DNA from: Microbacterium oryzae | GTDB taxonomy: Bacteria; Actinomycetota; Actinomycetes; Actinomycetales; Microbacteriaceae | Length of the DNA stretch: 64,000 nt | Direction: 5' to 3' | Assembly: GCF_009735645.1 (NCBI RefSeq) | Contig: NZ_CP032550.1 | Span: 1,612,001-1,676,000, forward strand | In this document: positions 1 to 64,000 of the stretch, piece after piece | Numbering within the stretch: the first letter of the stretch is position 1 | How the letters are laid out: each line of letters opens with the position of its first letter | The notes under the pieces: model-generated | What the model saw: only the letters and a program-made list of their open reading frames with translations | Told to the model about the DNA's origin: nothing | The model's database searches: none | Position numbers and translations under genes: made by a program

Positions 1-88
1 GAGCGAAGCGAGACGAAACGCCGCAACCCGCCCCCGACAACGGCGCACCCCGTTTCGTCTCGGTCGCTGGCGCTCCCTCGCTCAACGC
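1..88. repeat. Palindromic intergenic repeat, family B, copy 1 (cut by window edge)
   Basis: Left arm gagcgaagcgagacgaaacg at the first base and right arm cgtttcgtctcggtcgct, followed by gctccctcgctcaacg up to about position 88, form a long imperfect hairpin. The same element recurs as a half copy at 7070-7133 and as a full copy in the opposite orientation at 31280-31381. It lies immediately before a glycosyltransferase gene and, on its other side, probably at the end of a gene outside the window. Function unknown; it could act as a transcription terminator or REP-like element. Confidence 0.8.
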
Positions 89-122
89 CCGAGATGGAGA
101 CGCAACCATGGAAGGGGGCCGC

Positions 123-1133
123 ATGATGCGCGTGCTCGTCGTCGTCCTCAACTGGAACGGCATCGCCGACACCGAGGAGTGCCTCGCCGCGCTCGCCGCC
201 CAGACCTACCCGCACGCCGACGTGCTCGTGGTCGACAACGGGTCCCACCCCGACGACGTGCGGCGTCTGCGTGACCGGGGCGAGGCCATCCGCCTGCGTC
301 TCGAGCCCGAGAACCTCGGGTTCGCCGGCGGCGTGAATGTCGGCATCCGCCTCGCGCAGCACGACGGATACGACGCTGTCGCCCTGCTCAACAACGACGC
401 GACCCCCGAGCCGGAGTGGCTCGCCGCGCTCGTCGGCGCGCTCGAGGCGCACCCGGAGGCGGCGATCGCGACCGGGCTGCTCCTGCGCCGCTCGGACGAT
501 GCGGCGAGCGCCGGCACGATCGACACCGCGGGCGACGGGATGAGCGTGTGGGGCATGCCGTTCCCGCAGGGGCGCGGTGAGCCGCGCGAGACTGCGCCCG
601 CCGCCGGCGCGGTGTTCTCCGCGAGCGGCGGCGCGTCGCTGTACCGCACGGCGCTCTTCGACGAGATCGGCCTGTTCGACGAGACGTTCTTCGCGTACTT
701 CGAGGACGTCGACATGGGGTTCCGCACGCGCCTCGCCGGCCACGCGATCCTGTTCGCGCCGGACGCCGTCGCACATCATCGGATCGGCGCGACGAGCTCG
801 CGCATCCCGGGGTTCACGGTGCGGCAGACGTTCAAGAACCTGCCGCTCCTCGTCGTGAAGAACGTGCCGGATGGCCTGCGCCGCGTCGTGTGGCCGCGTT
901 TCGTCCTGCTGCTGACGATGATGCTGGCCAAGGCCGTCGCGACCGGCTCGGGGCGGCCCGCCCTGCAGGGCCTGGCCGCGGCCATCCGTCTCATGCCGCG
1001 TGCGGTGCGAGAGCGGCGGCGGATCCAGTCGGCGCGCGTCGCGTCCGCCGCGGACATCGCAGCCCGGATGCTGCACGACCTGCCGCCCGAGCAGCACGGG
1101 ATGCGGAAGCTGCTGCGCCCCTTCCGCCGCTGA
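123..1133 (+). CDS. Glycosyltransferase family 2 (rhamnosyltransferase-like)
   Basis: About 336 residues. The N-terminal GT-A domain starts with the beta strand VLVVVLNWNG and continues through VVDNGS, NLGFAGGVN and a DxD-like LLNNDA segment. The later acceptor-site block reads FFAYFEDVDMGFR, typical of rhamnosyl and related GT2 enzymes that extend cell-surface polysaccharides from nucleotide sugars on the cytoplasmic side of the membrane. The C-terminal third is basic and hydrophobic (about 240-290) and may sit on the membrane. I take the ATG at 123 (or 126) as start because GGAAGGGGG at 110-118 is then a correctly placed ribosome site; an ATG at 108 lacks one. The sugar and acceptor cannot be told from sequence. 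Confidence 0.87.
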   Translation: MMRVLVVVLNWNGIADTEECLAALAAQTYPHADVLVVDNGSHPDDVRRLRDRGEAIRLRLEPENLGFAGGVNVGIRLAQHDGYDAVALLNNDATPEPEWLAALVGALEAHPEAAIATGLLLRRSDDAASAGTIDTAGDGMSVWGMPFPQGRGEPRETAPAAGAVFSASGGASLYRTALFDEIGLFDETFFAYFEDVDMGFRTRLAGHAILFAPDAVAHHRIGATSSRIPGFTVRQTFKNLPLLVVKNVPDGLRRVVWPRFVLLLTMMLAKAVATGSGRPALQGLAAAIRLMPRAVRERRRIQSARVASAADIAARMLHDLPPEQHGMRKLLRPFRR

Positions 1134-1151
1134 CGCGACGCCCCTCCAGAG

Positions 1152-1213
1152 GGTTCGCCAGTGCGGGCGACACGGTTTCCGCGCCCGCAGCGTGTCGCCC
1201 GCACTGGCGAACC
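1152..1213. repeat. Palindromic repeat family A, copy 1
   Basis: Perfect 23-bp inverted repeat: left arm ggttcgccagtgcgggcgac plus acg (1152-1174) and its exact complement at 1191-1213, separated by 16 nt. Near-identical copies lie at 3116-3177 and 4358-4419. It fills the gap between the GT2 gene and the next gene, and could form a strong RNA hairpin serving as terminator or mRNA 3-prime protector, or be a REP-type mobile palindrome. Confidence 0.9.
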
Positions 1214-1286
1214 GGAACGGGTGCCGAAGCCATCCGCAGGCGTCAAGGCCTTCTCAGCCCCGGCCATCCGCCCCTACCGTCGCAGC

Positions 1287-3083
1287 ATGGCAGCGGAGAA
1301 GACAGACCAGACCGTGGCCGACGCCATCGTCGCGCGCGTGCGCGCGTGGGGCGTCGACCGGATCTTCGGCTACAGCGGCGACGGCATCAACGGCGTGATG
1401 GAGGCGCTGCGGGCATCGGACGATGCCCCGGCGTTCATCCAGGCCCGGCACGAGGAGAGCGCCGCCTTCATGGCCGTCGCGCACGCCAAGTACACCGGCC
1501 AGGTCGGCGTCATGGCGGCGACGCAGGGGCCCGGCGCTGTGCACCTCCTCAACGGCCTCTACGACGCCAAGCTCGACAGCGTGCCGGTCGTCGCCATCGT
1601 CGGTCAGCAGATGCGGAGCGTCCTCGGCTCCGAATACCAGCAGGAGGTCGACCTCCTCCGCCTCTTCGGCGACGTCGCCGCGCAGTACGCGACGATGGTC
1701 GTCGACCCCGCGCAGATCCCCTCGGCGATCGACCAGGCCTTCCGCACCGCGCTCGCGACCCGCACGCCCACCGTCGTCATCGTGCCGCATGACGTGCAGA
1801 ACGCTCCCGCGGTCGAGCCCGGCGGCGAGCACGGCGAGATCAAGACCGCAGCCGAGTACCGCGCGCCCCGCGTCCTGCCCGCCGACAGTGACATCGCCGA
1901 GGCGGCGGAGATCCTCGCGCAGGCCCAGCGCCCGGTCATGCTCGTCGGCCAGGGCGCGCGCGCCCACGCGGACGAGGTCGTCGCCTTCGCCGAGCACATC
2001 GGCGCCGCGGTCGTCACGAGCCTCCTCGGCAAGCCGTACGTCGACGAGACCCTCCCCTACGCCGCTGGCACCATGGGACACCTCGGCACCACGGCGAGCG
2101 CACGCGTCATGGCCGAGTGCGACACGCTCCTCATCGTCGGATCCAGCGACCCGTGGACCGAGTTCTACCCCGCCCCGGGCCAGGCGCGCGCCGTGCAGAT
2201 CGACATCGACGGCCGCGCGGTCGGCCGCCGCTACCCCGTCGAGGTGGGTCTCGTCGGCGACGCGGCCGAGACCATCCGCCTGCTGCGCGAGCGAATCGAG
2301 CGGATGGCCGTGGGCGATTGGCGAAACCGCGTGCGGAAGCTCGTGGTCGAGTGGCACGAGATCAGCGAGGCGCGGGCGATGACGCCGGCCGATCCCGTGA
2401 ACCCGGAGCGGGCCATCCGCTCGCTGAACGCCCATCTGCCCGACGACGCGCTGCTCGCCCTCGACGTCGGGAGCGTCGTGTACTGGTACGCGCGGCAGCT
2501 GCGGCGGAGCGTGCCCGCGCACTTCTCGAGCACGCTCGCGAGCATGGGGTGCGGGGTGCCGTACGGGATCGCGGCGAAGCTCGCGCATCCGGATCGTCCG
2601 GTGGTCGTGCTCGCCGGCGACGGCGGGACGCAGATGGCGGGCCTCGCCGAGCTCGTCACCGTCAGCAGCCGGTGGAAGGCGTGGAGCGACCCGCGCTTCG
2701 TCGTGCTCGTGATCGACAACGGCGACCTCGCCGAGGTGAGCTGGGAGCAGCGCGAGACCGAGGGCGCGCCGCGGTTCGACACGAGTCAGGATCTGCCGGC
2801 GTTCCCGTACGCGCAGTACGGGGAGCTGCTGGGGTTCCGCGGCGAGCTGGTGGACGATCCCGAGCAGCTCGACGGCGCGTGGCAGCGGGCGTTCGCGGCG
2901 GACCGGCCGACGGTGATCCACGTGAAGTCGGATCGGGACATCCCGATGCTGCCGCCGCTGCCGCAGGGCGAGTCGGCGGTGGAGCAGATCCAGCAGACGG
3001 TGGAGAAGGAGGGCTCCCCGCACGCGCTCGAGCTGCTGCGGCGGTATGTGGAGCTGGAAGCGGGGTCGGGGGCGGGGGCTTAG
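1287..3083 (+). CDS. Thiamine-diphosphate enzyme, pyruvate oxidase / acetolactate synthase type
   Basis: 598 residues, the usual length of this family (PoxB, acetolactate synthase). The N-terminal PYR domain carries the catalytic glutamate in ARHEESAAFMA (about residue 53), the central domain (about 190-330) is of the nucleotide-binding type, and the C-terminal PP domain has the GDG...N cofactor motif (GDGGTQMAG ... DNGDLAEV). It most likely decarboxylates pyruvate or another 2-oxo acid. Which acid, and whether FAD, quinone or oxygen is used, is not visible. The start is ATG 1287 without a Shine-Dalgarno site; TACCGT at 1275-1280 lies 6 nt upstream, as expected for a leaderless actinobacterial mRNA. 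It is flanked by palindromic repeats on both sides, so it is probably monocistronic. Confidence 0.85.
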   Translation: MAAEKTDQTVADAIVARVRAWGVDRIFGYSGDGINGVMEALRASDDAPAFIQARHEESAAFMAVAHAKYTGQVGVMAATQGPGAVHLLNGLYDAKLDSVPVVAIVGQQMRSVLGSEYQQEVDLLRLFGDVAAQYATMVVDPAQIPSAIDQAFRTALATRTPTVVIVPHDVQNAPAVEPGGEHGEIKTAAEYRAPRVLPADSDIAEAAEILAQAQRPVMLVGQGARAHADEVVAFAEHIGAAVVTSLLGKPYVDETLPYAAGTMGHLGTTASARVMAECDTLLIVGSSDPWTEFYPAPGQARAVQIDIDGRAVGRRYPVEVGLVGDAAETIRLLRERIERMAVGDWRNRVRKLVVEWHEISEARAMTPADPVNPERAIRSLNAHLPDDALLALDVGSVVYWYARQLRRSVPAHFSSTLASMGCGVPYGIAAKLAHPDRPVVVLAGDGGTQMAGLAELVTVSSRWKAWSDPRFVVLVIDNGDLAEVSWEQRETEGAPRFDTSQDLPAFPYAQYGELLGFRGELVDDPEQLDGAWQRAFAADRPTVIHVKSDRDIPMLPPLPQGESAVEQIQQTVEKEGSPHALELLRRYVELEAGSGAGA

Positions 3084-3115
3084 CTCCAGGCGGGGCGGGC
3101 ACTTCCCCCTTTTCC

Positions 3116-3177
3116 GGTTCGCCAGTGCGGGCGACACGGTTTCGGCGTCGGAAGCGTGTCGCCCGCACTGGCGAACC
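3116..3177. repeat. Palindromic repeat family A, copy 2
   Basis: Same 23-bp arms as copy 1 (3116-3138 and 3155-3177), loop of 16 nt with a diverged sequence. It lies 32 nt after the stop codon of the thiamine-diphosphate enzyme, a position expected of a terminator or 3-prime stabilising hairpin. Confidence 0.9.
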
Positions 3178-3319
3178 GGTCCGACCCACGACATCCGCAC
3201 CCTGTCACCTCCTGCACAGGCCGCGCGCATGCGCTGCCTCCCGCGGAAAGACGGAAGTCGCATCCGCGCGTCTGTGGAGGACAACTCGCCGGCTGGCGAC
3301 CGACCCACAGGCTCGTCGT

Positions 3320-4306
3320 GTGCGCACCTTCTACCCGCTGCCGACCGCGCTCGGCCCCGCCTTCTCCGTCCCCGACGCCGTGGCTGCCGGCGTCTCCCGG
3401 CGCCGGCTCCTCGCGCCCGATCTGCTTCGCCCGTTCCGCGGCGCCCGCACCGTTCGTGACGTCGTGCTCGTGCCCGACCCGGTCCCCGTCGCCGGTCGCG
3501 ATCCCTCGTCCGCCGAGCAGGAGCAGGTCGACGCGCTTCGACGTGTCCACGCCTACGCACCCGTCATGCCGTCGCACGCGTTCTTCGTCGGGCCGACGGC
3601 GGCGTTGCTGTTCGGCGCGCCGCTTCCGCAGGGCCTGCACGCCCAGTTGCACGTCGGCGTGATCTACCCGCAGACGCCGCCGCGCCGCGCGGGCATCCGC
3701 GGCAGCCAGATCATGCCGCACCTCGTCACGACCGCCGACGCCAAGGGCTTCCATGTCGCGGATGCGGCCTCCACGTGGGCCTCGCTCGCGCCGTTCCTCG
3801 ATCTGTCAGATCTCGTCGCCGTCGGAGACCACCTCGTGCAGCAGCCTCGATACCCCGGAAGCGGGGACGCGAAGAGGGCACCCCATGCCACGCTCGATGA
3901 ACTCGCCGCCGCGGCCGGCGCCGGTCGGCGGATCGGCATCGGGAAGCTGCAGCAGGCGCTCCCTCTGCTCAGCACCCGAGCGGCATCACGGCCGGAGACG
4001 CACCTGCGCCTCCTCCTTCGCGAGGCGGGGTTGCCCGAGCCCGAGGTGAATGAAGACATCTTCGATGATGACGGCACCTTCGTCGCGTGTGGCGACCTCG
4101 TCTACCGCGAGCGACGCGTCGTCGTGGAGTACGAGGGGGACGGTCACCGTGAGCCCGCGCAGTTCCAGCGCGACATCGAGCGCTTCCAGCGCCTGACCGA
4201 GATCGGATGGCTCGCTGTGCGTCTGACTTCGGCTCACGTGTACGTCGACCCGGGAGAAGCGGTCCGTCGCGTGCGCAGCGCCCTCAGCCGCTCCCAGCCT
4301 CGTTGA
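3320..4306 (+). CDS. DUF559-type protein with endonuclease-like C-terminal domain
   Basis: 328 residues from a GTG start. The C-terminal part (about 215-325) has the DUF559 / very-short-patch-repair-like fold signature: ETHLRLLLREAGLPEPEVN, a strand with FVACGDLVYRERRVVVEYEGDGHR, then FQRDIERFQRLTEIGW. The D-x-E residues fit a PD-(D/E)XK nuclease core. The N-terminal part (about 1-200) resembles the abortive-infection / transcription-regulator-like region often attached to this domain in Actinobacteria. Such proteins are common single genes in Microbacteriaceae and their role is unproven; defence or DNA repair are possibilities. It is bounded by repeats at 3116-3177 and 4358-4419. Confidence 0.75.
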   Translation: MRTFYPLPTALGPAFSVPDAVAAGVSRRRLLAPDLLRPFRGARTVRDVVLVPDPVPVAGRDPSSAEQEQVDALRRVHAYAPVMPSHAFFVGPTAALLFGAPLPQGLHAQLHVGVIYPQTPPRRAGIRGSQIMPHLVTTADAKGFHVADAASTWASLAPFLDLSDLVAVGDHLVQQPRYPGSGDAKRAPHATLDELAAAAGAGRRIGIGKLQQALPLLSTRAASRPETHLRLLLREAGLPEPEVNEDIFDDDGTFVACGDLVYRERRVVVEYEGDGHREPAQFQRDIERFQRLTEIGWLAVRLTSAHVYVDPGEAVRRVRSALSRSQPR

Positions 4307-4357
4307 GCGCAGCCTCTGCGATCGTCTCGCCCGCCCAGGACAACGGCGCCGGTTGCC

Positions 4358-4419
4358 GATTCGCCAGTGCGGGCGGCACGGAAACGGGCGCAAAAGCGTG
4401 TCGCCCGCACTGGCGAACC
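4358..4419. repeat. Palindromic repeat family A, copy 3
   Basis: Left arm 4358-4380 differs at a few bases (gattcgccagtgcgggcggc plus acg); right arm 4397-4419 is identical to the other copies. It lies about 50 nt after the DUF559 stop codon, between that gene and the convergent glycosyltransferase ending at 4492. Confidence 0.87.
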
Positions 4420-4491
4420 GGAATGGGGGATCGATCTGCGACACCGACCACCGAACGGCCCAGCCCGAGCCCCCGCCCGCGCACCCGGTCC

Positions 4492-5547
4492 CTAGATCTC
4501 CGCGGCGCCGTCGCGACCGAACTCGCCGCGGATGAACGCCGCGGCGACCTCCGCGTCGAACACCTCGCGCTCGTTCAGCACGCGCTCGCGGTACGGGGCC
4601 TGCGCGGCGAGCGCAGCGTCCGGGTCGGCCATCACGCCCAGCACCGCGTCGTGCGCGGCCTCCACCACGTCGGGCAGCACCGCGACCTTGTGCGCGAACG
4701 GCAGCGGAACATCCACGTCGTTCGCCGCGGCACCGCGGCGCGCGACCAGCACGACCGAGCCCATCGCGGCGGCCTCACGCGGCATCCGGTCCTTGCCGGG
4801 ATGCGTGCCGAGATCGAGGTAGATGAGCGACGTCCGCAGCGCCTCGGCCACCTCCTCGCCGGTCATCCCGCGCAGCGGCAGCAGCTCGAGCTCCGGGTAC
4901 CGGCGCGAGAACTCACGCATGATCGCCGCCGACTTCGCCGGGTTGTACGTGATCCGCGGCACGCGCCCCTCAACCGAGACCGCCGACGCCGCCGCACCCG
5001 CACCATCCGACCCCACCCCCACCGGCGTGTAGTCCGACAGGATGGTCCCCACTCGCCCCAGGTGCGCGAAGATGTGGTTCCACGCGTAGTGCGACTGCAC
5101 GAGGTGCCCGGCCCGCTGCAGCACGGCGTCCTCCCCCGTGCGCCAGCCGCGCCACATGCGCTTGAGGTGCCGCAGCCACAGGAGCGGCGGGCGCGACATC
5201 CGCGTCTGCTCGAGCGGCAGCGTCGACCGCTGCGCGCGCTCGATGACGAACCGCGGCGCGTAGTCGATCGACAGCCACCACACGAAGGGCGCGGCGTGCT
5301 CGAGCGGGCGCAGCAGCAGCGCCTGCGTCTCGGGCACGACGACGGAGTTCCCCGCAGCGTCCACAACGGCCGGCGCCTCCGGAGCGTCGTAGTGCGCGTA
5401 CCGCTCGGCGCGCGGCGTCGATTCCGTGCCCGGAACCGGCACGAGGAACGCCTCCTGCCCCTGCCGACGCAGCGAGTCCACCAGCTGATGCAGCGCCTCC
5501 GGGCCGCCCGTCGCGAGCCCGCGCGGGTAGTAGACGTACGTGGTCAT
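4492..5547 (-). CDS. Glycosyltransferase, GT-B-like, surface polysaccharide
   Basis: 351 residues. The protein begins MTTYVYYPRGLATGGPEALHQL, a GT-B-like N-terminal strand with a glycine-rich loop, and carries ITYNPAKSA then DLGTHPGKDRMPREAAAMG in the nucleotide-sugar half, as in capsule and O-antigen glycosyltransferases. The start codon overlaps the stop of the upstream polymerase gene by 4 nt (ATGA at 5544-5547), so the two are translationally coupled and belong to one operon. Sugar and linkage unknown. Confidence 0.7.
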   Translation of the reverse strand: MTTYVYYPRGLATGGPEALHQLVDSLRRQGQEAFLVPVPGTESTPRAERYAHYDAPEAPAVVDAAGNSVVVPETQALLLRPLEHAAPFVWWLSIDYAPRFVIERAQRSTLPLEQTRMSRPPLLWLRHLKRMWRGWRTGEDAVLQRAGHLVQSHYAWNHIFAHLGRVGTILSDYTPVGVGSDGAGAAASAVSVEGRVPRITYNPAKSAAIMREFSRRYPELELLPLRGMTGEEVAEALRTSLIYLDLGTHPGKDRMPREAAAMGSVVLVARRGAAANDVDVPLPFAHKVAVLPDVVEAAHDAVLGVMADPDAALAAQAPYRERVLNEREVFDAEVAAAFIRGEFGRDGAAEI

Positions 5548-6971
5548 GCGACCTGGCGCGCGGCAGTCGACGGCATGCGACCATCCTGCCGCGTTCCCAG
5601 CCGACGCGAGAACGCGACCGCCACGATCGCGGCGAAGAACGGCACGAGGTGGTTGTCGCCGAGGAACGTCGTGGTGTCGAGCATCCCGTGCACGAGCACC
5701 CACGCGACGCCGACGAACACGACGAGCAGCTCGAGCGATCCGCGCGAGAAGAGGCGGTCGTGGCGGCGCTGGCGGATCCGCACGACGACCGCCGCGATCG
5801 GCAGCAGCGACAGCGCGATCGTCAGCAGCAGCGAGACGAGACCGGCATCCGCCCACGCCTGCGCGAAGAGGTTGTGCGGCGGGAAGAGCTGCAGACCGCG
5901 ACCGGGGAAGGCCGTGCGCCACTCCTCCTCGATCGCGAGGCGCCAGTTGCCGAACCCGAGCCCCGTGAACCAGTGCTCAGGGAAGCGGTGGAAGACCACG
6001 CCCCACAGCCGACGACGTTCATCGAGGGTGCGGATGGTCTCGTCCAGCAGATGCGGTCGGATGGCCGAGACGAGCGTGATCGCGCCGACGGCCGCCGCCG
6101 CACCCACCACCGCCACGCCGATCGCGAGGAGCGGCTTGCGCACGGCGACGAGGGCGAAGGCCCCGAGCACCGGCAGCAGCACGATCGCCGCGAGGGGCGT
6201 CTTGGACCCGGTGCCGAGCGAGGCGTCGAAGGCGATGAGCCCGACGGCGAGGAAGATCCAGAGCTGCGCCCGTGACGGACGCTGCAGCGCCGCCCAGATG
6301 TACAGGCATCCGACCACCGCGAGGAACAGCGAGGCGGTGTTGGCGTTCAGGAACACGCCGCCGGCCTTGAAGATGTCGTTGACGTTCTCGGTGCTGCCGC
6401 GCGCGATCATCTCGACGCCGGGCTCGGTGAGGAACCGTGCGAGCGGCGACGTGAGGTACGCGCGCTCGAGGTCCGGGAAGATCCGGAACAGCGTCACGAG
6501 CCACGCTTCGATGAGCACGAACGGCGAGGCGATCGCGAGGGCGTCGAGCAGTCCACGCGGTGATTCGCGGATGGTCTCGCGCGCGATGAGCGACGTCGCG
6601 ATCAGTCCCAGCGTGAGCAGGACCCCGTATGCCGCCGACCCGAGCTTGTCGGCCCAGAGCACCGAGATCATCTGCCAGACGGCGAGCGCGATGAGGAGCC
6701 CGATCCACAGCGGCGGCTTCGCACGACCCCAGCGCCAGGCGGCGGCGGGCAGCAGGGCGGCGGTGGCGAGGAGCCCGAACGACGTGAAGCCGAACGGACC
6801 GAACAGCTGCACGATGCCGAGCACGAAGGCCGCGCCGAGCAGCACCCGGGCCTGCAGCCGGAACGACAGCCACACGATGGCGGCGGCTCCGACGGCGACC
6901 ACCGCGAGGGTGAGGATGATCTCGACCGGGGTCCGCGTTCCGAGGAAGGACGGCTCGGCCAGGAAGTTCAC
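5544..6971 (-). CDS. O-antigen ligase / Wzy-type polymerase family membrane protein
   Basis: 475 residues with about 11-12 hydrophobic segments and one large extracytoplasmic loop (about 280-380) containing NWRLAIEEEWR and PPHNLFAQAWADAG; the PPHN...Q pattern is the signature of the Wzy_C / O-antigen ligase family. Such proteins join lipid-linked glycan repeat units outside the membrane. I choose GTG 6971 because GGAG lies 6 nt upstream, giving an N-terminus MNFLAEPSFLGTRTPVEI; longer reading to 6983 or 7028 is possible. It overlaps the downstream glycosyltransferase by 4 nt. Confidence 0.82.
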   Translation of the reverse strand: MNFLAEPSFLGTRTPVEIILTLAVVAVGAAAIVWLSFRLQARVLLGAAFVLGIVQLFGPFGFTSFGLLATAALLPAAAWRWGRAKPPLWIGLLIALAVWQMISVLWADKLGSAAYGVLLTLGLIATSLIARETIRESPRGLLDALAIASPFVLIEAWLVTLFRIFPDLERAYLTSPLARFLTEPGVEMIARGSTENVNDIFKAGGVFLNANTASLFLAVVGCLYIWAALQRPSRAQLWIFLAVGLIAFDASLGTGSKTPLAAIVLLPVLGAFALVAVRKPLLAIGVAVVGAAAAVGAITLVSAIRPHLLDETIRTLDERRRLWGVVFHRFPEHWFTGLGFGNWRLAIEEEWRTAFPGRGLQLFPPHNLFAQAWADAGLVSLLLTIALSLLPIAAVVVRIRQRRHDRLFSRGSLELLVVFVGVAWVLVHGMLDTTTFLGDNHLVPFFAAIVAVAFSRRLGTRQDGRMPSTAARQVA

Positions 6972-7069
6972 GATGTGCTCCACACGTTGACGGCTTCGGG
7001 GGCGCCGGAATGCGACGTGTGCCCCCACTTCCAGGCTACCCGCCGGTCAGACCGGTCTCCTACCGCCGT

Positions 7070-7133
7070 CCGGGTTCCCGACAACGGCCCACCGCGTTTC
7101 GTCTCGGTCGCTGCGCTCCCTCGCTCAACGTCC
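7070..7133. repeat. Palindromic repeat family B, half copy
   Basis: gcgtttcgtctcggtcgctg followed by cgctccctcgctcaacgtcc matches one arm of the repeats at 1-88 and 31280-31381, together with part of the central segment (cccgacaacggcccaccgcg). The opposite arm is missing. The element covers the stop codon of the glycosyltransferase ending at 7125: the TGA of that gene is the tga of its gttgagcga arm. Confidence 0.75.
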
Positions 7134-8093
7134 GGACGGAGCCAACTCCCCCAGCACCTCGTCGATCCGCGCAGCGGTCGCATCCCAGTCGTACCCCGCC
7201 GCCGGCGCCTTGACGCGACGCGGCGACTCCAGGGCCAAGCGGATGGCCGTGGCCCACTCATCGACGTCGGTCGCGCTCTCGAGGGCGGTGCCGCGATCCC
7301 CCACCGTCTCGGCGACCGCCGCGCACCCGCTCCAGAACAGCACCGGGGTGCCGGTCATCACGCTCTCGAGCGCCGGGAGGCCGAATCCCTCGAGCGTCGA
7401 CGGCATGACGGTCGCCGCCGCGCCGCGGTACTGGCGCGCGAGCTCGTCGTCGTCGATCCCGGCCAGCAGCTCGACGCGAGGGGCGATGCCGCGGGCCATG
7501 GCCATCCGCTGGGCTTCTTCGTGTTCACGCGCGGGCAGGAGCATCCGCAGCCGCGCCTCGGGAACCCGGGCGACGGCATCCACGACGACCGCGACGTTCT
7601 TGTGGGCGCGGAGGTTCCCGACGTACATGAGGTACGGGTCGTTCGCCGGTGCGGGCGGCACGTCCGCGCGGAACGCGTCCGAGCACCCGATGCCGGCGTT
7701 CACCACGCGCACGGAGGCGTCACCGAGCCACTCCTCGACGAGGGCCTTCGACGTCTCCGACACCGTGAGCACCGCTCCCGTCCGCCGTACGACCGGGCGC
7801 ACGACGAGCCGGTAGTACGCGAGGTACTTCGCCCGACCGGGCCATGGCGTCTGCAGCTGGATGAGATCGTGCATCGTCAGCAGCTCGCGCGGCGCCCGGA
7901 CGAACGCGTTGTACCCCGGCGAGTAGATGAGCCGATCCGTCGGAACAGGCCGCAGCGCGTCGGCCGGCGCGAGGTGATCGCCGTCGAGCCCGAGCGGAAC
8001 CCATGGCGTCTTCAGCCGCGGCAGCACCTCCCGCGAGTAGCGCTGGATGCCGGCGATGCCATCCCACCGGGTGTCGATCGCGATCTGAGGCAT
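7125..8093 (-). CDS. GT-B glycosyltransferase (GT1/GT4 type)
   Basis: 322 residues. MPQIAIDTRWDGIAGIQRYSR is the N-terminal strand and glycine loop, YVGNLRAHKNV the start of the nucleotide-sugar-binding half, and STLEGFGLPALESVMTGTPV the E-x7-E retaining GT4 motif. It probably transfers a hexose or deoxyhexose onto the same glycan as the two genes downstream on this strand. No Shine-Dalgarno site is seen; CACAAT lies 6 nt before the ATG, which fits a leaderless start. Its last codons are set by the repeat at 7070-7133, so the C-terminus may have been altered by that element. Confidence 0.82.
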   Translation of the reverse strand: MPQIAIDTRWDGIAGIQRYSREVLPRLKTPWVPLGLDGDHLAPADALRPVPTDRLIYSPGYNAFVRAPRELLTMHDLIQLQTPWPGRAKYLAYYRLVVRPVVRRTGAVLTVSETSKALVEEWLGDASVRVVNAGIGCSDAFRADVPPAPANDPYLMYVGNLRAHKNVAVVVDAVARVPEARLRMLLPAREHEEAQRMAMARGIAPRVELLAGIDDDELARQYRGAAATVMPSTLEGFGLPALESVMTGTPVLFWSGCAAVAETVGDRGTALESATDVDEWATAIRLALESPRRVKAPAAGYDWDATAARIDEVLGELAPSGR

Positions 8094-8164
8094 GCGTCCA
8101 TTGTGCCGCGGGCCCTCGAGACGGCAGCGCACGGACCGCGGACAGCACGGACCGCGGACACGAC

Positions 8165-8196
8165 GGAGCGGGCGCCGCGATCGCGACGCCCGCTCC
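8165..8196. terminator. Hairpin terminator after the small secreted protein gene
   Basis: Perfect 10-bp stem ggagcgggcg / cgcccgctcc (8165-8174, 8187-8196) with 12-nt loop, 9 nt downstream of the stop codon of the minus-strand gene ending at 8205. No long U tract, as is common in high-GC Actinobacteria. Confidence 0.65.
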
Positions 8197-8204
8197 GCGG
8201 GGAC

Positions 8205-8825
8205 TCACTCGAACAGCGAGAGGGTCAGCGTCGAGGTGTACGAGCCGGGCGCGGTGTCGACGGGCACCTGCAGCTTCAGGGCGGCGTCGGCCTGCCACGA
8301 TCCGATCGCCTCCTCGCTCGTGATGGCCATCGCGAGCAGCTCGCGGCCCTCGAGGCCCACGTTGTTCGGCGCCTCCTCCGCCGACAGCGCAGGGGCGACG
8401 TCCGGGCCGGGCGCGACGGCGCCCGAGCCGTCCTGAGAGACCGAGGGCGCCCATCCGAGGTTCTCGGGGCCGATCTCCGCCTGGCCCGCGTCGCCGGTGA
8501 AGCTCGAGGCCGTTCCCTCCACCCACCAGTACGCGCCGTCGGGGATCTCCTCCGCCGTGCGGGTGTCGGTGACCGTGACGGTCGGCAGCGTGCCGGTGAA
8601 CTGGCGCACCATCGCCGTCGAGCCTTCCTCGGTGAGGGGCGCGCTGGTCCCGGCCACGCTCATCGCGAGCACGCCCGTGCCGGTGTCCTCGATCTCGACC
8701 GAGACATCGACGTCGGTTCCGTCGCCGACCTGCTCCTCGGCGAACGCCGCGCCGGCGACCCCGGCGAGCAGCACGCCGCCCACCATCGCCACGCCGATGC
8801 GCGCCGCCCGGTTCTGCTTCTTCAT
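8205..8825 (-). CDS. Small secreted beta-rich protein, WxL-like end
   Basis: 206 residues with a Sec signal peptide (MKKQNRAARIGVAMVGGV, cleavage near AFAEE at about 30). The remainder is beta-strand-rich and acidic, and ends in VPVDTAPGSYTSTLTLSLFE, resembling the last strand of WxL-type cell-wall-binding domains (GxYTxTLTxxL), though I see no clear WxL pair. There is no LPxTG signal. The start is fixed by GGAAGGAACGGA before ATG 8825. It follows the giant GH121-like gene after a hairpin, so it may be co-expressed and help anchor or present secreted enzymes. I do not recognise a precise family. Confidence 0.6.
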   Translation of the reverse strand: MKKQNRAARIGVAMVGGVLLAGVAGAAFAEEQVGDGTDVDVSVEIEDTGTGVLAMSVAGTSAPLTEEGSTAMVRQFTGTLPTVTVTDTRTAEEIPDGAYWWVEGTASSFTGDAGQAEIGPENLGWAPSVSQDGSGAVAPGPDVAPALSAEEAPNNVGLEGRELLAMAITSEEAIGSWQADAALKLQVPVDTAPGSYTSTLTLSLFE

Positions 8826-8850
8826 CGAATTCCGTTCCTTCCATTGAGAG

Positions 8851-8882
8851 CCGCGGCGGCGAGCGAGCGCTCGCCGCCGCGG
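8851..8882. terminator. Strong hairpin between GH121-like gene and small secreted gene
   Basis: 14-bp perfect stem ccgcggcggcgagc / gctcgccgccgcgg (8851-8864, 8869-8882) with 4-nt loop, lying 6 nt after the stop codon at 8888 and before the ribosome site of the next gene. It could terminate most transcripts or protect the long upstream mRNA from 3-prime decay. Confidence 0.7.
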
Positions 8883-8887
8883 ATGGG

Positions 8888-11800
8888 TCACTTGCAGCTG
8901 AATGCGGCGTACTCGGCGGTGGCGGTCGCGGACTCCGCGCCCTCCGCGGTGCCGACCGCCTCGACGGCGCCGGCCGGCACCTCGGCCAGACGCGTGTTGA
9001 ACGCGATCGACACGCTGTCACCGGGCTCGACCGCACGGAACGTCTTGTTCCCGTAGGCGGAGGTCACCTGGATGTCCGCGGCGACCGTGCCGTCGTTGGT
9101 GGCCTTCGCGGCGAGCACGCCCTTCTTCGCCACGCAGCGGTCGTCGACGGTGAGCGCGACCGAGACCGGGCTCTCCTGGCCGCCCTCGCCCACCACCACG
9201 GTGGCCTTCGCGGTCTTGTCGCCCGCACGGTCGGACTGCACCGTGCCGGCTACCTCGAACTGCCCGTCCTTCGCGAAGCTCGCCGGATCGATCTCGGCCC
9301 ACGTCACCGCGACGGTCTCCCGAGAGCCGTCGTTGTAGAGCACGGTCGTGCTCTCCGGCAGCGCCGGCGCGACGCCGACCCGTGTGTGCACCGAGACGGG
9401 GTCGACCTGGTTGATCGTCAGCTCGTTCGACGACCGCACCCAGACCGTGGCCTTCGCCGTGGTGGACGAGCCCGCGACGATGCCGCGGACCTCGAAGCTG
9501 CCCTCGGCCGCCACCTGCTCGGGCGTGACGTCCGCCCAGGTGACCTCGGCGAGCGCGCGGCTGTCGTCGCCGTACGTGACGCCGACCCGGTCGGGAAGCG
9601 ACGGCAGCGTGCCGACGCCGGTGCGGACGTGGATCTCGTCGATGGATGCGGGAGCGGCGGAGAACACGTCCCATTCGCTGACGCCGATCGCCGAGTACGA
9701 CGTGCCCGCCGCGTTCGGGGAGGCGTTGAACGTCGCGCGCAGCGCGGTCGTCGTCACCATGTCGAACGAGGTCTTGTTCGTGCCAGTGCGCTCGACGCCG
9801 TAGCCGCTCGGGTTGGGGACATCGACCCACGCGCCCTTGCCGTCGAGGTACTGGATCTTCCACGACTTCGGCACCGCCACGCCCTCGCCCGAGCCCGCGG
9901 CGGCGTCCGTCCAGAAGGTGATGTCCGAGCCGCTGACGCGGACGGGCTCCTTCCACGTGTACTGCAGCCACTGCGACGCCGGACGGCTGCCCGACCAGGT
10001 GCCCCAGATCTTCGACTGATCGCCGCCCTCGTTCACGCCGCTGCCGTCGTTCGCGGCTGCCACGTTGTTCCAGCCCGCGGTGTACGACGCGGTCGGCGTG
10101 GCCGCCGGGGCGATATCGGCTCCGCCGTCAGCTGCCTCGCCGCGCACGACGAGCTCATCCGACGACTCGTGCTCGCCGTCGCTCGCCGTGAGCCGCAGCC
10201 GGTACTCCCCCGCCGCGGTGAAGCGCACGGTGGTGTTCGCGCTGTCGGCGTCCGCGATGAAGGCATCGCCGCCCTCGGGAGCGGAGACGACGCTCCAGGT
10301 CGTCGTGAGCCGCTCCGACGGCGCGCCGTCGTCCTTCACGATCCCGGTGAGGCTGGCGACCCCGGCGCTGACGGCTCCGGCGCGCGTGTACGCGAGAACC
10401 GACGGGGCCGCGTTGCCGGCCGGCGAGACGGGCTCGCCCGTGTGGCTGACCTGCAGCTCCTTGATCCCGGTGGCGAAGCCGTCCGCGTGCTCGACGGTCA
10501 CCCGGATGCGCGAGGTCGTCACCTCCGCGAAGCGCACCTCGTTGAGGTTGGGCTGCGGCACGGCGGGCGACTTGGCCGCGCCCGGCACGGCCTTCCAGCC
10601 GCTGCCATCCCAGTACTCGACCACGTAGCGAGACGGCTCGGAGTAGCCGGCGACCGTCGAGCTCGAGGAGGTGTCGTAGAAGTACGTGCGCACCGTGTCG
10701 ACGGGCTGAGCGGAGCCGAGGTCGACCTCGAGCCAGTCCGTGGCGTTCGGCGAGCCCGCGGCTCCCCAGAACGGCTCGTTGATCGTCGTCCCGTCCACCG
10801 CGCCGGAAGCCGGACGGTTCTGCGCCGAGAACGACGCCTTGACCGGCTTGCCCGCGGCGAGGTTCTCCGCCGAGGCCGAGGAGATGTCCTTCCCGGCCTT
10901 CGCGAACAGGTCCACGACGCGGTCGTCGTCGTCGAAGGCGACCTGCTGGGGAGCGCCGAGGTCCACGGCGTCGGAGGCGAGCACCTTCGGGGAGGCGGCG
11001 TCGTTGACGACGTCCTCGTCGAAGGTCACCTCGCCCGTCTTCGGGTCGTAGACGACGTGGGTGAGCGTGTCGACGGTGAAGGCGCGCTCGCCGTCGACGA
11101 ACACCGAGTACCCCTCGGGCACGTCGTCGCCGTAGGGGCGCTCGCCGTCACCGGGCTCGTCCCACGTGATGGTGAGGTCGCTGCCGTGGTACGAGAGGTT
11201 GTTCGCCGTGAAGTGCGGCCAGTCGATGTCGATCGGGTACAGCTCGATCTTGTCGTCCGTCCGGGGCTGGAGCCCCATGGCGTCCTCGATCATCGTGAAG
11301 TTCGTCGTGCCGAGGATCGTGTGGTGGATCCACGACCGGTAGCCGATCGCCTGCGGGTCCGTCGAGCCGTCGGCCCAGAACTCGTTCGCGTCGGGCAGGC
11401 GGTTGTCGCCGCCGTTCTGGTAGTGAGCCCAGGCGTTCCAGTAGAGAAGCTTCTTGTACCACTCCGCGTCGATGGCGTCGGTGGGATACTCGCGAAGCGC
11501 CTCCGCGATCATCCGGAACGTCACGGTGGAGTTGATGATCGAGAAGTTGTTCGTGCCGGGGTGCCCGGCCTCGGCCGCCTCGGCCTTGTCGGCCTGGTTC
11601 GCCGTCGTGAACGGGAAGATCGGATACTCGGCGTCGTCGCCGAAGAGACGGAGCGCCTCGACGTAGTCGTCGTCGTAGTCCGCGTCGCCCGGCTTCGGCA
11701 TCAGACCGACCGAGAAGGGGTAGTAGTTGTTGATCTCCTTCCACGGGATGAGCTCGCCCGACTGGAGGTCGCGGTGCTTGATGAGGTTCTCGTCCGCGTC

Positions 11801-13402
11801 CCAGAGGTTCTCGAGAACACCCTTCTTCACCTTGTCGGCGATCGCGGTCATCTCGGTCGCCTTGTCGTCGCGGCCGAGCAGGTCGTAGGCCGCCGCCGCC
11901 GCCTGCGCTCCGCTGTACACGTACGCGGATTCCGCGCGCTCGTTGGTGCGGCGGAAGTAGTCGAACGAGACCGCGTCGGCGTCGTTGCCGGTCCACGCGT
12001 TCCAGTTCGTCTCGAGGAGGCCGTTGCCGTTCGAGTCATACGCGGCGAGCTGGCCCTCGGCGTCGCCCTCGGCGTAGCGGGCGAGGTTCTCCACGATGCC
12101 GAGCGGGCCGCCGTGCACCTGGTACGACTTCCATGCCGCCTCGGCGATGTACTGCGTGTGGCTGGCGTTCCAGTTCGCGGGGTCGCCGGGGTTGTCGACG
12201 AAGCGACCGCCCTTCGAGGTCTCCCCCGTCGACACCCAGCCGCCGTAGGAGTAGATCGGGTCGCGGAAGTACTTCAGGTCGTCGATGAACATGCCGACCG
12301 TGAGATCGATGGCGTTGTTGTAGCCGAGCGCGCCCTCGACGGCGGTGGGGAACTGGTAGGCGTTGCCGGGAGCGTTCGCGTCGAGGTAGTTGAAGCGCAG
12401 CAGCCACCACCGGTAGAAGAGCGTCTTGTCGATGTCGTCTTCAGGGGTGTCGAGGTAGGGCACGTTGTCGGCCCACCAGCGGTTGTAGGCGGTGACGTGC
12501 TGCGTGTACGCGTCGCCGACGGACGCCTCCGCCACCGCGTCGTACTCGGAACGCGAGTCCGCGATCTCGTCGGTGACCAAGCCCAGCTGCAGTTTGGTCG
12601 TGGCCGAGCCGCCGGCGGCGACGCTGACGGTCGCCTCGAGACCGGCACCCGAAGGAGCGAAGCCGTCGCCGGAGAAGCGCGGGTGCACCCGGGTGATGTC
12701 GTTGAGCGCGTCGAAGGTGCCGGTGAGCTCGTCTCCCTCGACCGTGGTCGCGTAGGGCGAGGTGGCGCGGAGCGCGACCTCGACGGCCGGCCCGGTCGAG
12801 CGCAGCTCGAGCTCGGTGACGAGCACGTTGGCGTTGGTGATGAACTTCGTCTGCACGATCTCGACGCCCGCGTCCGCGTTGCGGTGCACGCTGCGCCAGT
12901 AGCTCGGCGTCTGCTTGCGCTGAGCGGTGTCCTCGCGCAGCGCGATCTCGGTGCCGCCGACGCTCGCGGTGATCGTGTACGCGTCACGGCCGTCCACCGA
13001 CTCCCAGTACGCCAGTTGTCCGCCGAAGCCGAGCTTCGACGGCTCGTGCGTCTTCATGAATGCGGCGCGCCCGCGGCTGAACAGCCACTGGTTCTCGTCG
13101 CCGAAGCTCCCCGCGGTCCCGGTGCGGGCGAGCATCCGGTCGAACCAGAAGTCGCTGCTCGCGTCCTTGCCGGCGCCCGCCGCGACATCGGCGTCGAAGA
13201 TCGCCTGCAGCTGGTTGCCGACGGTGTACGCCGCCCCGGTGTCGGGGACCGGCTTGTCGCTGCCCGAGAACTCCGGATAGCCGACGTCGCTGTTGGCGGC
13301 ATTCGCCGGCGATGCCGCCATGCCCGAGGCCAGCGTGCATGCCACGCCGATGGCCGTCCATACCCGCACGCGGCGGGATCTCTCCTTCGATGACCAGACC
13401 AC
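8888..13402 (-). CDS. Giant secreted glycoside hydrolase, GH121-like (candidate beta-L-arabinobiosidase)
   Basis: 1504 residues. Sec signal 1-35 (cleavage ANA|ANS). N-terminal beta-sandwich about 40-300 (LFSRGRAAFMKTHEPSKLGF), then an (alpha/alpha)6-barrel region about 305-780 (YNRWWADNVPYLDTPEDD; FPTAVEGALGYNNAIDLTVG), then a coagulation-factor-5/8-like binding domain (845-985), a PKD/Ig-like domain (990-1087), a second sugar-binding-like domain (1098-1247), two Ig-like domains (1251-1404) and a C-terminal two-cysteine domain (1411-1504) shared with two other secreted proteins here. Bifidobacterium longum HypBA2 (GH121) has the same beta-sandwich / alpha-barrel plan, and the gene order here matches its locus; that is why I propose beta-L-arabinobiosidase, but GH142 or a GH63-like enzyme is possible. 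Start GTG 13402 follows GGAAGGGGAG. Own promoter with operator at 13471-13494. Confidence 0.7.
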   Translation of the reverse strand: MVWSSKERSRRVRVWTAIGVACTLASGMAASPANAANSDVGYPEFSGSDKPVPDTGAAYTVGNQLQAIFDADVAAGAGKDASSDFWFDRMLARTGTAGSFGDENQWLFSRGRAAFMKTHEPSKLGFGGQLAYWESVDGRDAYTITASVGGTEIALREDTAQRKQTPSYWRSVHRNADAGVEIVQTKFITNANVLVTELELRSTGPAVEVALRATSPYATTVEGDELTGTFDALNDITRVHPRFSGDGFAPSGAGLEATVSVAAGGSATTKLQLGLVTDEIADSRSEYDAVAEASVGDAYTQHVTAYNRWWADNVPYLDTPEDDIDKTLFYRWWLLRFNYLDANAPGNAYQFPTAVEGALGYNNAIDLTVGMFIDDLKYFRDPIYSYGGWVSTGETSKGGRFVDNPGDPANWNASHTQYIAEAAWKSYQVHGGPLGIVENLARYAEGDAEGQLAAYDSNGNGLLETNWNAWTGNDADAVSFDYFRRTNERAESAYVYSGAQAAAAAYDLLGRDDKATEMTAIADKVKKGVLENLWDADENLIKHRDLQSGELIPWKEINNYYPFSVGLMPKPGDADYDDDYVEALRLFGDDAEYPIFPFTTANQADKAEAAEAGHPGTNNFSIINSTVTFRMIAEALREYPTDAIDAEWYKKLLYWNAWAHYQNGGDNRLPDANEFWADGSTDPQAIGYRSWIHHTILGTTNFTMIEDAMGLQPRTDDKIELYPIDIDWPHFTANNLSYHGSDLTITWDEPGDGERPYGDDVPEGYSVFVDGERAFTVDTLTHVVYDPKTGEVTFDEDVVNDAASPKVLASDAVDLGAPQQVAFDDDDRVVDLFAKAGKDISSASAENLAAGKPVKASFSAQNRPASGAVDGTTINEPFWGAAGSPNATDWLEVDLGSAQPVDTVRTYFYDTSSSSTVAGYSEPSRYVVEYWDGSGWKAVPGAAKSPAVPQPNLNEVRFAEVTTSRIRVTVEHADGFATGIKELQVSHTGEPVSPAGNAAPSVLAYTRAGAVSAGVASLTGIVKDDGAPSERLTTTWSVVSAPEGGDAFIADADSANTTVRFTAAGEYRLRLTASDGEHESSDELVVRGEAADGGADIAPAATPTASYTAGWNNVAAANDGSGVNEGGDQSKIWGTWSGSRPASQWLQYTWKEPVRVSGSDITFWTDAAAGSGEGVAVPKSWKIQYLDGKGAWVDVPNPSGYGVERTGTNKTSFDMVTTTALRATFNASPNAAGTSYSAIGVSEWDVFSAAPASIDEIHVRTGVGTLPSLPDRVGVTYGDDSRALAEVTWADVTPEQVAAEGSFEVRGIVAGSSTTAKATVWVRSSNELTINQVDPVSVHTRVGVAPALPESTTVLYNDGSRETVAVTWAEIDPASFAKDGQFEVAGTVQSDRAGDKTAKATVVVGEGGQESPVSVALTVDDRCVAKKGVLAAKATNDGTVAADIQVTSAYGNKTFRAVEPGDSVSIAFNTRLAEVPAGAVEAVGTAEGAESATATAEYAAFSCK

Positions 13403-13470
13403 TGTGTCTGCTCCCCTTCCCGCCGCGGATCGGCGCACGGTCAGCACACTAGGGAGGTTCAACAGAACAC

Positions 13471-13494
13471 CGCAAGCGGTTTCGATAACTTTCG
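13471..13494. promoter_or_regulatory. LacI-type composite operator upstream of GH121-like gene
   Basis: cgcaagcggtttcg (13471-13484), an imperfect palindrome with central CG, followed by ctttcg at 13489-13494. The same arrangement with the same 18-nt offset occurs at 27765-27788 and, inverted, at 18742-18765. It lies 69-92 nt upstream of the GTG start, in the promoter region, and is probably bound by the LacI-family protein encoded at 18859-19884. Confidence 0.72.
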
Positions 13495-13519
13495 GGATCG
13501 TCGTGCGCACGCAGCGAGG

Positions 13520-13550
13520 AAGGGGGCTCCGCCAGTCGCGGAGCCCCCTT
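13520..13550. terminator. Terminator downstream of GH127 operon
   Basis: 13-bp perfect stem aagggggctccgc / gcggagccccctt (13520-13532, 13538-13550) with a 5-nt loop. It starts 14 nt after the GH127 stop codon (13564, minus strand), ending the importer-GH127 transcript before the separate GH121-like promoter. Confidence 0.8.
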
Positions 13551-13563
13551 CGTCGTGCACGGA

Positions 13564-15510
13564 TCAGCGCGTCGGCGCCGCCTCCGGGATCCAGATGCGC
13601 ATGGTCGACGGTCCGCGCTCCGCCCAGTCGTGGTACGGAATGAGCGGCGCTTCCACGACCGTCGACGCGCCGCCCTCCGCCGTCTGGCCATACGGCCACG
13701 CGGCATCGGTCGACGAGCGGATGGCCAGGCGCGCGATCACGCGGCCGTCCTCCTCCCGCAGGGGGTCGGCTGTCACGAGGCCCGCGACGTCGACGCCCAC
13801 GCCCTCGGGAAGGTCCACCGACTCGAGCGCGAGCACCTCGGGGCCGCGCTCCACGGCCACGGTTCCGCGGATCGCGTCGATGCGCGCGTCGGGGCGGGTG
13901 ATGCGCGGCGACATGGGGAGCCGCAGCGTCACGCTGTCCCCGGGGGCGAAGTCGCGCGACACGACCGCGTAGCCGGGGGCGACGGCCCTCGTCTCCACCG
14001 CGCCTCCCGCTGAGACCTCGAGCGTCGCGCCCTCCGCCCAGCCGGGCACCCGCAGCGAGAGCGCCCATTCGCCGACGGCCGCCGACTCCACGATCACGCG
14101 CACCGCGCCATCCGCCGGATACGCCGTCTCGACCCGCAGGGTCACCTCGCGATCGGGCGCCAGCTCGGCGATGATCGTCGACGGCGCGTACTGATGCACC
14201 TGCACGCCTCGGGCGTCGCCCGTCGCGACGTACGCCGCCAGGCTCGCGAAGGTGCGCGCGAGGTTAGTCGGGCAGCACGACACCGAGAACCAGGGCGCCC
14301 GCAGCGACGACTCGGCCCGCGCGGACGGCACATCCGGGTCCACCGGCTCCCCCGGCGTGCGCTGATGCAGCGTGTTGGAGTAGTAGAACGCCGTTCCCGC
14401 CGAGGAGGGGGATGTCGCCACCACGTTGTACAGCGTGCGCTCGATGAGGTCGGCGTACTTCGCGTCGCCGCGCTCGAGCAGCAGGCGCCAGCTGAACTGC
14501 ACGGAGGCGATGCCCGCACAGGTCTCCGAGTACGCACGATCCGGCGGCAGCTCGAAGTCCGCGCCGAACGCCTCGTCCTGATGGTGCGCCCCCTGGCCGC
14601 CCGTGATGTAGGTGCGGCGGGCGACGGTGGTGTCCCACTGCCGCACGAGCGCGTCCAGCAGCTCCTGGTCGTCGGTCTCGTCGGCGACGTCGGCCGCGCC
14701 CGAGCCGAGATAGTTCGCGCGCACGGCGTGCCCTCGCATCACCTCCGCCTCGCGCACCGGAACGTCGTCCTGGAAGTACGCCTGCCCGTACTCGATCCCG
14801 CCGAGCACGCCGGTGCCGCGCCGGTCGACGAAGAGACGCGCCTGCTCGATGTAGCGGCGGTCGCCGGTGACGCGGCCCAGCTCGACGAGGCCGGTCTCGA
14901 TCTCGGGATGGCCGTCGACCGAGCGGATGCCGTCGTCGCCGAAGACGTCGCAGACGAGATCGGCTGCGCGCACGGCGACGTCGAGGAGCCCGTCGTCGGC
15001 ACCGGGCGTCGAGCGCTCGCGAGCGACGGCCGCCTGGAACAGGTGGCCGAGGCAGTAGAGCTCGTGACCCCACTCGAGCTTCGTCCAGCGGCCGTCCTGA
15101 CCGGGGCGACCGAACATTGTGTTGAGGTAGCCGTCGGGTTCCTGCGCGGCCGCGACACGGGCCACGGTCTCTCGGAACCGCGACTCGAGCTCGTCGTCGT
15201 GCTCGCGCCCGATCTCCCACGCCAGCGCCTCGAGGTACTTGTAGACCTCGGAGTCCGCGAACTCGCGCCCCCGCCGCCCCTCCGGAAGCGCGCCCGCCGC
15301 GGCGAGATCGAAGTTGCGGGTCCATCCCTCCCGCTCGAGCCAGGTGCCGATGTGCGCGAGGGTGGCGCGACGGTTGACCCCCTGCCGCTCGGCCCAGAAC
15401 CCGCCGGTGATGACGACCTGGCGGATGCCGAGCGGACGCAGCGTGCCGGAGCTCGGCAGGGCGGGGGCGGCGGCGCCCCCGAGGGAGCGCGGCGGTGTCG
15501 TGATTGTCAT
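13564..15510 (-). CDS. GH127 cysteine glycosidase (beta-L-arabinofuranosidase, HypBA1-like)
   Basis: 648 residues, no signal peptide, so cytoplasmic; B. longum HypBA1 is 658. GH127 enzymes use a zinc-bound cysteine nucleophile. All key residues are present with near-constant spacing: Glu313 in QDEAFG (HypBA1 Glu322, acid/base), Glu329 and Cys331 in SETCAG (Glu338, Cys340) and Cys412-Cys413 in SVSCCP (Cys417 nucleophile, Cys418). It should split beta-1,2-linked arabinofuranose disaccharide brought in by the importer encoded just upstream into L-arabinose. ATG 15510 has AAGGG 6 nt upstream; ATG 15516, overlapping the permease stop (ATGA), is the alternative. Either way it is coupled to the permease gene. 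Confidence 0.92.
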   Translation of the reverse strand: MTITTPPRSLGGAAAPALPSSGTLRPLGIRQVVITGGFWAERQGVNRRATLAHIGTWLEREGWTRNFDLAAAGALPEGRRGREFADSEVYKYLEALAWEIGREHDDELESRFRETVARVAAAQEPDGYLNTMFGRPGQDGRWTKLEWGHELYCLGHLFQAAVARERSTPGADDGLLDVAVRAADLVCDVFGDDGIRSVDGHPEIETGLVELGRVTGDRRYIEQARLFVDRRGTGVLGGIEYGQAYFQDDVPVREAEVMRGHAVRANYLGSGAADVADETDDQELLDALVRQWDTTVARRTYITGGQGAHHQDEAFGADFELPPDRAYSETCAGIASVQFSWRLLLERGDAKYADLIERTLYNVVATSPSSAGTAFYYSNTLHQRTPGEPVDPDVPSARAESSLRAPWFSVSCCPTNLARTFASLAAYVATGDARGVQVHQYAPSTIIAELAPDREVTLRVETAYPADGAVRVIVESAAVGEWALSLRVPGWAEGATLEVSAGGAVETRAVAPGYAVVSRDFAPGDSVTLRLPMSPRITRPDARIDAIRGTVAVERGPEVLALESVDLPEGVGVDVAGLVTADPLREEDGRVIARLAIRSSTDAAWPYGQTAEGGASTVVEAPLIPYHDWAERGPSTMRIWIPEAAPTR

Positions 15511-15512
15511 GG

Positions 15513-16406
15513 TCATCCCTTGAAAGCGCCGGACATGAAGCCCTGGACATAGTGGCGTTGGAGAGCGAGGAAGAGGAGCACGCAGGGCACCGCGAGCACG
15601 GTGACGCCGGCGAGGGTGGCGCCGTAGTCGATGACGCCCATCGTCTGCCCGCGGAGGTTCGCGACGGCCAGCGGCAGGGTCATCCGGTTGGTGTCGCTGA
15701 TGAGGATGAGCGGGGCGATGAAGTCGTTCCAGGCGGTGAGGAACGCGAACAGCCCCACCGTGATGAGCCCGGGCTTCGTCGCGGGCAGGAGCACGCGCCA
15801 CAGCGCCGAGAATGTGCTGCAGCCATCCACGTGCGCGGCCTCGTCGAGCTCGCGCGGGATCGACTCGAACGAGATCCGCATCATGAACGTCGAGAACGGC
15901 AGCTGGAACATCGTCAGCACGAGAGCCACGCCGACGGTGGTGTTGCCGAGGCCGAGGGCGTTGAGGATGACGTAGAGCGGGATGAGCAGCGTCGCGTACG
16001 GCACCATCAGGATGGCCAGGGTCGTCAGGAAGAGCGCGTTCTTCCCCGGGAAGGAGAAGCGGGCGAACGCGAATCCGCCGAAGAACGAGATGACCAGCGT
16101 GAGCACGACGGTCAGGCCGGAGACGACGAAGGAGTTGCCGAGGTAGACCCAGATGCCGGCCTGGAACTCGGCGAGCGTGGCGTAGTTGCCGACGCCCCAG
16201 CCATCCGTCTGACTCGTGCCCGCCCGCGGGGCGAACGACGACACCACCGCCCACACGAGCGGATAGAGGAAGACCACCGCGAGCGCCGTGGTGAAGATGC
16301 CGTACGGAAGCGCGCGCAGCAGGCGCGCTGCGGTGGGCTTCGCCCTCGGCGGCCGGTCGGTGCCGGTGACGAGCACCCGGGTCTCGGTGGGAGCGAGCAT
16401 GGTCAT
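15513..16406 (-). CDS. Sugar ABC importer permease, MalG/CUT1 type
   Basis: 297 residues with six hydrophobic segments and the inner-membrane permease EAA-type loop (DEAAHVDGCSTFSALWRVLLP, about 190-210) that docks to the ATPase. Together with the permease encoded just upstream and the binding lipoprotein it forms a carbohydrate importer of the CUT1 class. No ATPase gene is present; CUT1 importers of Actinobacteria commonly use one shared multi-sugar ATPase (MsiK type) encoded elsewhere. The start lies 1 nt after the upstream stop and the GH127 gene follows with overlap, so the three are one operon. Context suggests arabino-oligosaccharide as substrate. Confidence 0.92.
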   Translation of the reverse strand: MTMLAPTETRVLVTGTDRPPRAKPTAARLLRALPYGIFTTALAVVFLYPLVWAVVSSFAPRAGTSQTDGWGVGNYATLAEFQAGIWVYLGNSFVVSGLTVVLTLVISFFGGFAFARFSFPGKNALFLTTLAILMVPYATLLIPLYVILNALGLGNTTVGVALVLTMFQLPFSTFMMRISFESIPRELDEAAHVDGCSTFSALWRVLLPATKPGLITVGLFAFLTAWNDFIAPLILISDTNRMTLPLAVANLRGQTMGVIDYGATLAGVTVLAVPCVLLFLALQRHYVQGFMSGAFKG

Positions 16407-16407
16407 C

Positions 16408-17310
16408 TCAGCTCTCCTCTCCGCCGCGGAGCACCCGCAGCTGGAAGACGTTGATGAGGACGAGCGCGATCAGCACGATCACCGAGAGCGCGCCGGCGAC
16501 GCCGAGATCGTTCTGCCCCTGGAACGCCATGGCGTACATGAGCTGCACGACCGTGGTGGTGCTGTTGTCGGGGCCGCCCTTGGTGAGGATGTAGAACTGC
16601 TCGAACGCGAGGAGCGATCCGGTCACGCACATGACGATCGTGAGCGCGAAGGTGGAGCGCAGCAGCGGGACCGTGACGTAGAGGAACGTCTGAAGGCGCG
16701 ACGAGCCGTCGATGCGCGCGGCCTCGTAGACCTCGCCGGGGATGGCCTGGAGCCCCACCAGCATGAGCAGCATGTAGAAGCCGGTGAACCGCCACACGAT
16801 GAGGAACACCGTCGCCCAGAGCGCACCGCCCGGGCTCCCGAGGATGGTGAACCCGGCCGACTCCATCCATCCGGCCAGCGGGCCCGCGATCGGCGAGTAC
16901 AGCACGTAGAACAGCAGCGAGGCCGACGCGAGGCCGAGCGCGCTCGGGATGAGGAAGGCCGTCCGCAGGAACGAGCGCCACCGCGACGACTCCTGCACGA
17001 GCAGCGCGAGCCCGAGGCCCAGGCCGATGAGGAGCACGGTCGCGATCAGCGTGTAGACGACGGTGAAGCGGATGGCGTCCCAGAAGCGACGGTGGTCGAC
17101 GGCCTCGCGGAAGTTCTCCGGGAGGTTCCACCCGCGGAATCCCGCGAGAAGGGGCCAGTCCGAGAACGACATGACGAAGACGAGGGCGAGCGGGATGACG
17201 AAGAGCACCCCGACGAAGAGGGCGGTGGGCGAGGCGTAGAGCCAGCCCTGAAGCGCCTGCGAGCGCCGGGTGCGAGAACGCGGGCGGGCGGATGGTGCCG
17301 CGGTGATCAT
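16408..17310 (-). CDS. Sugar ABC importer permease, MalF/CUT1 type
   Basis: 300 residues, six predicted membrane segments; the ATPase-docking loop reads YEAARIDGSSRLQTFLYVTVP (about 190-210). Partner of the MalG-type permease encoded next. ATG 17310 is chosen because AAGGA lies 5 nt upstream; an upstream in-frame ATG at 17352 falls inside the hairpin after the binding-protein gene and is unlikely. Confidence 0.92.
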   Translation of the reverse strand: MITAAPSARPRSRTRRSQALQGWLYASPTALFVGVLFVIPLALVFVMSFSDWPLLAGFRGWNLPENFREAVDHRRFWDAIRFTVVYTLIATVLLIGLGLGLALLVQESSRWRSFLRTAFLIPSALGLASASLLFYVLYSPIAGPLAGWMESAGFTILGSPGGALWATVFLIVWRFTGFYMLLMLVGLQAIPGEVYEAARIDGSSRLQTFLYVTVPLLRSTFALTIVMCVTGSLLAFEQFYILTKGGPDNSTTTVVQLMYAMAFQGQNDLGVAGALSVIVLIALVLINVFQLRVLRGGEES

Positions 17311-17339
17311 GAGGATCCTTCCGGAAGGGAGCAGATGCG

Positions 17340-17366
17340 GCCGCCCCGGCACGGAGCCGGGGCGGC
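17340..17366. terminator. Hairpin between binding-protein and permease genes
   Basis: 11-bp stem gccgccccggc / gccggggcggc (17340-17350, 17356-17366) with a 5-nt loop, 7 nt after the stop of the solute-binding protein gene. Such a hairpin within a sugar-importer operon usually lets only part of the transcription continue and stabilises the upstream mRNA, giving more binding protein than permease. Confidence 0.7.
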
Positions 17367-17373
17367 GGCACGA

Positions 17374-18669
17374 CTACTGCGAGAGGATCTCGGTCAGGGC
17401 GGCGTTGTCCTCTTCGAGGGTTCCGCCGTCACCGAGCACCTCGTTGCGCACGAGCGTCAGCCAGGGGCTGCCGGCGGCGTTGAACGCCTCCTGGAAGTGC
17501 GTGGCGACGGGGGTGTCGCCCTGTGCGGCGACCTCGTTGATGGCCACCAGACGCGGGTCGGCGGAGGCGTACTCGTTGTCCGCCAGGTCGCCGCGGGAGA
17601 CCGCGTTGCCGCCCTGCGCCAGCACGTCGACCTGCGCCTCCTCGGACATCATCCACGACAGGAAGTTCCACGCCTGTCCGGAGAGGTCGGAGTCCTTGGA
17701 GATGCCGATGCTGTCGCCGCCGACGAACGTGGAGGCTCCGCCGTCCACGCCCGGGAGACCGGCGACGCCGGCGTCGAAGCTCAGCGAGGGCAGGAGGGTC
17801 GCCGGGTAGGGCATGATCCCGACCTTGCCCTCCTGGAAGCCGGCGACCCAGGTCGCGCCGGTCTCGTCCTCGGAACCCGGGGCGAGGACGCCGTCGTCGG
17901 CGAGCCCCTTCCACGTCGCGTAGATCTCCTGCGCGGCGTCGCCGTCGAGCATGGCCTCGGTGCCGTCCTCGCTGAGGACCTCCTCGCCCGACGCCCAGAT
18001 CGACGGGAACCAGGTGAACAGCAGGCAGCCGCCGCAGTTGAGGCCGGTCGCCGTGCCGGACACCCCGTCGAGCCCGAGCTCGTCGACGCCCCGGGCGATC
18101 TCCGCGAACTCCGCGATGCTCTCCGGCGCCTTCTCGGGGTCGAAGCCCGCCTGCTCCACGAGGTCCTTGTTCCACATCATCACGGAGAGGTCGAGCACGA
18201 AGGGCAGGCTGTACTCGGCGTCGTCGATGGTGCTGGCCGACATGTGACCGGGGTTGATCTCGTCCGCGTAGTCCAGCTGGTCCACGAGCGGCGCGATGTC
18301 CTGGAACAGTCCCTGCTCGGCCCAGTTCGGCACGTAGACGACGTCGGCGGCGAACAGGTCGGGCAGGCCGCCGGAGCCGGCCGCCGCGCCGACCTTCGCG
18401 ACGTAGTCGTCGTTCGGCACGACGGTGAGCTCGACCTGGTTCTCGTGCGAGTCGTTGTACGCCTCGACGAGCAGCTTCGCCTGCGCCTCGATCGGCGCGC
18501 GCGTCCACAGGGTGAGCGTCGAGCCGTCGTCAACGCCCTCGGCGGGGATCTCCGCCGCTGCGGTCTGGCCGCCCGAGCCGGCGCAGCCGGCGAGGCTCGC
18601 GGCGAGCAGGCCCGCAGCGGCGAATCCGGCAGCGCGCGCCACTGCGCTGCGCCGAATGGTCTTCATCAT
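17374..18669 (-). CDS. Sugar ABC importer substrate-binding lipoprotein
   Basis: 431 residues. Signal peptide with lipobox LAGC (Cys29), so the mature protein is lipid-anchored on the outer face of the membrane. It continues with LTLWTRAPIEAQAKLLVEAY and later segments of the family-1 (MalE-like) extracellular solute-binding fold, including WNFLSWMMSEEAQ near the end. First gene of the operon binding protein, MalF, MalG, GH127. AAGGAG lies 6 nt before ATG 18669. By synteny with B. longum, the ligand is likely a beta-1,2-arabinofuranose disaccharide; sequence alone cannot prove it. Confidence 0.92.
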   Translation of the reverse strand: MMKTIRRSAVARAAGFAAAGLLAASLAGCAGSGGQTAAAEIPAEGVDDGSTLTLWTRAPIEAQAKLLVEAYNDSHENQVELTVVPNDDYVAKVGAAAGSGGLPDLFAADVVYVPNWAEQGLFQDIAPLVDQLDYADEINPGHMSASTIDDAEYSLPFVLDLSVMMWNKDLVEQAGFDPEKAPESIAEFAEIARGVDELGLDGVSGTATGLNCGGCLLFTWFPSIWASGEEVLSEDGTEAMLDGDAAQEIYATWKGLADDGVLAPGSEDETGATWVAGFQEGKVGIMPYPATLLPSLSFDAGVAGLPGVDGGASTFVGGDSIGISKDSDLSGQAWNFLSWMMSEEAQVDVLAQGGNAVSRGDLADNEYASADPRLVAINEVAAQGDTPVATHFQEAFNAAGSPWLTLVRNEVLGDGGTLEEDNAALTEILSQ

Positions 18670-18741
18670 GTGATGCTCCTTGGCTCCTCATCGAGCGAGC
18701 CCACCGCGACCGGGGGGTCGGTGTGCTCTCGGGTATGGCGA

Positions 18742-18765
18742 CGAAAGATTCCGAAACGCCTTTCG
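18742..18765. promoter_or_regulatory. LacI-type composite operator between importer operon and lacI gene
   Basis: cgaaag (18742-18747) and cgaaacgcctttcg (18752-18765) together are the inverted form of the composite operator found at 13471-13494 and 27765-27788, with identical 18-nt offset. It lies between the divergent importer operon (start 18669) and the LacI-family gene (start 18859), so one bound repressor could control both. Confidence 0.75.
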
Positions 18766-18858
18766 GCACCATATCGAGCGGCCTGCGCGGACGTCAAGGG
18801 GAATTTTTCGCGTGCGTTCGATGGCGCTTTCGGCGTTTTCGTGTGGCACGCTTTGGGA

Positions 18859-19884
18859 ATGATCGATGAGAGTCCGAAGCGCGCGGCGACGCTGAACGAC
18901 GTCGCCGAACGCGCGCGCGTCTCGCTCGCCACCGCCTCGAAGGCGCTCAACGGGCGAGCGGATGTCGCGGAGCGCACCCGGGAGCGGGTGCTCGCCGCCG
19001 CGGCGGCGCTGGAGTTCACCCCGAACGCCGTCGCACGGGGACTCACCTCGGGCCGCACGGGCACGGTGGGTCTGCTCACGAGCGACCTCGAGGGCCGCTT
19101 TATGATCCCGATCCTGATGGGCGCCGAAGACGCCTTCGGTGCGGGGAAGATCGACGTCTTCCTCTGCGACGCCCGCGGCGATGCCGTGCGCGAGCAGCAC
19201 CATCTGCGGGCGCTCCTCAGCCGTCGTGTCGACGGGATCATCGTGGTCGGCGACAACACCGACCCCCGCCCCAGCCTGGGGCGCAACCTCCCGGTGCCGG
19301 TCGTCTACGCGTACGCGCCCTCCGACGACCCGAAGGATCTGTCGCTCACACCCGACAACGTCACGGGCGGACAGGAGGCCATCGAGCATCTGGTGGCGTG
19401 CGGTCGCTCCCGCATCGCGCACATCGGCGGAGACCCCGCGTACGCCGCCGCGCGAGACCGTCTCAAAGGCGCGCAGCAGGCGCTCGCCGCCGCGGGGCTC
19501 TCCTTCGTCGGCACGCCGATGCTCTCCGAGTGGTCGGAGCGCTGGGGTCGGGCCGCCACCGCGATGCTGCTCGACCGCCATCCGGAGATCGACGCGATCT
19601 TCTGCGGCTCCGACCAGATCGCCCGCGGCGCGCTCGACGTGGCGCGGGATCTCGGCCGCGACGTGCCCGCCGACATCGCCGTCATGGGCTACGACAACTG
19701 GACCCTGCTCGCCGAGGCGTCGCGCCCGGAGCTGACGAGCGTCGATGCGAACCTCCAGGAGCTCGGCCGCGCGGCCGCGCAGCGCATCTTCGACGCCCTG
19801 GACGGGACCCAGCAGCAGCCGCGCGGCGTGCACCACCTCCCGGTGCGCACGGTCATCCGCGGCTCGACGGTCCCCCGCCGCTGA
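18859..19884 (+). CDS. LacI-family transcriptional repressor
   Basis: 341 residues. Helix-turn-helix at the N-terminus (ATLNDVAERARVSLATASKAL) followed by the hinge helix region (ALEFTPNAVARGL) and a periplasmic-binding-protein-like sensor domain (TVGLLTSDLEGRF; DAIFCGSDQIARGAL; VMGYDNW). It is encoded between the two glycan-degradation operons and is divergent from the importer. The sites at 13471, 18742 and 27765 are its probable operators, giving a local regulon released by an arabinose-containing sugar. No Shine-Dalgarno site before ATG 18859; a leaderless start is possible. A fragment of a near-identical second copy survives at 27990-28108. Confidence 0.92.
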   Translation: MIDESPKRAATLNDVAERARVSLATASKALNGRADVAERTRERVLAAAAALEFTPNAVARGLTSGRTGTVGLLTSDLEGRFMIPILMGAEDAFGAGKIDVFLCDARGDAVREQHHLRALLSRRVDGIIVVGDNTDPRPSLGRNLPVPVVYAYAPSDDPKDLSLTPDNVTGGQEAIEHLVACGRSRIAHIGGDPAYAAARDRLKGAQQALAAAGLSFVGTPMLSEWSERWGRAATAMLLDRHPEIDAIFCGSDQIARGALDVARDLGRDVPADIAVMGYDNWTLLAEASRPELTSVDANLQELGRAAAQRIFDALDGTQQQPRGVHHLPVRTVIRGSTVPRR

Positions 19885-19887
19885 CGA

Positions 19888-19923
19888 CGGGGGGAGCGGC
19901 CGCCGCGGCGACCGCTCCCCCCG
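19888..19923. terminator. Bidirectional terminator between convergent genes
   Basis: 12-bp stem cggggggagcgg / ccgctccccccg (19888-19899, 19912-19923) with a 12-nt loop, placed between the lacI stop (19884, plus strand) and the stop of the secreted Ig-like protein (19931, minus strand). Confidence 0.8.
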
Positions 19924-19930
19924 TGCCGCG

Positions 19931-21919
19931 TCAGCGGCAGCTCACCAGCTCGTACGCGGACTCGGCCGCGAACGTGCTGCCGTCCTCGGCCTCGCCGGTG
20001 ATGCGGACGACGTCGGCGTCGGCCTCGCCGCGCACCGCGAAGGCGAACGACTTCCGGGCGCCGACTGCGAGGTCGTCGACCTCGCGCGTGCCGTAGGGCG
20101 TCTCGATCACGACGTCGGCGGCGATGTCGTCGACGTTCTCGACCGAGACGAGGAGCTGCGTCCGGCCGGCCGCGCAGCGCGTGCTGGCCTCCGACTCCAG
20201 CTGCAGCCCGCTCGCGCGCGGCAGTTCGACGGTGACGTGCGTCTCCACGTTGCCGGCGGCATCCTGCGCCTGCACGTGCACGTACCGCGGCTCGTCGCCG
20301 AGCTGCACCGTGAAGGGCTCCTCGTACGTCGCGTACATGTTGTTCGATTCGCCCGTCGGGGACGGGTCAGGGCCGTCCGACCACACCACGCGGGTGACGC
20401 CCGAGCCGAGCTCGCCGTCATCCGCCGCGAGCGTCACCGTGGCCGACGAGCCGTCGACGACGAAGTCGACCGCGGTCTGCGGGGCGACGGTGTCGATGCG
20501 GATGGTCTCGGCCGCTTCGCCGACGGCGCCGTCCTCGCTCGTCGCGCGGGCTGTCACCGTCACCTCGCCTTCGCGATCGATGGCGATCGGCTCGGTGTAG
20601 GGCTGCCACGTCTGCCCGTCGAGGGTGTACTCGACGGTCGCGACGGGGCTCGCCGTCTCCTGTGCCGTGATGGTCGCGGTCGGAGCGGTCGTGTACCAGC
20701 CCGCGCCCTGCGGAGCACCGTCGAACTCGATCGAGACGAGCGGCGCGTCCTGCACCACGGGCTCCACGACGAAGACTGTGCCCACCGCGCCGGGGGCGTA
20801 CCCGGCGACGGCGCCGGCGACGTCGAAGATGGCATCGATCTCGGCGTACAGGCCGGGCTCGATCGCCTCCCACGTCACCGGCACGGCGCCGCGGGTGTCG
20901 TCGTCGTACGTCGCTGTGACGGTGCGCGGCAGCACCGGCTCGACGCCCGGGGTCGTCAGCGTGACGGCGTAGTCGACGTCCGCGATCACGTCCGAGAGCG
21001 TGTCGGCGACCGACACGGTGGCGGCGACCTCCTGGCCGTCGAAGCCCGCGGGATCGCCCACGACCTCGATCGTGCCGGCCGCCGCGTAGTCGGCCGCGTC
21101 GACGGTCTCCCACTCGACGTCCACGTACTCGAGCGGCCCGTTCTCCTGAAGGACCCACACCTCGTCGGGCAGCGCGGGCGCAGTGCCCGTCGTCGTGCGC
21201 ACGGCGACGTGCTCGGCTTCGAGGAACGCGGTCGGGTCCTCGGGCTCCGGCTCGGCGACGGGTGCGTCGAAGCCGGTGACCTGCCACTCGATGACGCTCG
21301 TGGCCTTGAACTCGCCGCCCACCTGCGCACGGTCGAGGGTGAGGCGGAGGGCGTCGGTCGTGACGGCATCGAACTCGGCGGTCACGGCTGGCAGCGACGA
21401 CACGGGAGCCGCCTCGTCGAGGACGGGCAGCGGGTAGACGAGGTCGTCACCTGCCACGGGCACCCACGCCCCCGACGGGTCGCGGTACTCGATGTGCCAC
21501 GCCTCCGGGATCATGACGCCGGAGTCGCCGGTGAGGTGGTTCTGCCACAGGTGCAGCGTGGACGAGCTCACCGTCACGGGCGACTCCCACGTGTAGGTGG
21601 CCTGATCCTGCTCCGGAGCTTCGGGGTCGCCCCACGTTCCCCACATCCGCGTGTAGTCGTTCGTGGCGGCCGTCGCGCCGTCGTTCAGCGCGACGGCGGA
21701 GTTCCAGCCCGTGACGTAGCTCACCTCGACGGATGGCGCGTTCTCGCGATCCGCTCGGCTCACGTCCACGAGGTCCTCCGCCGCGGCGGGCTGCGCGACC
21801 GCCATGCCCGCGGCGAGCGCGAGCATGGCGCTTGCCGCGACCATGGCGAGCGCGGCGGGCAGACGCCTCTGCGGCGCGCCCCCGGCCATCCGCTCTCTGT
21901 CGATCATCGTTCCTCGCAT
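19931..21919 (-). CDS. Secreted non-catalytic multi-domain protein (binding and Ig-like domains)
   Basis: 662 residues with a Sec signal (cleavage about 45, AQPAAAED). No glycosidase domain is visible. Domains: a coagulation-factor-5/8-like binding domain about 55-220 with VSYVTGWNSAVALNDG and MWGTWG, the same variant found in the GH121-like and GH43 proteins; Ig-like domains about 230-380; an OmpL47/Ig-like domain about 400-530 (APQGAGWYTTAPTATITAQE); and the C-terminal two-cysteine domain about 570-662 ending VSCR. It may bind plant glycan or anchor partner enzymes on the cell surface. The start is 1 nt after the GH146-type stop (GGAGAG in the preceding codons), so it is translated from the GH43-GH146 operon. 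Confidence 0.75.
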   Translation of the reverse strand: MRGTMIDRERMAGGAPQRRLPAALAMVAASAMLALAAGMAVAQPAAAEDLVDVSRADRENAPSVEVSYVTGWNSAVALNDGATAATNDYTRMWGTWGDPEAPEQDQATYTWESPVTVSSSTLHLWQNHLTGDSGVMIPEAWHIEYRDPSGAWVPVAGDDLVYPLPVLDEAAPVSSLPAVTAEFDAVTTDALRLTLDRAQVGGEFKATSVIEWQVTGFDAPVAEPEPEDPTAFLEAEHVAVRTTTGTAPALPDEVWVLQENGPLEYVDVEWETVDAADYAAAGTIEVVGDPAGFDGQEVAATVSVADTLSDVIADVDYAVTLTTPGVEPVLPRTVTATYDDDTRGAVPVTWEAIEPGLYAEIDAIFDVAGAVAGYAPGAVGTVFVVEPVVQDAPLVSIEFDGAPQGAGWYTTAPTATITAQETASPVATVEYTLDGQTWQPYTEPIAIDREGEVTVTARATSEDGAVGEAAETIRIDTVAPQTAVDFVVDGSSATVTLAADDGELGSGVTRVVWSDGPDPSPTGESNNMYATYEEPFTVQLGDEPRYVHVQAQDAAGNVETHVTVELPRASGLQLESEASTRCAAGRTQLLVSVENVDDIAADVVIETPYGTREVDDLAVGARKSFAFAVRGEADADVVRITGEAEDGSTFAAESAYELVSCR

Positions 21920-21920
21920 G

Positions 21921-24212
21921 TCAGCTCTCCATCGGGGCGCGGCCGGCGGCCAGCAGGATCTTCTGCCGACTGCGGGTGGTCAGCAGGCCGCTCGAGACGT
22001 AGTCCGCGCTCACGGCGGCGACCGCCTCGAGGAACGCCGACCGGTCGGCGAAGGGCGCCTGCGCCCAGATCTCGTCGAGGAGGGTCGTCTCGTCGCGGCG
22101 CGGGTTGGCGACGCCCGAGTCGCGTCCCGCGAAGCTCACGGTCGGCTCCTGCCGCTGGAAGTACATGTGGTACGCCACATCGCGGCCGGCGTATGCGGGT
22201 TCGAAGGAGAGGTCGCCGATCGCGAACACGTTCCCGTCCCGCTTCGCGACGCCGCGGGTCACCGTGCCGTCGAGCCCCAGGTGGTCCGCGAGAGACACCT
22301 TGAGGTAGTTCGTCGAGGAGCTCACGGCGGTGAGCACGACCGGTCCGTACATGAGCGCCTGGATGTCCGCTCGGTCGGGGGTCGCCTCGGGCCGCAGGCG
22401 GAGCGGGATGCGCACGGCGATCACGTCACCGGCCGCCCATGTCCGCGAGATCGTCGCGTACGAGCCCGGCGCGATCTCGGCGTCGGCCGGCTCGCCGTTC
22501 ACGGTGATCTCGACGCCGGTCGACCATCCGGGAACGCGCAGGTGCACGTCGAGCGGCCCGCTCGGCGCCGTCACGATCGTGAGGGTCGAGGTCTCCCCTT
22601 CCGGGTACGACGACTCCTGGCGCAGTTCGAGGCCGGTCTCCTCCCAGACGAGCGTGGAGGCGAGGTAGAGGTTGACGTAGAGCTCCGACTGGTCGGCGGA
22701 GCGGAAGTAGATGCCCTCCTGGTACTTCACGTGGCTCTCGAGCCCGGTGCCGCCGCAGCAGGTGCCGATGTTGCCGTTGCCGTACTCCTTGCGCGCACCG
22801 GGGTGCACGGGGAACATGTACAGGTTCTCGGGACCCGTCGTCGACTCGCGGTTGCGCCTGCCGCCGAGGATGTGGTTGAGGACCGTCCGCTCGAAGTAGT
22901 CCATGTAGCGCGCGTCGGGCTCGTCGAAGAAGAGCCCGCTCGCGACCTTCAGCATGTTGTAGGCGGCGCACGACTCCGCGTTGCGCGGACCGATGTCGCC
23001 GGCGACGCTTCCCGCCGGCCCCCACAGCTCGCCCTCGCCCGTGCCGCCGTGTGCATACATGCGTCCCGGCACCACCATGTCGTACATCCCGCGGGTGGCG
23101 TCGATGAAGTGGCGGTCGCCCGTCTCCGCCGCCAGCTTGAGATAGCCGGGGAACTGCGGGATGTGCTGGTTGGCGTGCTTGCCGTTCAGGATGTCGGTGC
23201 CCGCCGCGCACGCGTCGACGAGCGACCGCAGCGTGAAGCGGTCGGCGGCGTCGAGGAACTCCTGCTTGAGCGGGTCGGCCGAACGCCAGTAGAGCTCCAC
23301 CAGCACCTCGTTCATGCCGCCGTACTCGCCCGCGATGTAGGAGCCCCACATGCGGTCGAGCTGCGCCTGGGTGCAGCGGGACAGCCGCGATAAGACCCAG
23401 TGCCCGATGCCCTCGGCGAGCTCGAGCGCCTTCGCGTTGCCCGCCAGCGCGTGGGCGTCGAGCAAGCCCGCCAGGATCTTGTGGAGCGTGTAGTACGGTG
23501 CCCAGATCTCCCCATAGGGCGCGTACTCCTCGAGGGCGGAGAACTGCCACTCGCCGTACGCCGACAGGAAGCCGGGGTGCGAGTATCGCGGCGCTCCGTC
23601 GAACTCCTGGGCGGCCAGCGCCGCGCGGCACTCCTCCAGCCCGTCCACGATCGCGTTCACCTTGTCGAGCAGCGCCGTCTCTCCGGTCGCCGCGTACGCC
23701 ATCGAGACGCCGCTGAGGAAGTGGCCGCCGTAGTGGCCGCGCAGCAGCCCGCCCGCGCCGCCGGTGTTCTGGCCGCGCTTGTACTCCCGCGGCCCCCACC
23801 GTTGGGCGTCGGGAGCCGGACCGTACTCCTCCCATCCCCCGGGCGGCGTCGCGCCCGCGGTCGCGAGGCCCGCGTTGCGTCGGTAGACGGCGAGGATCTT
23901 GTCCACCGGGTAGGCGCGGAAGAGCACGAGATGCTGGTCCAGCGCGCGCGTGAAGACGCTCTTTCCGAGCTTCACGGCGCTGAGCGGGAACGGGCGCACT
24001 TTCCACGCCTCCGGGTACACGAGGGTCTGGCTCGCGCGCACGGCGCCCATGGCATGCGTGTGTCCCGGCGTGCGGAAGGCCGCCGCGCTCGGACCGGCGG
24101 CGCGGGCGGCCTGCTCACCGAGCACGGCGGTGCCGGCGACGATGCCGGCGAAGGCCAGCCCGCCGCGCAGCACGTGACGGCGCGTGACGGGTGATCGTCG
24201 GGTGACGGTCAT
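21921..24212 (-). CDS. GH146-type (GH127 relatives) exported beta-L-arabinofuranosidase
   Basis: 763 residues. A Tat-type signal (TRRHVLRGGLAFAG, cleavage near ARAAG at 39) exports it folded, which makes sense for a zinc-cysteine enzyme. The catalytic barrel shows the zinc/cysteine set of this superfamily: Glu413 and Cys415 in AESCAAYN, Cys485-Cys486 in IGTCCGGTG, and an acidic residue in GGTGEGELWGP (about 395) as acid/base candidate. The long form with conserved GMNEVL and HANQHIPQ segments is typical of GH146 and annotated beta-L-arabinofuranosidases. It would remove terminal beta-L-arabinofuranose from pectic arabinan or glycoprotein outside the cell. GAGAGG lies 9 nt before the start. 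Confidence 0.88.
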   Translation of the reverse strand: MTVTRRSPVTRRHVLRGGLAFAGIVAGTAVLGEQAARAAGPSAAAFRTPGHTHAMGAVRASQTLVYPEAWKVRPFPLSAVKLGKSVFTRALDQHLVLFRAYPVDKILAVYRRNAGLATAGATPPGGWEEYGPAPDAQRWGPREYKRGQNTGGAGGLLRGHYGGHFLSGVSMAYAATGETALLDKVNAIVDGLEECRAALAAQEFDGAPRYSHPGFLSAYGEWQFSALEEYAPYGEIWAPYYTLHKILAGLLDAHALAGNAKALELAEGIGHWVLSRLSRCTQAQLDRMWGSYIAGEYGGMNEVLVELYWRSADPLKQEFLDAADRFTLRSLVDACAAGTDILNGKHANQHIPQFPGYLKLAAETGDRHFIDATRGMYDMVVPGRMYAHGGTGEGELWGPAGSVAGDIGPRNAESCAAYNMLKVASGLFFDEPDARYMDYFERTVLNHILGGRRNRESTTGPENLYMFPVHPGARKEYGNGNIGTCCGGTGLESHVKYQEGIYFRSADQSELYVNLYLASTLVWEETGLELRQESSYPEGETSTLTIVTAPSGPLDVHLRVPGWSTGVEITVNGEPADAEIAPGSYATISRTWAAGDVIAVRIPLRLRPEATPDRADIQALMYGPVVLTAVSSSTNYLKVSLADHLGLDGTVTRGVAKRDGNVFAIGDLSFEPAYAGRDVAYHMYFQRQEPTVSFAGRDSGVANPRRDETTLLDEIWAQAPFADRSAFLEAVAAVSADYVSSGLLTTRSRQKILLAAGRAPMES

Positions 24213-24231
24213 AGGGATTTCCTCTCGGTCA

Positions 24232-27200
24232 TCAGCAGGACTGCTCGTCGAAGACGACGACCCGCTGTTCCTCCGACGCCGTGTCTGCGGCGCCGCTGGT
24301 CAGGGTGACGGCCATGGTGCCCTCGGGCATGGCGCTCATGCGCGTCGAGAAGGCCTGGCTGGCACGCGAACCCGGTGCGAGCTCGGCGATGGTGCGCTTG
24401 CCGTAGGGCGTGTCCAGCCGGATGGTCACGGGCGCGTCGTCCGCGTTGGCGGCCGTCACGACGAGGGTCGCCTTGGAGGCCACGCAGCGCGCAGTCGTCG
24501 TGACGTCCACGTCGAGCGTCGGTGAGGCGGACTCCGCCGCCCACGCCTCGAACTCGAGGATGCCGCTCGAGCCCTGTGCGCTCGCGTCGCCCCACGCCTG
24601 CATGAGCACGCGCAGGCGCGACGTCGTGACGGGGGCGAAGGTCACCTCGTTGAGGGTCTCCGAGGAGCGCGCGTACGGGTCATCCGTGTCGACGTCGCGC
24701 CACTCACCGGAGGCCTCGTCGCGGTACTGCAGGCGCCACTCCCGCGGCGGGATCATCCCGGCGTTCGCGGCATCCGCTGCGTCGCGGAAGAAGAGCACGC
24801 CCGCGCGGTCGAGCGTGACGGCGCGATCCCATTCCAGCTGCACCCACTGCTCGCCGACGTTCGGCCAGGTGCCCCACGACGAGCCGGTGAGCGATCCGTC
24901 GTTGACGGCGGCCACGCTGTTCCATCCCGAGGTGTACGAGGCGGTGGCCGTGGCTCGCGGAGCGACGTTGCCCTCCATCGGCACGTCGGAGCCGATGGGC
25001 ACGTCGACGCTCGCGGTCAGCGACACGTTGCCCGCCGCATCCCGCGCGCGCAGGAGCAGGCGATGGGGCTGCTCGTCGACCGCCACGGGCTCCGTATATG
25101 CGGTCCACGCGGTGGGGGCGTCGATCGCGTACTCGACGCGCGCGATCCCCGATCCCCGATCGGCGGCCTCCGCGCTGACCGTGCGCGCCCCCGCGTCGAG
25201 CGCGCCCGTCACGGTGGGCCGCACGGTGTCGATGCGCACGGTGGTGGAGCCGACCTCCGACACGTTGCCCGCGGCGTCCGTCGCCCGCGCGCGCACGGTG
25301 TGCTCGCCATCCTCCGACAGCGTCTCCTCGACGGCGCGGACGTCCGTCGTGGTGCGCCAGGGCGCGTCGCCGACGGCGAAGTCGATGGTGGTGCGCTGGT
25401 CGTGGTCGTCGATCGCCGCCGCGCGGATGGTGACCGGCGACACGAACCAGCCCTCCGCCCCTGCGACGCCCGTCGTGGTCAGCGTCACCTCGGGTGCGAG
25501 GGCGTCCTGCGGTTCCCCGAGCACCTCCAGCTCGCCGAGAGCCGCCGGCGAGGCGCCGCCGTCCTGCGGCGTCAGCATGACGCGGACCGCGTCGGCGGCG
25601 ATGGGTGCGAACGTGACGGTGCTCGCCGCCCCGGCCTCGATCGGTGCGGCGTCGGCGTCCGACACATCGGTCCAGACCCCGTCCACCCGCACCTGCACGG
25701 CCCAGGCGGCCGGCAGGTCGGCGAGGTCGTCCGCGGTCCAGAAGTGCGCGGTGACGGTGTCGACGACGACCGGCGCGGCCCAGGAGTACCCCGCCCAGCC
25801 GGGCTCGCCGCTTCGCGGGTCGGGCCGCCACACGGCCGCCTCCGCTCCGTCGTACGCGACGACGCCGTCGTTGAGCGCCGCCGTCGTCGCGCCCGTCGCC
25901 GTCGACTGCGCCGCCGCTGCGCCGGTCAGCGCGAGGTTGGTGCGCCACGGGTGCTCATCACGGACCACGACCTCGGCCGAGATGCGGCCAGCGGCGTAGC
26001 CCTCGACGAAGCCGCTCACGGTGAAGGTGCCGGCGGCCGCGTACGCAGCCTCGTCGATCGCGTCCCACTGCACGGGTGCGGCGATGTGCTCGCCCGCGTA
26101 TTCCAGCGCGACGGTCGTCGGCAGGTCCGGAGCGACACCTGCCACAGTGGTCGCGGTCACCGCGGCGACGCCGTCGGGCTGCACCGCGTGCACCTCCCAC
26201 TCCTCGACAGCCACGGCGGAGTACCGACCCGCCGGGCCGGGAGCCGCGTCGAGCACGGCGCGCAGCCGCGAGGTCGTCACCGCTTCGAACGTCACCTCGT
26301 GCATCTCGCGCGTCGAGGTGGGGTACCCGCTCGGCTCGCGGACGTCCTTCCACTCGCCGGCTTCCCAGTACTGCAGCCGCCAGGCGGCAGGATCGGCCAC
26401 GCCATCCCCCGTTCCCGGCGCGGTGTCGCGCCAGAACTGGATGCGGGCGCGGTCGACGCGGACCGGGGTCGTCCAGTCGTACTGAATCCACTCCTGCGCC
26501 GGCCGGCTCGCGGTCCAGCTCCCCCACATGTCCGGCGGCAGCGGATTCGGGCGCACGAGCTCGTCGTTGAGGGCCTTGATCCAGTACTGCGTGGGAATCG
26601 GCTCGTTCGATGCCGAGACCGTCGCCCATGGCGCGACGTTGGAGCGCGGGGTCTGGTCGGCGCCGTGAGCGGGCGTCGTCACCACCGGCAGGATGCGGGC
26701 GGGTGTCTGCGTCTCATCCCAGTTGAGCTCGTCGATCGCGACCGAGCGGCGGAAGTGGTTGCCGCCTTCCGCATCGGCCGTGTGGTACGCCATGTACCAC
26801 TGGCCCTGGAACTCCGCGATGGCCGGATGGCTGGTCGTCGACGACACCGGGGCGAGGATCCGGCCTCGGTGGGTCCACGGGCCGAGAGGGCTCGGCGACG
26901 TCGAGTACGCGATGCACGCGTGATAGGTCGCCTCCGTGCATCCGCTCGCCGGCCCGGCGTTGTTCGCGGCGTATGCGAGGTAGTAGGTGTCGTCGCGTTC
27001 GAAGAGCCACGGCGCCTCGAAGAAGCCGGTGACGCCGCTCGTGATCTGCGTGGGCGATCCGACCAGGGTCTTCATGTCGGCGGCGAGCTCGATGGCCTGG
27101 AGGCGTCCGAAGCTCCCCCAGTGCATCCAGACGCGGCCGTCGTCGACGAGCACGGTCGGGTCGATGTTGTGGGCGTCGTTGTCGAGGATCGTCTGCGACA

Positions 27201-27693
27201 CGATCGGGCGGTCGGCGTGGTCAGTCCACGGACCGAGCGGCGTGTCGGAGACGGCGACGCCGATGCCGAACTTGTCGTCCGCGGTGCTCGCCGCCTCGTG
27301 CACCGGCACGTACCAGTAGAACCGTCCGTCCGTGCCCTCGACGACCTGCCCTGCGTACGCGCGTCCGGGCGTCGCCCAGTCGAAGACCTCCTCGGGGCGC
27401 ATGAGCGACGGGTGGTGCTCCCACTCGCCGCCGTCGACGTCGGTGGTGGAGAACGCCTGCCACTCGTTCATGACGAAGTCGTTGATGTTCTCGCCCGCTT
27501 CGTCTCGCCCGGCATGCAGATAGAGGGTGTCGTCTGCGACCAGCAGCGTGGGGTCGGCGGAGTACACCGAGCCGTCGCCGATGATCGGGTTCTGCGTGGC
27601 GGCGGTCGCCGCCGTCGGCGTCGACACGGCCAGCGCCACCGCCACGGCGCCCGCGCAGAGCAGGCGCCCCCATCGCATCCACGTCGAGACCAC
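24232..27693 (-). CDS. Secreted GH43 arabinanase / arabinofuranosidase with binding domains
   Basis: 1153 residues, Sec signal 1-33. GH43 five-bladed propeller about 35-350 with the three catalytic carboxylates: Asp47 in YSADPTL (base), Asp178 in NIDPTVL (pKa modulator), Glu226 in FFEAPWLF (acid). Then factor-5/8-like domain (350-500), Ig-like domain (510-575), a second binding-like domain (585-725), two OmpL47/Ig-like domains (730-900), a third factor-5/8-like domain (YTSGWNSVAAVNDG, 910-1050) and the two-cysteine C-terminal domain (1060-1153). It should cleave alpha-arabinofuranosyl links; endo or exo action is unclear. Start GTG 27693, 4 nt after GGAGGA. First gene of the GH43, GH146, binding-protein operon, with an operator at 27765-27788. 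Confidence 0.87.
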   Translation of the reverse strand: MVSTWMRWGRLLCAGAVAVALAVSTPTAATAATQNPIIGDGSVYSADPTLLVADDTLYLHAGRDEAGENINDFVMNEWQAFSTTDVDGGEWEHHPSLMRPEEVFDWATPGRAYAGQVVEGTDGRFYWYVPVHEAASTADDKFGIGVAVSDTPLGPWTDHADRPIVSQTILDNDAHNIDPTVLVDDGRVWMHWGSFGRLQAIELAADMKTLVGSPTQITSGVTGFFEAPWLFERDDTYYLAYAANNAGPASGCTEATYHACIAYSTSPSPLGPWTHRGRILAPVSSTTSHPAIAEFQGQWYMAYHTADAEGGNHFRRSVAIDELNWDETQTPARILPVVTTPAHGADQTPRSNVAPWATVSASNEPIPTQYWIKALNDELVRPNPLPPDMWGSWTASRPAQEWIQYDWTTPVRVDRARIQFWRDTAPGTGDGVADPAAWRLQYWEAGEWKDVREPSGYPTSTREMHEVTFEAVTTSRLRAVLDAAPGPAGRYSAVAVEEWEVHAVQPDGVAAVTATTVAGVAPDLPTTVALEYAGEHIAAPVQWDAIDEAAYAAAGTFTVSGFVEGYAAGRISAEVVVRDEHPWRTNLALTGAAAAQSTATGATTAALNDGVVAYDGAEAAVWRPDPRSGEPGWAGYSWAAPVVVDTVTAHFWTADDLADLPAAWAVQVRVDGVWTDVSDADAAPIEAGAASTVTFAPIAADAVRVMLTPQDGGASPAALGELEVLGEPQDALAPEVTLTTTGVAGAEGWFVSPVTIRAAAIDDHDQRTTIDFAVGDAPWRTTTDVRAVEETLSEDGEHTVRARATDAAGNVSEVGSTTVRIDTVRPTVTGALDAGARTVSAEAADRGSGIARVEYAIDAPTAWTAYTEPVAVDEQPHRLLLRARDAAGNVSLTASVDVPIGSDVPMEGNVAPRATATASYTSGWNSVAAVNDGSLTGSSWGTWPNVGEQWVQLEWDRAVTLDRAGVLFFRDAADAANAGMIPPREWRLQYRDEASGEWRDVDTDDPYARSSETLNEVTFAPVTTSRLRVLMQAWGDASAQGSSGILEFEAWAAESASPTLDVDVTTTARCVASKATLVVTAANADDAPVTIRLDTPYGKRTIAELAPGSRASQAFSTRMSAMPEGTMAVTLTSGAADTASEEQRVVVFDEQSC

Positions 27694-27741
27694 GGCGTCC
27701 TCCGTTTCGTCGCCCTCCGCGTCGAGGGGATCGCCCCGGAC

Positions 27742-27753
27742 GTTACCGGTAAC
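27742..27753. promoter_or_regulatory. Perfect 12-bp palindrome GTTACCGGTAAC
   Basis: Perfect dyad gttaccggtaac in the promoter region of the GH43 operon, 12 nt from the composite LacI operator. The shape is typical of helix-turn-helix regulator sites. The cognate regulator is not identified; a second LacI-family protein is one possibility. Confidence 0.55.
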
Positions 27754-27764
27754 AGCGACGGAGC

Positions 27765-27788
27765 CGCAAGCGTTTTCGAAGCCTTTCG
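27765..27788. promoter_or_regulatory. LacI-type composite operator upstream of GH43 operon
   Basis: cgcaagcgttttcg (27765-27778) plus ctttcg (27783-27788), same orientation and spacing as at 13471-13494 (both are preceded by cc or ac and share most flanking bases). It lies 72-95 nt before the GTG start of the GH43 gene. Confidence 0.72.
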
Positions 27789-27799
27789 AAGACCCCACC

Positions 27800-27989
27800 G
27801 CAGCAGCGCGTTCCTGACCGGCCGCAGTCACGAGGAGCGGCGCGACGCTGCGCCAGCCGGCACGGTCGACGACGCAGTGCCGGGCGAAGACCACCGTCTC
27901 GAGCATCAGCCCATGCAGCACTCAGATCGGCAGGGTACGCCGATCACCCGCACGCGGAACAGCACCGACATGAGCGGAAGCAGCAGGAT
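27800..27989 (-). pseudogene. Fossil of an acyltransferase-3 C-terminus
   Basis: Segments such as gaggagcggcgcgacgctgc, agcccatgcagcac, gatcggcagggt and acagcaccgacatgagc match the 3-prime half of the acyltransferase gene at 30196-31245 in the same order, but with deletions and frame changes. No reading frame survives. It is a decayed partial duplicate of that gene, lying between the GH43 promoter and the lacI fragment. Confidence 0.75.
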
Positions 27990-28108
27990 CGCCGAGGCGT
28001 CGCGCCCCGAGCTGACGAGCGTCGATGCGAACCTCCAGGAGCTCGGCCGCGCCGCACCACCTGCCGGTGCGGACCATCATCCGCGGGTCGACGGTGCCGC
28101 AGCACTGA
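27990..28108 (+). pseudogene. Fossil of the lacI gene 3-prime end
   Basis: The first 61 nt (gccgaggcgtcgcgcc...) differ from the end of the LacI gene (about 19709-19770) by only one base; then about 60 nt are missing and the copy resumes with caccacctgccggtgcgg and runs to the matching stop codon at 28106-28108. It is therefore a recent, internally deleted duplicate of the last 180 nt of the repressor gene at 18859-19884. Confidence 0.82.
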
Positions 28109-28144
28109 GCGCCGTCCTCGGCCTCCCGGTGGCCGGTCGAGGTG

Positions 28145-28468
28145 CTAGGCGGCTTCCCCGCGGCCGTGACACGCGACACAAGCGGATGCGTGAGGAACCA
28201 CCCCGAGCCGAGCAGGCGGAATCTGGCTGCCGCAGCGGACGCACTGACCGTACGTTCCGGCATCGAGGCGCTGCAAAGCAGCGCTGATCTGCTTCACCAC
28301 CAGCCGGGTGGACGCCACGGTCTGGTAGGCGATGGGATCGACGCTCGGAAGTGCTCGAGGTTCGAGTTGGCGGAGAATCTCCTCGCGTTCCTGCAGGTGC
28401 TGCTCGAGTTGCTTCCTCACAGAGATGGCGTCACCGACGTCGATGTGGGCGGGGGTCTGGACTGCCAT
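28145..28468 (-). CDS. DksA/TraR-type C4 zinc-finger protein
   Basis: 107 residues. A predicted coiled helix pair (about 12-65, QLEQHLQEREEILRQLE) is followed by the zinc finger CVRCGSQIPPARLGVVPHAS then CVAC. These proteins insert their coiled coil into the RNA polymerase secondary channel and alter promoter use, as known for DksA; small actinobacterial members are less studied. AAGGAG sits 5 nt before ATG 28468. It is divergent from a second member (28886-29221), and both have an intrinsic terminator in the leader. Confidence 0.82.
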   Translation of the reverse strand: MAVQTPAHIDVGDAISVRKQLEQHLQEREEILRQLEPRALPSVDPIAYQTVASTRLVVKQISAALQRLDAGTYGQCVRCGSQIPPARLGVVPHASACVACHGRGEAA

Positions 28469-28502
28469 CACTGCTCCTTGCGTGGGGAAAAGCGCCGAAT
28501 AC

Positions 28503-28526
28503 AAAAAAGCGCCGCCGAAGCGACGC
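28503..28526 (-). terminator. Intrinsic terminator in the leader of the minus-strand DksA/TraR gene
   Basis: Read on the minus strand: GCGTCGC, loop TTCG, GCGGCGC (28526 to 28509) followed by six T (28508-28503). The tetraloop, 7-bp stem and U tract are textbook. It lies between the promoter at 28569-28596 and the ribosome site at 28474-28479, so it should end transcripts before the gene unless antitermination occurs. Confidence 0.75.
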
Positions 28527-28568
28527 ACTGCTGGCCCGGAGGAACCCGTATCGGCCTCTCGTGCTCCC

Positions 28569-28596
28569 ACCATAGCGAGCCGTGCAGAAAAGGCAA
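28569..28596 (-). promoter_or_regulatory. Promoter of the minus-strand DksA/TraR gene
   Basis: On the minus strand TTGCCT (28596-28591), 16-nt spacer, TATGGT (28574-28569). The divergent gene pair has an almost identical promoter at 28643-28670 (TTGCTT, 16 nt, TATGGT), and both spacers end in ctcgc. Confidence 0.65.
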
Positions 28597-28642
28597 GTTT
28601 CCGCCGTTATAAGGAAATACCACCTCACGGCGGCCGGCCCGG

Positions 28643-28670
28643 TTGCTTTAAATCCGCTGCTCGCTATGGT
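28643..28670 (+). promoter_or_regulatory. Promoter driving leader ORF and plus-strand DksA/TraR gene
   Basis: TTGCTT (28643-28648), 16-nt spacer, TATGGT (28665-28670). The -10 box ends 6 nt before the ATG at 28677, which is the spacing seen for leaderless transcripts throughout this window. It mirrors the divergent promoter at 28569-28596. Confidence 0.65.
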
Positions 28671-28676
28671 GAAGGC

Positions 28677-28802
28677 ATGGCAACCGTTTCAATTCCTCGT
28701 GTCGACGTCTCGGCGCTTTCGGTTGCCCGATTCCTGTCGGCTGTGGTATTTCCACCCGGACCGGGTCTGCGATTTCTTCATATTCGACGAGCTCCCCCGT
28801 GA
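28677..28802 (+). CDS. Putative leaderless 41-residue leader peptide
   Basis: ATG 28677 to TGA 28800-28802 encodes 41 residues beginning MATVSIPRVDVSALSVARF and ending in a proline/glycine/arginine-rich tail (FPPGPG, RRAPP). The TATGGT box 6 nt before the ATG suggests translation from the first base of the mRNA. The stop codon lies inside a small hairpin (ctcccccgtgaaacgggag, 28792-28810) and a strong terminator follows at 28825-28859, before the DksA/TraR gene. This is the layout of a translation-sensing attenuator. I know no homologue; it may also be non-coding leader RNA. Confidence 0.4.
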   Translation: MATVSIPRVDVSALSVARFLSAVVFPPGPGLRFLHIRRAPP

Positions 28803-28824
28803 AACGGGAGTGCCCTGCTCGGGA

Positions 28825-28859
28825 GAACGCGTCGCATACCTGTGCGGCGCGTTCTTTTT
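28825..28859 (+). terminator. Intrinsic terminator in the leader of the plus-strand DksA/TraR gene
   Basis: GAACGCGTCGCA (28825-28836), loop TACCTG, TGCGGCGCGTTC (28843-28854): 12 base pairs with one G-U pair, then five T (28855-28859). It sits between the leader ORF and the start codon at 28886. The gggag at 28821-28825 could pair alternatively with ctccc at 28792-28796. Confidence 0.78.
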
Positions 28860-28885
28860 CGTATCCGGAGAAAGGATGGAAGACC

Positions 28886-29221
28886 ATGGACGATTTCCCT
28901 GCAGCGCGTGTGGGCGAGGCAGCAGACGCCCGAATCGCTGCCCTGCGAGATGAGTTGCAGAAGTACCGACGGCAGCACGAGGACGCTCTGACCGCGCTGC
29001 CGCCCCGATCAGAGGATCCCGTCTTGCACGCTCTGGCGGCGCCGTCGCGCGAGGTCCTCCACCAGGTCAACGCGGCGCTCAGGAGGCTCGCGGAGGGGCG
29101 CTACGGGCGGTGCATCTCCTGCCAGCGCCCGATCCCCGCGAAGCAGCTGAAGCCGCGACCCTACCTCCTCGAGTGCCTCGCCTGTTCCATACCGCCTGGG
29201 CCGCTGGCGAAGGGCAGTTGA
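28886..29221 (+). CDS. DksA/TraR-type C4 zinc-finger protein
   Basis: 111 residues: helical N-terminal half (IAALRDELQKYRRQHEDAL) then the zinc finger GRCISCQRPIPAKQLKPRPY and CLAC, close in plan to the divergent gene at 28145-28468. Likely an RNA-polymerase-channel-binding regulator. I choose ATG 28886 (MDDFPAARVGEA), with GGAGAAAGG upstream. The next gene starts 1 nt after its stop, so the two are co-transcribed. Confidence 0.8.
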   Translation: MDDFPAARVGEAADARIAALRDELQKYRRQHEDALTALPPRSEDPVLHALAAPSREVLHQVNAALRRLAEGRYGRCISCQRPIPAKQLKPRPYLLECLACSIPPGPLAKGS

Positions 29222-29222
29222 G

Positions 29223-29732
29223 ATGGCCACCACAGAGAGGATGGCCAGCACACCCGGCAGCATCGCCGTCCACGGCGATCCGCTGCGCACCCTCGACGGC
29301 ATCTGCCACGCAGACCCGCTGCAGTTGCGGGGCGTGGATCTCCTGGTCATCGGCGTGGATGCGCGCAGGGCCCGCACCAAGGCGGACTTCGTGGCGGAGC
29401 TGGACGAATTGGGGCGAACCGCTCGCGACTTCCCCGTGTCGGTGCCGCAGATCATCGCGGTGATCGAGCACGCCGGTCGCCGCGAACCGTGGACGTACAC
29501 GATGCTGCGACGTTGGGCATTGTCGATTCATCGCCGCTTCCAGCAAGTGCGCGGAACCGACACCGTCGTCACGGTCCTTCTCGTGGACTCGAGCACGAGC
29601 CCCGCGCTCGTCGCGAAGAGGATCGGAGAGCTCGCTCAGCGGCCGCCCGGAGTGAACGTCGCGGCGGTGCTTTCTGCGCAGGAGATACACAATCAGACCA
29701 TCACGGAGGCATCGACCAACGACTTCATCTGA
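29223..29732 (+). CDS. Hypothetical protein, 169 residues
   Basis: Begins directly after the DksA/TraR stop codon (TGAGATG), so it is translationally linked to that regulator. Mixed alpha/beta composition (VDLLVIGVDARRARTKADF; TVVTVLLVDSSTSPALVAKR), no signal peptide, no membrane segment, no cysteine pair. I do not recognise a family. Position suggests a role in the same stress or stationary-phase response as the zinc-finger protein. Confidence 0.65.
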   Translation: MATTERMASTPGSIAVHGDPLRTLDGICHADPLQLRGVDLLVIGVDARRARTKADFVAELDELGRTARDFPVSVPQIIAVIEHAGRREPWTYTMLRRWALSIHRRFQQVRGTDTVVTVLLVDSSTSPALVAKRIGELAQRPPGVNVAAVLSAQEIHNQTITEASTNDFI

Positions 29733-29781
29733 AATTCCGACACCGTAATCGATCTGTTCGCATTCGATGGAAGGGCTCACA

Positions 29782-30126
29782 ATGGGAACTCTGCACTATG
29801 GCCTCGAAGGCGCACCTATTCACATGCCGGATCGCACGCTCGCGCATCTGCGCACGGTGATCGCCACGAAATTGCGCCGACATGAGAGCTTCACGATCAC
29901 ATGGCGGCATCGCACCGATCAGGAACAAGGGCGGAGCACGATATGGATGCATGAATCCATTCCGCTGCGGTTCGTCTTCAGCAGCCCGACACCCGTCGAG
30001 ATGGATCCCCGGTGGCTCGGCGACCTCGCCGATGCAGCCGGCTCCAGCACCGGCATCATCCTCTCCGACGCGGACACTGCTCCTGCTGCTGCCCTGACGC
30101 CGGTGCCCGTGCGCCGAGCTGCTTGA
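29782..30126 (+). CDS. DUF7882-type small protein
   Basis: 114 residues, beginning MGTLHYGLEGAPIHMPDR. A second member is encoded at 63515-63859 (MGKMFYG...IEIEDRLLAHV); both share the pattern LAHxxxVxxTKLRRxESFxxxW, an HESIPLR/HSSIPFR block and a short disordered tail. The family is small and common in Microbacteriaceae; its role is unknown. AAGGG lies 6 nt before ATG 29782. It follows the DksA/TraR pair in the same direction. Confidence 0.72.
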   Translation: MGTLHYGLEGAPIHMPDRTLAHLRTVIATKLRRHESFTITWRHRTDQEQGRSTIWMHESIPLRFVFSSPTPVEMDPRWLGDLADAAGSSTGIILSDADTAPAAALTPVPVRRAA

Positions 30127-30195
30127 CGACATCGGGCAGCTGCGCGACAGGCCCATCATCGACGGGCTGCCCGGAGCTCACCGGCCGCGGCGTCG

Positions 30196-31245
30196 CTACC
30201 GCAGCAGCGCGCGCCTGACCGGCCCCGGCAGCTCGAACACCACGCGCGCGGGTGTGCGCACGACCAGCTCGAACACGCCGATGCTCAGGAAGGCGATGGC
30301 CGCGGTGACGAGGAGCGGCGCGACGCTGCGCACGCCGGCCCGGTCGATGACGCTCCCCCAGTGCGGCACGTACGCCAGCGTCTCGAGCAGCAGCCCATGC
30401 AGCACGTAGATCGGCAGGGTGCGCCGACCGACCCATCCCAGCACCGCGCCGATCGCGCGCACCCGGCACAGCACCGACATGAGCAGAAGCAGCAGGATGG
30501 CCGCGGCCGCGTCGCGAGGGACGGACAGCACCACGTACACATGCGGATTTCCCTGGGCGATGATCCCGCCGGCGCCGAGGTACACGGCGAGCGCGGCTAC
30601 GGCGAACGGCGCGTGGCGCGCATGCACCCGCTCGCGCAGCCAACTCGACCCGTAGACGCCGATCGCGAAGAACACGGCGTAGCGCATGAGGTTGCGGTAC
30701 TGATCGTTGTTGTCCGCCACCGGCACGTAGTGGCTGCAGATCGACAGGATGGCGAGCGCCACCAGGATGAGCGCAGGGTCGACGCGGCGGAGTGTGGCGA
30801 GGAGCGCAGACCACACCGCGAGCGCGAAGACGTACCAGAGGATGGTCCGCGGCAGGACGAGCTGGTCGAGGTAGGCGTCCAGGCGGAATCCCTCCCCCAT
30901 GCCGATGGGTCCCGTCCACACGTACGAGCCGATGAGGCCGGCGAAGAGGGCGAACGCGAGCAGCCAGACGGCGTAGAGCCAGGACGACGAGGCGACGGAG
31001 ACGCGAACGGTGCGATCCGACCATCCGGTGCGGACGCGCCTCGCGAGCAGGAGGCCGGAGAGCATGGCGAGCCCGGGCATCCGGAACGGCGTCATCGCGT
31101 CGATGAACCACGACCAGAAGCCGGTGGATGTGCCGGGCTGCAGGTAGCCGAGGTACGCGGAGAGGGTCGTGTGCATGAGCACGACCGCAAGGACGCAGAC
31201 GCCGCGGGCGGCGTCGATCCAGACGATCCGCTCGGTTTGTGGCAC
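30196..31245 (-). CDS. Acyltransferase family 3 membrane protein
   Basis: 349 residues with about ten membrane segments. N-terminal IVWIDAARGVCVLAVVLMHT contains the conserved Arg and His of acyltransferase-3 proteins (R...H), and FRMPGLAMLSGLL is the following conserved block. These enzymes acetylate or otherwise acylate surface sugars from cytoplasmic acyl donors. GTG 31245 is preceded by TAGGAT at 7 nt, with no Shine-Dalgarno site, suggesting a leaderless mRNA. A decayed copy of its 3-prime half lies at 27800-27989. Confidence 0.85.
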   Translation of the reverse strand: MPQTERIVWIDAARGVCVLAVVLMHTTLSAYLGYLQPGTSTGFWSWFIDAMTPFRMPGLAMLSGLLLARRVRTGWSDRTVRVSVASSSWLYAVWLLAFALFAGLIGSYVWTGPIGMGEGFRLDAYLDQLVLPRTILWYVFALAVWSALLATLRRVDPALILVALAILSICSHYVPVADNNDQYRNLMRYAVFFAIGVYGSSWLRERVHARHAPFAVAALAVYLGAGGIIAQGNPHVYVVLSVPRDAAAAILLLLLMSVLCRVRAIGAVLGWVGRRTLPIYVLHGLLLETLAYVPHWGSVIDRAGVRSVAPLLVTAAIAFLSIGVFELVVRTPARVVFELPGPVRRALLR

Positions 31246-31279
31246 GCGCTCGATCCTACGAGGCCCGGTCGCCGCGGCC

Positions 31280-31381
31280 GGACGTTGAGCGAGGGAGCGC
31301 CAGCGACCGAGACGAAACGCGGTGAGCCGATGTCGAGAGCCGGGTTGCGGCGTTTCGTCTCGCTTCGCTCGCTCAACGTCC
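31280..31381. repeat. Palindromic repeat family B, full copy
   Basis: 102-bp element with 13-bp termini ggacgttgagcga / tcgctcaacgtcc and long complementary inner arms (gagacgaaacgc / gcgtttcgtctc). It lies between the acyltransferase start (31245) and the convergently placed end of the secreted-protein gene (31390). Same family as the repeats at 1-88 and 7070-7133. Confidence 0.87.
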
Positions 31382-31389
31382 AAACAGCT

Positions 31390-32145
31390 CTACTTTCTCG
31401 CGCTCCCGCTGACCGCTTCCGTCGTGGTGTCCGTCTCCGGGATCAGCACCCGGTACGTCTGACCGGCACCGCTCTTGTGCGTGAACGAGGCCGAGCCGTT
31501 CACGAGCTTGCTCGTCTCGACCGACTTCCAGCCCTTGTCGCCCTTCACCTGCAGCACGGCCTTGTCCGCCGAGAAGGTCACGTGCTCGGGCTCCGCGTAG
31601 GGTTTGAAGCGGGTCGCGGTCGCCCGCACCGTCGCGTACTCGCCGGAGCGCGTGATGGACGAGATGCTCGCCTTCGCCTCGGCTCGCGCGTAGAACGACC
31701 CCTTCGTCGTATCCACTCCGCTCCGGAACGACGAGGGGTAGTCGACCCACCACTCGGTGGAGCCGAGCGTGAACTCGCCCAGGCCATCCGAGGGGCAGTA
31801 CTGGAGCCGCTTCTCGTCCGGATTGCGGTCGGAGTAGAACGCCACCCACGTGACGAGGCGCGACCCGCGCGCAACGTCGACCCGCGCGTGCCAGCTCTCC
31901 ACGCCCTCGCCGATCTCGCTCTCGAGGGCGACCGTGACGTACCGGCAGCCGTCCTCATCCGGCCCGACGACGACGTCCTTCGCCGACAGCCCGGTCGCAT
32001 CGAAGTGCGGAGACTGAGCGGATGCCGCGGGCTCGATGTCGACGATGACGGCGTCATCCGTGTCGGCCGCGGCGGGCAGAGCGAGGCCGAGCGCCAGGGC
32101 GGCGCCGGCGACGAGGCCGGCCACTCGCGTGGTCAGGGTGCGCAT
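31390..32145 (-). CDS. Secreted hypothetical protein
   Basis: 251 residues with a Sec signal (MRTLTTRVAGLVAGAALALG, cleavage after PAAA at about 27). The mature part is beta-rich with one cysteine pair (DGCRYVTV, LQYCPSDG) and repeated tryptophan/tyrosine strands (STEWWVDYPSSF); it resembles small all-beta exported proteins but I recognise no family. Its stop is 8 nt from the family B repeat. Confidence 0.65.
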   Translation of the reverse strand: MRTLTTRVAGLVAGAALALGLALPAAADTDDAVIVDIEPAASAQSPHFDATGLSAKDVVVGPDEDGCRYVTVALESEIGEGVESWHARVDVARGSRLVTWVAFYSDRNPDEKRLQYCPSDGLGEFTLGSTEWWVDYPSSFRSGVDTTKGSFYARAEAKASISSITRSGEYATVRATATRFKPYAEPEHVTFSADKAVLQVKGDKGWKSVETSKLVNGSASFTHKSGAGQTYRVLIPETDTTTEAVSGSARK

Positions 32146-32230
32146 GGATGTCTTCCGTTCGGGTGAAAGAGCATCCGGATGGCCCCCCTTTCGGATACCC
32201 GCCGACTCTAGCGGGACGTTGATCGCCGGA

Positions 32231-33331
32231 TCAACACGCGTGGCGCGCGACGAACCTCTCGATCTCGCGCGCGAACACGTCTTCCCCGAAGTCCGCCGCC
32301 CGCACGCGGCACGCGTCTGACGACGACCCGAGCGCCTTCGAGACCGCCGCCTCCAGCTCCGCTGGGGACTCCCAGTCGTGCACGTGCGCGCCGGTGACGC
32401 CGTCGAGCACCGACTCCACCGCTCCCCCGACGGCGTTGGCCAGCACAGGGGTCCCCGCCGCCATTGCCTCGACCGGGATGATCCCGAAGTCCTCGATCGG
32501 CGCGAACACCAGCGCGGATGCCCGCTGCAGGATGGCTGTGAGCAGCGGCGTCGACGGATGGTGCACGAACGTCACCGCGCCCGGGTACGTCTCCTCGGCG
32601 ATGGCGCGCAGGCGCTCCTCGTCCGGGCCGGATCCCGCGAGTACGACCGGCAGCCCTGACGCGCGGCCCGCCGCGATCGCCGCGTCGAGCCGCTTGTACG
32701 GCACGAAGCGCGAGAACCCCAGGATGAACGACTCCGGCAGCGCGTCGAGCCGATCCTGCTCGGCGGCGGTGAGCTCCGGCTCCTGGCCGAACCCGGCGAC
32801 GGCGACCGGCGGGTAGATGACCTCGGCCTTGCGCTCCCATGCGTCCGCGACGCGCTCGGCGATGAACCGGCTGTTCGCGGCGATCGCGACGGGCTCCTGG
32901 GCCCGCTTGCGGTCGAGGGGTTTCAGGGCCATCGAGAGCGCACGGGCCGGCAGGCTGTCGCCACGGCCATCCAGCTCGGGAACCCAGATGTACCGGGCCG
33001 GCGTGTGCGTGTAGACGACCTTCGGCGCATCCCGCGCCGGACCCGCGAAGCGCGCGTGATGCGCGAACAGGTGCGAGCTCGTCAGAACCCAGTCGGCATC
33101 GCGCTCGGGCAGGTGCCGCCAAACCGTCGGCATGAACGGCAGCGCGACGGCCTTCCGCCCCCGGAGCGGCGTTTGCGCGAGCAGCGTCTCGTGCACGGGC
33201 TGGAAGCGCTCGCCGGCCTCGTTCCAGAGGCACCAGCGCTCGGCGTCGGGGAAGACCCGCGCGATCGCCTCGAACACGTTCTCGGAACCGCCGGCGGGCG
33301 AGAGCCACTCGTGCACGATCAGACCGCTCAA
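32231..33331 (-). CDS. Glycosyltransferase GT4 (mannosyltransferase WbaZ-like)
   Basis: 366 residues. IVHEWLSPAGGSENVFEAI is a typical N-terminal strand and loop; the C-terminal half shows LGFSRFVPYKRLD, and PIEDFGIIPVEAMAAGTPV is the E-x7-E motif of retaining GT4 enzymes. The sugar is not visible in the sequence; mannose or rhamnose are common. GGAGGAG directly abuts the first ATG (33337), whereas a TTG at 33331 lies 6 nt downstream of it, so TTG 33331 is the likelier start. Confidence 0.83.
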   Translation of the reverse strand: MSGLIVHEWLSPAGGSENVFEAIARVFPDAERWCLWNEAGERFQPVHETLLAQTPLRGRKAVALPFMPTVWRHLPERDADWVLTSSHLFAHHARFAGPARDAPKVVYTHTPARYIWVPELDGRGDSLPARALSMALKPLDRKRAQEPVAIAANSRFIAERVADAWERKAEVIYPPVAVAGFGQEPELTAAEQDRLDALPESFILGFSRFVPYKRLDAAIAAGRASGLPVVLAGSGPDEERLRAIAEETYPGAVTFVHHPSTPLLTAILQRASALVFAPIEDFGIIPVEAMAAGTPVLANAVGGAVESVLDGVTGAHVHDWESPAELEAAVSKALGSSSDACRVRAADFGEDVFAREIERFVARHAC

Positions 33332-33397
33332 CGCCATCTCCTCCGGTGAAGCTGTGCCTCGATCCTATGGCGGCGTTTCTGAGAGATCGGGCGGCTC

Positions 33398-34180
33398 CTA
33401 CTCCTCGTACGCCTTCGCGGGAACCTGCGTCGCGAGCTTCCCGCCGCTCACATCGAGAAGGGTCCCTGTGATGTACCGGGACGCGTCACTCGCGAGGAAC
33501 AGCAGCAGGTCGGCGACCTCATCCGCCGAGCCCCAGCGACGCAGCGTGAGCGTGTCGAGCAGCCGATCCTGCGCGGGCTGCGGCATCTCCGCGAAGCCGT
33601 TCATCGCGGTCGGGATCATCCCCGGCGCGTAGGCGTTAACGGTGACGCCGTGCGGACCCAGCTCCCCCGCGAGCACGCGTGTGAGCTGCACGACCGCCGC
33701 CTTCGAGGCCGCATACGCCGCGCTGCCAACGCTTGGCACGATCGCCGCGAACGACGCCGCATTGATGATCCGCCCGTATTGGCTCTCGGTCACGTACGGG
33801 ATGGCTGCCTGACAGACCCGGAAGACGCCCGCCACGTTCACATCGAAGCAGCGCTGCCACGCCTCCTCCTCGAGGTCGGCGACGCGCCCCTCGACGTTGA
33901 TGCCGGCGTTGTTCACCACGACATCGATCCCACCGAAGCGCTCGGCGACGCCTGCGAGCGCCGTCCGCACCGAAGCCGTGTCGGTGACGTCAGCGACGAG
34001 CCCGAGAGCGCTCTGCCCTCGGCCGTCTGCAGTCGAGGCGAACTCCTCCACGCCCTCCGCGACGACATCCAGCGCCGCCACGTGGGCTCCCGCCTGCGCG
34101 AAGGCCTCTGCGATCGCCCGACCGATCCCTCGTCCGGCGCCGGTGACGACGACCACGCGTCCTGCGATCCCGAAGTCCAT
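33398..34180 (-). CDS. Short-chain dehydrogenase/reductase (3-oxoacyl reductase-like)
   Basis: 260 residues with the classical Rossmann motif TGAGRGIG (about 12-19), NNAG (about 88) and catalytic YAASK (about 155), NADP(H) or NAD(H)-dependent. The closest general family is FabG/gluconate-5-dehydrogenase-like; the substrate cannot be told. AGAGAGG lies 5 nt before ATG 34180. It is divergent from a second SDR gene at 34274 with a 93-nt gap that must hold both promoters. Confidence 0.85.
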   Translation of the reverse strand: MDFGIAGRVVVVTGAGRGIGRAIAEAFAQAGAHVAALDVVAEGVEEFASTADGRGQSALGLVADVTDTASVRTALAGVAERFGGIDVVVNNAGINVEGRVADLEEEAWQRCFDVNVAGVFRVCQAAIPYVTESQYGRIINAASFAAIVPSVGSAAYAASKAAVVQLTRVLAGELGPHGVTVNAYAPGMIPTAMNGFAEMPQPAQDRLLDTLTLRRWGSADEVADLLLFLASDASRYITGTLLDVSGGKLATQVPAKAYEE

Positions 34181-34273
34181 GCGTACCTCTCTCCCGTCGT
34201 CGTAGCTCGCGCCATCCGCTGTGCCTAGTCTGGGCTCATCCGCCGACATCGCCGATCACGAAGGAGCCCCGTC

Positions 34274-34999
34274 ATGACGAAGCGCAGAGTCCTGTGGGTG
34301 ACCGGGGCCGGCAGCGGCATGGGCCGTGCGGCAGCGATTGCGGCCGGCACGAGCGGATGGCGCGTGGCCGTGAGCGGACGCCGTGCGGATGCGCTCGCCG
34401 AGACCGCCGCGCAGGTGCGCGCCGCCGGCGGGGAAGCGTTCGAGGTGCCCGTCGATGTACGGGACGCCGCGGCGCTCGCGGACGCGCACGCGCGGATCGC
34501 GCAGTCGTGCGGACCGGTGGACGCGCTCGTGCTCGCGGCGGGCCTCAACGCTCCGCGCCGCAACTGGGCGAATCAGTCGCTGGAGGAGTTCGCCGCCATC
34601 GTCGACACCAACCTCACGAGCATCGCGCGCGCGGTCGACCTCGTGCTGCCTGGGATGCGCCAGCGCGAGCGCGGAGACATCGTCGTCATCTCCTCTCGGG
34701 CAGGATGGCGCTTCTCACCCGACTCGGGCGTCGCCTACTCCGCGAGCAAGACCGCGCTCTCGCCGCTCGTCTCCTCGATCAACGATCAGGAGGGCCGGCA
34801 CGACATCGAGGCCTGCCATCTCTGCCCCGGCGAGGTCGACACGGACTTCCTCGACCTGCGCCCGAACGTGCCGGGTGCCGAGCAGCGCGCGACGATGCTC
34901 ACCGCCGACGACGTCGGGCGGGCCGTGCAGTTCGTGCTGGAGTCTCCCCCACACGTCCGCATCGACGAGCTCGTGATCTCACCCGCGAGCCAGCGGTAG
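34274..34999 (+). CDS. Short-chain dehydrogenase/reductase
   Basis: 241 residues, Rossmann motif TGAGSGMG at about 12, catalytic YSASK at about 157, and a C-terminal EACHLCPGEVDTDFLDLRP typical of SDRs with a PG motif. GGAG lies 9 nt upstream of ATG 34274. Paired divergently with the SDR at 33398-34180; the two may act on related sugar or keto-acid substrates, but no pathway is evident nearby. Confidence 0.84.
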   Translation: MTKRRVLWVTGAGSGMGRAAAIAAGTSGWRVAVSGRRADALAETAAQVRAAGGEAFEVPVDVRDAAALADAHARIAQSCGPVDALVLAAGLNAPRRNWANQSLEEFAAIVDTNLTSIARAVDLVLPGMRQRERGDIVVISSRAGWRFSPDSGVAYSASKTALSPLVSSINDQEGRHDIEACHLCPGEVDTDFLDLRPNVPGAEQRATMLTADDVGRAVQFVLESPPHVRIDELVISPASQR

Positions 35000-35009
35000 C
35001 GCCGGGCGC

Positions 35010-36830
35010 TCAGCCGCAATCCGGCTGAGTCACCTCCGTCGGCACCTTCTTGACGAGCGGGGTGTGCACCACGTCGAGGGGCCCGTACTCCTCCCCCGCG
35101 ACGCCCGCGAAGGTCACCTTGAACGTGTGCGACGTCGACGGCTCGTTGAACACGCGGATGCGCACCGCAGGTCGCCCTTCGTCGGTCGTTCCGACGTCGG
35201 GCTGCTCAGCCTCGCCGTCGACCTCCGCAGAGACGTAGGTACCGCCGACAGGTCCGTAGAACACCATGTCGGTGGCCTTATTGCCCTTCGCGAAGTGGTT
35301 TGCAGTCGAGATGTAGTACGGCAGCGTTGCGACGTCAGCAGGGTCGAGCGTGTAGTTGTAGGTCGCCTCAGTCGTGAATGTCGGGGCCTCGTCCGCCTGG
35401 CAGGCGTTGCTCGTAGCCGACACGCTCATATCTGCGTAGTAGTCGAGCTTTCCCTCGGTGGTGTCGTTCACGAACACACCGAGAGCCGTCTCCTTCTGGT
35501 TGTCCTCGGGAAGCGGACCGGCCAGCGACGTTCCCTCGACCGCGCGCGCTTCAATCGGATCCGTCGAGGAGAAGAGGATGCGGCCTTCGCCAGAGGCCTT
35601 ACCGATGGCCTGCGCGAGCTTGACTATGTCAGCGGAGCCACCAGTGATCTTCTCGAAGACACCGCCGGCGGCCGCCGCGAAGAACGCGTCCTGGGCTTTC
35701 TTCTCGGATTCAGTGTCGCCGGGATACTTGAAGTAGACCCCGTTCAGCAGCAGATCGACCGCATTGGAGGAATTCAGCTCCTGCCCGCTGGGCAGGCCGA
35801 CGCCTCCCGTCGCTTCGAGCATGTAACCGAGCGCGACGGGGTCGAGCGACAAAACTCCCGCGCCAGGATCTCCATACGTCTCCTGCCAGAAAGCCCGGAC
35901 GAGGTTGGCTGTCTCGCTGAACTTCGGGGTCATCGTAGAGTCCTGGATCCAACGCCCGACACGGTCGCCGTACAGGGTCTCTGTGCCTTCGTCGAGCGGG
36001 ATGATCGGCGTCTCTCGCGCGTTGTTGAAGTCAGTCGAAGCAGCCTGCTTGGTAATGGCGATGCGACCCTGATCAGCAGTGAGCATCATGATCGAGGCTG
36101 GATTCCCACCAGTGGTTCGCGCTTCGGCGTTGTTCTGCACAATTGTGATGTAGTTACGCGGCCCGTCCGCACCGAGCATCGACGGCAGGTGAGGCATGAG
36201 CTCGTCAAGGCGCACGAGTGAGGGCCAGAGGTCGCTCACCGTGCCAGTGAGCTGTCCGACCGCGTCGCCGACGGGTGCGACGAGCGTCGAGGTGTCGATC
36301 GCGGAGAGATCGATCTGCACCTCCTCTGTCGCGATGGCAGCCTGCGAAACGGGCTCGGCCATAGAGCGCACGACATCGAGGTTGATGGCGCCGTCCGTCG
36401 GCCCCAAAGCCTTGATTTCCACACCAGCGAAGGGCTTGAGCGCATCGCGCACGAGATCGTCTGCGGCCGCGGTCGCCAGCCGCACCGATTGAACGTCGTC
36501 GCCAATGAATGGCAGCCACTCAACGCCGCGCCAGAGAACGTGACCAGTCGCCATGCGAGCAGTGCGGGTCTTGTCGGCCGCCTCATCGACGGATGCCTGA
36601 GCACCGGCGGAGTCGCCCGAAGCGATCTGTTCCTGGACATCGCCGGCGACAGGAACCACGTCACGCAGGGCGCTGTAGGCAATGAAGGCGCTCACCCCGA
36701 GCACGGCGACCCAGGCGAGCAGGAGGATCGGAATCCCCCAGCCGAGCCAGCGACGCAGCTTCCTACGCCGTGTGCTGGCACTGTCAGAGGGTGCACCGTT
36801 CCTGTGCCCCGCTGCTCCCTCTCCGGTCAT
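35010..36830 (-). CDS. DUF4012 membrane-anchored protein
   Basis: 606 residues. Short cytoplasmic N-terminus rich in arginine, one membrane helix (about 33-55, IPILLLAWVAVLGVSAF), then a large extracytoplasmic domain with RNYITIVQNNAEARTTGGNP and GVLSLDPVALGYMLEATGGV, the hallmark segments of DUF4012. Members occur beside exopolysaccharide genes in Actinobacteria and other bacteria; a role in chain assembly or attachment is likely but not shown. It is divergent from the polymerase gene at 37058 and opens the polysaccharide island. Confidence 0.82.
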   Translation of the reverse strand: MTGEGAAGHRNGAPSDSASTRRRKLRRWLGWGIPILLLAWVAVLGVSAFIAYSALRDVVPVAGDVQEQIASGDSAGAQASVDEAADKTRTARMATGHVLWRGVEWLPFIGDDVQSVRLATAAADDLVRDALKPFAGVEIKALGPTDGAINLDVVRSMAEPVSQAAIATEEVQIDLSAIDTSTLVAPVGDAVGQLTGTVSDLWPSLVRLDELMPHLPSMLGADGPRNYITIVQNNAEARTTGGNPASIMMLTADQGRIAITKQAASTDFNNARETPIIPLDEGTETLYGDRVGRWIQDSTMTPKFSETANLVRAFWQETYGDPGAGVLSLDPVALGYMLEATGGVGLPSGQELNSSNAVDLLLNGVYFKYPGDTESEKKAQDAFFAAAAGGVFEKITGGSADIVKLAQAIGKASGEGRILFSSTDPIEARAVEGTSLAGPLPEDNQKETALGVFVNDTTEGKLDYYADMSVSATSNACQADEAPTFTTEATYNYTLDPADVATLPYYISTANHFAKGNKATDMVFYGPVGGTYVSAEVDGEAEQPDVGTTDEGRPAVRIRVFNEPSTSHTFKVTFAGVAGEEYGPLDVVHTPLVKKVPTEVTQPDCG

Positions 36831-37057
36831 GTCGCCAACTCCCGCAGTCCAGCCGCCATGCGTAGCCCTTCGAGTAACGTCCGGCCGGCGTCACGGCCAA
36901 CCTACTTGCGATCCCGTCAATCATAGGCGGGCGGTCAAAGCGCCCCTGCTGAGCGTCGTCTGCCCTCGAATGTGGATCCCGAAGGGCATTCAGAGCAGTT
37001 CGATAGCATGTGCCGACCCGCAGCCGATCGGCCTGTGGCAACTCGGAGCAACGCCAG

Positions 37058-38443
37058 ATGATGAACCACAGGCAAGCAGCAGCACTGCGATCCGGAAGGA
37101 ATTCCATCCCGGACGCCCTCCGGGGTATCTCCTGGAGTGCACGGTTCTTGTGGCTCGCGATCGCGGTCTTGCCATTCCAGCAGGCCCTGACCTTGGATCT
37201 GGGATTTCCGCTCAAGGCGACCGAAGTACTCGCTTTCGTCGGGATCATCCTCTTCGTCGTTGAGAGGCGAACGGACTTCTTCAAGAGAACAGGACCGTTG
37301 TTCTCGACGTGGGCGGCACGCCTCGTTGTCGCCCTCGCGCTGGTGGTCATCGTCTCGAGCTGCTGGGCGCTGGTCGCGAAGGCGCCCGCGCCGCGAGCCG
37401 AAGCCTACCCGCGCGGCATTGTCTTTGATCTCGGGCTCTATACCTGTTACGCCGGGTTCGCCCTCGCCCTGTTCATCGCGCTCATCAACTCCATGGATTG
37501 GTCCCTGCTGGCGCGTGCCGTAGGTGTCGCGGTGCGGCTGGCCGCGGTCTATAGCGTGATCCAGATCGTCACCTGGGCGTTGGATTCGGGCTGGCTCGAA
37601 GCCGTCAACGGCAACATCCAGATCGGAACTCTGTACGGTACGGGTCTGCCCAGGAATGGTCCATTCCTGGAGGGCAACTACCTCGGATTCTTCGCAGCCT
37701 GCGCGCTCCTCCTGCTCGCCCGCTCGCGTGATGTGGTGGGCGTCGTCGTCGCAGTGACGCTCATCGCTTACTCGGCATCGACGGGCGCGATCGTGGCGAT
37801 TGCTGTGGGTGTGCTCTTGATGATCATCCTGCGACCGTCGCGTCGCTCTGTGCTAGCCACCCTCGGAGTCGTGGCTGCGGCAGCGACCCTCTTCATGGTC
37901 GTGCCCCCACTCAATCGCTTCGCGACGGCCCAGCTGACGAAGTTGGGCCTGGTCGAGAACCGCTTGGGCGACTCCTACGGATACTCCTTGCGGTCGCGAA
38001 CTGCCAACGCCGACACCGGCTTCTCGATTGCCCTAGACAATCCGCTGCTCGGGGTCGGCCAGGGCCGATACGCGCTCCATTATTGGGATCATCTCGATCG
38101 CACGGGTCTCGCGCGTCGCTTCGGCGAGGGAACCGCGCGTCCGATCGCGAACAACGTGTACGCACAGTTGGCTGCGGAGACGGGACTGATCGCGCTCGCG
38201 ATCTTCGCCTCCTTGCTCGTCCTGCTCCTGATCACTGGGCGACGCGAGGCGCGAAGCGTGGTGGGCCTCGTGGGCGCTATCGGGGTAGGCCTTGTTGCCT
38301 ATCCTGCTTGGACAAGCCTTGTCGTGTGGGTGATGCTTGCGGCCGCAGCGGCACCATCCGTGGCATCAGCGAGCGTCGAGAGCAGCGCTCTGCTTCGAAG
38401 CGACCAACGACGGGAGCCTTGGGTCCTCTCCGCCTGGGGATGA
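37058..38443 (+). CDS. O-antigen ligase / polymerase family membrane protein
   Basis: 461 residues with about 11 hydrophobic segments. The extracytoplasmic loop carries NPLLGVGQGRYALH and NNVYAQLAAETGLIAL, the Wzy_C-type motif. Likely the polymerase of the exopolysaccharide built by the genes that follow. CGGAG lies about 9 nt before ATG 37058. First gene of a plus-strand series: polymerase, glycosyltransferase, flippase, acyltransferase. Confidence 0.82.
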   Translation: MMNHRQAAALRSGRNSIPDALRGISWSARFLWLAIAVLPFQQALTLDLGFPLKATEVLAFVGIILFVVERRTDFFKRTGPLFSTWAARLVVALALVVIVSSCWALVAKAPAPRAEAYPRGIVFDLGLYTCYAGFALALFIALINSMDWSLLARAVGVAVRLAAVYSVIQIVTWALDSGWLEAVNGNIQIGTLYGTGLPRNGPFLEGNYLGFFAACALLLLARSRDVVGVVVAVTLIAYSASTGAIVAIAVGVLLMIILRPSRRSVLATLGVVAAAATLFMVVPPLNRFATAQLTKLGLVENRLGDSYGYSLRSRTANADTGFSIALDNPLLGVGQGRYALHYWDHLDRTGLARRFGEGTARPIANNVYAQLAAETGLIALAIFASLLVLLLITGRREARSVVGLVGAIGVGLVAYPAWTSLVVWVMLAAAAAPSVASASVESSALLRSDQRREPWVLSAWG

Positions 38444-38527
38444 CCACCGTCCCTCCCGCGCCGCTCACGAGCGGCCTCGGCACCGCAGTGTCATGCACCC
38501 TCCGCAGGCCAACAGGAAGAATCAGCA

Positions 38528-39424
38528 GTGGTTGATATCGGTCGGATCTCACGAGCGCTGCGACGTCGCGCCCGGCGCGTAGTCGTCTGGTTCTGGGTCA
38601 GGAAGCTCGGCGTCCTTTCACGCGCGTCGCACGAGCCGCTCACACACCCGGGCGTCGGGCCCGTCGTCTCCCTCACCTCGTACGGCACGCGCATCCAGAC
38701 CACGCACCTTATAATCGAGAGCATCGGACGAGGTCGATTGAAGCCCTCTCGCCTCATCCTCTGGCTCGATGAGGAGGAAGCTCTGGCGAACTTGCCGAAG
38801 TCTCTTCAGCGGCAGAGGAAACGCGGGCTCGAGGTGCTGCGTACCGAGAACTACGGTCCGCACAAGAAGTACTTCCCCTACGTGAGCTCACTGTCGGAAC
38901 ACTCGGATCCGCTAGTGACCGCCGACGACGACGTGCTGTACCCGACCGACTGGTTGGAGGTTCTCGAGCGACGAGCGCAGAGCAACCCACAGGACGTCAC
39001 TGCGTACCGGGCCAGGCGCGTGAGCTTCGATGAGAGCGGTCTGGCGCCTTACGAAGCGTGGCCCTTCAGCTCGGACGGTTCGCCGTCTGTGCTCAATTTC
39101 GCGACCGGCCATTCAGGTGTCCACTACCCGCCTTCGATGTTGGACCGATTGCGCGAACTCGGCACAGACTTCCTGAACAAGTGCCCGCGCGCCGACGATA
39201 TCTGGCTCCATTGGACCGCGCTTCGCACCGGACGGCGCGTGCAATTGGTGCACGAGCAGTCGTCCGAGTTCGACACGTTGGCGGGCACCCAGGCCGGGGG
39301 TCTTCGGCACCTCAACATTACGGACGGCGAGAACGACCGACAGATCCGAGCGACCTACTCGGCTGAGGATCTGAGGGACCTTGCCGCCGCGCACCTAGCA
39401 TCGGGCACCGATGGCCAGCGGTAG
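38528..39424 (+). CDS. Glycosyltransferase, GT-A-like with DDD motif
   Basis: 298 residues from GTG 38528 (AGGAAG upstream). PVVSLTSYGTRI, then SRLILWLDEEEAL, and TADDDVLYPTDW as the DxD metal/nucleotide-sugar motif, followed by PRADDIWLHWTAL, a pattern of capsule glycosyltransferases related to GT2/GT32. It overlaps the flippase gene by 14 nt. Donor and acceptor unknown. Confidence 0.75.
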   Translation: MVDIGRISRALRRRARRVVVWFWVRKLGVLSRASHEPLTHPGVGPVVSLTSYGTRIQTTHLIIESIGRGRLKPSRLILWLDEEEALANLPKSLQRQRKRGLEVLRTENYGPHKKYFPYVSSLSEHSDPLVTADDDVLYPTDWLEVLERRAQSNPQDVTAYRARRVSFDESGLAPYEAWPFSSDGSPSVLNFATGHSGVHYPPSMLDRLRELGTDFLNKCPRADDIWLHWTALRTGRRVQLVHEQSSEFDTLAGTQAGGLRHLNITDGENDRQIRATYSAEDLRDLAAAHLASGTDGQR

Positions 39425-40703
39425 GGGCAGCTCACGCAACATCGCCGTCGTCACGCTGGGGAATCTGTCAGCGCCAGCGGTTGCTCTCATCACCGCACCG
39501 ATCCTTGCCAACGGGCTCGGCGCTGTCGGGCGCGGAGAGGTCGCTGCGGCGACGGCGCCGCTGATGCTCTGTGTCGCTGGCCTGACCGTCGGCATGCCGG
39601 AAGCTCTGACCTACTTCGTGGCTCGTATGCGGGCGATATCGACGGGAACAGTAATCCGCGCTCTGATCGTGAGTGCGGTCGCCGGCGGCTTCGGTTCCCT
39701 AGCCATTGCGCTACTCGCGATGGTGCTGGCCGACGGCGACAGGCAGCTAGCGACATTGATCTCGCTGTGCGCTCTCGGTGTCGTTCCCGCGCTGATTACT
39801 GGGTGCTGCAGAGGCATCGCGCGAGGTCGCCAGAAGTGGCGGCTCGTGGTCGCCGAGCAACTGGTGGGCGCGGCTACCCGCCTCATCGGTCTCGCCGGGC
39901 TGCTCACTCTCGACATGCTCACGCCCGCCACAGCCGCGGCCGTGCTGACGCTCGGCACCTTCACCGGCGTGCTCCCATACTTGGCGCTGCTCAAGAGGGA
40001 GAATACAGAGCCGACGCGGGTACCCTCGGGTGAACTGGTGCGATTCGGTCTCACGATCTGGCCTGGTGCTGTGGCAGGCGTGCTCCTCTCGCGCATAGAT
40101 CAGGCGCTGTTTCTACCTTTGTCCACAGCAGCGGCACTGGGCGTGTACGCCGTCGCCGTCAGCCTTTCGGACGTCTCACGTGTCTTCAACGCCGCGGTCC
40201 GAGACGTCATCTTCGCGCGCGAGTCTGCCGCGACCGACGACACGAGCCTTGGAACGGCATCGCGATTGTCCACGTTGATCACGGCATTCATGTCGATAGT
40301 GGTCGCGATCGGAGTGGCGGTCTTGGCGGTGCCCCTTTTCGGTCAGGACTTCGCCGAGGTGCCGCTCGTCGTCGTGATCCTCCTAGCGGGAGTCATCGTC
40401 GGTAACCCCGGGTCGGTGGTCGGAGCCGGGGTGGCTGCGCGCGGACGGGCGTTGCTTCGCAGCCTTGCCATATGCATCGGCGTCGTGCTCAACGTCGTCC
40501 TCCTCTTGATCCTGGCTCCTCCTTATGGAGCGGTGGGTGCAGCCTGCGCAGCCGCGATAGCGAACGCGGTAACCGGTCAGACTGTGCTGTTGCTCTCTCG
40601 CCGCGTGATCCGAGTGCCCGCGCGCGATCTCCTCTTTCCGCGCCGGGGAGACCTCAGTCTCCTGGTGACCATGGCAAGAGGGCTACTGAGACGAGGGCGC
40701 TAG
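39411..40703 (+). CDS. Polysaccharide flippase, Wzx/MATE-like
   Basis: 430 residues with about 12 membrane segments; the N-terminus (NIAVVTLGNLSAPAVALITA) and repeated hydrophobic helices fit the polysaccharide-transporter (oligosaccharidyl-lipid flippase) family, which moves lipid-linked repeat units to the outside for the Wzy-type polymerase. Starts within the preceding glycosyltransferase gene, so translation is coupled. Confidence 0.82.
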   Translation: MASGRGSSRNIAVVTLGNLSAPAVALITAPILANGLGAVGRGEVAAATAPLMLCVAGLTVGMPEALTYFVARMRAISTGTVIRALIVSAVAGGFGSLAIALLAMVLADGDRQLATLISLCALGVVPALITGCCRGIARGRQKWRLVVAEQLVGAATRLIGLAGLLTLDMLTPATAAAVLTLGTFTGVLPYLALLKRENTEPTRVPSGELVRFGLTIWPGAVAGVLLSRIDQALFLPLSTAAALGVYAVAVSLSDVSRVFNAAVRDVIFARESAATDDTSLGTASRLSTLITAFMSIVVAIGVAVLAVPLFGQDFAEVPLVVVILLAGVIVGNPGSVVGAGVAARGRALLRSLAICIGVVLNVVLLLILAPPYGAVGAACAAAIANAVTGQTVLLLSRRVIRVPARDLLFPRRGDLSLLVTMARGLLRRGR

Positions 40704-40803
40704 GTCTGGGCGCTCGATCTCGTTCATAGCCTCCGGTTCCAGGGCCAGCGGATTCCCATCGTTCTCGAACGCACGTCGTCTGGCTCCCTTGTAGGCTCGG
40801 CCG

Positions 40804-41865
40804 ATGCCTACGAAAGCCCGATTAGCCTGGGTCGACGCTGCGCGTGCGTTCTCGATCGTGGCCATAGTGCTTGTCCATATCCATCTCTGGCTGCTTCCTC
40901 CCATCGAAGCCGCTTACCCCGAGACCGGAATCTGGGGACGACTGATATCCATCACCGGAGCTTTTCGTCTTCCGGTGCTGTTTGCTCTGTCCGGTTTCCT
41001 CGTCGCGGAGAGGGTCCGCTCCGGCTGGCGCGAGCGCCGCAACCTCACGAGGATCTTGAACTCCGCGTACCTGTACGTCATCTGGCTGGCCATCTACGCG
41101 CTCTTGTCGACGAAGATGCCGGGTAGCCAGCCGGTCGGGGTGCCGTGGGAGGCTTTCCTTCAGCAGCTCACCCTCCCACAGACGCCGCTGTGGTTCGTAA
41201 TGTTCCTGGCGATTCACATGGCGGTGATAACCACATGCGCACGGCTCCATCCGGCCGTCGTGCTGACTGCCACGGCAATTCTCGCCTGGTTCTCGATCGT
41301 GGCGACGTTCCCTCCATATTTCGAAATGGTTCAGCGCGGTCTCTACTACCTCTTCTTCTTCGCGCTGGGCGTCTACAGCAAGGAGCTGCTCACCAAGTTC
41401 GCATCTCGCCGCGGGCTGCTCATGCGCCTCGTTTTCGCGATGACGACAAACGTGCTGACGACGGTCGCGATGGAGGGGCTGGCGATCGGTCCTGCATATC
41501 TGTTCCTGATTCTCCTGAGGGACGTCAGCGCGGTTCTGAGCATCGCTGCCGTGATGTCCCTCGTGTGCCAGTTCACACCGGCCTCACGAGTCCTCGGATT
41601 CATCGGTAAGCGCACCCTTCCGGTCTACGTCATGCACGTTCCCATGATCTGGGCCCTCATGACGCTCCGAGACCCAGTAACTCCTGCTCTTGAGGCGCCG
41701 CTCTTCAGGATGGCTGCGCCACTCATCGCGCTCGCCTTGATCCTCGGGACGAGCATCGCCCTGCACGCCGCTCTAAGACGACTGCCACTCGGCAGCATCT
41801 TCTTCGAGCTACCACGTGCCCTAACCACGCGAATTGCTCCAAGGGAGCCCGCTCCTCGGGCGTAG
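40804..41865 (+). CDS. Acyltransferase family 3 membrane protein
   Basis: 353 residues. LAWVDAARAFSIVAIVLVHI and FRLPVLFALSGFLVAERV are the conserved first two blocks of acyltransferase-3 enzymes, and FIGKRTLPVYVMHVP lies near the end. Similar in plan to the gene at 30196-31245. Probably acetylates the exopolysaccharide. TAGGCT at 40792-40797, 6 nt before the ATG and no Shine-Dalgarno site, indicates a leaderless transcript separate from the flippase gene. Confidence 0.85.
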   Translation: MPTKARLAWVDAARAFSIVAIVLVHIHLWLLPPIEAAYPETGIWGRLISITGAFRLPVLFALSGFLVAERVRSGWRERRNLTRILNSAYLYVIWLAIYALLSTKMPGSQPVGVPWEAFLQQLTLPQTPLWFVMFLAIHMAVITTCARLHPAVVLTATAILAWFSIVATFPPYFEMVQRGLYYLFFFALGVYSKELLTKFASRRGLLMRLVFAMTTNVLTTVAMEGLAIGPAYLFLILLRDVSAVLSIAAVMSLVCQFTPASRVLGFIGKRTLPVYVMHVPMIWALMTLRDPVTPALEAPLFRMAAPLIALALILGTSIALHAALRRLPLGSIFFELPRALTTRIAPREPAPRA

Positions 41866-42420
41866 CTGTGGCGGGTCGACCTCCTCCGCGTACTCACGGT
41901 TACGGTCCTCGTCTTGTGGCACACGTGGCCGGTGCCGAAGGGGGAACCGCAGCTGTTGCTCGCAACGGGTCACGATCCCCTTTTTTTCCCGACCGGATGA
42001 CTCTGGCGAACGAAGAAGCGCTCGATCGCAAAGGAGCTCCGTTCACGTTCGTTAATCCTCAACGGGCCCTAAGTCGCTTGCCTCGCTGTGATCTACTTCG
42101 GGTATGCCGGCTGGAAGCTGGCCGTTCAGGGAACGCATGTCTCCCTCGAGACCCTCGCTCGACCTCTGCTCGGTGGAAGCTGGGCCGGCCGTCCGTTCTC
42201 CGCAGTCCCCCACCCGCTAGGGAGACCTCGGCGCCGATCTCAGTGCTCTTCGTGCGGCAGCGGGCAAGTCGGGACAAGGACGCGCGAGGTCTGCAGCGCC
42301 GCACCCTCGGCATGGTTGGGCGGGGCTGCCTCCCTTCAGTCGAGAAGCTCAGCGAGCTGCGAGCCGAGTGGAATGAATACCAAGCCCGCCTAAACGCCTT
42401 CGTCGAACCCTGCACCGAGG
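41866..42420 (+). pseudogene. Fossil acyltransferase, paralogue of the gene at 48487-49681
   Basis: Immediately after the preceding stop codon one frame reads VDLLRVLTVTVLVLWHTWPV then PKGEPQLLLATG, nearly the same as the N-terminus of the minus-strand acyltransferase at 49681. Further on, in other frames, come TLARPLLGGSWAGRPFSAV (matching TLIRPLLGGSYAGRPFSTF) and LRAEWNEYQARLNAF (matching the C-terminal LDSDWAAYRDRVEAF). Several frameshifts and deletions separate these pieces, so the gene is dead. It lies in the same region as the intact family members, 7 kb away and on the opposite strand. Confidence 0.8.
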
Positions 42421-42430
42421 GGCGGCGACC

Positions 42431-43570
42431 TCAGAGCGTGAAGCGCAGCACGTTGCGCGCGATCATTTTCCAGCTGTGCTCGGAGGCTACTGCGCGACCT
42501 CCCACATTTCGGCCTGATCTCGCGCTGTCCAGCGCTATCGAAACCGATTCGAGCGCCTCGTTCGAATCCTCGTAGAGCCAAACCCCGGGGGCATCTCGCG
42601 CGCGTAGGGTAGGAGACGCCCTCGCGACGACATAGAGCCCCGCGGCCAGGTACTCGTAGTACTTCATCGGGCTGCGCCCTTGATTACCTGGGTCGTTGGA
42701 GAACGGCAATAGACCGATCGAGACGCCCGCGAGCGCCGCTGGCACCTGCTCGTACGGAACAGCCCCGAGGAGATCGACGTTGTCAGGAAGCGAAAGCGGA
42801 ACCGAGGCGTTCTCCGGACCGAGGATGCGGACGCGCGACCGAGGAAAGCGAGCGGCGATCTGCGCGATCAGTTCCCAGTCGAGACGCTTGTCCAGAGCCC
42901 CGAGGTAAACCATGTCCTCGTTCGGCGGGACGTTCACCGAAGCCGAGAACCGCTCGAAGTCCACCCCGTTCTCGAAGTGAGTAGTGCGCGGCACCGACTT
43001 AACCCCGCTCAGCACCTCCTCCAGCACTCGAGGGGACATCGCGATGACGGCGTCGGAACGGGCGATAAGGTGCAACTCCGCTGAGCGGGAAGCAGAGTCG
43101 TAGTGCGCGTCGGTGGGTCGATAGATCAGTCTGCTCGGGTGAAGGACGGAGGCCATGGGCTCCAAGAGCGGCTGATCGACGAAGACGATGTCGGGGTGAC
43201 TCCATCGCTTCCGGAGGCTGTTCTTCAACCAGCCTGAGGCCAACCAGAGAGCGATACGGCGCGCTGATTCGCCCATCCGGGGCAGCGGAAAGAGAACGAG
43301 CGGCACGACATGCGTGACGCCGTCAGCGTCAGGACGACGGCGAGAGAACGCGGTGCGCAGTCGAGCGCGAGTGTCCTGGTCCCGCCTGAGGATCGCGTGA
43401 AGCAGGCTCACGGGGGTCGAGACGTGACAGACGTCCGCTCCCATCCGCGCCATTTCCCTCGAGAGGTGGTGGCTGCCCACTCGGAAGACGCTCGAGGCGG
43501 CGGTATGACTGAGGAAAACGATCTTCAGTCGGCGCGCTTCGTCCTCGACCGAAGCGTCCTCAGACAACAC
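42431..43570 (-). CDS. GT-B glycosyltransferase (GumK-like)
   Basis: 379 residues. LKIVFLSHTAASSVFRVGSH opens the N-terminal domain; LIYRPTDAHYDSASRS and the C-terminal GLLPFSNDPGNQGRSPMKYY then EYLAAG resemble glucuronosyltransferase GumK and relatives that recognise a lipid-linked acceptor. Last gene of a minus-strand set of four: GT4, GT4, pyruvyl transferase, this gene; its start overlaps the pyruvyl-transferase gene by 11 nt. Confidence 0.76.
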   Translation of the reverse strand: MLSEDASVEDEARRLKIVFLSHTAASSVFRVGSHHLSREMARMGADVCHVSTPVSLLHAILRRDQDTRARLRTAFSRRRPDADGVTHVVPLVLFPLPRMGESARRIALWLASGWLKNSLRKRWSHPDIVFVDQPLLEPMASVLHPSRLIYRPTDAHYDSASRSAELHLIARSDAVIAMSPRVLEEVLSGVKSVPRTTHFENGVDFERFSASVNVPPNEDMVYLGALDKRLDWELIAQIAARFPRSRVRILGPENASVPLSLPDNVDLLGAVPYEQVPAALAGVSIGLLPFSNDPGNQGRSPMKYYEYLAAGLYVVARASPTLRARDAPGVWLYEDSNEALESVSIALDSARSGRNVGGRAVASEHSWKMIARNVLRFTL

Positions 43571-44609
43571 TCGCCCGCAGCCGTTCTACGAGGTTCTGAC
43601 GAGCATTCGATATTCGAACGGCCGCTTCGGAGATGCGCTCGTCATATGCTGCACGGACCTCGGCATCGTTCAGGAGCAGCCGCGCCTGGTCCGCCACCTC
43701 CGCCGGGTCGAATGAGTTGACGGAGTGCACCCACGGCCTGATCCCCAGGTCATCGAAGGCGCCGAATCCCTTGCGCTCATATGCGAGATGGACGACATAA
43801 TGTCCAGCGGCGAGTGCCATCAGCGCCGCATGCAGACGCACTGCGACGACCACCCGCGGAGCGCCTCCGGGGGTCATCAGCTCCGCGCGCGGCACGGTCC
43901 GCCGCGGATGCAACGTCTGAGCTGCGGGACGATCGTCATTCCCGCCGACCGTGCTCTGTATGTAACCGTCATACGGCCGGAGCGTTTCGGCCAGAACGTA
44001 GATGTCCGGATTGATCTTGCCGTGCACCTTGCGGATAGAGAGCACCGGAACGGCATCTACGTCCGCCCCCGGTCGACGGCCTCCAGCCACGGCCGCTGTA
44101 GCAAGGTCAGGCTGACGCTCAACAGTCGGGCCTCCAATCTCCGCGATGGTCCTGTCATCGCGCGCCATCACAACATCCACTCGGCTCAGCGCCCGTTGCG
44201 TCCACCGCCGCGTGCCGAACCGGGCGGGGCCGATGCTCTGCGGAAGGTAGAGGGTGGGGGTCGTCGCTCGTGCAGCGGCACGCAGCTGTGGCACATGGAC
44301 GAGAGCCGTCTTGAGAGTCTCAAGGGGCGTTCCGGCTCGAAGGTATCCGCCGCCCACGGCGACGACGAGGTCGAAATCGTCGATTCCCCTGAGGACAGCG
44401 CGTGTCTGCCGGTCCCAGCCTCGACGCGACGGAACCGTCGGCAGTGCACGCACGCCGAGGTCTGCGAACGTATCCGGGCGGGACGCGAGCAGCGTGACGT
44501 CGGCGTTCTCGCCGACTGCCTCGCGAATCAGATCGAGGGTTTCGCGTACGAGGAGTCCGTCTCCAGCGTTGTCGGCCGAGTAGCCGTGCAGCACGAGGAC
44601 CTTCGTCAT
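43560..44609 (-). CDS. Polysaccharide pyruvyl transferase family protein
   Basis: 349 residues. VLVLHGYSADNAGDGLLVRE is the glycine-rich start, VAVGGGYLRAG and TLYLPQSIGPARFG the central motifs, and VAVRLHAALMALAAGHYVVH the conserved RLHA block. The family adds pyruvate ketals from phosphoenolpyruvate to sugars of exopolysaccharides, or acts in related colanic-acid type steps. The start overlaps the stop of the upstream GT4 gene by 1 nt. Confidence 0.84.
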   Translation of the reverse strand: MTKVLVLHGYSADNAGDGLLVRETLDLIREAVGENADVTLLASRPDTFADLGVRALPTVPSRRGWDRQTRAVLRGIDDFDLVVAVGGGYLRAGTPLETLKTALVHVPQLRAAARATTPTLYLPQSIGPARFGTRRWTQRALSRVDVVMARDDRTIAEIGGPTVERQPDLATAAVAGGRRPGADVDAVPVLSIRKVHGKINPDIYVLAETLRPYDGYIQSTVGGNDDRPAAQTLHPRRTVPRAELMTPGGAPRVVVAVRLHAALMALAAGHYVVHLAYERKGFGAFDDLGIRPWVHSVNSFDPAEVADQARLLLNDAEVRAAYDERISEAAVRISNARQNLVERLRASVV

Positions 44610-45637
44610 CAGCTTGACACCTTCCGATACACCTCGATGTGGCGCTCTACGCTCGCGTCCCAGGTGTAGCGTGACGCCCACGCCCGCCCCTGCTCGCGAC
44701 ACTGCTTGCGCGCGGATTCGTCCTCGAAAGCTCGTGCGAGACCGTGTGCGATGGCCTCTTCGTCGACTGACTCTAGGCGCAGTGCCGGCCCGGCAACCTC
44801 CTCAAGGGAGCCCTTGTTGGAAGTGAGCACCACGGCGCCAGCAGCGAGAGCCTCGAGAACAGGGAATCCAAAGCCCTCGTAGAGGCTGGGGAAGACAAAC
44901 ACATCGCAGTTCTGCATGAGAGCGGTTCTGTCGTCGTCGGAGACGAAGCCCAGCCGGATCACATCGGGTGAACGATCCATGACCGCGAGCGACTCCTCAG
45001 CATTCCAGGCCGGTTTCCCGGCGACCACGAGCTTCACGCCCAGGGCTCTGACCTCAGGTGCCGCAAAGGCTTTGACAAGCGCCACGAGGTTCTTCCGGGG
45101 CTCGATGTTCCCGAGATAGAGTGCGAAACGCTCGGGCAGCTGAGCCCGCACCTCCTTAGACAACTCGGTTGCAGTGGTGAAGCGCTGCACGTCTATACCG
45201 TGCTCGATGGTGGTGAGCCGCTCCGGTTCGACGCCGAAGATCTCTTGCACGTCGTTCGCGCTGGAGTTCGAAACGGTAACGACATGAGTGGTCGAATCGA
45301 TCGCGCGCTGAACACGAGTGCGCCAGACTTTCTCCTGCCGCGCCGTGCGCGCCGAGGAAATCCACCGGCTCGCTACGCCATGGACGGTGATGACGGACGG
45401 CCGACGAGTGCGCATGAGCGGCCCCGTATCGGCTACGTAGTGCAGGACGTCACCTGCCTGCCCCCTAGCAAGACCTGTCAAAGTCTCCTGAAGCATGGTG
45501 ATCGACGGGTGGCGGCCCGCAGGAATCCGCGCCACTTCGATCCCTCGTTGCGAGAGGCCGGTGGCCACGTGCCTGGCGTAGGTCGTGTTTCCGCCCGTAT
45601 GCCTGTCAAGGATCCGGCTCGGCATGAGTACGCGCAT
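44609..45637 (-). CDS. Glycosyltransferase GT4
   Basis: 342 residues. MPSRILDRHTGGNTTYARHV is the N-terminal loop, VITVHGVASRW and VTVSNSSANDVQ the central strands, LYLGNIEPRKNLVALVKAF and SLYEGFGFPVLEALAAGAVV the donor-binding half with E-x7-E. Retaining transferase, probably for mannose or galactose, on the exopolysaccharide. Coupled to the pyruvyl-transferase gene downstream. Confidence 0.86.
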   Translation of the reverse strand: MRVLMPSRILDRHTGGNTTYARHVATGLSQRGIEVARIPAGRHPSITMLQETLTGLARGQAGDVLHYVADTGPLMRTRRPSVITVHGVASRWISSARTARQEKVWRTRVQRAIDSTTHVVTVSNSSANDVQEIFGVEPERLTTIEHGIDVQRFTTATELSKEVRAQLPERFALYLGNIEPRKNLVALVKAFAAPEVRALGVKLVVAGKPAWNAEESLAVMDRSPDVIRLGFVSDDDRTALMQNCDVFVFPSLYEGFGFPVLEALAAGAVVLTSNKGSLEEVAGPALRLESVDEEAIAHGLARAFEDESARKQCREQGRAWASRYTWDASVERHIEVYRKVSS

Positions 45638-45645
45638 AAGGTCTC

Positions 45646-46698
45646 CTAAACCGAGGTGTACAGCTGACGCAGAGCCGTACGCTGCGCGTCACGGTTCATG
45701 GTCATGTTCAAGTGCTCCGCCGCTGCTACTGCGCGGGCGCGAGCGGGGCCGCCGTCAAGGATCTCGAGAACGAGCCTGGCTGCCTGTGCCGGCGTTCGAG
45801 CGTCCGGGAGGTCGAGGCCGTCGAAGGTGGGAATCTGTCTGACAGCGAGTGGGTGCTCGAAGGCGGCTGCGTCGAGGAGGCTCAACGGAAAGCCCTCGTA
45901 ATGGGCGGAGTGGAAGTACAGTCCGGGCCGCGCCAATTCTGCCGCGAGCGCATCACCGTTCAGCCACCCGAGAACCCGCACCCCCGCGGTCTCCAACTGC
46001 TGTTGCATTCGAGCACCGCGACCGTCGTCCTCGCCGTCGATGCCACCGATCCAACGAAAGCTGATGGACGGGTCGATGGCGTGGACTTCCTCAGCCACGG
46101 CCGCAAAGTAGCGCGGATCCTTCTGCCCAGTGAGACGGCCGATCATGAACACGTCGCGCGGGAGTTGGAACCCCGTGGCGGGGTGTTCCAGGCTCGGCGC
46201 GATGGTCGCGACGTTCGGCAGGAGATAGGTGCTTGCCTCCGCGTCCAGAGATTTCGCCAGACGCTCCTCATGGGGTGACAGCACCACGGTCGCCTTCGAC
46301 CGCTTCGCGAGCCCCTTCTCCACAAGACGGTAGATCCCTCGTAGAACAACAGGTTGCTGGCCGTCGTCGAACTTGTAGCAGTGGGGCTCGTAGAAGACAG
46401 GAGCCTCGATCCGAGCCAGGCGAGCGTAGACCCCTCCAAAGCTTGAGTGAGCGTGGACGATATCCGGCCGCACAAGCGCCGCCACTTCCTGAACTCGCCG
46501 CACCGACGCCGCCATCCGGCGGGGAGACTGCGGCATCGAATGCACAGTCGCGAAAGGCAGCGAGTCGTCCGGCTCTTCATTACCAGCCCAGAGGAGGTGA
46601 TGCTCGACTTCAGGAGTCAGTTCGACGAGAGAGCGGATGGCGCGACTGATGCCGCCCGCGTACACCTGCGTTACGTGTAGAACACGCTTCGCTGTCAT
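45646..46698 (-). CDS. Glycosyltransferase GT4
   Basis: 350 residues. VLHVTQVYAGGISRAIRSLV, IVHAHSSFGGVYARLA, FMIGRLTGQKDPRYF and FHSAHYEGFPLSLLDAAAF follow the GT4 order. It is the first gene of the minus-strand set, 8 nt before the next GT4. No good ribosome site is seen; an in-frame ATG at 46743 would add 15 residues, but homologous N-termini normally begin at the VLHVTQ strand, so I prefer 46698. Confidence 0.83.
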   Translation of the reverse strand: MTAKRVLHVTQVYAGGISRAIRSLVELTPEVEHHLLWAGNEEPDDSLPFATVHSMPQSPRRMAASVRRVQEVAALVRPDIVHAHSSFGGVYARLARIEAPVFYEPHCYKFDDGQQPVVLRGIYRLVEKGLAKRSKATVVLSPHEERLAKSLDAEASTYLLPNVATIAPSLEHPATGFQLPRDVFMIGRLTGQKDPRYFAAVAEEVHAIDPSISFRWIGGIDGEDDGRGARMQQQLETAGVRVLGWLNGDALAAELARPGLYFHSAHYEGFPLSLLDAAAFEHPLAVRQIPTFDGLDLPDARTPAQAARLVLEILDGGPARARAVAAAEHLNMTMNRDAQRTALRQLYTSV

Positions 46699-47158
46699 TT
46701 CCGACCAATCCAAGATTCCCGGCGCGCAACGGAACTGCGGCAACCTCTTTGAAGGTTAGCAAACCCGGCATCGGCGCCTCTCGTGGCCTCGCCCGTCGCG
46801 ACGCGACCGCGCAGTGAAAGGTGAACGCGCGCCAGTGAGAGGGCGACCGAGTGCGAGCATCCGACCCCGGCGGCCCCTGGTCCCGACATTCCCTCTCACG
46901 GTCGAGCGCCTCATTCTCCACCGGCACGAGCTCAAGGACACAGGCCCGGCCTAAGGCGGCGAGAAGGGTCCGCTAGCTTCCCTGGCACGTACGCGGCCGC
47001 GAGGGGATCCGCGCGGCGCTGAAGAAGAAAGCTCGACCAGTGCCAGGACCGCCGGCCGAGACTGGATCGTTCTCGCAATCGAGGAACGAGCCGACCGCGG
47101 GGGACGTCCGCCGATACCTGCGCCGGGCGCGGATTTGCGGCGGAGCTCCTTCGAACGA
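46699..47158. other. Gap without an intact gene
   Basis: About 460 nt between the GT4 start and the GNAT fossil. Short interrupted frames exist on both strands (for example VERLILHRHELKDTG and DWIVLAIEERADRG on the plus strand) that read like protein but are broken by stops; I could not assign them. Probably decayed sequence plus the GT4 promoter. Confidence 0.5.
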
Positions 47159-47620
47159 ATGACTTACGTCGCGGTGCGCCCCTGCCGACCTGACGACGCC
47201 GCGGCCAGCCTCAAGATCTTGTGACCGCCATCCTCGGGGGCGCGGGAGCGGTACAAAGAAAGGAGGCTCGCCGATGAGCCGCTCGCGCCGCGCTGGCACG
47301 AGGGGCGGACGGAGGCCCGTACCGCGGTTGCCGAGATCGCCGACGTCGTCGTCGGTCCTCGGACCTCCGCCCCCAACCTCTACGTCGACGGCCTGTTCGC
47401 TCATCACAGGGCGACGCGTCACGGAGTGCGCCTCACTGCTGCGCCGCGTCACTGCTCTCGCGACGGCCGAGGGCATTCCCTGCTCCGCGCACACCAGCGC
47501 GGTCGCGCGGCCAGTTCTCGAGCGGGCGAGATTCGTCGTCGACCACACTCCGAGACGCGCGGAGCGGGCCGGCGTCATGCCGGAGCGCTTCGCGATACAC
47601 CGCGTTACGGAGCCACCTGA
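47159..47620 (+). pseudogene. Decayed GNAT-type N-acetyltransferase
   Basis: ATG 47159 opens MTYVAVRPCRPDDAAASLKI, a standard GNAT beginning, and meets a stop after 22 codons. In the same general direction the sequence goes on with DEPLAPRWHEGRTEARTAVA and NLYVDGLFAHHRATRHGV, and after a shift with ATAEGIPCSAHTSAVARPVL then ERARFVVDHT, the usual C-terminal part where the GNAT tail has a short-chain (Y)ERxGF block. At least one stop and one frameshift make it non-functional. Confidence 0.62.
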
Positions 47621-48207
47621 CAGCGCCCGTCAATGGAGGTCATTTCGTGCAAACTCCGCGGACGACTGATATCCCTTGGAACGTCAAATCGTGTCTCTGA
47701 GCATCCCTGGTGCGGGATCTCCGCAACTCGGGACGCACCGGGGCCCCATGGGACACGAGCAAGTTGGTGAGTGAACGATGGGGCCGCGGAGCGGCCTTCA
47801 CGGAAGCGAAGATCCCCCACGCGCCACGGTGGAGGATCCGGGATCAGCGCCCGCAGTTGCGCCGGGGACACGCACGTGCGCTTCCGCAGGAAGGGCAACG
47901 TCGCGTCCTGATACGTCTAATCACGCAGCTCGTCCGCGCGAGAACGTGTCGCGTCTGGCCCATGGCCCCAACCCCACGACACCGTGCTCTCAAGCCACCG
48001 TCGGAACACCAGCTCGTCATAGAGGACAGAGCGATCGCTGCACACCCACGTCGGCGGGCTCGCATCGTTTCATCTGTCCGCCATACGTCTGCACCGGCAG
48101 GGTCACCGCCCGAAGCTGCGCGAGCGCCTTCTCGATCGACGAGTCCGACGGCGGTCTGCTGCTACCCACCCGGGGAGGCTACGGGCAACCCCCGACATGC
48201 GGTTCGC
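47621..48207. other. Gap with broken reading frames only
   Basis: About 590 nt. On the minus strand pieces such as LYDELVFRRWLESTVSWGWG and RKRTCVSPAQLRALIPDPPP appear in different frames with stops between them, suggesting another dead gene, but I cannot name it. Overlapping long plus-strand frames have compositions unlike real proteins. Confidence 0.45.
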
Positions 48208-48449
48208 CTATAGACCGTGCCGGTCGCAGAACTCACCCTCACCCATCGACCACATGTCGTCCGCGATCATCTGCTCCGTCGCGATGTCCTTCGACTTCCG
48301 CGCGAATCCCACCCATTCGGCAGTCAGGGGCGGCTCCTCGTGCTGTCCGGAGACAACGCCAGAGCCTCCCCGGTCGCACGATACCCATCCGGCACCTCGT
48401 CGAATACCCGTCCGTCGTACGGCCCGCCCTGCATCCGGTAATCAGTCAT
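48208..48449 (-). pseudogene. Small phage-like hypothetical gene with a frameshift
   Basis: ATG 48449 (TACCAT 7 nt upstream, a leaderless start) reads MTDYRMQGGPYDGRVFDEVP then DGYRATGEALALSPDST and ends early. The +1-shifted frame continues as AEWVGFARKSKDIATEQMIA then DDMWSMGEGEFCDRHGL to the stop at 48208. Both halves look like one roughly 80-residue protein; the 242-nt length is not a multiple of three. Short proteins of this style occur in actinophages. Function unknown; a programmed shift cannot be excluded but decay is more likely. Confidence 0.5.
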
Positions 48450-48486
48450 GCCGAGGATGGTAAACCCGAACGCCGTTGCAGCGGGT

Positions 48487-49681
48487 TCACCGACCGAGGT
48501 ACCGGGTGCGAAAGGCTTCTACGCGATCTCGATACGCGGCCCAATCCGAGTCAAGCTGCGCGGCTTCCTCGTTGGCTGATTTCGCCCCGTGCGGGAATCG
48601 CAGAGACCTGGTCCGTGAGGCGAGATCGTCGGCTGTGGAACGGAGGAGAGTCAACTGGGCCTCGAGGTCAGTTGGCTTCACATCGACGACGTCGCGCGGT
48701 TTGTCCGCTGCCTTCTTCTGGTCCTGTCCGAGGAACCAGGGAGCCAGCGGGGAGCGCTGAAGGATGAGGGCGAGCGCCCACGTGCCGACGAGCGCAGCGG
48801 GGAAGATCCACCACGCGGCGTTCTCGGTGGGCGCGCGGAGCACCCGCAGTACGGCCGTGTGCGTGAGAACGACCACGATAGCGACCGATGCGAGGGAGGC
48901 GAGTGTGGGTGCGACCGCGTGGGAAAGGGCAGGGAGGGCGACGAACAGCCGATCGAGGAGCACGATCGCGGACCAGATCAGCGCCACGGAGACGGCCATG
49001 CTCAGGAAGGGTGTGCCGAAGATGCCCGCCTTCACGTCAAGCCACCCGAGCGGCGACACCGACGCGACGAAAGACAGCACGAACACGACGGCGACCACGC
49101 CAAGGGTGCTCTCTAGATGCGGCCCATTGGCGGAGCAGGTAGCCAGCGACAGCGAATGCCAGGCACGGGATCGCGAGTCCGATGCTCAGCGGGATGCGGT
49201 CGAGCTTCTGGCCGAGGAGCGCACCGACACCGGCGAGGAGGACCGCGAGCGCCACCAGGTGAGGCCGGGGTAGCTTCTCGACCGCGCGCATCATGATCGC
49301 GACGAAGAAGAGTGCCGAGATGAACCAGAACGTGGAGAACGGCCGGCCGGCGTAGCTGCCGCCGAGCAGAGGCCGGATGAGCGTTTCGATCGTGTCTCGG
49401 GTGATGTCCCCCTTGATGGTGGATGCCGCGAACTCGATGAAGATGAGCGCCAGCCAGGTGACGTACGGCCTGCCGAGGGTCAGCCAGCGCATCTTCGTCT
49501 CGTCGCGGATGGTGCGCTTCCCGGTGCGCCACAGCCAGCCGGTCAGGAAGAAGAAGAACGGGACGGTGATCGTCGCGAGCAGCATCTGCGGCTCGCCCTT
49601 GGGGACCGGCCACGTGTGCCGCCAGACGATCACAATGACCGTAAGCACGCGGAGGAGGTCGATGGAAGGGAGTCTGGCCAC
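48487..49681 (-). pseudogene. Acyltransferase family 3, interrupted by a frameshift
   Basis: The first part (from GTG 49681, with TACAGT 6 nt upstream) reads IDLLRVLTVIVIVWRHTWPV ... TLIRPLLGGSYAGRPFSTF ... LLRQWAAS, the N-terminal half of an acyltransferase-3. Near 49100-49115 the frame changes by +1 and the second half continues STLGVVAVVFVLSFVASVSP with membrane helices to about residue 340, ending in a charged tail (LDSDWAAYRDRVEAFRTRYL). Joined, the protein would be about 397 residues with 10 or more helices. A single extra base near ctagagagcacc would explain it. Either a recent mutation or a sequencing error; a fully decayed relative is at 41866-42420. Confidence 0.78.
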
Positions 49682-49764
49682 CAAGGAACTGTAGCCGTTG
49701 GCTCGCGGGCAGCCTTCATATCGGCATCTCCCGAACTTGCGGTCAACCTGGCCGCTGGCAGACT

Positions 49765-50847
49765 ATGCAGGTGACGACAACCCTGCGCCCGGCCACACGC
49801 ACGCGCCTCGACACCCTCACTTCGCTGCGATTCTTCGCCGCGCTGTACGTAGTGTTGCATCACACGTTCGGCCCCGACGACATCCCGCTCCTCCACTTCG
49901 GGTACCTCGGCGTGACGTTCTTTTTCGTCCTGTCCGGGTTCGTCCTCACCTGGTCGAACAGCACCCGCGATGGAGCCGTCGCCTTCTACCGGAACAGGTG
50001 GGCGAGAGTCTGGCCGCTGCAGATCGTCACCCTGATCATCGCCGCGCTCCTTCCGTACGCGAAAAACGACAACCTAGTCACGTTCATGCAAAACGTCACC
50101 CTGACCCAGGCATGGACGCACGAGGCAGTGCGCTCCTTCAACTGGGTCAGCTGGTCGATCTCGAACGAGGCGTTCTTCTACCTGCTGTTTCCGATCGCTC
50201 TCGCGGTCATCGCGCGGCTTCACGGGCCCACACTCGTGATGACGGGAGTGGCCACTGCCATGGCGCAGGTGGTTTTCGTCGGGCTCGTGCAACGCTCCGG
50301 TATCGAGCACGTCCTGTTTCTGACGTACGACTTCCCGGCCTACCGGCTCGGCGAGTTCATCATCGGCATCTGCCTAGCCCGGTGGATGCAGACCAGGGGT
50401 GACCAGCCGGATCGTGGTGCTCACATGTTCTGGGTGCTCGCTCTGTTCTGCACGGCAGCGATCCTCGCGCTCGGTGAGTACGAGGACCAGGGGCGCGCGC
50501 TGACCTCCGTCGCCATCCTCCCCGGAGCCGTCGCCCTCATCCACTGGGCCGTGACGCTCGAGAAGAACGGTGGATTGGAGTGGCTTCGCGCCCGCCCGCT
50601 CGTGAAGCTCGGCGAATGGTCCTTCGCGCTCTACCTCGTGCACATGCTCGTGCTGCGACCCATCGCCGCAGCGATCGGACTCGAACGTGCCGCTTACTTC
50701 CCCGTCGCCTGGGGGATCGTAGCTGTCGTCCTGTGCGTCGCGGCGTCCGCGCTCGCATCCGAACTCGTCGAGAAGCCACTCGAGCGCGTGCTCCGCAGCC
50801 CTCGGCGGCCGATCGAACCGCGCGCTGTCACCGCTGATCCCATGTAG
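49765..50847 (+). CDS. Acyltransferase family 3 (OafA/YrhL-like) membrane protein
   Basis: 360 residues. LTSLRFFAALYVVLHHTFGP has the R and HH of the first helix; FFFVLSGFVLTWSN and YRNRWARVWPLQ follow, as in O-acetyltransferases of the OafA type, with about ten helices. Likely acetylates the exopolysaccharide or a lipid-linked sugar. The start may be ATG 49765 or GTG 49771; CAGACT lies 6 nt before the GTG, which would be leaderless. Divergent from the frameshifted acyltransferase. Confidence 0.84.
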   Translation: MQVTTTLRPATRTRLDTLTSLRFFAALYVVLHHTFGPDDIPLLHFGYLGVTFFFVLSGFVLTWSNSTRDGAVAFYRNRWARVWPLQIVTLIIAALLPYAKNDNLVTFMQNVTLTQAWTHEAVRSFNWVSWSISNEAFFYLLFPIALAVIARLHGPTLVMTGVATAMAQVVFVGLVQRSGIEHVLFLTYDFPAYRLGEFIIGICLARWMQTRGDQPDRGAHMFWVLALFCTAAILALGEYEDQGRALTSVAILPGAVALIHWAVTLEKNGGLEWLRARPLVKLGEWSFALYLVHMLVLRPIAAAIGLERAAYFPVAWGIVAVVLCVAASALASELVEKPLERVLRSPRRPIEPRAVTADPM

Positions 50848-51181
50848 CAGGGACGACGAAACGCTCATCTCGAGGAGCCGACAAAGGCTCGCCCAGAGGG
50901 GCGGTGTCAGGGGCAGGCGTCAGCCCTTGCGTATGTTGAGGTTGTCGACTCCTAGACCGAAGCCCGACCGGAAGATGGCTCAGCCCGCGAGCGCGGGAAC
51001 CGTCAACGGGGAGATGTTGAACAGCTCCGAAGCGCCGTCGATGGCCGTGGCCGCAGCGAGGAGCAGTGTGCCGACGTCCAGCACCGTCTCGCCTTCCGCG
51101 AAGAGCTTGCGTCGGTCACGGGAACGGCGCTCGTGTCGGGCGATGTCACCGAGACAGCTTAGTCAGCAGGCATCGCCGGCT
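50848..51181. other. Gap with decayed coding remnants
   Basis: About 330 nt. On the minus strand one frame reads GETVLDVGTLLLAAATAIDG then ASELFNISPLTVPALAG, stop, FRSGFGLGVDNLNIRKG, stop. This looks like the tail of a degraded protein gene of unknown family. No promoter or terminator is obvious. Confidence 0.4.
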
Positions 51182-51919
51182 TCACGCGCGCTGCCGCCTC
51201 GCGAACTCGACCACTCCGCGTCGTGCCTCCCCTCCCCCGCGTAGCGCCCCCAACGCGAGTCCGCGACCGTAAGCCCCGGGCAGCCGCACCTCCACCGTGA
51301 GGCCCCGTCGGCCATCCGCCCGCTTCGCGCGACGCACCAGGTCGACGAGACGCTCGTCCCTCGGGCCGACGAGATCCGTCACGCGTCCGCTCGGCCCCGC
51401 TTCCGCCGTGTCGACCAGCGCCGCGGCCACCTCGCGCGCGGCGACAGGACGCATCAGTATCTTCGGCACGGTCGTGAGCGACCCGAACGACAGGCGTTCG
51501 ATCATCTGCTCGGCGAACTCGTGGAACTGAGCGGCGCGCAGCAGCGACCACGGCACATCCCCCGCCGCGACCTCGCGCTCCTGCGCGAGCTTGCCCGCGT
51601 AATAGGAAGCGTCGATGCCGTCGATCCCCACGATCGAGAGCGCGGCGTGATGCCCCACCCCGACGCGCTTCTCCGCGGCCAGCAGGTTGCGGGTCGCGGT
51701 CTGGAAGAACGCGACCGCCTTGCGTGCGGACATCGTGGTCACGTTCGAGACGTCGATGACGGCGTCCACCGCGGCGAGCGCCTCGTCGAGCCCCGTGCCG
51801 GTCACCACGTCCTGACCCGTGGCGCGCGACAGCGGGACGACCTCGTGCCCGCGCTCCTTCGCGACGGCGACGATGTGCCGGCCGACGACTCCCGTGGCTC
51901 CTGCGACGGCGATTCTCAT
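51182..51919 (-). CDS. NAD(P)-binding epimerase/dehydratase-like protein
   Basis: 245 residues with the atypical-SDR start MRIAVAGATGVVGRHIVAVA (GxxGxxG), no YxxxK catalytic pair in the usual place, and a DVPWSLLRAAQFHEF block as in NmrA-like/NAD(P)H-binding proteins. Often redox sensors or quinone-type reductases. GGAGGG lies 7 nt before ATG 51919. It is divergent from a SigJ-type sigma factor; in Actinobacteria such sigma factors commonly neighbour the oxidoreductase they control. Confidence 0.8.
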   Translation of the reverse strand: MRIAVAGATGVVGRHIVAVAKERGHEVVPLSRATGQDVVTGTGLDEALAAVDAVIDVSNVTTMSARKAVAFFQTATRNLLAAEKRVGVGHHAALSIVGIDGIDASYYAGKLAQEREVAAGDVPWSLLRAAQFHEFAEQMIERLSFGSLTTVPKILMRPVAAREVAAALVDTAEAGPSGRVTDLVGPRDERLVDLVRRAKRADGRRGLTVEVRLPGAYGRGLALGALRGGGEARRGVVEFARRQRA

Positions 51920-52026
51920 GTGCGGTCCCTCCTCCACTTCGAGCGCGGTGTCGCGCCTCTCTTCATAGACGACGCAACAACCGGGAATGTGAGGTGTCGA
52001 CCGTCGACGAGTGCCAAGCTGATCGC

Positions 52027-52905
52027 ATGACGGACACCGCGGCCGACGTCGCCGCCGAGCACCCCCGCCTCGTCTCCCTCGCGTACCGCCTGCTCGGCAC
52101 GCTCGCCGACGCGGAGGATGCGGCGCAGGAGGCGTTCACCCGCTGGTATCGACTGACAGAGAGCGAGCGCGCGGCCGTCCGCAATCCGCAGGCGTGGCTC
52201 ACCCGCGTCGTCGGACGCGTCGGGCTCGACATGCTCGGGTCGGCTCGCGCCCGCCGCGAGCAGTACGTCGGCGAGTGGCTCCCCGAGCCGCTGCCATCCG
52301 ATCATCTCGTCGTGGCCAGCGCCGACCCGGCAGGCGACGCGGAGCAGGGCGAGGCCGTCAGCACCGCTCTCCTCCTCATGCTCGAACGGCTGACGCCGGC
52401 CGAACGCGTGGCCTTCGTCCTCCACGACGTCTTCGCCGTGCCGTTCGACGAGATCGCGACCCTGCTCGATCGCACACCGGCCGCGGCACGACAGCTCGCG
52501 GCATCCGCTCGACGTCGGGCCAAGGGCGAGACGGGGCATCCCGTTGCGCGCGCCGACCACGATGCCGTCGTGACGGCGTTCGGCCGCGCCTGCCGCGACG
52601 GCGACATGCACGCGCTTCTCGAGGTGCTCGGGCGCGACGTCGTGCTGCGCTCGGATGGCGGCGGAGTCGTCAGCGCCGCGCGCCGGCCGGTGCAGGGAGC
52701 CGACAACGTCGCGCGCTTCCTCCTCGGAATCCTCGGGAAGTACCCGACGGCGACCGTCGAAGACGTGCAGACGACGGATGGCGCGGGCTTCCTCGTCAGG
52801 GATGGCGGCGCCGTTCTCGGGGTTGTCAACCTCGGCGTGACGGAAGGGGTCGCAAGCGACGTGTGGGTCGTGATGAACCCGGCGAAGCTCGGGGCGTGGC
52901 AGTAG
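52027..52905 (+). CDS. sigJ: ECF sigma factor, SigJ (ECF41-like) type with SnoaL-like C-terminal domain
   Basis: 292 residues. Sigma region 2 about 10-75 (RLVSLAYRLLGTLADAEDAA), region 4 about 110-165 (LTPAERVAFVLHDVFAVPFD; LLDRTPAAARQLA), then a SnoaL/NTF2-like domain about 175-292 (VLRSDGGGVVSAARRPVQGA), which in the ECF41/SigJ families modulates activity instead of a separate anti-sigma factor. No Shine-Dalgarno site; a CAAGCT box 6 nt before ATG 52027 fits a leaderless start. Probably controls itself and the divergent NAD(P)-binding gene. Confidence 0.87.
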   Translation: MTDTAADVAAEHPRLVSLAYRLLGTLADAEDAAQEAFTRWYRLTESERAAVRNPQAWLTRVVGRVGLDMLGSARARREQYVGEWLPEPLPSDHLVVASADPAGDAEQGEAVSTALLLMLERLTPAERVAFVLHDVFAVPFDEIATLLDRTPAAARQLAASARRRAKGETGHPVARADHDAVVTAFGRACRDGDMHALLEVLGRDVVLRSDGGGVVSAARRPVQGADNVARFLLGILGKYPTATVEDVQTTDGAGFLVRDGGAVLGVVNLGVTEGVASDVWVVMNPAKLGAWQ

Positions 52906-52917
52906 GGCGCCGCCCGC

Positions 52918-53667
52918 TCAGCTCTTCCTGGCGGCGAGCCACGCCTCCACGCGCTCGGCGAACCACTCCGGCCGCTGCAGGGGGAGGCCATGGCCGGCAC
53001 GCTCCACCACCTCGAGCTCGCTGCCCGGCAGCGCGCGGTGGATCAGCTCAGCGGAGTCGCGCATCACGCGACGCTCGCGACTGCCCACCAGGACCAGCGC
53101 GGGGCCGCGGTACTCGGACCATCCGCTCGGCAGCTCGAACGCGAGGTTGCCCCCGACCGTCGCCAGCAGCACGTCTTCGGTGATGCCGGCGCTCGTCTGC
53201 ACGTACGCGTCGCGGAGATGCCGAGGGATGAAGAGCGCCCTCGCCTGCAGACGCGCGAACCACGGCTTGCGTACGAGACCGGCGGTCGCCTTCACCAGCC
53301 GCAGCGCGAGATCGCTCCGCGGCATCGCCGTGGCCTGCGCACTAACGACCACGACCCCGGCGACCATGTGGGGGAACGTCGCGGCGAACTGGATCGCGAG
53401 CTGCGCGCCGAGCGAGAAGCCGACGAGATCCACGCGGCGCCCGGGGAACCGCGCGGCCAGCTGCGCCGCGAGCTTGCGCACGGTCTCCTCATGAGAGACC
53501 CATGGCTCATCCAAGCTCTGCCCGTGCCCGGGCAGGTCGACGGCGTACACGCGACGAGTGGCCTCGAGACGCGCACGGAGATCGGTCCACATCCATCCGG
53601 CCACTCCCCCGCCGTGGAGGAGGACGACGGGACCGCCCGTCGCGGGCCCGGAGAAGGATGCGCGCAC
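52918..53667 (-). CDS. Alpha/beta hydrolase
   Basis: 249 residues. Oxyanion loop HGGGVAGWMW (about 18), nucleophile elbow GFSLG (Ser about 101), Asp in the late strand (about 198) and catalytic His in RAGHGLPLQ (about 225): a complete hydrolase triad. Substrate unknown. GTG 53667 is preceded by TACTCT at 7 nt, so leaderless. Its start is close to that of the divergent NTF2-like gene. Confidence 0.84.
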   Translation of the reverse strand: MRASFSGPATGGPVVLLHGGGVAGWMWTDLRARLEATRRVYAVDLPGHGQSLDEPWVSHEETVRKLAAQLAARFPGRRVDLVGFSLGAQLAIQFAATFPHMVAGVVVVSAQATAMPRSDLALRLVKATAGLVRKPWFARLQARALFIPRHLRDAYVQTSAGITEDVLLATVGGNLAFELPSGWSEYRGPALVLVGSRERRVMRDSAELIHRALPGSELEVVERAGHGLPLQRPEWFAERVEAWLAARKS

Positions 53668-53713
53668 AGGAGCCAGAGTAGGGCTGTGAGCACTCGGGTC
53701 CTACCCTCGGAAG

Positions 53714-54106
53714 ATGACTTCCTCTGACGACGGCCTGCGTCCCTCCCTCGACCATGCGGAGGATCAGATGCAGGCGGCCATGCTCGCCGGCGACGTCGAC
53801 GCACTCGACCGGCTGATCGCGGACGATCTGCAGTTCATCGCGCCTGACGGGGCGACAGTCTCCAAGGCGCAGGACCTGGAATCGCACCGGACCGGACAGA
53901 CCCGCTTCGACAGCATCGCGGAGGTCAGCCGGCGCACCGCCGTCTCCGGCGATATCGGCACGACGGATGTCGTCTGTGACGTCGTCATCCTCGACGGAGG
54001 CCAGCGCACGGAGGCGACGGTGGCCTGGTCTCGCCGGTGGCTGCTGCAGAGCGGGCGCTGGCAGGTGACCCACGGGTCGGCGACCCTGCTCGCCCCGCAC
54101 GAATAG
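53714..54106 (+). CDS. NTF2-like (DUF4440) small protein
   Basis: 130 residues. AEDQMQAAMLAGDVDALDRL then IADDLQFIAPDGATVSKAQD and a C-terminal WLLQSGRWQVTHGSATL are characteristic of the DUF4440/SnoaL cone fold that binds small ligands or catalyses simple isomerisations. TACCCT lies 6 nt before ATG 53714 (leaderless). Confidence 0.8.
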   Translation: MTSSDDGLRPSLDHAEDQMQAAMLAGDVDALDRLIADDLQFIAPDGATVSKAQDLESHRTGQTRFDSIAEVSRRTAVSGDIGTTDVVCDVVILDGGQRTEATVAWSRRWLLQSGRWQVTHGSATLLAPHE

Positions 54107-54248
54107 CACGCGTCCGATCCGCCGAGAAGCGGCCAGCGCTTCGGCAGCTTGCGAAGCGACGGGTCTTCATGAACTCCGCGGTCGCAACTGCAAGCGCTGC
54201 TCTGTCGCTCTCCTCAGCTCCCGACTCCGACGGTTGTCGGCCCACGTT

Positions 54249-54279
54249 CGGGCCGCCCGTCTCCTGGATGGGCGGCCCG
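54249..54279. terminator. Terminator at the end of the mau-type operon
   Basis: 10-bp perfect stem cgggccgccc / gggcggcccg (54249-54258, 54270-54279), 11-nt loop, 18 nt beyond the stop codon of the last minus-strand gene (54297). Confidence 0.72.
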
Positions 54280-54296
54280 AGCGCCGTGAGACGGCC

Positions 54297-55154
54297 CTAC
54301 GCGAGGAGCGCTACCGCCGCGTAGGCGGCGAGCGCGAGAAGGCCCGCGCCCGTGACGATCTGCACCCGTCGGTCCACGACGCACATCGCCGAGAGGAATC
54401 CGGGCATCGTGCCCCCCGCTCGAGTGTGGATGATCGCCGCGAGGCTGGGCAGGCAGCGGCCGAGGGCGACGACGCCGAACAGGGCCGCGCCGAGCACCGG
54501 GTTACCCTGCAGCGCGAGTCCGAGCACGAGCAGGTAGTACGCGCTCGAGCGGATGAAGATGAGGAAGCCGGGGCCGATGATCGCGCCGAAGAGAAACGAC
54601 ACGCGTCGCGGCGCCATGGTGCGACGCAGGTGGCGAGGAAGCTGTCGGCGTCGCATCGGCGTCCACATCCTGATGACGCCGAGCTCGTGAAGCCCGTACA
54701 GCGCCGCGAGCACGGCCCACACGCCGAGCGCCCACGCGAGCCCGACTGTGGAGCCGATGAGCGAGCCGACCGCGCCGATGAGCGCGCCGGTGGGCAGCGC
54801 AGTGAGCAGTGAGCCCGCCGCGTGCCACCCGAGCCGCCGTGCCGGCGTGGAAGCGCCCCGACGACCCGGCTGCTTCGGCGCCGCCACGACGGCGGCGACC
54901 GACATCCCGCAGGTCGACCAGTTGGCGGCGAGCGCCGTGAGCAGCCCCGCGCCGATCACGGCCGTCGTCAGGGGAGCATCTCCGGCGGGAGCGGCCAATC
55001 CGGCGGCGGCTCCGACGAGGAGCGCGCCGGTCGTGAGCCCCGCGCGAACACGCGAGGATGAGGTCTGCCCGACCTCCGGGCGCAGCTGCGGAGCGTCTGC
55101 CTCGAGGGGCGGATGCGCGAGATGCGTGCGGATGGGGGCGTCGATCGCTGTCAT
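54297..55154 (-). CDS. MauF-like integral membrane protein
   Basis: 285 residues with about 6-7 membrane helices. After a hydrophilic N-terminus (1-35) come helices with a cysteine in LAANWSTCGMSVAAVVAAPK (about 90), a conserved-looking loop IIGPGFLIFIRSSAYYLLV and a final cysteine pair region (GRCLPSL, LSAMCVVDRR). It is the last gene of the amine-dehydrogenase cluster; MauF of Paracoccus is a membrane protein of similar length needed for export or maturation of the dehydrogenase. The assignment rests on context, size and helices, not on a motif I can prove. GGAGG precedes ATG 55154. Confidence 0.55.
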   Translation of the reverse strand: MTAIDAPIRTHLAHPPLEADAPQLRPEVGQTSSSRVRAGLTTGALLVGAAAGLAAPAGDAPLTTAVIGAGLLTALAANWSTCGMSVAAVVAAPKQPGRRGASTPARRLGWHAAGSLLTALPTGALIGAVGSLIGSTVGLAWALGVWAVLAALYGLHELGVIRMWTPMRRRQLPRHLRRTMAPRRVSFLFGAIIGPGFLIFIRSSAYYLLVLGLALQGNPVLGAALFGVVALGRCLPSLAAIIHTRAGGTMPGFLSAMCVVDRRVQIVTGAGLLALAAYAAVALLA

Positions 55155-55207
55155 GGTTCCTCCAATGCTTCTGACCTCGGCGAGGTCTTGTGTGCGGATG
55201 GTCTCGC

Positions 55208-55573
55208 TCAGCCTTCGACCGTGACGGTGCCGACCATCATCGGGTGGGGCGTGCAGTGATAGGTGAAGGTGCCGGCTTCGTCGAAGGTGAAGGTGTAGCT
55301 GCCCTCGGTCATGAGCTCGCTCTGCAGCTCGCCTTCGAGAGCTCCCTCTCCGGTGACGTCGTGCGGCAGGCCGCCGTCGTCGAACACCCACTCCACGGTG
55401 TCGCCGGGCTGGATGGTGACGTCGGCCGGCTGGTACGACATGTCGGTCACGGTGATCGTCACGTCGGGCTCGCCGTCGGCTGCCGCCGCGGTGGTCTCGC
55501 CGGGGCTGCACGCGGCGAGCGCGACTGAGGCGCCGAGAAGGGCGAGTACGGCGACGCTCTTGAGGGTCTTCAT
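55208..55573 (-). CDS. mauC: Amicyanin-like cupredoxin lipoprotein
   Basis: 121 residues. Lipobox LAAC (Cys22) anchors it to the outer face of the membrane. The mature part is a small blue-copper fold with ligands His71 (GLPHDV), Cys107, His110 and Met113 in YHCTPHPMM. The block GTFTYHCTPHPMM with C-x2-H-x2-M is almost that of amicyanin (Paracoccus MauC, ligands His53, Cys92, His95, Met98), which takes electrons from methylamine dehydrogenase. Encoded two genes downstream of MauB, next to a multicopper oxidase, so it should carry electrons from the TTQ enzyme onward. AGGA precedes ATG 55573. Confidence 0.85.
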   Translation of the reverse strand: MKTLKSVAVLALLGASVALAACSPGETTAAAADGEPDVTITVTDMSYQPADVTIQPGDTVEWVFDDGGLPHDVTGEGALEGELQSELMTEGSYTFTFDEAGTFTYHCTPHPMMVGTVTVEG

Positions 55574-55584
55574 GGTCGGTCCTC

Positions 55585-57189
55585 TCAACGGATGTACCGC
55601 AGGTTCGCGGTCATCCCGGCTTCGAAGTGATAGGCGTTGTGGCAGTGGAACATCCACTCGCCGGGGTTGTCGGCGTCGAACTCGATCGCGAGCTCGCTGC
55701 CGGGCAGGGAGATGACGGTGTCGCGCCGGAGCCCGCCGTAGGACGGGACGGCGAACGTGTGCCCGTGCGTATGCATCGGGTGCCACATGCTGGTCGTGTT
55801 GGCCATCGTGATGCGCACCCGCTCTCCCTGCTTCATCACAAGCCGCCCCACGTCATCCCCGGACATGCCCCAGACGTAGCGGTCGCCGGCCTGGATGAGC
55901 TCGATGCGGTAGTCGCGGTCGGGTTCGCGGGTATCGAGCACCACCGAGTCGGCGGGCCGCATCTCGCTTTCGAGCAGAACCCGGCCGTCGAGTTCGGCGA
56001 TCGTCGCCGGTAGCTCGCGCAGGGGCCGGGCGTCGGGAGTGCGAAGCACGGTCGCGACCGACTCCGACCTTCCCTCCACACGCGCGACGACGGGCCACGC
56101 ACCCGAGCGCACCGTGACGAGCACATCGGCGCGCTGGGCCATCCCGAGGATGATCGCGTCGGCGGTCTGCGGCTGCACGTCGAAGCCGTCGAGTGCGACC
56201 ACGGTGAGCTCGTGACCGGCGACGGCGAACCGGTACGGTGTCTCGGCGGCCGCGTTGACGATGCGCAGCCGCAGCCGCTGCCCCACGGCGGCTTCGACGA
56301 CGGCCGGGTCCGCCGTGGGGCGGCCGTTGATGAGGTGCATCGGATACGACACGTGCTGCGTCATGCCACCGAGAGGGACCGAGTCCCCGTGCCCACCGGC
56401 GACCATAGCCGCGGCCGTGGCGGAGGGCGTCGGCGCGGCGGCGGGTGTCGCAGCGGGGGTCTCCGCTCCGTGCCCGTGGTGACCGCCCGCGAGGGCGGGA
56501 TTCAGCGCCGCGAGCACCTCATCGGGAGTCGCTCCGAGGCCATCCACCCAGTCGTCGATCACGAGGACCGCGTCCGCGTCAGCACCCGTCGTGTCGTCGG
56601 GGTCCTCGACGACGAGCGCGCCGAAGAGTCCGCGGTCCGCCTGGAGTCCGCTGTGGGAGTGGTACCAGTGCGTGCCCGGATCGGGCGCGACGAAGGAGTA
56701 GTCGAACGTGCCGTCGACACCGATCGCCTCCTGCGTGACGGGAGCGGCGCCATCCATGTCGTTGCGGATGCGGACGCCGTGCCAGTGCACGGTCGTCGCC
56801 TCGGGCAGGGCGTTGGCCACACGCGCCTGGACGCGGTCGCCCTTGCCGAGCCGCAGGGTGGGTGCGACCGCCTCGCCGCCGTACGTCCAGGTGCGCACGA
56901 CGCGTCCGGCGAGATCGACGTCGGCCACCCCGGCCTGCAGCGCGAAGCTCGCCTCGCGCCCGCTCCAGGCTCGTGCCGCCTCGGCCGCCGCGACCTCGGG
57001 GTCGGATGGCCGGATGTAGTCGAGCGCGACGGCCGACGGCGAGGCCGCGGTCGGCGAGCCTGCCGCGCAACCCGCGGAGAGACCCGCTGCGCCGAGCCCC
57101 ACGGCGCCCGCCCCGTAGGCGCTGAAGCGGAGGAAGGCGCGCCGGTCCAGGAGCCGCGCCCTCCCGCGGCGGGTCTCGTCCCCGGTCAC
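55585..57189 (-). CDS. Multicopper oxidase (three-domain, Tat lipoprotein)
   Basis: 534 residues. Tat-type signal RRAFLRFSAYGAG followed by lipobox LSAGC (Cys41). Trinuclear copper motifs: HWHG (His135, His137), THWYHSHSG (His174, 177, 179); C-terminal HPMHTHGHTF and HCHNAYHFEAGM (type-1 Cys-His). Between the second and third domains is a His/Met-rich stretch (GGHHGHGAE, VAGGHGD) as in copper-handling oxidases. It reduces O2 to water with electrons from a copper donor. Start GTG 57189 overlaps the MauB stop (GTGA). In known mau clusters no such gene is present; here it may be the terminal oxidase for amicyanin or take part in TTQ formation. Confidence 0.9.
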   Translation of the reverse strand: MTGDETRRGRARLLDRRAFLRFSAYGAGAVGLGAAGLSAGCAAGSPTAASPSAVALDYIRPSDPEVAAAEAARAWSGREASFALQAGVADVDLAGRVVRTWTYGGEAVAPTLRLGKGDRVQARVANALPEATTVHWHGVRIRNDMDGAAPVTQEAIGVDGTFDYSFVAPDPGTHWYHSHSGLQADRGLFGALVVEDPDDTTGADADAVLVIDDWVDGLGATPDEVLAALNPALAGGHHGHGAETPAATPAAAPTPSATAAAMVAGGHGDSVPLGGMTQHVSYPMHLINGRPTADPAVVEAAVGQRLRLRIVNAAAETPYRFAVAGHELTVVALDGFDVQPQTADAIILGMAQRADVLVTVRSGAWPVVARVEGRSESVATVLRTPDARPLRELPATIAELDGRVLLESEMRPADSVVLDTREPDRDYRIELIQAGDRYVWGMSGDDVGRLVMKQGERVRITMANTTSMWHPMHTHGHTFAVPSYGGLRRDTVISLPGSELAIEFDADNPGEWMFHCHNAYHFEAGMTANLRYIR

Positions 57190-58505
57190 TCCAGCACCTG
57201 CGGTGTCAGCATGTGGCCCGCGTCGCCGACGAAGTCCGGCACCTCGACCCGGGAGACCTCGTCGCCGCTGGCCGCGTCGTATCCGATGAGCGTCAGGGGC
57301 TCGTCCTCGCCCGATCCCGGTCCCTGCACATAGAGCGTCGCGCCATCCACCGAGTAGGCGAGCCCGCCGATCGACCTCAGCTGCAGAGCTTCCGCGTCGA
57401 GGTCGGCGATCGGGGCGAGATCCCTCGGGTCGGACATGATGAGGCGCACCTCGTCGCCGCCGTTCGCGGAGTGCGGGTGGATCTCGCTGTCGGTGTATGT
57501 CACCGCGAGACTCGTCGCGGTGTTGTTGATGACGGATGAGGCGAAGCGGCCGCTGTCCTGGCCCGCGTTCCCGATCGGCGTCACGGGCTCCGTCGGAAGA
57601 CCCTCGGAGAAGTCGAAGACGAACACGTCGCCGTTGGCGGAGAGCAGGAGCGCCTTGTCGGCGTCCATCGCATAGGTGACGTGCCGGTTGCTCACGAAGT
57701 CGTCCGGCAGCACCTCCGCACGCTCCACTTCCTCGATGGACCCGTCGTTCTGGATGGAGAGGTGCACGAGCTCGCGCGTCTCCTCGCAGACGGAGTAGAC
57801 GTCGTGGCCGTTCACCCAGGTGAAGGGCCCGCAGCCAAGCATCTCCATGGCGCCCGTCTCGACGCCCTCCTCGAGGTCGAAGACGCGGGGCCCGTACAGC
57901 CCGTCGTCCCAGAACACGAAGTACTGCTTGTCGTCCGTGACCGCGCTCGATCCCCACCGCGAGTGCGTGCGCACATAGTCGGGCATGACGATCTCGTCCG
58001 GCTCAAGCAGCGTTCCCGAGTAGGTGCTGATCGTGAAGTCGGCGGCGCCGCGCGATCCGCGCGGCCTCCAGACCTCGGCGGCGAGGACGGCCGGGTCGTC
58101 GGGCGATTCCCCCACGAAGGGGTGCACGACCGGATCCCAGATGCCCGGGCCGACGGTGAAGTTCGCCGTGACCTCGCCGGTCGCCGGATCGACCGCCTGC
58201 GCGCTGAGCTCGAGCCCGCCGCCGGCCATGATCACGACCTGGTCCGAGCCGATGGGGTCGATCTCGCCGACGTGCAGCTGCTGCGGGATCTCGTCCTCCG
58301 ACGGGATCTCCTCGTCGGAGTCGCCGAGCGTCGTGGTCTCGTCGGTCTCGAACCACTCCTGCTCGGGGTGATCCACGACACCGGCGGCGACTCCCGTGGG
58401 CTCCGGCTCCGGGGACTCGGCGGCATTCGTCGCGGTGCAGCCGGCGAGCGCGACGCCCGCGACGAGAGTGAACGAGACGGCGCCGAGGGCGCGCGCGGCG
58501 CTCAT
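57186..58505 (-). CDS. mauB: Methylamine/amine dehydrogenase heavy chain (MauB-like) lipoprotein
   Basis: 439 residues; Paracoccus MauB is of similar size. Lipobox LAGC (Cys23) replaces the usual periplasmic signal, placing the enzyme on the outer face of the Gram-positive membrane. The mature part is a seven-bladed-propeller type sequence (repeated YVQGPG, VYSVCEETRELVHLS, AEVLPDDF) with HVGEIDP near the N-terminus. It forms the scaffold of the alpha2-beta2 enzyme with the light chain, whose gene overlaps its start by 4 nt. Methylamine is one possible substrate; aromatic amines (AauB type) are another. Confidence 0.86.
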   Translation of the reverse strand: MSAARALGAVSFTLVAGVALAGCTATNAAESPEPEPTGVAAGVVDHPEQEWFETDETTTLGDSDEEIPSEDEIPQQLHVGEIDPIGSDQVVIMAGGGLELSAQAVDPATGEVTANFTVGPGIWDPVVHPFVGESPDDPAVLAAEVWRPRGSRGAADFTISTYSGTLLEPDEIVMPDYVRTHSRWGSSAVTDDKQYFVFWDDGLYGPRVFDLEEGVETGAMEMLGCGPFTWVNGHDVYSVCEETRELVHLSIQNDGSIEEVERAEVLPDDFVSNRHVTYAMDADKALLLSANGDVFVFDFSEGLPTEPVTPIGNAGQDSGRFASSVINNTATSLAVTYTDSEIHPHSANGGDEVRLIMSDPRDLAPIADLDAEALQLRSIGGLAYSVDGATLYVQGPGSGEDEPLTLIGYDAASGDEVSRVEVPDFVGDAGHMLTPQVLE

Positions 58506-59179
58506 CGGGATCCCGCCCCGACCTTGGGCCGGGCGGCGGGGGCCGCCTGGCAGTCCGTGCCGATGATCGGAGCCATGGTGCAGGTATACGACTGCGACTC
58601 GTCCGAGACGCACCAGATGATCTCCTGGTCGTACGAGCCGGCCACGGGGTTGTACATCTGCGCCATCACATCGGGCTCGCCGCAGAAGGTGTTCGAGCAG
58701 CCCGGGGCGCCGCAGCAGTCGTAGTACGCGATGAGGTAGGTCTTGCCGTCGTCGGGGTTCGTGCAGCAGCCGACCCAGAACTCGGCGCCGGGCTTCGATC
58801 CCGGCGAGCAGGTCGTCATCCCGCCACCCGCGCATGATGTGCACGGAACTCCGTCCATGTTGCACCAGCGCCAGTACTCGCACGTCGAGGAGTCGCCGGT
58901 CTCGTCGAACGCCGGGTACAGCGGGCTGTCCTCCGCAGTGCGGGCGGCGGGAGCAGCCTCGGCTCCGAACGCCGCGCGGCTGACCGGCAGCGAGCTGATC
59001 GCCGCGACGCCGGCGACGCCGATGCCCCAGCGCCCGAGCTGACTGAGCATCGAGCGTCGAGAGGTCTTCTCCGACATGCTGCGTCCGAGCCGGCTGAACA
59101 GGGTTCCGCCGCGTCCGGCCATCCACTCGGCCTGCTCCCGCATGGTCTCGTCGTCCACGGGATATCTGTTCTCTGTCAT
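58502..59179 (-). CDS. mauA: Amine dehydrogenase light chain with TTQ cofactor residues (MauA)
   Basis: 225 residues. Tat signal SRRSML...AAFG (about 40-72). All landmarks of the Paracoccus light chain are present: Trp135 in FWVGCC (Trp57) and Trp189 in EIIWCV (Trp108), which together form tryptophan tryptophylquinone; Asp109 in NMDGVPC (Asp32), Asp154 in AYYDCCG (Asp76), Thr201 in YTCTMAPIIG (Thr122); and a dozen cysteines for the usual disulfides. It oxidises a primary amine to aldehyde and ammonia outside the cell. GGAAGGG precedes ATG 59179. Methylamine dehydrogenase is best known from Gram-negative methylotrophs, so the actinobacterial setting is unusual. Confidence 0.93.
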   Translation of the reverse strand: MTENRYPVDDETMREQAEWMAGRGGTLFSRLGRSMSEKTSRRSMLSQLGRWGIGVAGVAAISSLPVSRAAFGAEAAPAARTAEDSPLYPAFDETGDSSTCEYWRWCNMDGVPCTSCAGGGMTTCSPGSKPGAEFWVGCCTNPDDGKTYLIAYYDCCGAPGCSNTFCGEPDVMAQMYNPVAGSYDQEIIWCVSDESQSYTCTMAPIIGTDCQAAPAARPKVGAGSR

Positions 59180-59205
59180 GTGCTGCCCTTCCTTTCCGTG
59201 TCGGG

Positions 59206-59826
59206 TCAGTGCGTGTGCTGGATCTCGCGCTGCTTCGACGCCTCATGGAGGTGCTGCAGCGAGGGGGTGCCGGTCTCCAGCGCGTTGAGGAGGCTCTCGA
59301 CGTGCGCCATCTGGTTGCACAGGCCCTTGGCCCGGATCTTCCCGTGCTCGTCGAGCACGACGCCGTAGGGCGTGGTGCCCACCTGATAGGCGATGCCGAC
59401 CTCGCGGGCGTCCACGTACGCGAATTCGTCGGTGATGCCGGCTCCGGCGAGGAACTCGGCGTGCTCCTCGGCGGTGCCGTCGGAGATCATCACGACCTCG
59501 AGGTCCTTGCGCTCCGCCTTGGCGAGCGCCTTGATTCCTGGCAGCAGGCTCTTGCACGTCGAGCACTTCGGCCCGGTGAACATGAGGAGCTGAGCGCGGT
59601 CGCGGTGACCGCCGACGCTCGCCGGGCGACCCCGGTGATCGGCCAGTCCCTGGAAGGAGGGGCCCGTCTCGGCGATCTTCGGGCCGCTGTCCATCATCCG
59701 GGCGCCGAGAGGGCCGAGGCGCACCTGGACGCGGCCGATCTCGCGGGCGAGGGCGAGGTTCATGACGAAGAGGAAGGCGACGGCCAGGATGAGCACGATC
59801 GTCGCGATGAGCAGGAATGTGATCAC
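59206..59826 (-). CDS. mauD: MauD-like thioredoxin-fold disulfide protein
   Basis: 206 residues. One N-terminal membrane helix (FLLIATIVLILAVAFLFVM) then a thioredoxin-like domain with the active pair Cys88-x-x-Cys91 in GPKCSTCKS and cis-proline loop GTTPYG. MauD is needed to make the many disulfides of the light chain. GTG 59826 has AAAGGA 5 nt upstream. It lies directly before mauA. Confidence 0.88.
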   Translation of the reverse strand: MITFLLIATIVLILAVAFLFVMNLALAREIGRVQVRLGPLGARMMDSGPKIAETGPSFQGLADHRGRPASVGGHRDRAQLLMFTGPKCSTCKSLLPGIKALAKAERKDLEVVMISDGTAEEHAEFLAGAGITDEFAYVDAREVGIAYQVGTTPYGVVLDEHGKIRAKGLCNQMAHVESLLNALETGTPSLQHLHEASKQREIQHTH

Positions 59827-59844
59827 GGGGGTCCTTTCGGAACG

Positions 59845-60432
59845 TCAGGGGTGGAGGGCGGCGGCCGCGACGAGCTCGTCGCGTGCACGGGCGAGATGGG
59901 TGTCGACGGGTCGGCGCCCGGGATGGATGACCTTCGCGGCGAAGACCGCGGCCCAGATGGCCGAGAGCACGAGCGCGGCGAGACTCCACCCCAGGAGGTA
60001 CTCCACGACCGAGGTGGCGCCGAACCCGTGGGCAAGCAGCACCGCTCCGGCACCGCCGGCGGCGAGCGCGAGCGCGCGGACGACGTGCGGCCAGCCGATG
60101 CGCGGCGCCTGCCCCGTCTCAGCGAAGGCGAAGCAGCCGCAATCGAGGTCGCGGCGTCCACGCAGCAGGTTGATGCCGAGAGCGACAGCGAACACGGTGA
60201 AGAGCGCTGCGGCGAGCAGCCCGGTCACGCGGGGCTCGACGCCGAGAATGAGGAGTGCGCCCAGCAGGACCTCGCTCCACGGGAGGCCGCGCGCGACCGC
60301 CCGCTCGAGCACAGGAGGCAGCAGCCGATACCCCTGCACCGCCGCCAGCATTCCGCGCCGGTCCCGAAGCTTGGGCACGCCGGCGATGAGCAGCAGGCCG
60401 CCGAGCAGGGACGTGAGAGCGATGAGGATCAC
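59845..60432 (-). CDS. mauE: MauE-like membrane protein
   Basis: 195 residues with four to five helices (ALTSLLGGLLLIAGVPKL at the N-terminus) and a cysteine pair Cys98/Cys100 in LDCGCFAF. MauE works with MauD in disulfide formation of the amine dehydrogenase; the same fold occurs in DoxX/DoxD-type proteins. GTG 60432 has AAAGGA upstream. First gene of the mau block, 217 nt after the IclR gene. Confidence 0.87.
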   Translation of the reverse strand: MILIALTSLLGGLLLIAGVPKLRDRRGMLAAVQGYRLLPPVLERAVARGLPWSEVLLGALLILGVEPRVTGLLAAALFTVFAVALGINLLRGRRDLDCGCFAFAETGQAPRIGWPHVVRALALAAGGAGAVLLAHGFGATSVVEYLLGWSLAALVLSAIWAAVFAAKVIHPGRRPVDTHLARARDELVAAAALHP

Positions 60433-60592
60433 GGGTCGAGTCCTTTCGGGTCGATCGGTCGATGACCTCAGCGTGGCGAGCGATGGTTTCGGCCATACGC
60501 GCAGGCCGTGAAGATCTCCGCACTCACCGTGAGACAGCTGCTCACGCGCCGGCATCACCGCGACCGCGCCGACGCACGGCCGGTTCGGCCGA

Positions 60593-60623
60593 AACACGAC
60601 TCGGAACTGGTCTTTTCCGTGTT
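60593..60623. promoter_or_regulatory. Candidate operator upstream of mauE
   Basis: aacacg-act-cggaa, 8 nt, ttccg-tgtt (60593-60623) is a long inverted repeat (AACACG/CGTGTT outer arms, CGGAA/TTCCG inner arms) in the 217-nt gap between iclR and mauE. IclR-type regulators bind such sites; it is the natural target for the regulator encoded next to it. Confidence 0.5.
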
Positions 60624-60649
60624 ACGGGCGGATGAAGCGTCGGCAGACA

Positions 60650-61354
60650 CTACGCGTCGAGAACCGCGCCGATCGCGGCCGCACCCTCGCGCAGCAGCAC
60701 GAGGTGCCGTGCGGCAGTGCTCACGCGGCCGAGACCGGTGGCGAGAGCGAGCGCGCCGATCTCTCGCCCGTTCGTCATGACGGGCACGGCGATGCAGCCG
60801 ACGGCGGGAAGGACCGAGCCGAACTGCTCAGCATGGCCGCGCACGCTCACCGCCGCCACGACCTGCTCGCGCACGGGAGCCGAGGGCACCTCCGGCCACC
60901 CCCCGGGCCCGTCGTGTGAGGCCAGCCACAGGTGGCCCGCCGCCGAGCTCTCCGGGTTTCGGAACAGCGCGTCACTGTCCGCGATCGGAATGGACGCGTC
61001 CTCCGCGACCAACTCCATCCCGTCATCGGTGAAGGCGAACAGATGCACCGCCTCCCCCGTCTCCCGTCGCAGATCGTCGACGATCGGCTCCACGGGCGAT
61101 CGCCGATGCGCTTCGACGATCGAGGCGAGCTCCAGCACGCGGCGACCGAGCAGGAAGCCCGTGAGATCCGGACGCCGGACGAGGTAGCCCTCGCGAGTGA
61201 GCGTGCCGACGGCGCGGTAGACGCTCGCTCGAGGCGCGCCCACCCGCTTCACGAGCTCCGACGCGGTCACCCCATCGCGGCAGCGCGCCACATGCTCGAG
61301 GATGGCCAGCGCCAGTTCGAGCCCCTTCTCGGGGATCGAAGGCTCCGGCGTCAC
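60650..61354 (-). CDS. IclR-family transcriptional regulator
   Basis: 234 residues. Winged helix-turn-helix about 8-65 (LAILEHVARCRDGVTASELV; PRASVYRAVGTLTREGYLVR) and a C-terminal effector domain (about 90-234) with VAVSVRGHAEQFGSVLPAVG and GCIAVPVMTNGREIGALAL. GTG 61354 overlaps the stop of the upstream permease gene (GTGA), so the regulator is made with the permease. Likely senses the amine or aldehyde and controls the mau operon. Confidence 0.87.
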   Translation of the reverse strand: MTPEPSIPEKGLELALAILEHVARCRDGVTASELVKRVGAPRASVYRAVGTLTREGYLVRRPDLTGFLLGRRVLELASIVEAHRRSPVEPIVDDLRRETGEAVHLFAFTDDGMELVAEDASIPIADSDALFRNPESSAAGHLWLASHDGPGGWPEVPSAPVREQVVAAVSVRGHAEQFGSVLPAVGCIAVPVMTNGREIGALALATGLGRVSTAARHLVLLREGAAAIGAVLDA

Positions 61355-62745
61355 CGGGCGCCGCCCGCGATCGCGTCGGCGGACTCCACCCAGTCGTACA
61401 CCCCAACCCGCGCCCGGAGCCGCGGCGTGCGAGCGACGAGGACGACGGCGGAGACGACGACGATCAGACAGACAGACAGACCCACGGCGACCGCCACCGG
61501 CTCTCGCGCCCACATCGCGCACGCCCACGCCACCAGCAGCGCCGCCTGCGCGGCTCCCGTCGATGACGCGAGCACGACCATCCTCGGGGTCGCCTCGCCG
61601 ATGCGCACCAGGAACGCGACGGATGCCGCGCACAGCAGCACGTACGCCGCGAGGAACCCGAGCGGTCCGAGGATGTTCGCTCCGGATTCGAACTCCGTCT
61701 CGACCGACGCGAGCACCGCGGCGCAGGGGATCGTCACGACCGGCACGACGAGCACGAGCGAGGCCGACCACGGCACGCCGCGCCGGCTCACCCTGCCGAG
61801 CGCAGCGGGAAGCACCCCCTCGCGGCTCATGGCGAGGACCAGCCGGGCCGACGCCGTCGTCATGGCCAGCGCGCAGGCGAGGAAGGAGACCCCGATGATG
61901 GCCTGCAGGACGGCACGCGTCGCCGGGGCGTCGGCGAGCGAACCCGGAGAGCGCAGAGCGAGATGACCGACGCTTCCGGCGAGGAGGACGGCGGCGATCG
62001 CCACGATGCTGATCATCACCCCGCGCGGCACCGTGGCGTGCGGACGGCGAGACTCGGCTCCGAGCGCGGCACCGCTCTCGAAGCCGACGAATCCCAGCAC
62101 CACAGACACGACCGCCGAGGCGGCCTCCGGCTCCCCTAGCCAGTGCGGCTGCACGACACCGGATGGCGACTGAGCGACGGCGATCGCGGTCACCGCGAGC
62201 ACCGTGGCGACCGCGCCCACCTCGAAGACCAGCAGCATGCGCGTCGTCATGCGCAGGCCCCCGATGCTGAGCGCCGCGATGCCGCATCCGGTCAGCACGA
62301 TGATCACGACCGCGGCGACATCCGGTCGATCGGATGCGACGAGGTCGGCCAGCCGCCGACCGCCGATGAGCAGCGTCGAGGAGCCGACCGCGAGGTAGCC
62401 GATCGCGAGGAGCGCGCCCGCGGCGATCCCGGCGCGCGCGCCGAGGCCGCGCGCGACGAAGGTGTAGACCGCGCCGGTGCTCGCGAGCCGTCTGGTGAAG
62501 ACGCCGAGCACCACCCCGACCGCGAGCATGAGGGGAACGGCGACGGCGAGCTCGACGAGGCCGTACGGCCCGTCTCCCATGGCGCCGGTGTGAAACGCGA
62601 GCACCCCGGCGGGCGCCGCCGCTGCGACGGACTGCGCGACGACGTCGATCGTCCTCGCCCGCGTGCGCCGCAACGCGCGGAACGGCGAGTCCTCGAGTCC
62701 GGCCAGAGGTTCTGCCTGCCGGATCGCCTTGCTGAGAGCTCTCAT
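61351..62745 (-). CDS. APC-superfamily amino acid/amine permease
   Basis: 464 residues with 12 predicted helices. The first reads ARTIDVVAQSVAAAAPAGVL, the helix-I block of APC transporters; GFVGFESGAALGAESRRPHA is the conserved helix-VI/loop block. Likely imports an amino acid or amine. As the dehydrogenase acts outside the cell, the permease may bring in the amine for nitrogen use or for regulator induction. AGGAGG precedes ATG 62745. First gene of the nine-gene minus-strand set. Confidence 0.85.
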   Translation of the reverse strand: MRALSKAIRQAEPLAGLEDSPFRALRRTRARTIDVVAQSVAAAAPAGVLAFHTGAMGDGPYGLVELAVAVPLMLAVGVVLGVFTRRLASTGAVYTFVARGLGARAGIAAGALLAIGYLAVGSSTLLIGGRRLADLVASDRPDVAAVVIIVLTGCGIAALSIGGLRMTTRMLLVFEVGAVATVLAVTAIAVAQSPSGVVQPHWLGEPEAASAVVSVVLGFVGFESGAALGAESRRPHATVPRGVMISIVAIAAVLLAGSVGHLALRSPGSLADAPATRAVLQAIIGVSFLACALAMTTASARLVLAMSREGVLPAALGRVSRRGVPWSASLVLVVPVVTIPCAAVLASVETEFESGANILGPLGFLAAYVLLCAASVAFLVRIGEATPRMVVLASSTGAAQAALLVAWACAMWAREPVAVAVGLSVCLIVVVSAVVLVARTPRLRARVGVYDWVESADAIAGGAR

Positions 62746-62770
62746 CGCGCCCCTCCTGCCCGAAACCTAG

Positions 62771-62784
62771 GCAACGCGCATTGC
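62771..62784. promoter_or_regulatory. Palindrome at the permease promoter
   Basis: gcaacgcgcattgc: GCAA/TTGC outer arms and a CG-rich centre, 26-39 nt upstream of the permease start and overlapping the probable promoter (TAGGTT on the minus strand). Candidate autoregulatory IclR site. Confidence 0.4.
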
Positions 62785-62943
62785 GCGAGGCGCTCCGGAT
62801 TGTTTCCGGCACGTGACAGCAGCCGAGACAGCGTCGACCGACGCAAGACGCGGCCGTCTCATCGGATGGCACACGCTCCTCACACCGCTGTCACCCTGAG
62901 GATCGGACCTGCTGCGACGATCGCATCGACCGCGAGGAGGACC

Positions 62944-63108
62944 ATGACCCGCATGATCGCCGCCGGCGGGGTTGTCGCATCAGTGCTGACCGCCGCCGCC
63001 TTCGTCGCCGTAGCCGCCGCAGCAGCCGTCAGCGGAGCTTCCTCGCCCGACACGCCGCCGTCGCGGGAGAGTCACCATCACACAGAGGCGCAGAGCGCCT
63101 CGCGCTGA
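62944..63108 (+). CDS. Small membrane/secreted protein, 54 residues
   Basis: GAGGAGG just before ATG 62944 and a single hydrophobic segment (MIAAGGVVASVLTAAAFVAV) followed by a short tail with a histidine cluster (RESHHHTEAQSASR). Could be a signal-anchored peptide with metal affinity. Unknown family; it stands alone between divergent neighbours. Confidence 0.5.
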   Translation: MTRMIAAGGVVASVLTAAAFVAVAAAAAVSGASSPDTPPSRESHHHTEAQSASR

Positions 63109-63127
63109 ACCAGGGAGCGGTGCGGCG

Positions 63128-63346
63128 TCAGCGCTTCGGCAGCTTGCGAAGCGCCTTCCTGTGGTGTGCGGCCTCCGCGCCCGTCGACTCCGACTTCACG
63201 ACGAAGACCGGGTCGTCCTCCGATGCGCGGAAGGTCTGATCCGCGAAGGTGAAGTCCGACTCCTGCTTGCGCACCACCTCACCGCGCGTGCGACCCTGCG
63301 ACGTGTTCCAGCTCACCCGGTCGCCCGGCGACAGCTCCTGAGCCAC
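63128..63346 (-). CDS. DUF2945 small protein (Tudor-like)
   Basis: 72 residues: LSPGDRVSWNTSQGRTRGEV and VVKSESTGAEAAHHRKALRK then LPKR match DUF2945 (hypervirulence-associated, SH3/Tudor-like fold). Function not established. A 22-nt piece of its 3-prime end also occurs near 54138. Confidence 0.85.
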   Translation of the reverse strand: MAQELSPGDRVSWNTSQGRTRGEVVRKQESDFTFADQTFRASEDDPVFVVKSESTGAEAAHHRKALRKLPKR

Positions 63347-63348
63347 GC

Positions 63349-63513
63349 TCAGCTCCGACCGTGGAACCCCGCCGTCGGCGCTCCCGCAACTCGTGACATC
63401 CCGGCCGCGACGAGCGACTGCAGGGTCACGCGTGGGACGAGTGAGACGCCCGCCTCCCCCACGCCGATCGCGGCGGCCGCCGGCTTCGCGGCCACGGACA
63501 CTCCGGCGCTCAT
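63349..63513 (-). CDS. Hypothetical 54-residue protein downstream of DUF7882 gene
   Basis: ATG 63513 begins 1 nt after the DUF7882 stop codon and the frame ends 2 nt before the DUF2945 gene, so three small genes are tightly packed. Composition Ala/Gly/Val-rich (MSAGVSVAAKPAAAAIGVGE) with a possible amphipathic helix. No family recognised; may not be real. Confidence 0.35.
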   Translation of the reverse strand: MSAGVSVAAKPAAAAIGVGEAGVSLVPRVTLQSLVAAGMSRVAGAPTAGFHGRS

Positions 63514-63514
63514 G

Positions 63515-63859
63515 TCAGGCCGCCTTCGCGAGGGAAGCCGTGCGCGGCGTGGCCTGCGCGTCGATGTCGGAGAGGGCGGCCGGCGACAGGTCGAGCCCGT
63601 GGTTCGAGTTCGCCGCCTCGACAAGACGCACGAGCACCTCGCGATTCAGCGGAACCTGGTCCACCTCGTCGAGAACGATGCGGAAGGGGATGGACGAGTG
63701 CACCCAGACGGTCTCACGCGCGCCGCCGGGGTGCTGCCACGAGAGGGAGAAGGACTCGCCGCGGCGCAGCTTGGTGAGAACCACCGATTGCACGTGGGCG
63801 AGGAGGCGATCCTCGATCTCGATCGCCTGGTCACTCATGCCGTAGAACATCTTGCCCAC
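63515..63859 (-). CDS. DUF7882-type small protein
   Basis: 114 residues. GTG 63859 (MGKMFYGMSDQAIEIEDRLL) has GGAGGA 4 nt upstream and aligns exactly with the start of the paralogue at 29782-30126; both have the LTKLRRGESFSLSWQHPGG-type core and HSSIPFR. Unknown role. Divergent from the gene starting at 63972. Confidence 0.75.
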   Translation of the reverse strand: MGKMFYGMSDQAIEIEDRLLAHVQSVVLTKLRRGESFSLSWQHPGGARETVWVHSSIPFRIVLDEVDQVPLNREVLVRLVEAANSNHGLDLSPAALSDIDAQATPRTASLAKAA

Positions 63860-63908
63860 GCGTTCCTCCTCGATTTTGGCCGACACCTGCCGACGTCTCG
63901 AACTTTAC

Positions 63909-63931
63909 TTGGCAAACTAATCATTTGGCAA
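63909..63931. promoter_or_regulatory. Tandem TTGGCAA operator between divergent genes
   Basis: Two copies of ttggcaa (63909-63915, 63925-63931) 16 bp apart in an AT-rich stretch bounded by ttact / agtaa (63905 to 63938). The first copy is part of an imperfect palindrome tttacttggcaaactaa. Such sites are typical of MarR- or TetR-type autoregulators; the gene starting at 63972 is a candidate. Confidence 0.55.
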
Positions 63932-63971
63932 GCGAGTAATCAGGGGTGCAGACTTTCGCTACCATGACGAC

Positions 63972-64000
63972 ATGAAACGTTCAGGCCCCGGCGAGGTGTC
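63972..64000 (+). CDS. Start of a leaderless gene, cut by window end
   Basis: TACCAT at 63960-63965, 6 nt, ATG 63972, reading MKRSGPGEV to the window edge. No Shine-Dalgarno site. Too short to identify; the tandem operator just upstream would suit a MarR-type regulator. Confidence 0.5.

Follow-up and report, generated by a model that had tools for sequence, protein, structure and literature searches.

How is a TTQ enzyme completed, and by what path do its electrons leave, when the gene set encoding it specifies no haem protein? MauG is the textbook TTQ maker, and the question is raised by a methylamine-dehydrogenase-like gene cluster found in the window, our term for the whole 64,000-nucleotide stretch of Microbacterium oryzae DNA that was analysed. 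The original prediction offered two answers: that the MauG role is imported from elsewhere, or that TTQ maturation and electron transfer follow a different, perhaps copper-based, course. On balance we lean toward a membrane-tethered all-copper route, leading from amine through TTQ and a cupredoxin to a multicopper oxidase (MCO) and O2, combined with TTQ formation independent of MauG. The observed basis of this reading is gene content, conserved sites, homology, the predicted fold of MauB, and a genome containing no PF03150 protein.

The nine minus-strand genes originally described were all recovered in the window (Table 1), their frames open and their start/stop overlaps intact. Seven form an operon running from position 60432 down to 54297 in the order E-D-A-B-MCO-cupredoxin-F, with 4-base overlaps at mauA/mauB and mauB/mco, while genes for an IclR regulator and an APC permease lie upstream and reach 62745.

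Table 1. Genes of the cluster, in order of transcription, with the match on which each assignment rests
Feature	Position	Strand	Match or remark
APC-type amino acid/amine permease	61351..62745	-	PF00324 45.9 bits, PF13520 45.1 bits
IclR-family regulator	60650..61354	-	PF09339 48.1 bits
MauE, membrane, DoxX superfamily	59845..60432	-	PF07291 89.4 bits; GTG start
MauD, thioredoxin-like, CSTC	59206..59826	-	TIGR02661 177.6 bits, below cut-off 188.6
MauA, TTQ light chain precursor, twin-arginine signal	58502..59179	-	PF02975 111.5 bits
MauB, heavy chain, predicted lipoprotein	57186..58505	-	Predicted fold; no Pfam/NCBIfam match
Three-domain multicopper oxidase, twin-arginine signal, likely lipoprotein	55585..57189	-	PF07732/PF00394/PF07731
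Amicyanin-like cupredoxin, predicted lipoprotein, loop CTPHPMM	55208..55573	-	PF00127 53.1 bits
MauF, multi-helix membrane protein	54297..55154	-	Family profile; no Pfam/NCBIfam match

The light chain has the features of a TTQ enzyme. MauA retains both TTQ tryptophans (W135 and W189), the further sites D109, D154, and Y198, which include the catalytic Asp and Tyr, and its many cysteines. As predicted for the window, both tryptophans are present, and in the actinobacterial alignment W135 occurs in 40 of 40 rows and W189 in 39, the sole exception being locus L037, whose MauA frame is broken. D154 is kept in 40/40 rows, D109 in 39/40, and a twin-arginine RR pattern in 40/40; alignment gaps stem from the row of L057, a poor fragment. 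Scored with the NCBIfam equivalog for canonical methylamine dehydrogenase (TIGR02659), MauA reached 123.8 bits, under the cut-off of 196.85. These conserved residues, the nine open frames, and the intact overlaps all speak against the view that the cluster is vestigial or that its product is a TTQ-less protein. The gene set is rare in the host's own family, with a strong MauA match in just 2 of 398 sampled genomes (five matched at E 0.001, but three of these, at about 20 bits and two with stops, were taken as noise), a point in favour of that view; we nevertheless consider it very improbable.

MauB matches no Pfam or NCBIfam model, the heavy-chain model PF06433 included, and no PDB sequence better than E 0.49. 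Its kinship emerges from the predicted structure (pLDDT 79), whose 27 top PDB fold matches are all MADH or AADH heavy chains; the match to 2bbk, an MADH heavy chain, has an E-value of 4.4e-16 (TM 0.61/0.74, 16% identity), as expected for a propeller heavy chain of this kind. Run against 20 test sequences, the actinobacterial MauB family profile also recovers Paracoccus MauB (25.7 bits). MauF resembles its Paracoccus counterpart in matching no Pfam or NCBIfam family, and its fold search gave no PDB match at E 0.001; the actinobacterial MauF profile scores the Paracoccus and Methylobacterium proteins at 90 and 79 bits, respectively (20-sequence test set). MauF, MauE, and MauD, all components of the canonical methylamine dehydrogenase system, are thus present. 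A lipobox was found in MauB at 40/40 loci and in 37/37 cupredoxins, and the same pattern in MauD (0/39), MauE (4/38), and MauF (0/37) was rare or absent.

The genome search for MauG that had been proposed with the prediction came back empty. No MauG/CCP (PF03150) match exists in the host's complete genome (one contig, 3,040,780 bases), the model giving 153.5 bits for Paracoccus MauG and 188.5 for Methylobacterium MauG as positive controls, and none was found in 39 actinobacterial genomes having the light chain, many of them drafts or MAGs, with four further MauA genomes lying outside the search. The single cytochrome c protein detected in the host genome, using PF13442 only, is the respiratory QcrC. 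Phmmer searches with MauG, MauJ, MauM, and MauN, a set run without a positive control, revealed no homologues at the 40 actinobacterial loci. The nine window proteins are all free of the CxxCH haem motif, as the original prediction held; the DNA-level pattern (67 matches versus 142 in the reversed control) is evidence neither way. MauG encoded elsewhere in the genome, the first of the two proposed answers, is therefore rejected, and the host departs here from the canonical methylamine dehydrogenase system. PF03150 is rare in the phylum (8/396 genomes), so its absence here is no striking co-absence. TIGR03791 was rejected as a test for MauG, since Paracoccus MauG itself scores 94.6 bits, under the cut-off of 443.85.

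Copper proteins occupy the cluster instead. Twelve residues of the MCO (H135, H137, H177, H179, H470, H473, H475, H515, C516, H517, H521, and M526) are invariant in 18 aligned rows of 37, as are its RR and C41; by comparison with the MCO motifs, we take these to include the type 1 and trinuclear copper ligands of the multicopper oxidase superfamily. A strict lipobox pattern occurs in 33/37 MCOs, the SAGC of the window protein falling outside it. Amicyanin is the nearest NCBIfam family to the cupredoxin (TIGR02657, 60.2 bits, cut-off 110.2), and amicyanin 1aac is the closest PDB sequence.

The same gene set recurs in a branch of 40 loci from nine named genera and one MAG. The 39 loci beyond the window have MauA and MauB relatives and, where contigs allow and with named exceptions, the remaining set, which indicates that the cluster is not a chance arrangement. 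In the actinobacterial survey of MauG versus MCO that had been suggested, the 0/39 genomes with PF03150 contrast with an MCO at 37/40 MauA loci. The MCO follows mauB at 36/40, plus the cut locus L037, and the order mauB-MCO-cupredoxin holds at 35/40 by script, or 36/40 when L021 is read by ORF ends. IclR is present at 32/40 loci and the APC permease at 32/40, some of the other eight being cut by contig ends. Within the Rhodococcus ruber genus group, an MCO of at least 70% identity occurs in 12/12 genomes with intact MauA and 0/5 without; in the 18th genome, G037, MauA is broken and the MCO is present as a fragment at a contig edge, and these 18 genomes are related, hence not independent. A search for empty sites using the cluster flanks gave scattered short matches only. 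At L039, a Nitriliruptorales MAG, a frame judged by eye to be flavoprotein-monooxygenase-like lies past a TetR-like frame, with no tie to mau shown.

Planctomonas is the telling exception. Its locus L012 (L103 is identical) has intact genes for MauA with the TTQ residues, MauB, the cupredoxin, and MauF, but no orthologous MCO was found, and it nests among MCO-bearing relatives in the tree (support 100), which implies that the MCO was lost without loss of the TTQ enzyme. The MCO is therefore not indispensable to the cluster. Planctomonas deserti belongs to the same family as the host, the Microbacteriaceae, in keeping with the prediction of a Gram-positive.

In the all-copper route that we favour, MauA, exported via Tat, and MauB, exported via Sec, would constitute an extracytoplasmic TTQ-dependent primary-amine dehydrogenase, with MauD and MauE probably assisting disulfide formation. 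Lipidated MauB would tether the enzyme to the membrane's external surface, and TTQ electrons would pass to the lipidated amicyanin-like cupredoxin and on to the membrane-tethered MCO, which would reduce O2 to water. TTQ and copper would thus link amine to oxygen, and cytochrome c would take no part. The step from cupredoxin to MCO is suggested by gene order alone. TTQ would arise without MauG, its first hydroxylation perhaps autocatalytic and its later steps possibly driven by the MCO or cupredoxin, another oxidant, or O2 itself. The TTQ residues and cysteines, the MauB fold, the MCO at 37/40 loci with its gene order and invariant copper ligands, the co-occurrence of MCO and MauA in the R. ruber group, the lipoboxes, and QcrC as the sole PF13442 protein argue for this route. 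Of the 41 further loci, most of them proteobacterial, 39 have a CxxCH frame no more than 5 kb away and none has amicyanin, which suggests that copper proteins here stand in the place of cytochrome c. Planctomonas counts against the route, since electrons there would exit otherwise, for example through QcrC or a CuA oxidase.

Also counting against an electron-sink role are MCOs of 42-45% identity in Rhodococcus-group genomes both with and without MauA, which adjoin a P-type ATPase gene in 5/5 fetched loci (and a two-component system in one) and so make a copper-handling role possible. The MCO might accordingly act as a cuprous oxidase, or as a source of copper, and so protect the cupredoxins or load them with metal, while cupredoxin electrons would enter the bc1-aa3 chain at QcrC or CuA. 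Its best NCBIfam family, copper_res_A (TIGR01480; 233.5 bits, below the 478.95 cut-off), and the retention of the cupredoxin where the MCO was lost fit this proposal, but the nine window proteins include no copper pump or known copper sensor, mauB and mco overlap and are neighbours at nearly all loci, and the mau MCOs form their own branch of the tree, apart from the copper-locus paralogues. We judge it unlikely, though worth keeping in mind.

That separate branch, the co-inheritance of the MCO with MauA, and the lack of PF03150 proteins in the host and 39/39 other genomes could instead mean that the MCO is a TTQ maturase replacing MauG, its copper centres and O2, perhaps via the cupredoxin, oxidising the mono-hydroxylated precursor. 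The discussion in a paper on CTQ enzymes describes the first hydroxylation as thought to be autocatalytic and, in LodA, apparently copper-dependent (PMC7876137). The original prediction's copper alternative thus fared unevenly: its electron route gained support from gene content and predicted anchoring, whereas copper-based maturation stays conjectural, and the case for the MCO as an obligatory maturase is weakened by Planctomonas, which keeps the TTQ residues. The axial type 1 ligand is Met (M526) in the 18 aligned rows, and such a ligand usually gives a modest potential, poor for oxidising Trp. Loci of the aromatic-amine-dehydrogenase type, moreover, lack MauG, and 40/41 of them also lack an MCO match, the remaining one being weak, so a missing MauG is by itself no pointer to copper. 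A maturase role for the MCO is accordingly doubtful, slightly more so than copper handling, and it seems equally doubtful that Actinobacteria evolved haem-free TTQ building in which copper, through the MCO, the cupredoxin, or both, takes over the task of MauG with the help of O2 in addition to transporting electrons. If they did, a single all-copper chain would serve both cofactor synthesis and turnover.

Among the titles and abstract openings of the open-access literature that we surveyed, no actinobacterial MauG-less TTQ system is described. The cluster places copper proteins where known relatives use haem proteins for cofactor completion or electron removal, and its 40-locus branch combines intact TTQ sites with genomes that, where searched, hold no PF03150 protein. 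Some hosts, such as Rhodococcus erythropolis, of which a soil strain (L004) has the cluster, are easy to handle, making MauG-free TTQ formation a genetic question, and Planctomonas, without the MCO, is a natural experiment. An amine-to-O2 chain without cytochrome c, as suggested here, would be of interest for biosensors and for Gram-positive amine metabolism.

MauG-less loci are not unique to Actinobacteria. Aromatic (aralkyl)amine dehydrogenase clusters (such as L086 and L101) share with the window a TTQ light chain, MauE/MauD, and the absence of a MauG gene at the locus, and the Alcaligenes aau cluster reportedly lacks mauG (Chistoserdov, 2001). Those clusters have two cytochrome c genes by the light chain and neither MauF nor amicyanin, the reverse of the window. 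In the fetched stretches of the 41 mostly proteobacterial loci, phmmer (set without positive control) found no MauG; TIGR03791 matches in 25/41 of their genomes (L040-L080), none above cut-off, mean that MauG cannot be excluded there, and its absence rests on phmmer and the 16 genomes without any match. CopA/CueO-type oxidases have the same three Cu-oxidase domains and HxH-type copper motifs, but the window MCO belongs to a branch of its own, is linked to mauB, and shares 42-45% identity with the closest paralogues observed in the Rhodococcus group. The CTQ enzymes LodA, GoxA, and QHNDH likewise have a protein-derived tryptophylquinone made without MauG (PMC7876137), being matured by flavoproteins; the nine window proteins include no flavoprotein monooxygenase, and their cofactor would join two Trp (TTQ), not Cys and Trp. 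The canonical mau system for methylamine dehydrogenase in Paracoccus denitrificans and Methylobacterium (L084, L085) also clusters MauF, MauB, MauE, MauD, MauA, and an amicyanin-type cupredoxin. Its order is F-B-E-D-A-amicyanin-J-G-NapG-NapH-like, whereas the actinobacterial loci, without MauG, MauJ, MauM, and MauN, are distinguished by predicted lipoprotein anchoring and by an extra Cys138/Cys210 pair in MauA.

The methylamine-dehydrogenase-type system of Microbacterium oryzae is encoded, as the original prediction held, by an uninterrupted minus-strand set of nine genes, in which genes for an IclR-family regulator and an APC-type permease stand upstream of a tightly packed core on the same strand, ordered mauE-mauD-mauA-mauB-mco-cupredoxin-mauF, with overlaps of 4 bases at both mauA/mauB and mauB/mco. 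Domain searches confirmed the light chain MauA (PF02975, 111.5 bits), MauE (PF07291), the three domains of the multicopper oxidase (MCO), and the cupredoxin; MauD scored slightly below its NCBIfam cutoff, and the heavy chain MauB and MauF matched no Pfam or NCBIfam model. In a 20-sequence test set, however, profiles of the actinobacterial families recovered Paracoccus MauF (90 bits) and MauB (25.7 bits), and the best 27 PDB matches of an AlphaFold2 model of MauB (pLDDT 79) were all heavy chains of methylamine or aromatic amine dehydrogenases. Databases already label such proteins "methylamine dehydrogenase light chain." Upstream of the permease lies a DUF7882 protein (PF25355, 103.1 bits), in a segment whose short DNA matches recur across many genomes of the same genus.

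Coordinates of features in the window and in related loci
Feature	Sequence	Coordinates	Strand
Nine-gene cluster	window	54297-62745	minus
Packed core, mauE to mauF	window	60432 down to 54297	minus
MauA, with C138 and C210	window	58502-59179	minus
DUF7882 protein	window	63518-63886	
Cluster of Planctomonas deserti	L012	8716-13299	
Cluster of Nitriliruptorales MAG	L039	2474-7597	
Further cupredoxin and MCO pair	L004 and L005	19538-20669	

Scanning a single genome for each species, we kept the best 80 of 287 confirmed relatives, comprising 41 mostly proteobacterial loci and 39 actinobacterial loci from Rhodococcus, Prescottella, Nocardia, Microbacterium, Planctomonas, Actinacidiphila, Kineococcus, Corynebacterium, Dietzia, and a Nitriliruptorales MAG. 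The distribution is sporadic: a strong-scoring light chain occurred in 2 of 398 sampled genomes of the host family, those of the window and of Planctomonas, and database records place it in Microbacterium and Agromyces too. The cluster has probably spread horizontally. We found no description of the actinobacterial system in the literature, our coverage being of open-access papers. At the Nitriliruptorales locus, mauF sits between mauA and mauB, as it does in Kineococcus (L033), and a frame resembling a flavoprotein monooxygenase lies nearby.

Alignment of MauA with solved light chains and with those of the 41 other loci matched the two tryptophans of the tryptophan-derived cofactor TTQ to W135 and W189 of the window protein, bearing out the expectation that both are present. 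Among the 40 actinobacterial rows, D154 is kept in all and D109 in 39 (Gly in the Nitriliruptorales MAG), and W189, Y198, and C200 are absent from one alone, L037, whose frame is broken. C138 (40/40) and C210 (39/40) each occur in 0 of the 41 other rows and probably form a seventh disulfide adjoining the cofactor.

The suggestion that MauG, the diheme TTQ maturation enzyme of Paracoccus, might be supplied from elsewhere in the genome found no support in a search of the single-contig, 100% complete host genome, which contained no match to PF03150. This model found the Paracoccus and Methylobacterium MauG proteins well, and proteins matching it exist but are rare in the phylum (8 of 396 genomes). 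In the proposed survey of MauG against the MCO, PF03150 matched in 0 of 39 actinobacterial genomes carrying the light chain (several of them drafts or MAGs, and the count leaving out the MauA-bearing Rhodococcus-group genomes G479, G480, G481, and G485), and the 40 loci encode MauA (40), MauB (40), MauD (39), MauE (38), MCO (37), cupredoxin (37), and MauF (37). Searches at these loci by phmmer, in a target set lacking a positive control, detected no MauG, MauJ, MauM, or MauN. Cytochromes c were sought in the host genome with PF13442 only, and the sole protein found was QcrC, the diheme subunit of the bc1 complex (NF050122, 358 bits), whose gene is followed by a Rieske-like frame, as read by eye.

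The mauB-MCO-cupredoxin order was scored by script at 35 of 40 loci, or 36 with L021 judged from ORF ends. Missing genes at L035, L036, and L037 coincide with the ends of short contigs; the contig of L037 stops within the MCO, and the L036 genome has an MCO on a separate contig (55%). Two gaps were counted as real: the Planctomonas genome, in which no orthologous MCO was found (best match, 24 bits), and the Nitriliruptorales MAG, with no MCO or cupredoxin within the 2.7 kb of contig past mauB and a best MCO match of 54 bits on another contig. Within the Rhodococcus ruber genus group (18 genomes), an MCO of at least 70% identity accompanied intact MauA in 12 of 12 genomes and occurred in 0 of 5 without MauA, the remaining genome combining a broken MauA with a fragmentary MCO at its contig edge; because these genomes are related, the pairing reflects a coinherited cluster rather than independent events. 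MCO paralogues of 42 to 45% identity occur in Rhodococcus-group genomes both with and without MauA, adjoined by a P-type ATPase gene in 5 of 5 fetched loci and, as confirmed at one locus (L108), by a two-component system. When 23 mau MCOs (of 37) and six other MCOs from paralogue loci were placed in one tree, the mau proteins separated from five near paralogues (supports, 92/86 and 96/87). At two loci of the Rhodococcus erythropolis group (L004 and L005), a further cupredoxin and MCO pair lies about 4 kb past mauF.

Lipobox patterns were present in MauB (40/40), the cupredoxin (37/37), and the MCO (33/37, the four others, including that of the window, reading SAGC, STAC, or SVAC), compared with MauD (0/39), MauE (4/38), and MauF (0/37). 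Twin-arginine patterns marked all 37 MCOs and all 40 MauA proteins, versus 9 of 40 MauB proteins and 1 of 37 cupredoxins. A second cupredoxin match was found at 33 of the 37 cupredoxin-bearing loci, the single ones being those of the window, Planctomonas, L023, and L035 (cut by a contig end); the window cupredoxin has the loop CTPHPMM, and the second cupredoxins mostly have CSxHxxM.

Gene content, gene order, and predicted anchoring support the electron route of the copper-based alternative in the original prediction, and probably describe a chain in which MauAB would oxidize the amine outside the membrane and hand electrons first to the cupredoxin, a predicted lipoprotein, and then to the MCO, where O2 would be reduced. 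For the other half of that alternative, copper-based TTQ maturation, the idea of the MCO as obligatory maturase fared less well. The first hydroxylation is thought to be autocatalytic, according to PMC7876137, and the MCO could catalyze the later oxidations; counting against an obligatory role are its axial Met, invariant with the other copper ligands in 18 aligned rows (of 37), and Planctomonas, which has mauEDAB, the cupredoxin, mauF, and the key MauA residues without the MCO. Planctomonas shares a branch with the window and Microbacterium (support, 100) in a MauE-D-A-B tree built from 18 loci plus three references. This branch lies among lineages that carry the MCO, which makes its loss from Planctomonas the most likely course. 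Retention of the cupredoxin fits its being the first acceptor, with the MCO a replaceable sink; as a cluster without the MCO, that of Planctomonas is a natural test of the role of the MCO.

Three kinds of TTQ cluster can be compared. The canonical cluster has F-B-E-D-A-amicyanin-J-G with NapG/NapH-like genes; the aromatic-amine-dehydrogenase type has B-E-D-A followed by two cytochromes c, its locus having none of MauF, amicyanin, and MauG; and the actinobacterial type has MauF and copper proteins, without MauG or cytochrome c. Among the 41 mostly proteobacterial loci, MauF, amicyanin, and MauG appeared in none of the fetched stretches, some shortened by contig ends, a negative that for MauG holds at the locus, since MauG is possible elsewhere in the genome for 25 of the 41. 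At 39 of these loci a CxxCH frame lay no more than 5 kb from MauA, and an MCO match was found at one (L077). Absence of MauG from the locus is common to the aromatic-amine-dehydrogenase and actinobacterial types, and the MCO is therefore not the general answer to MauG-free TTQ formation.
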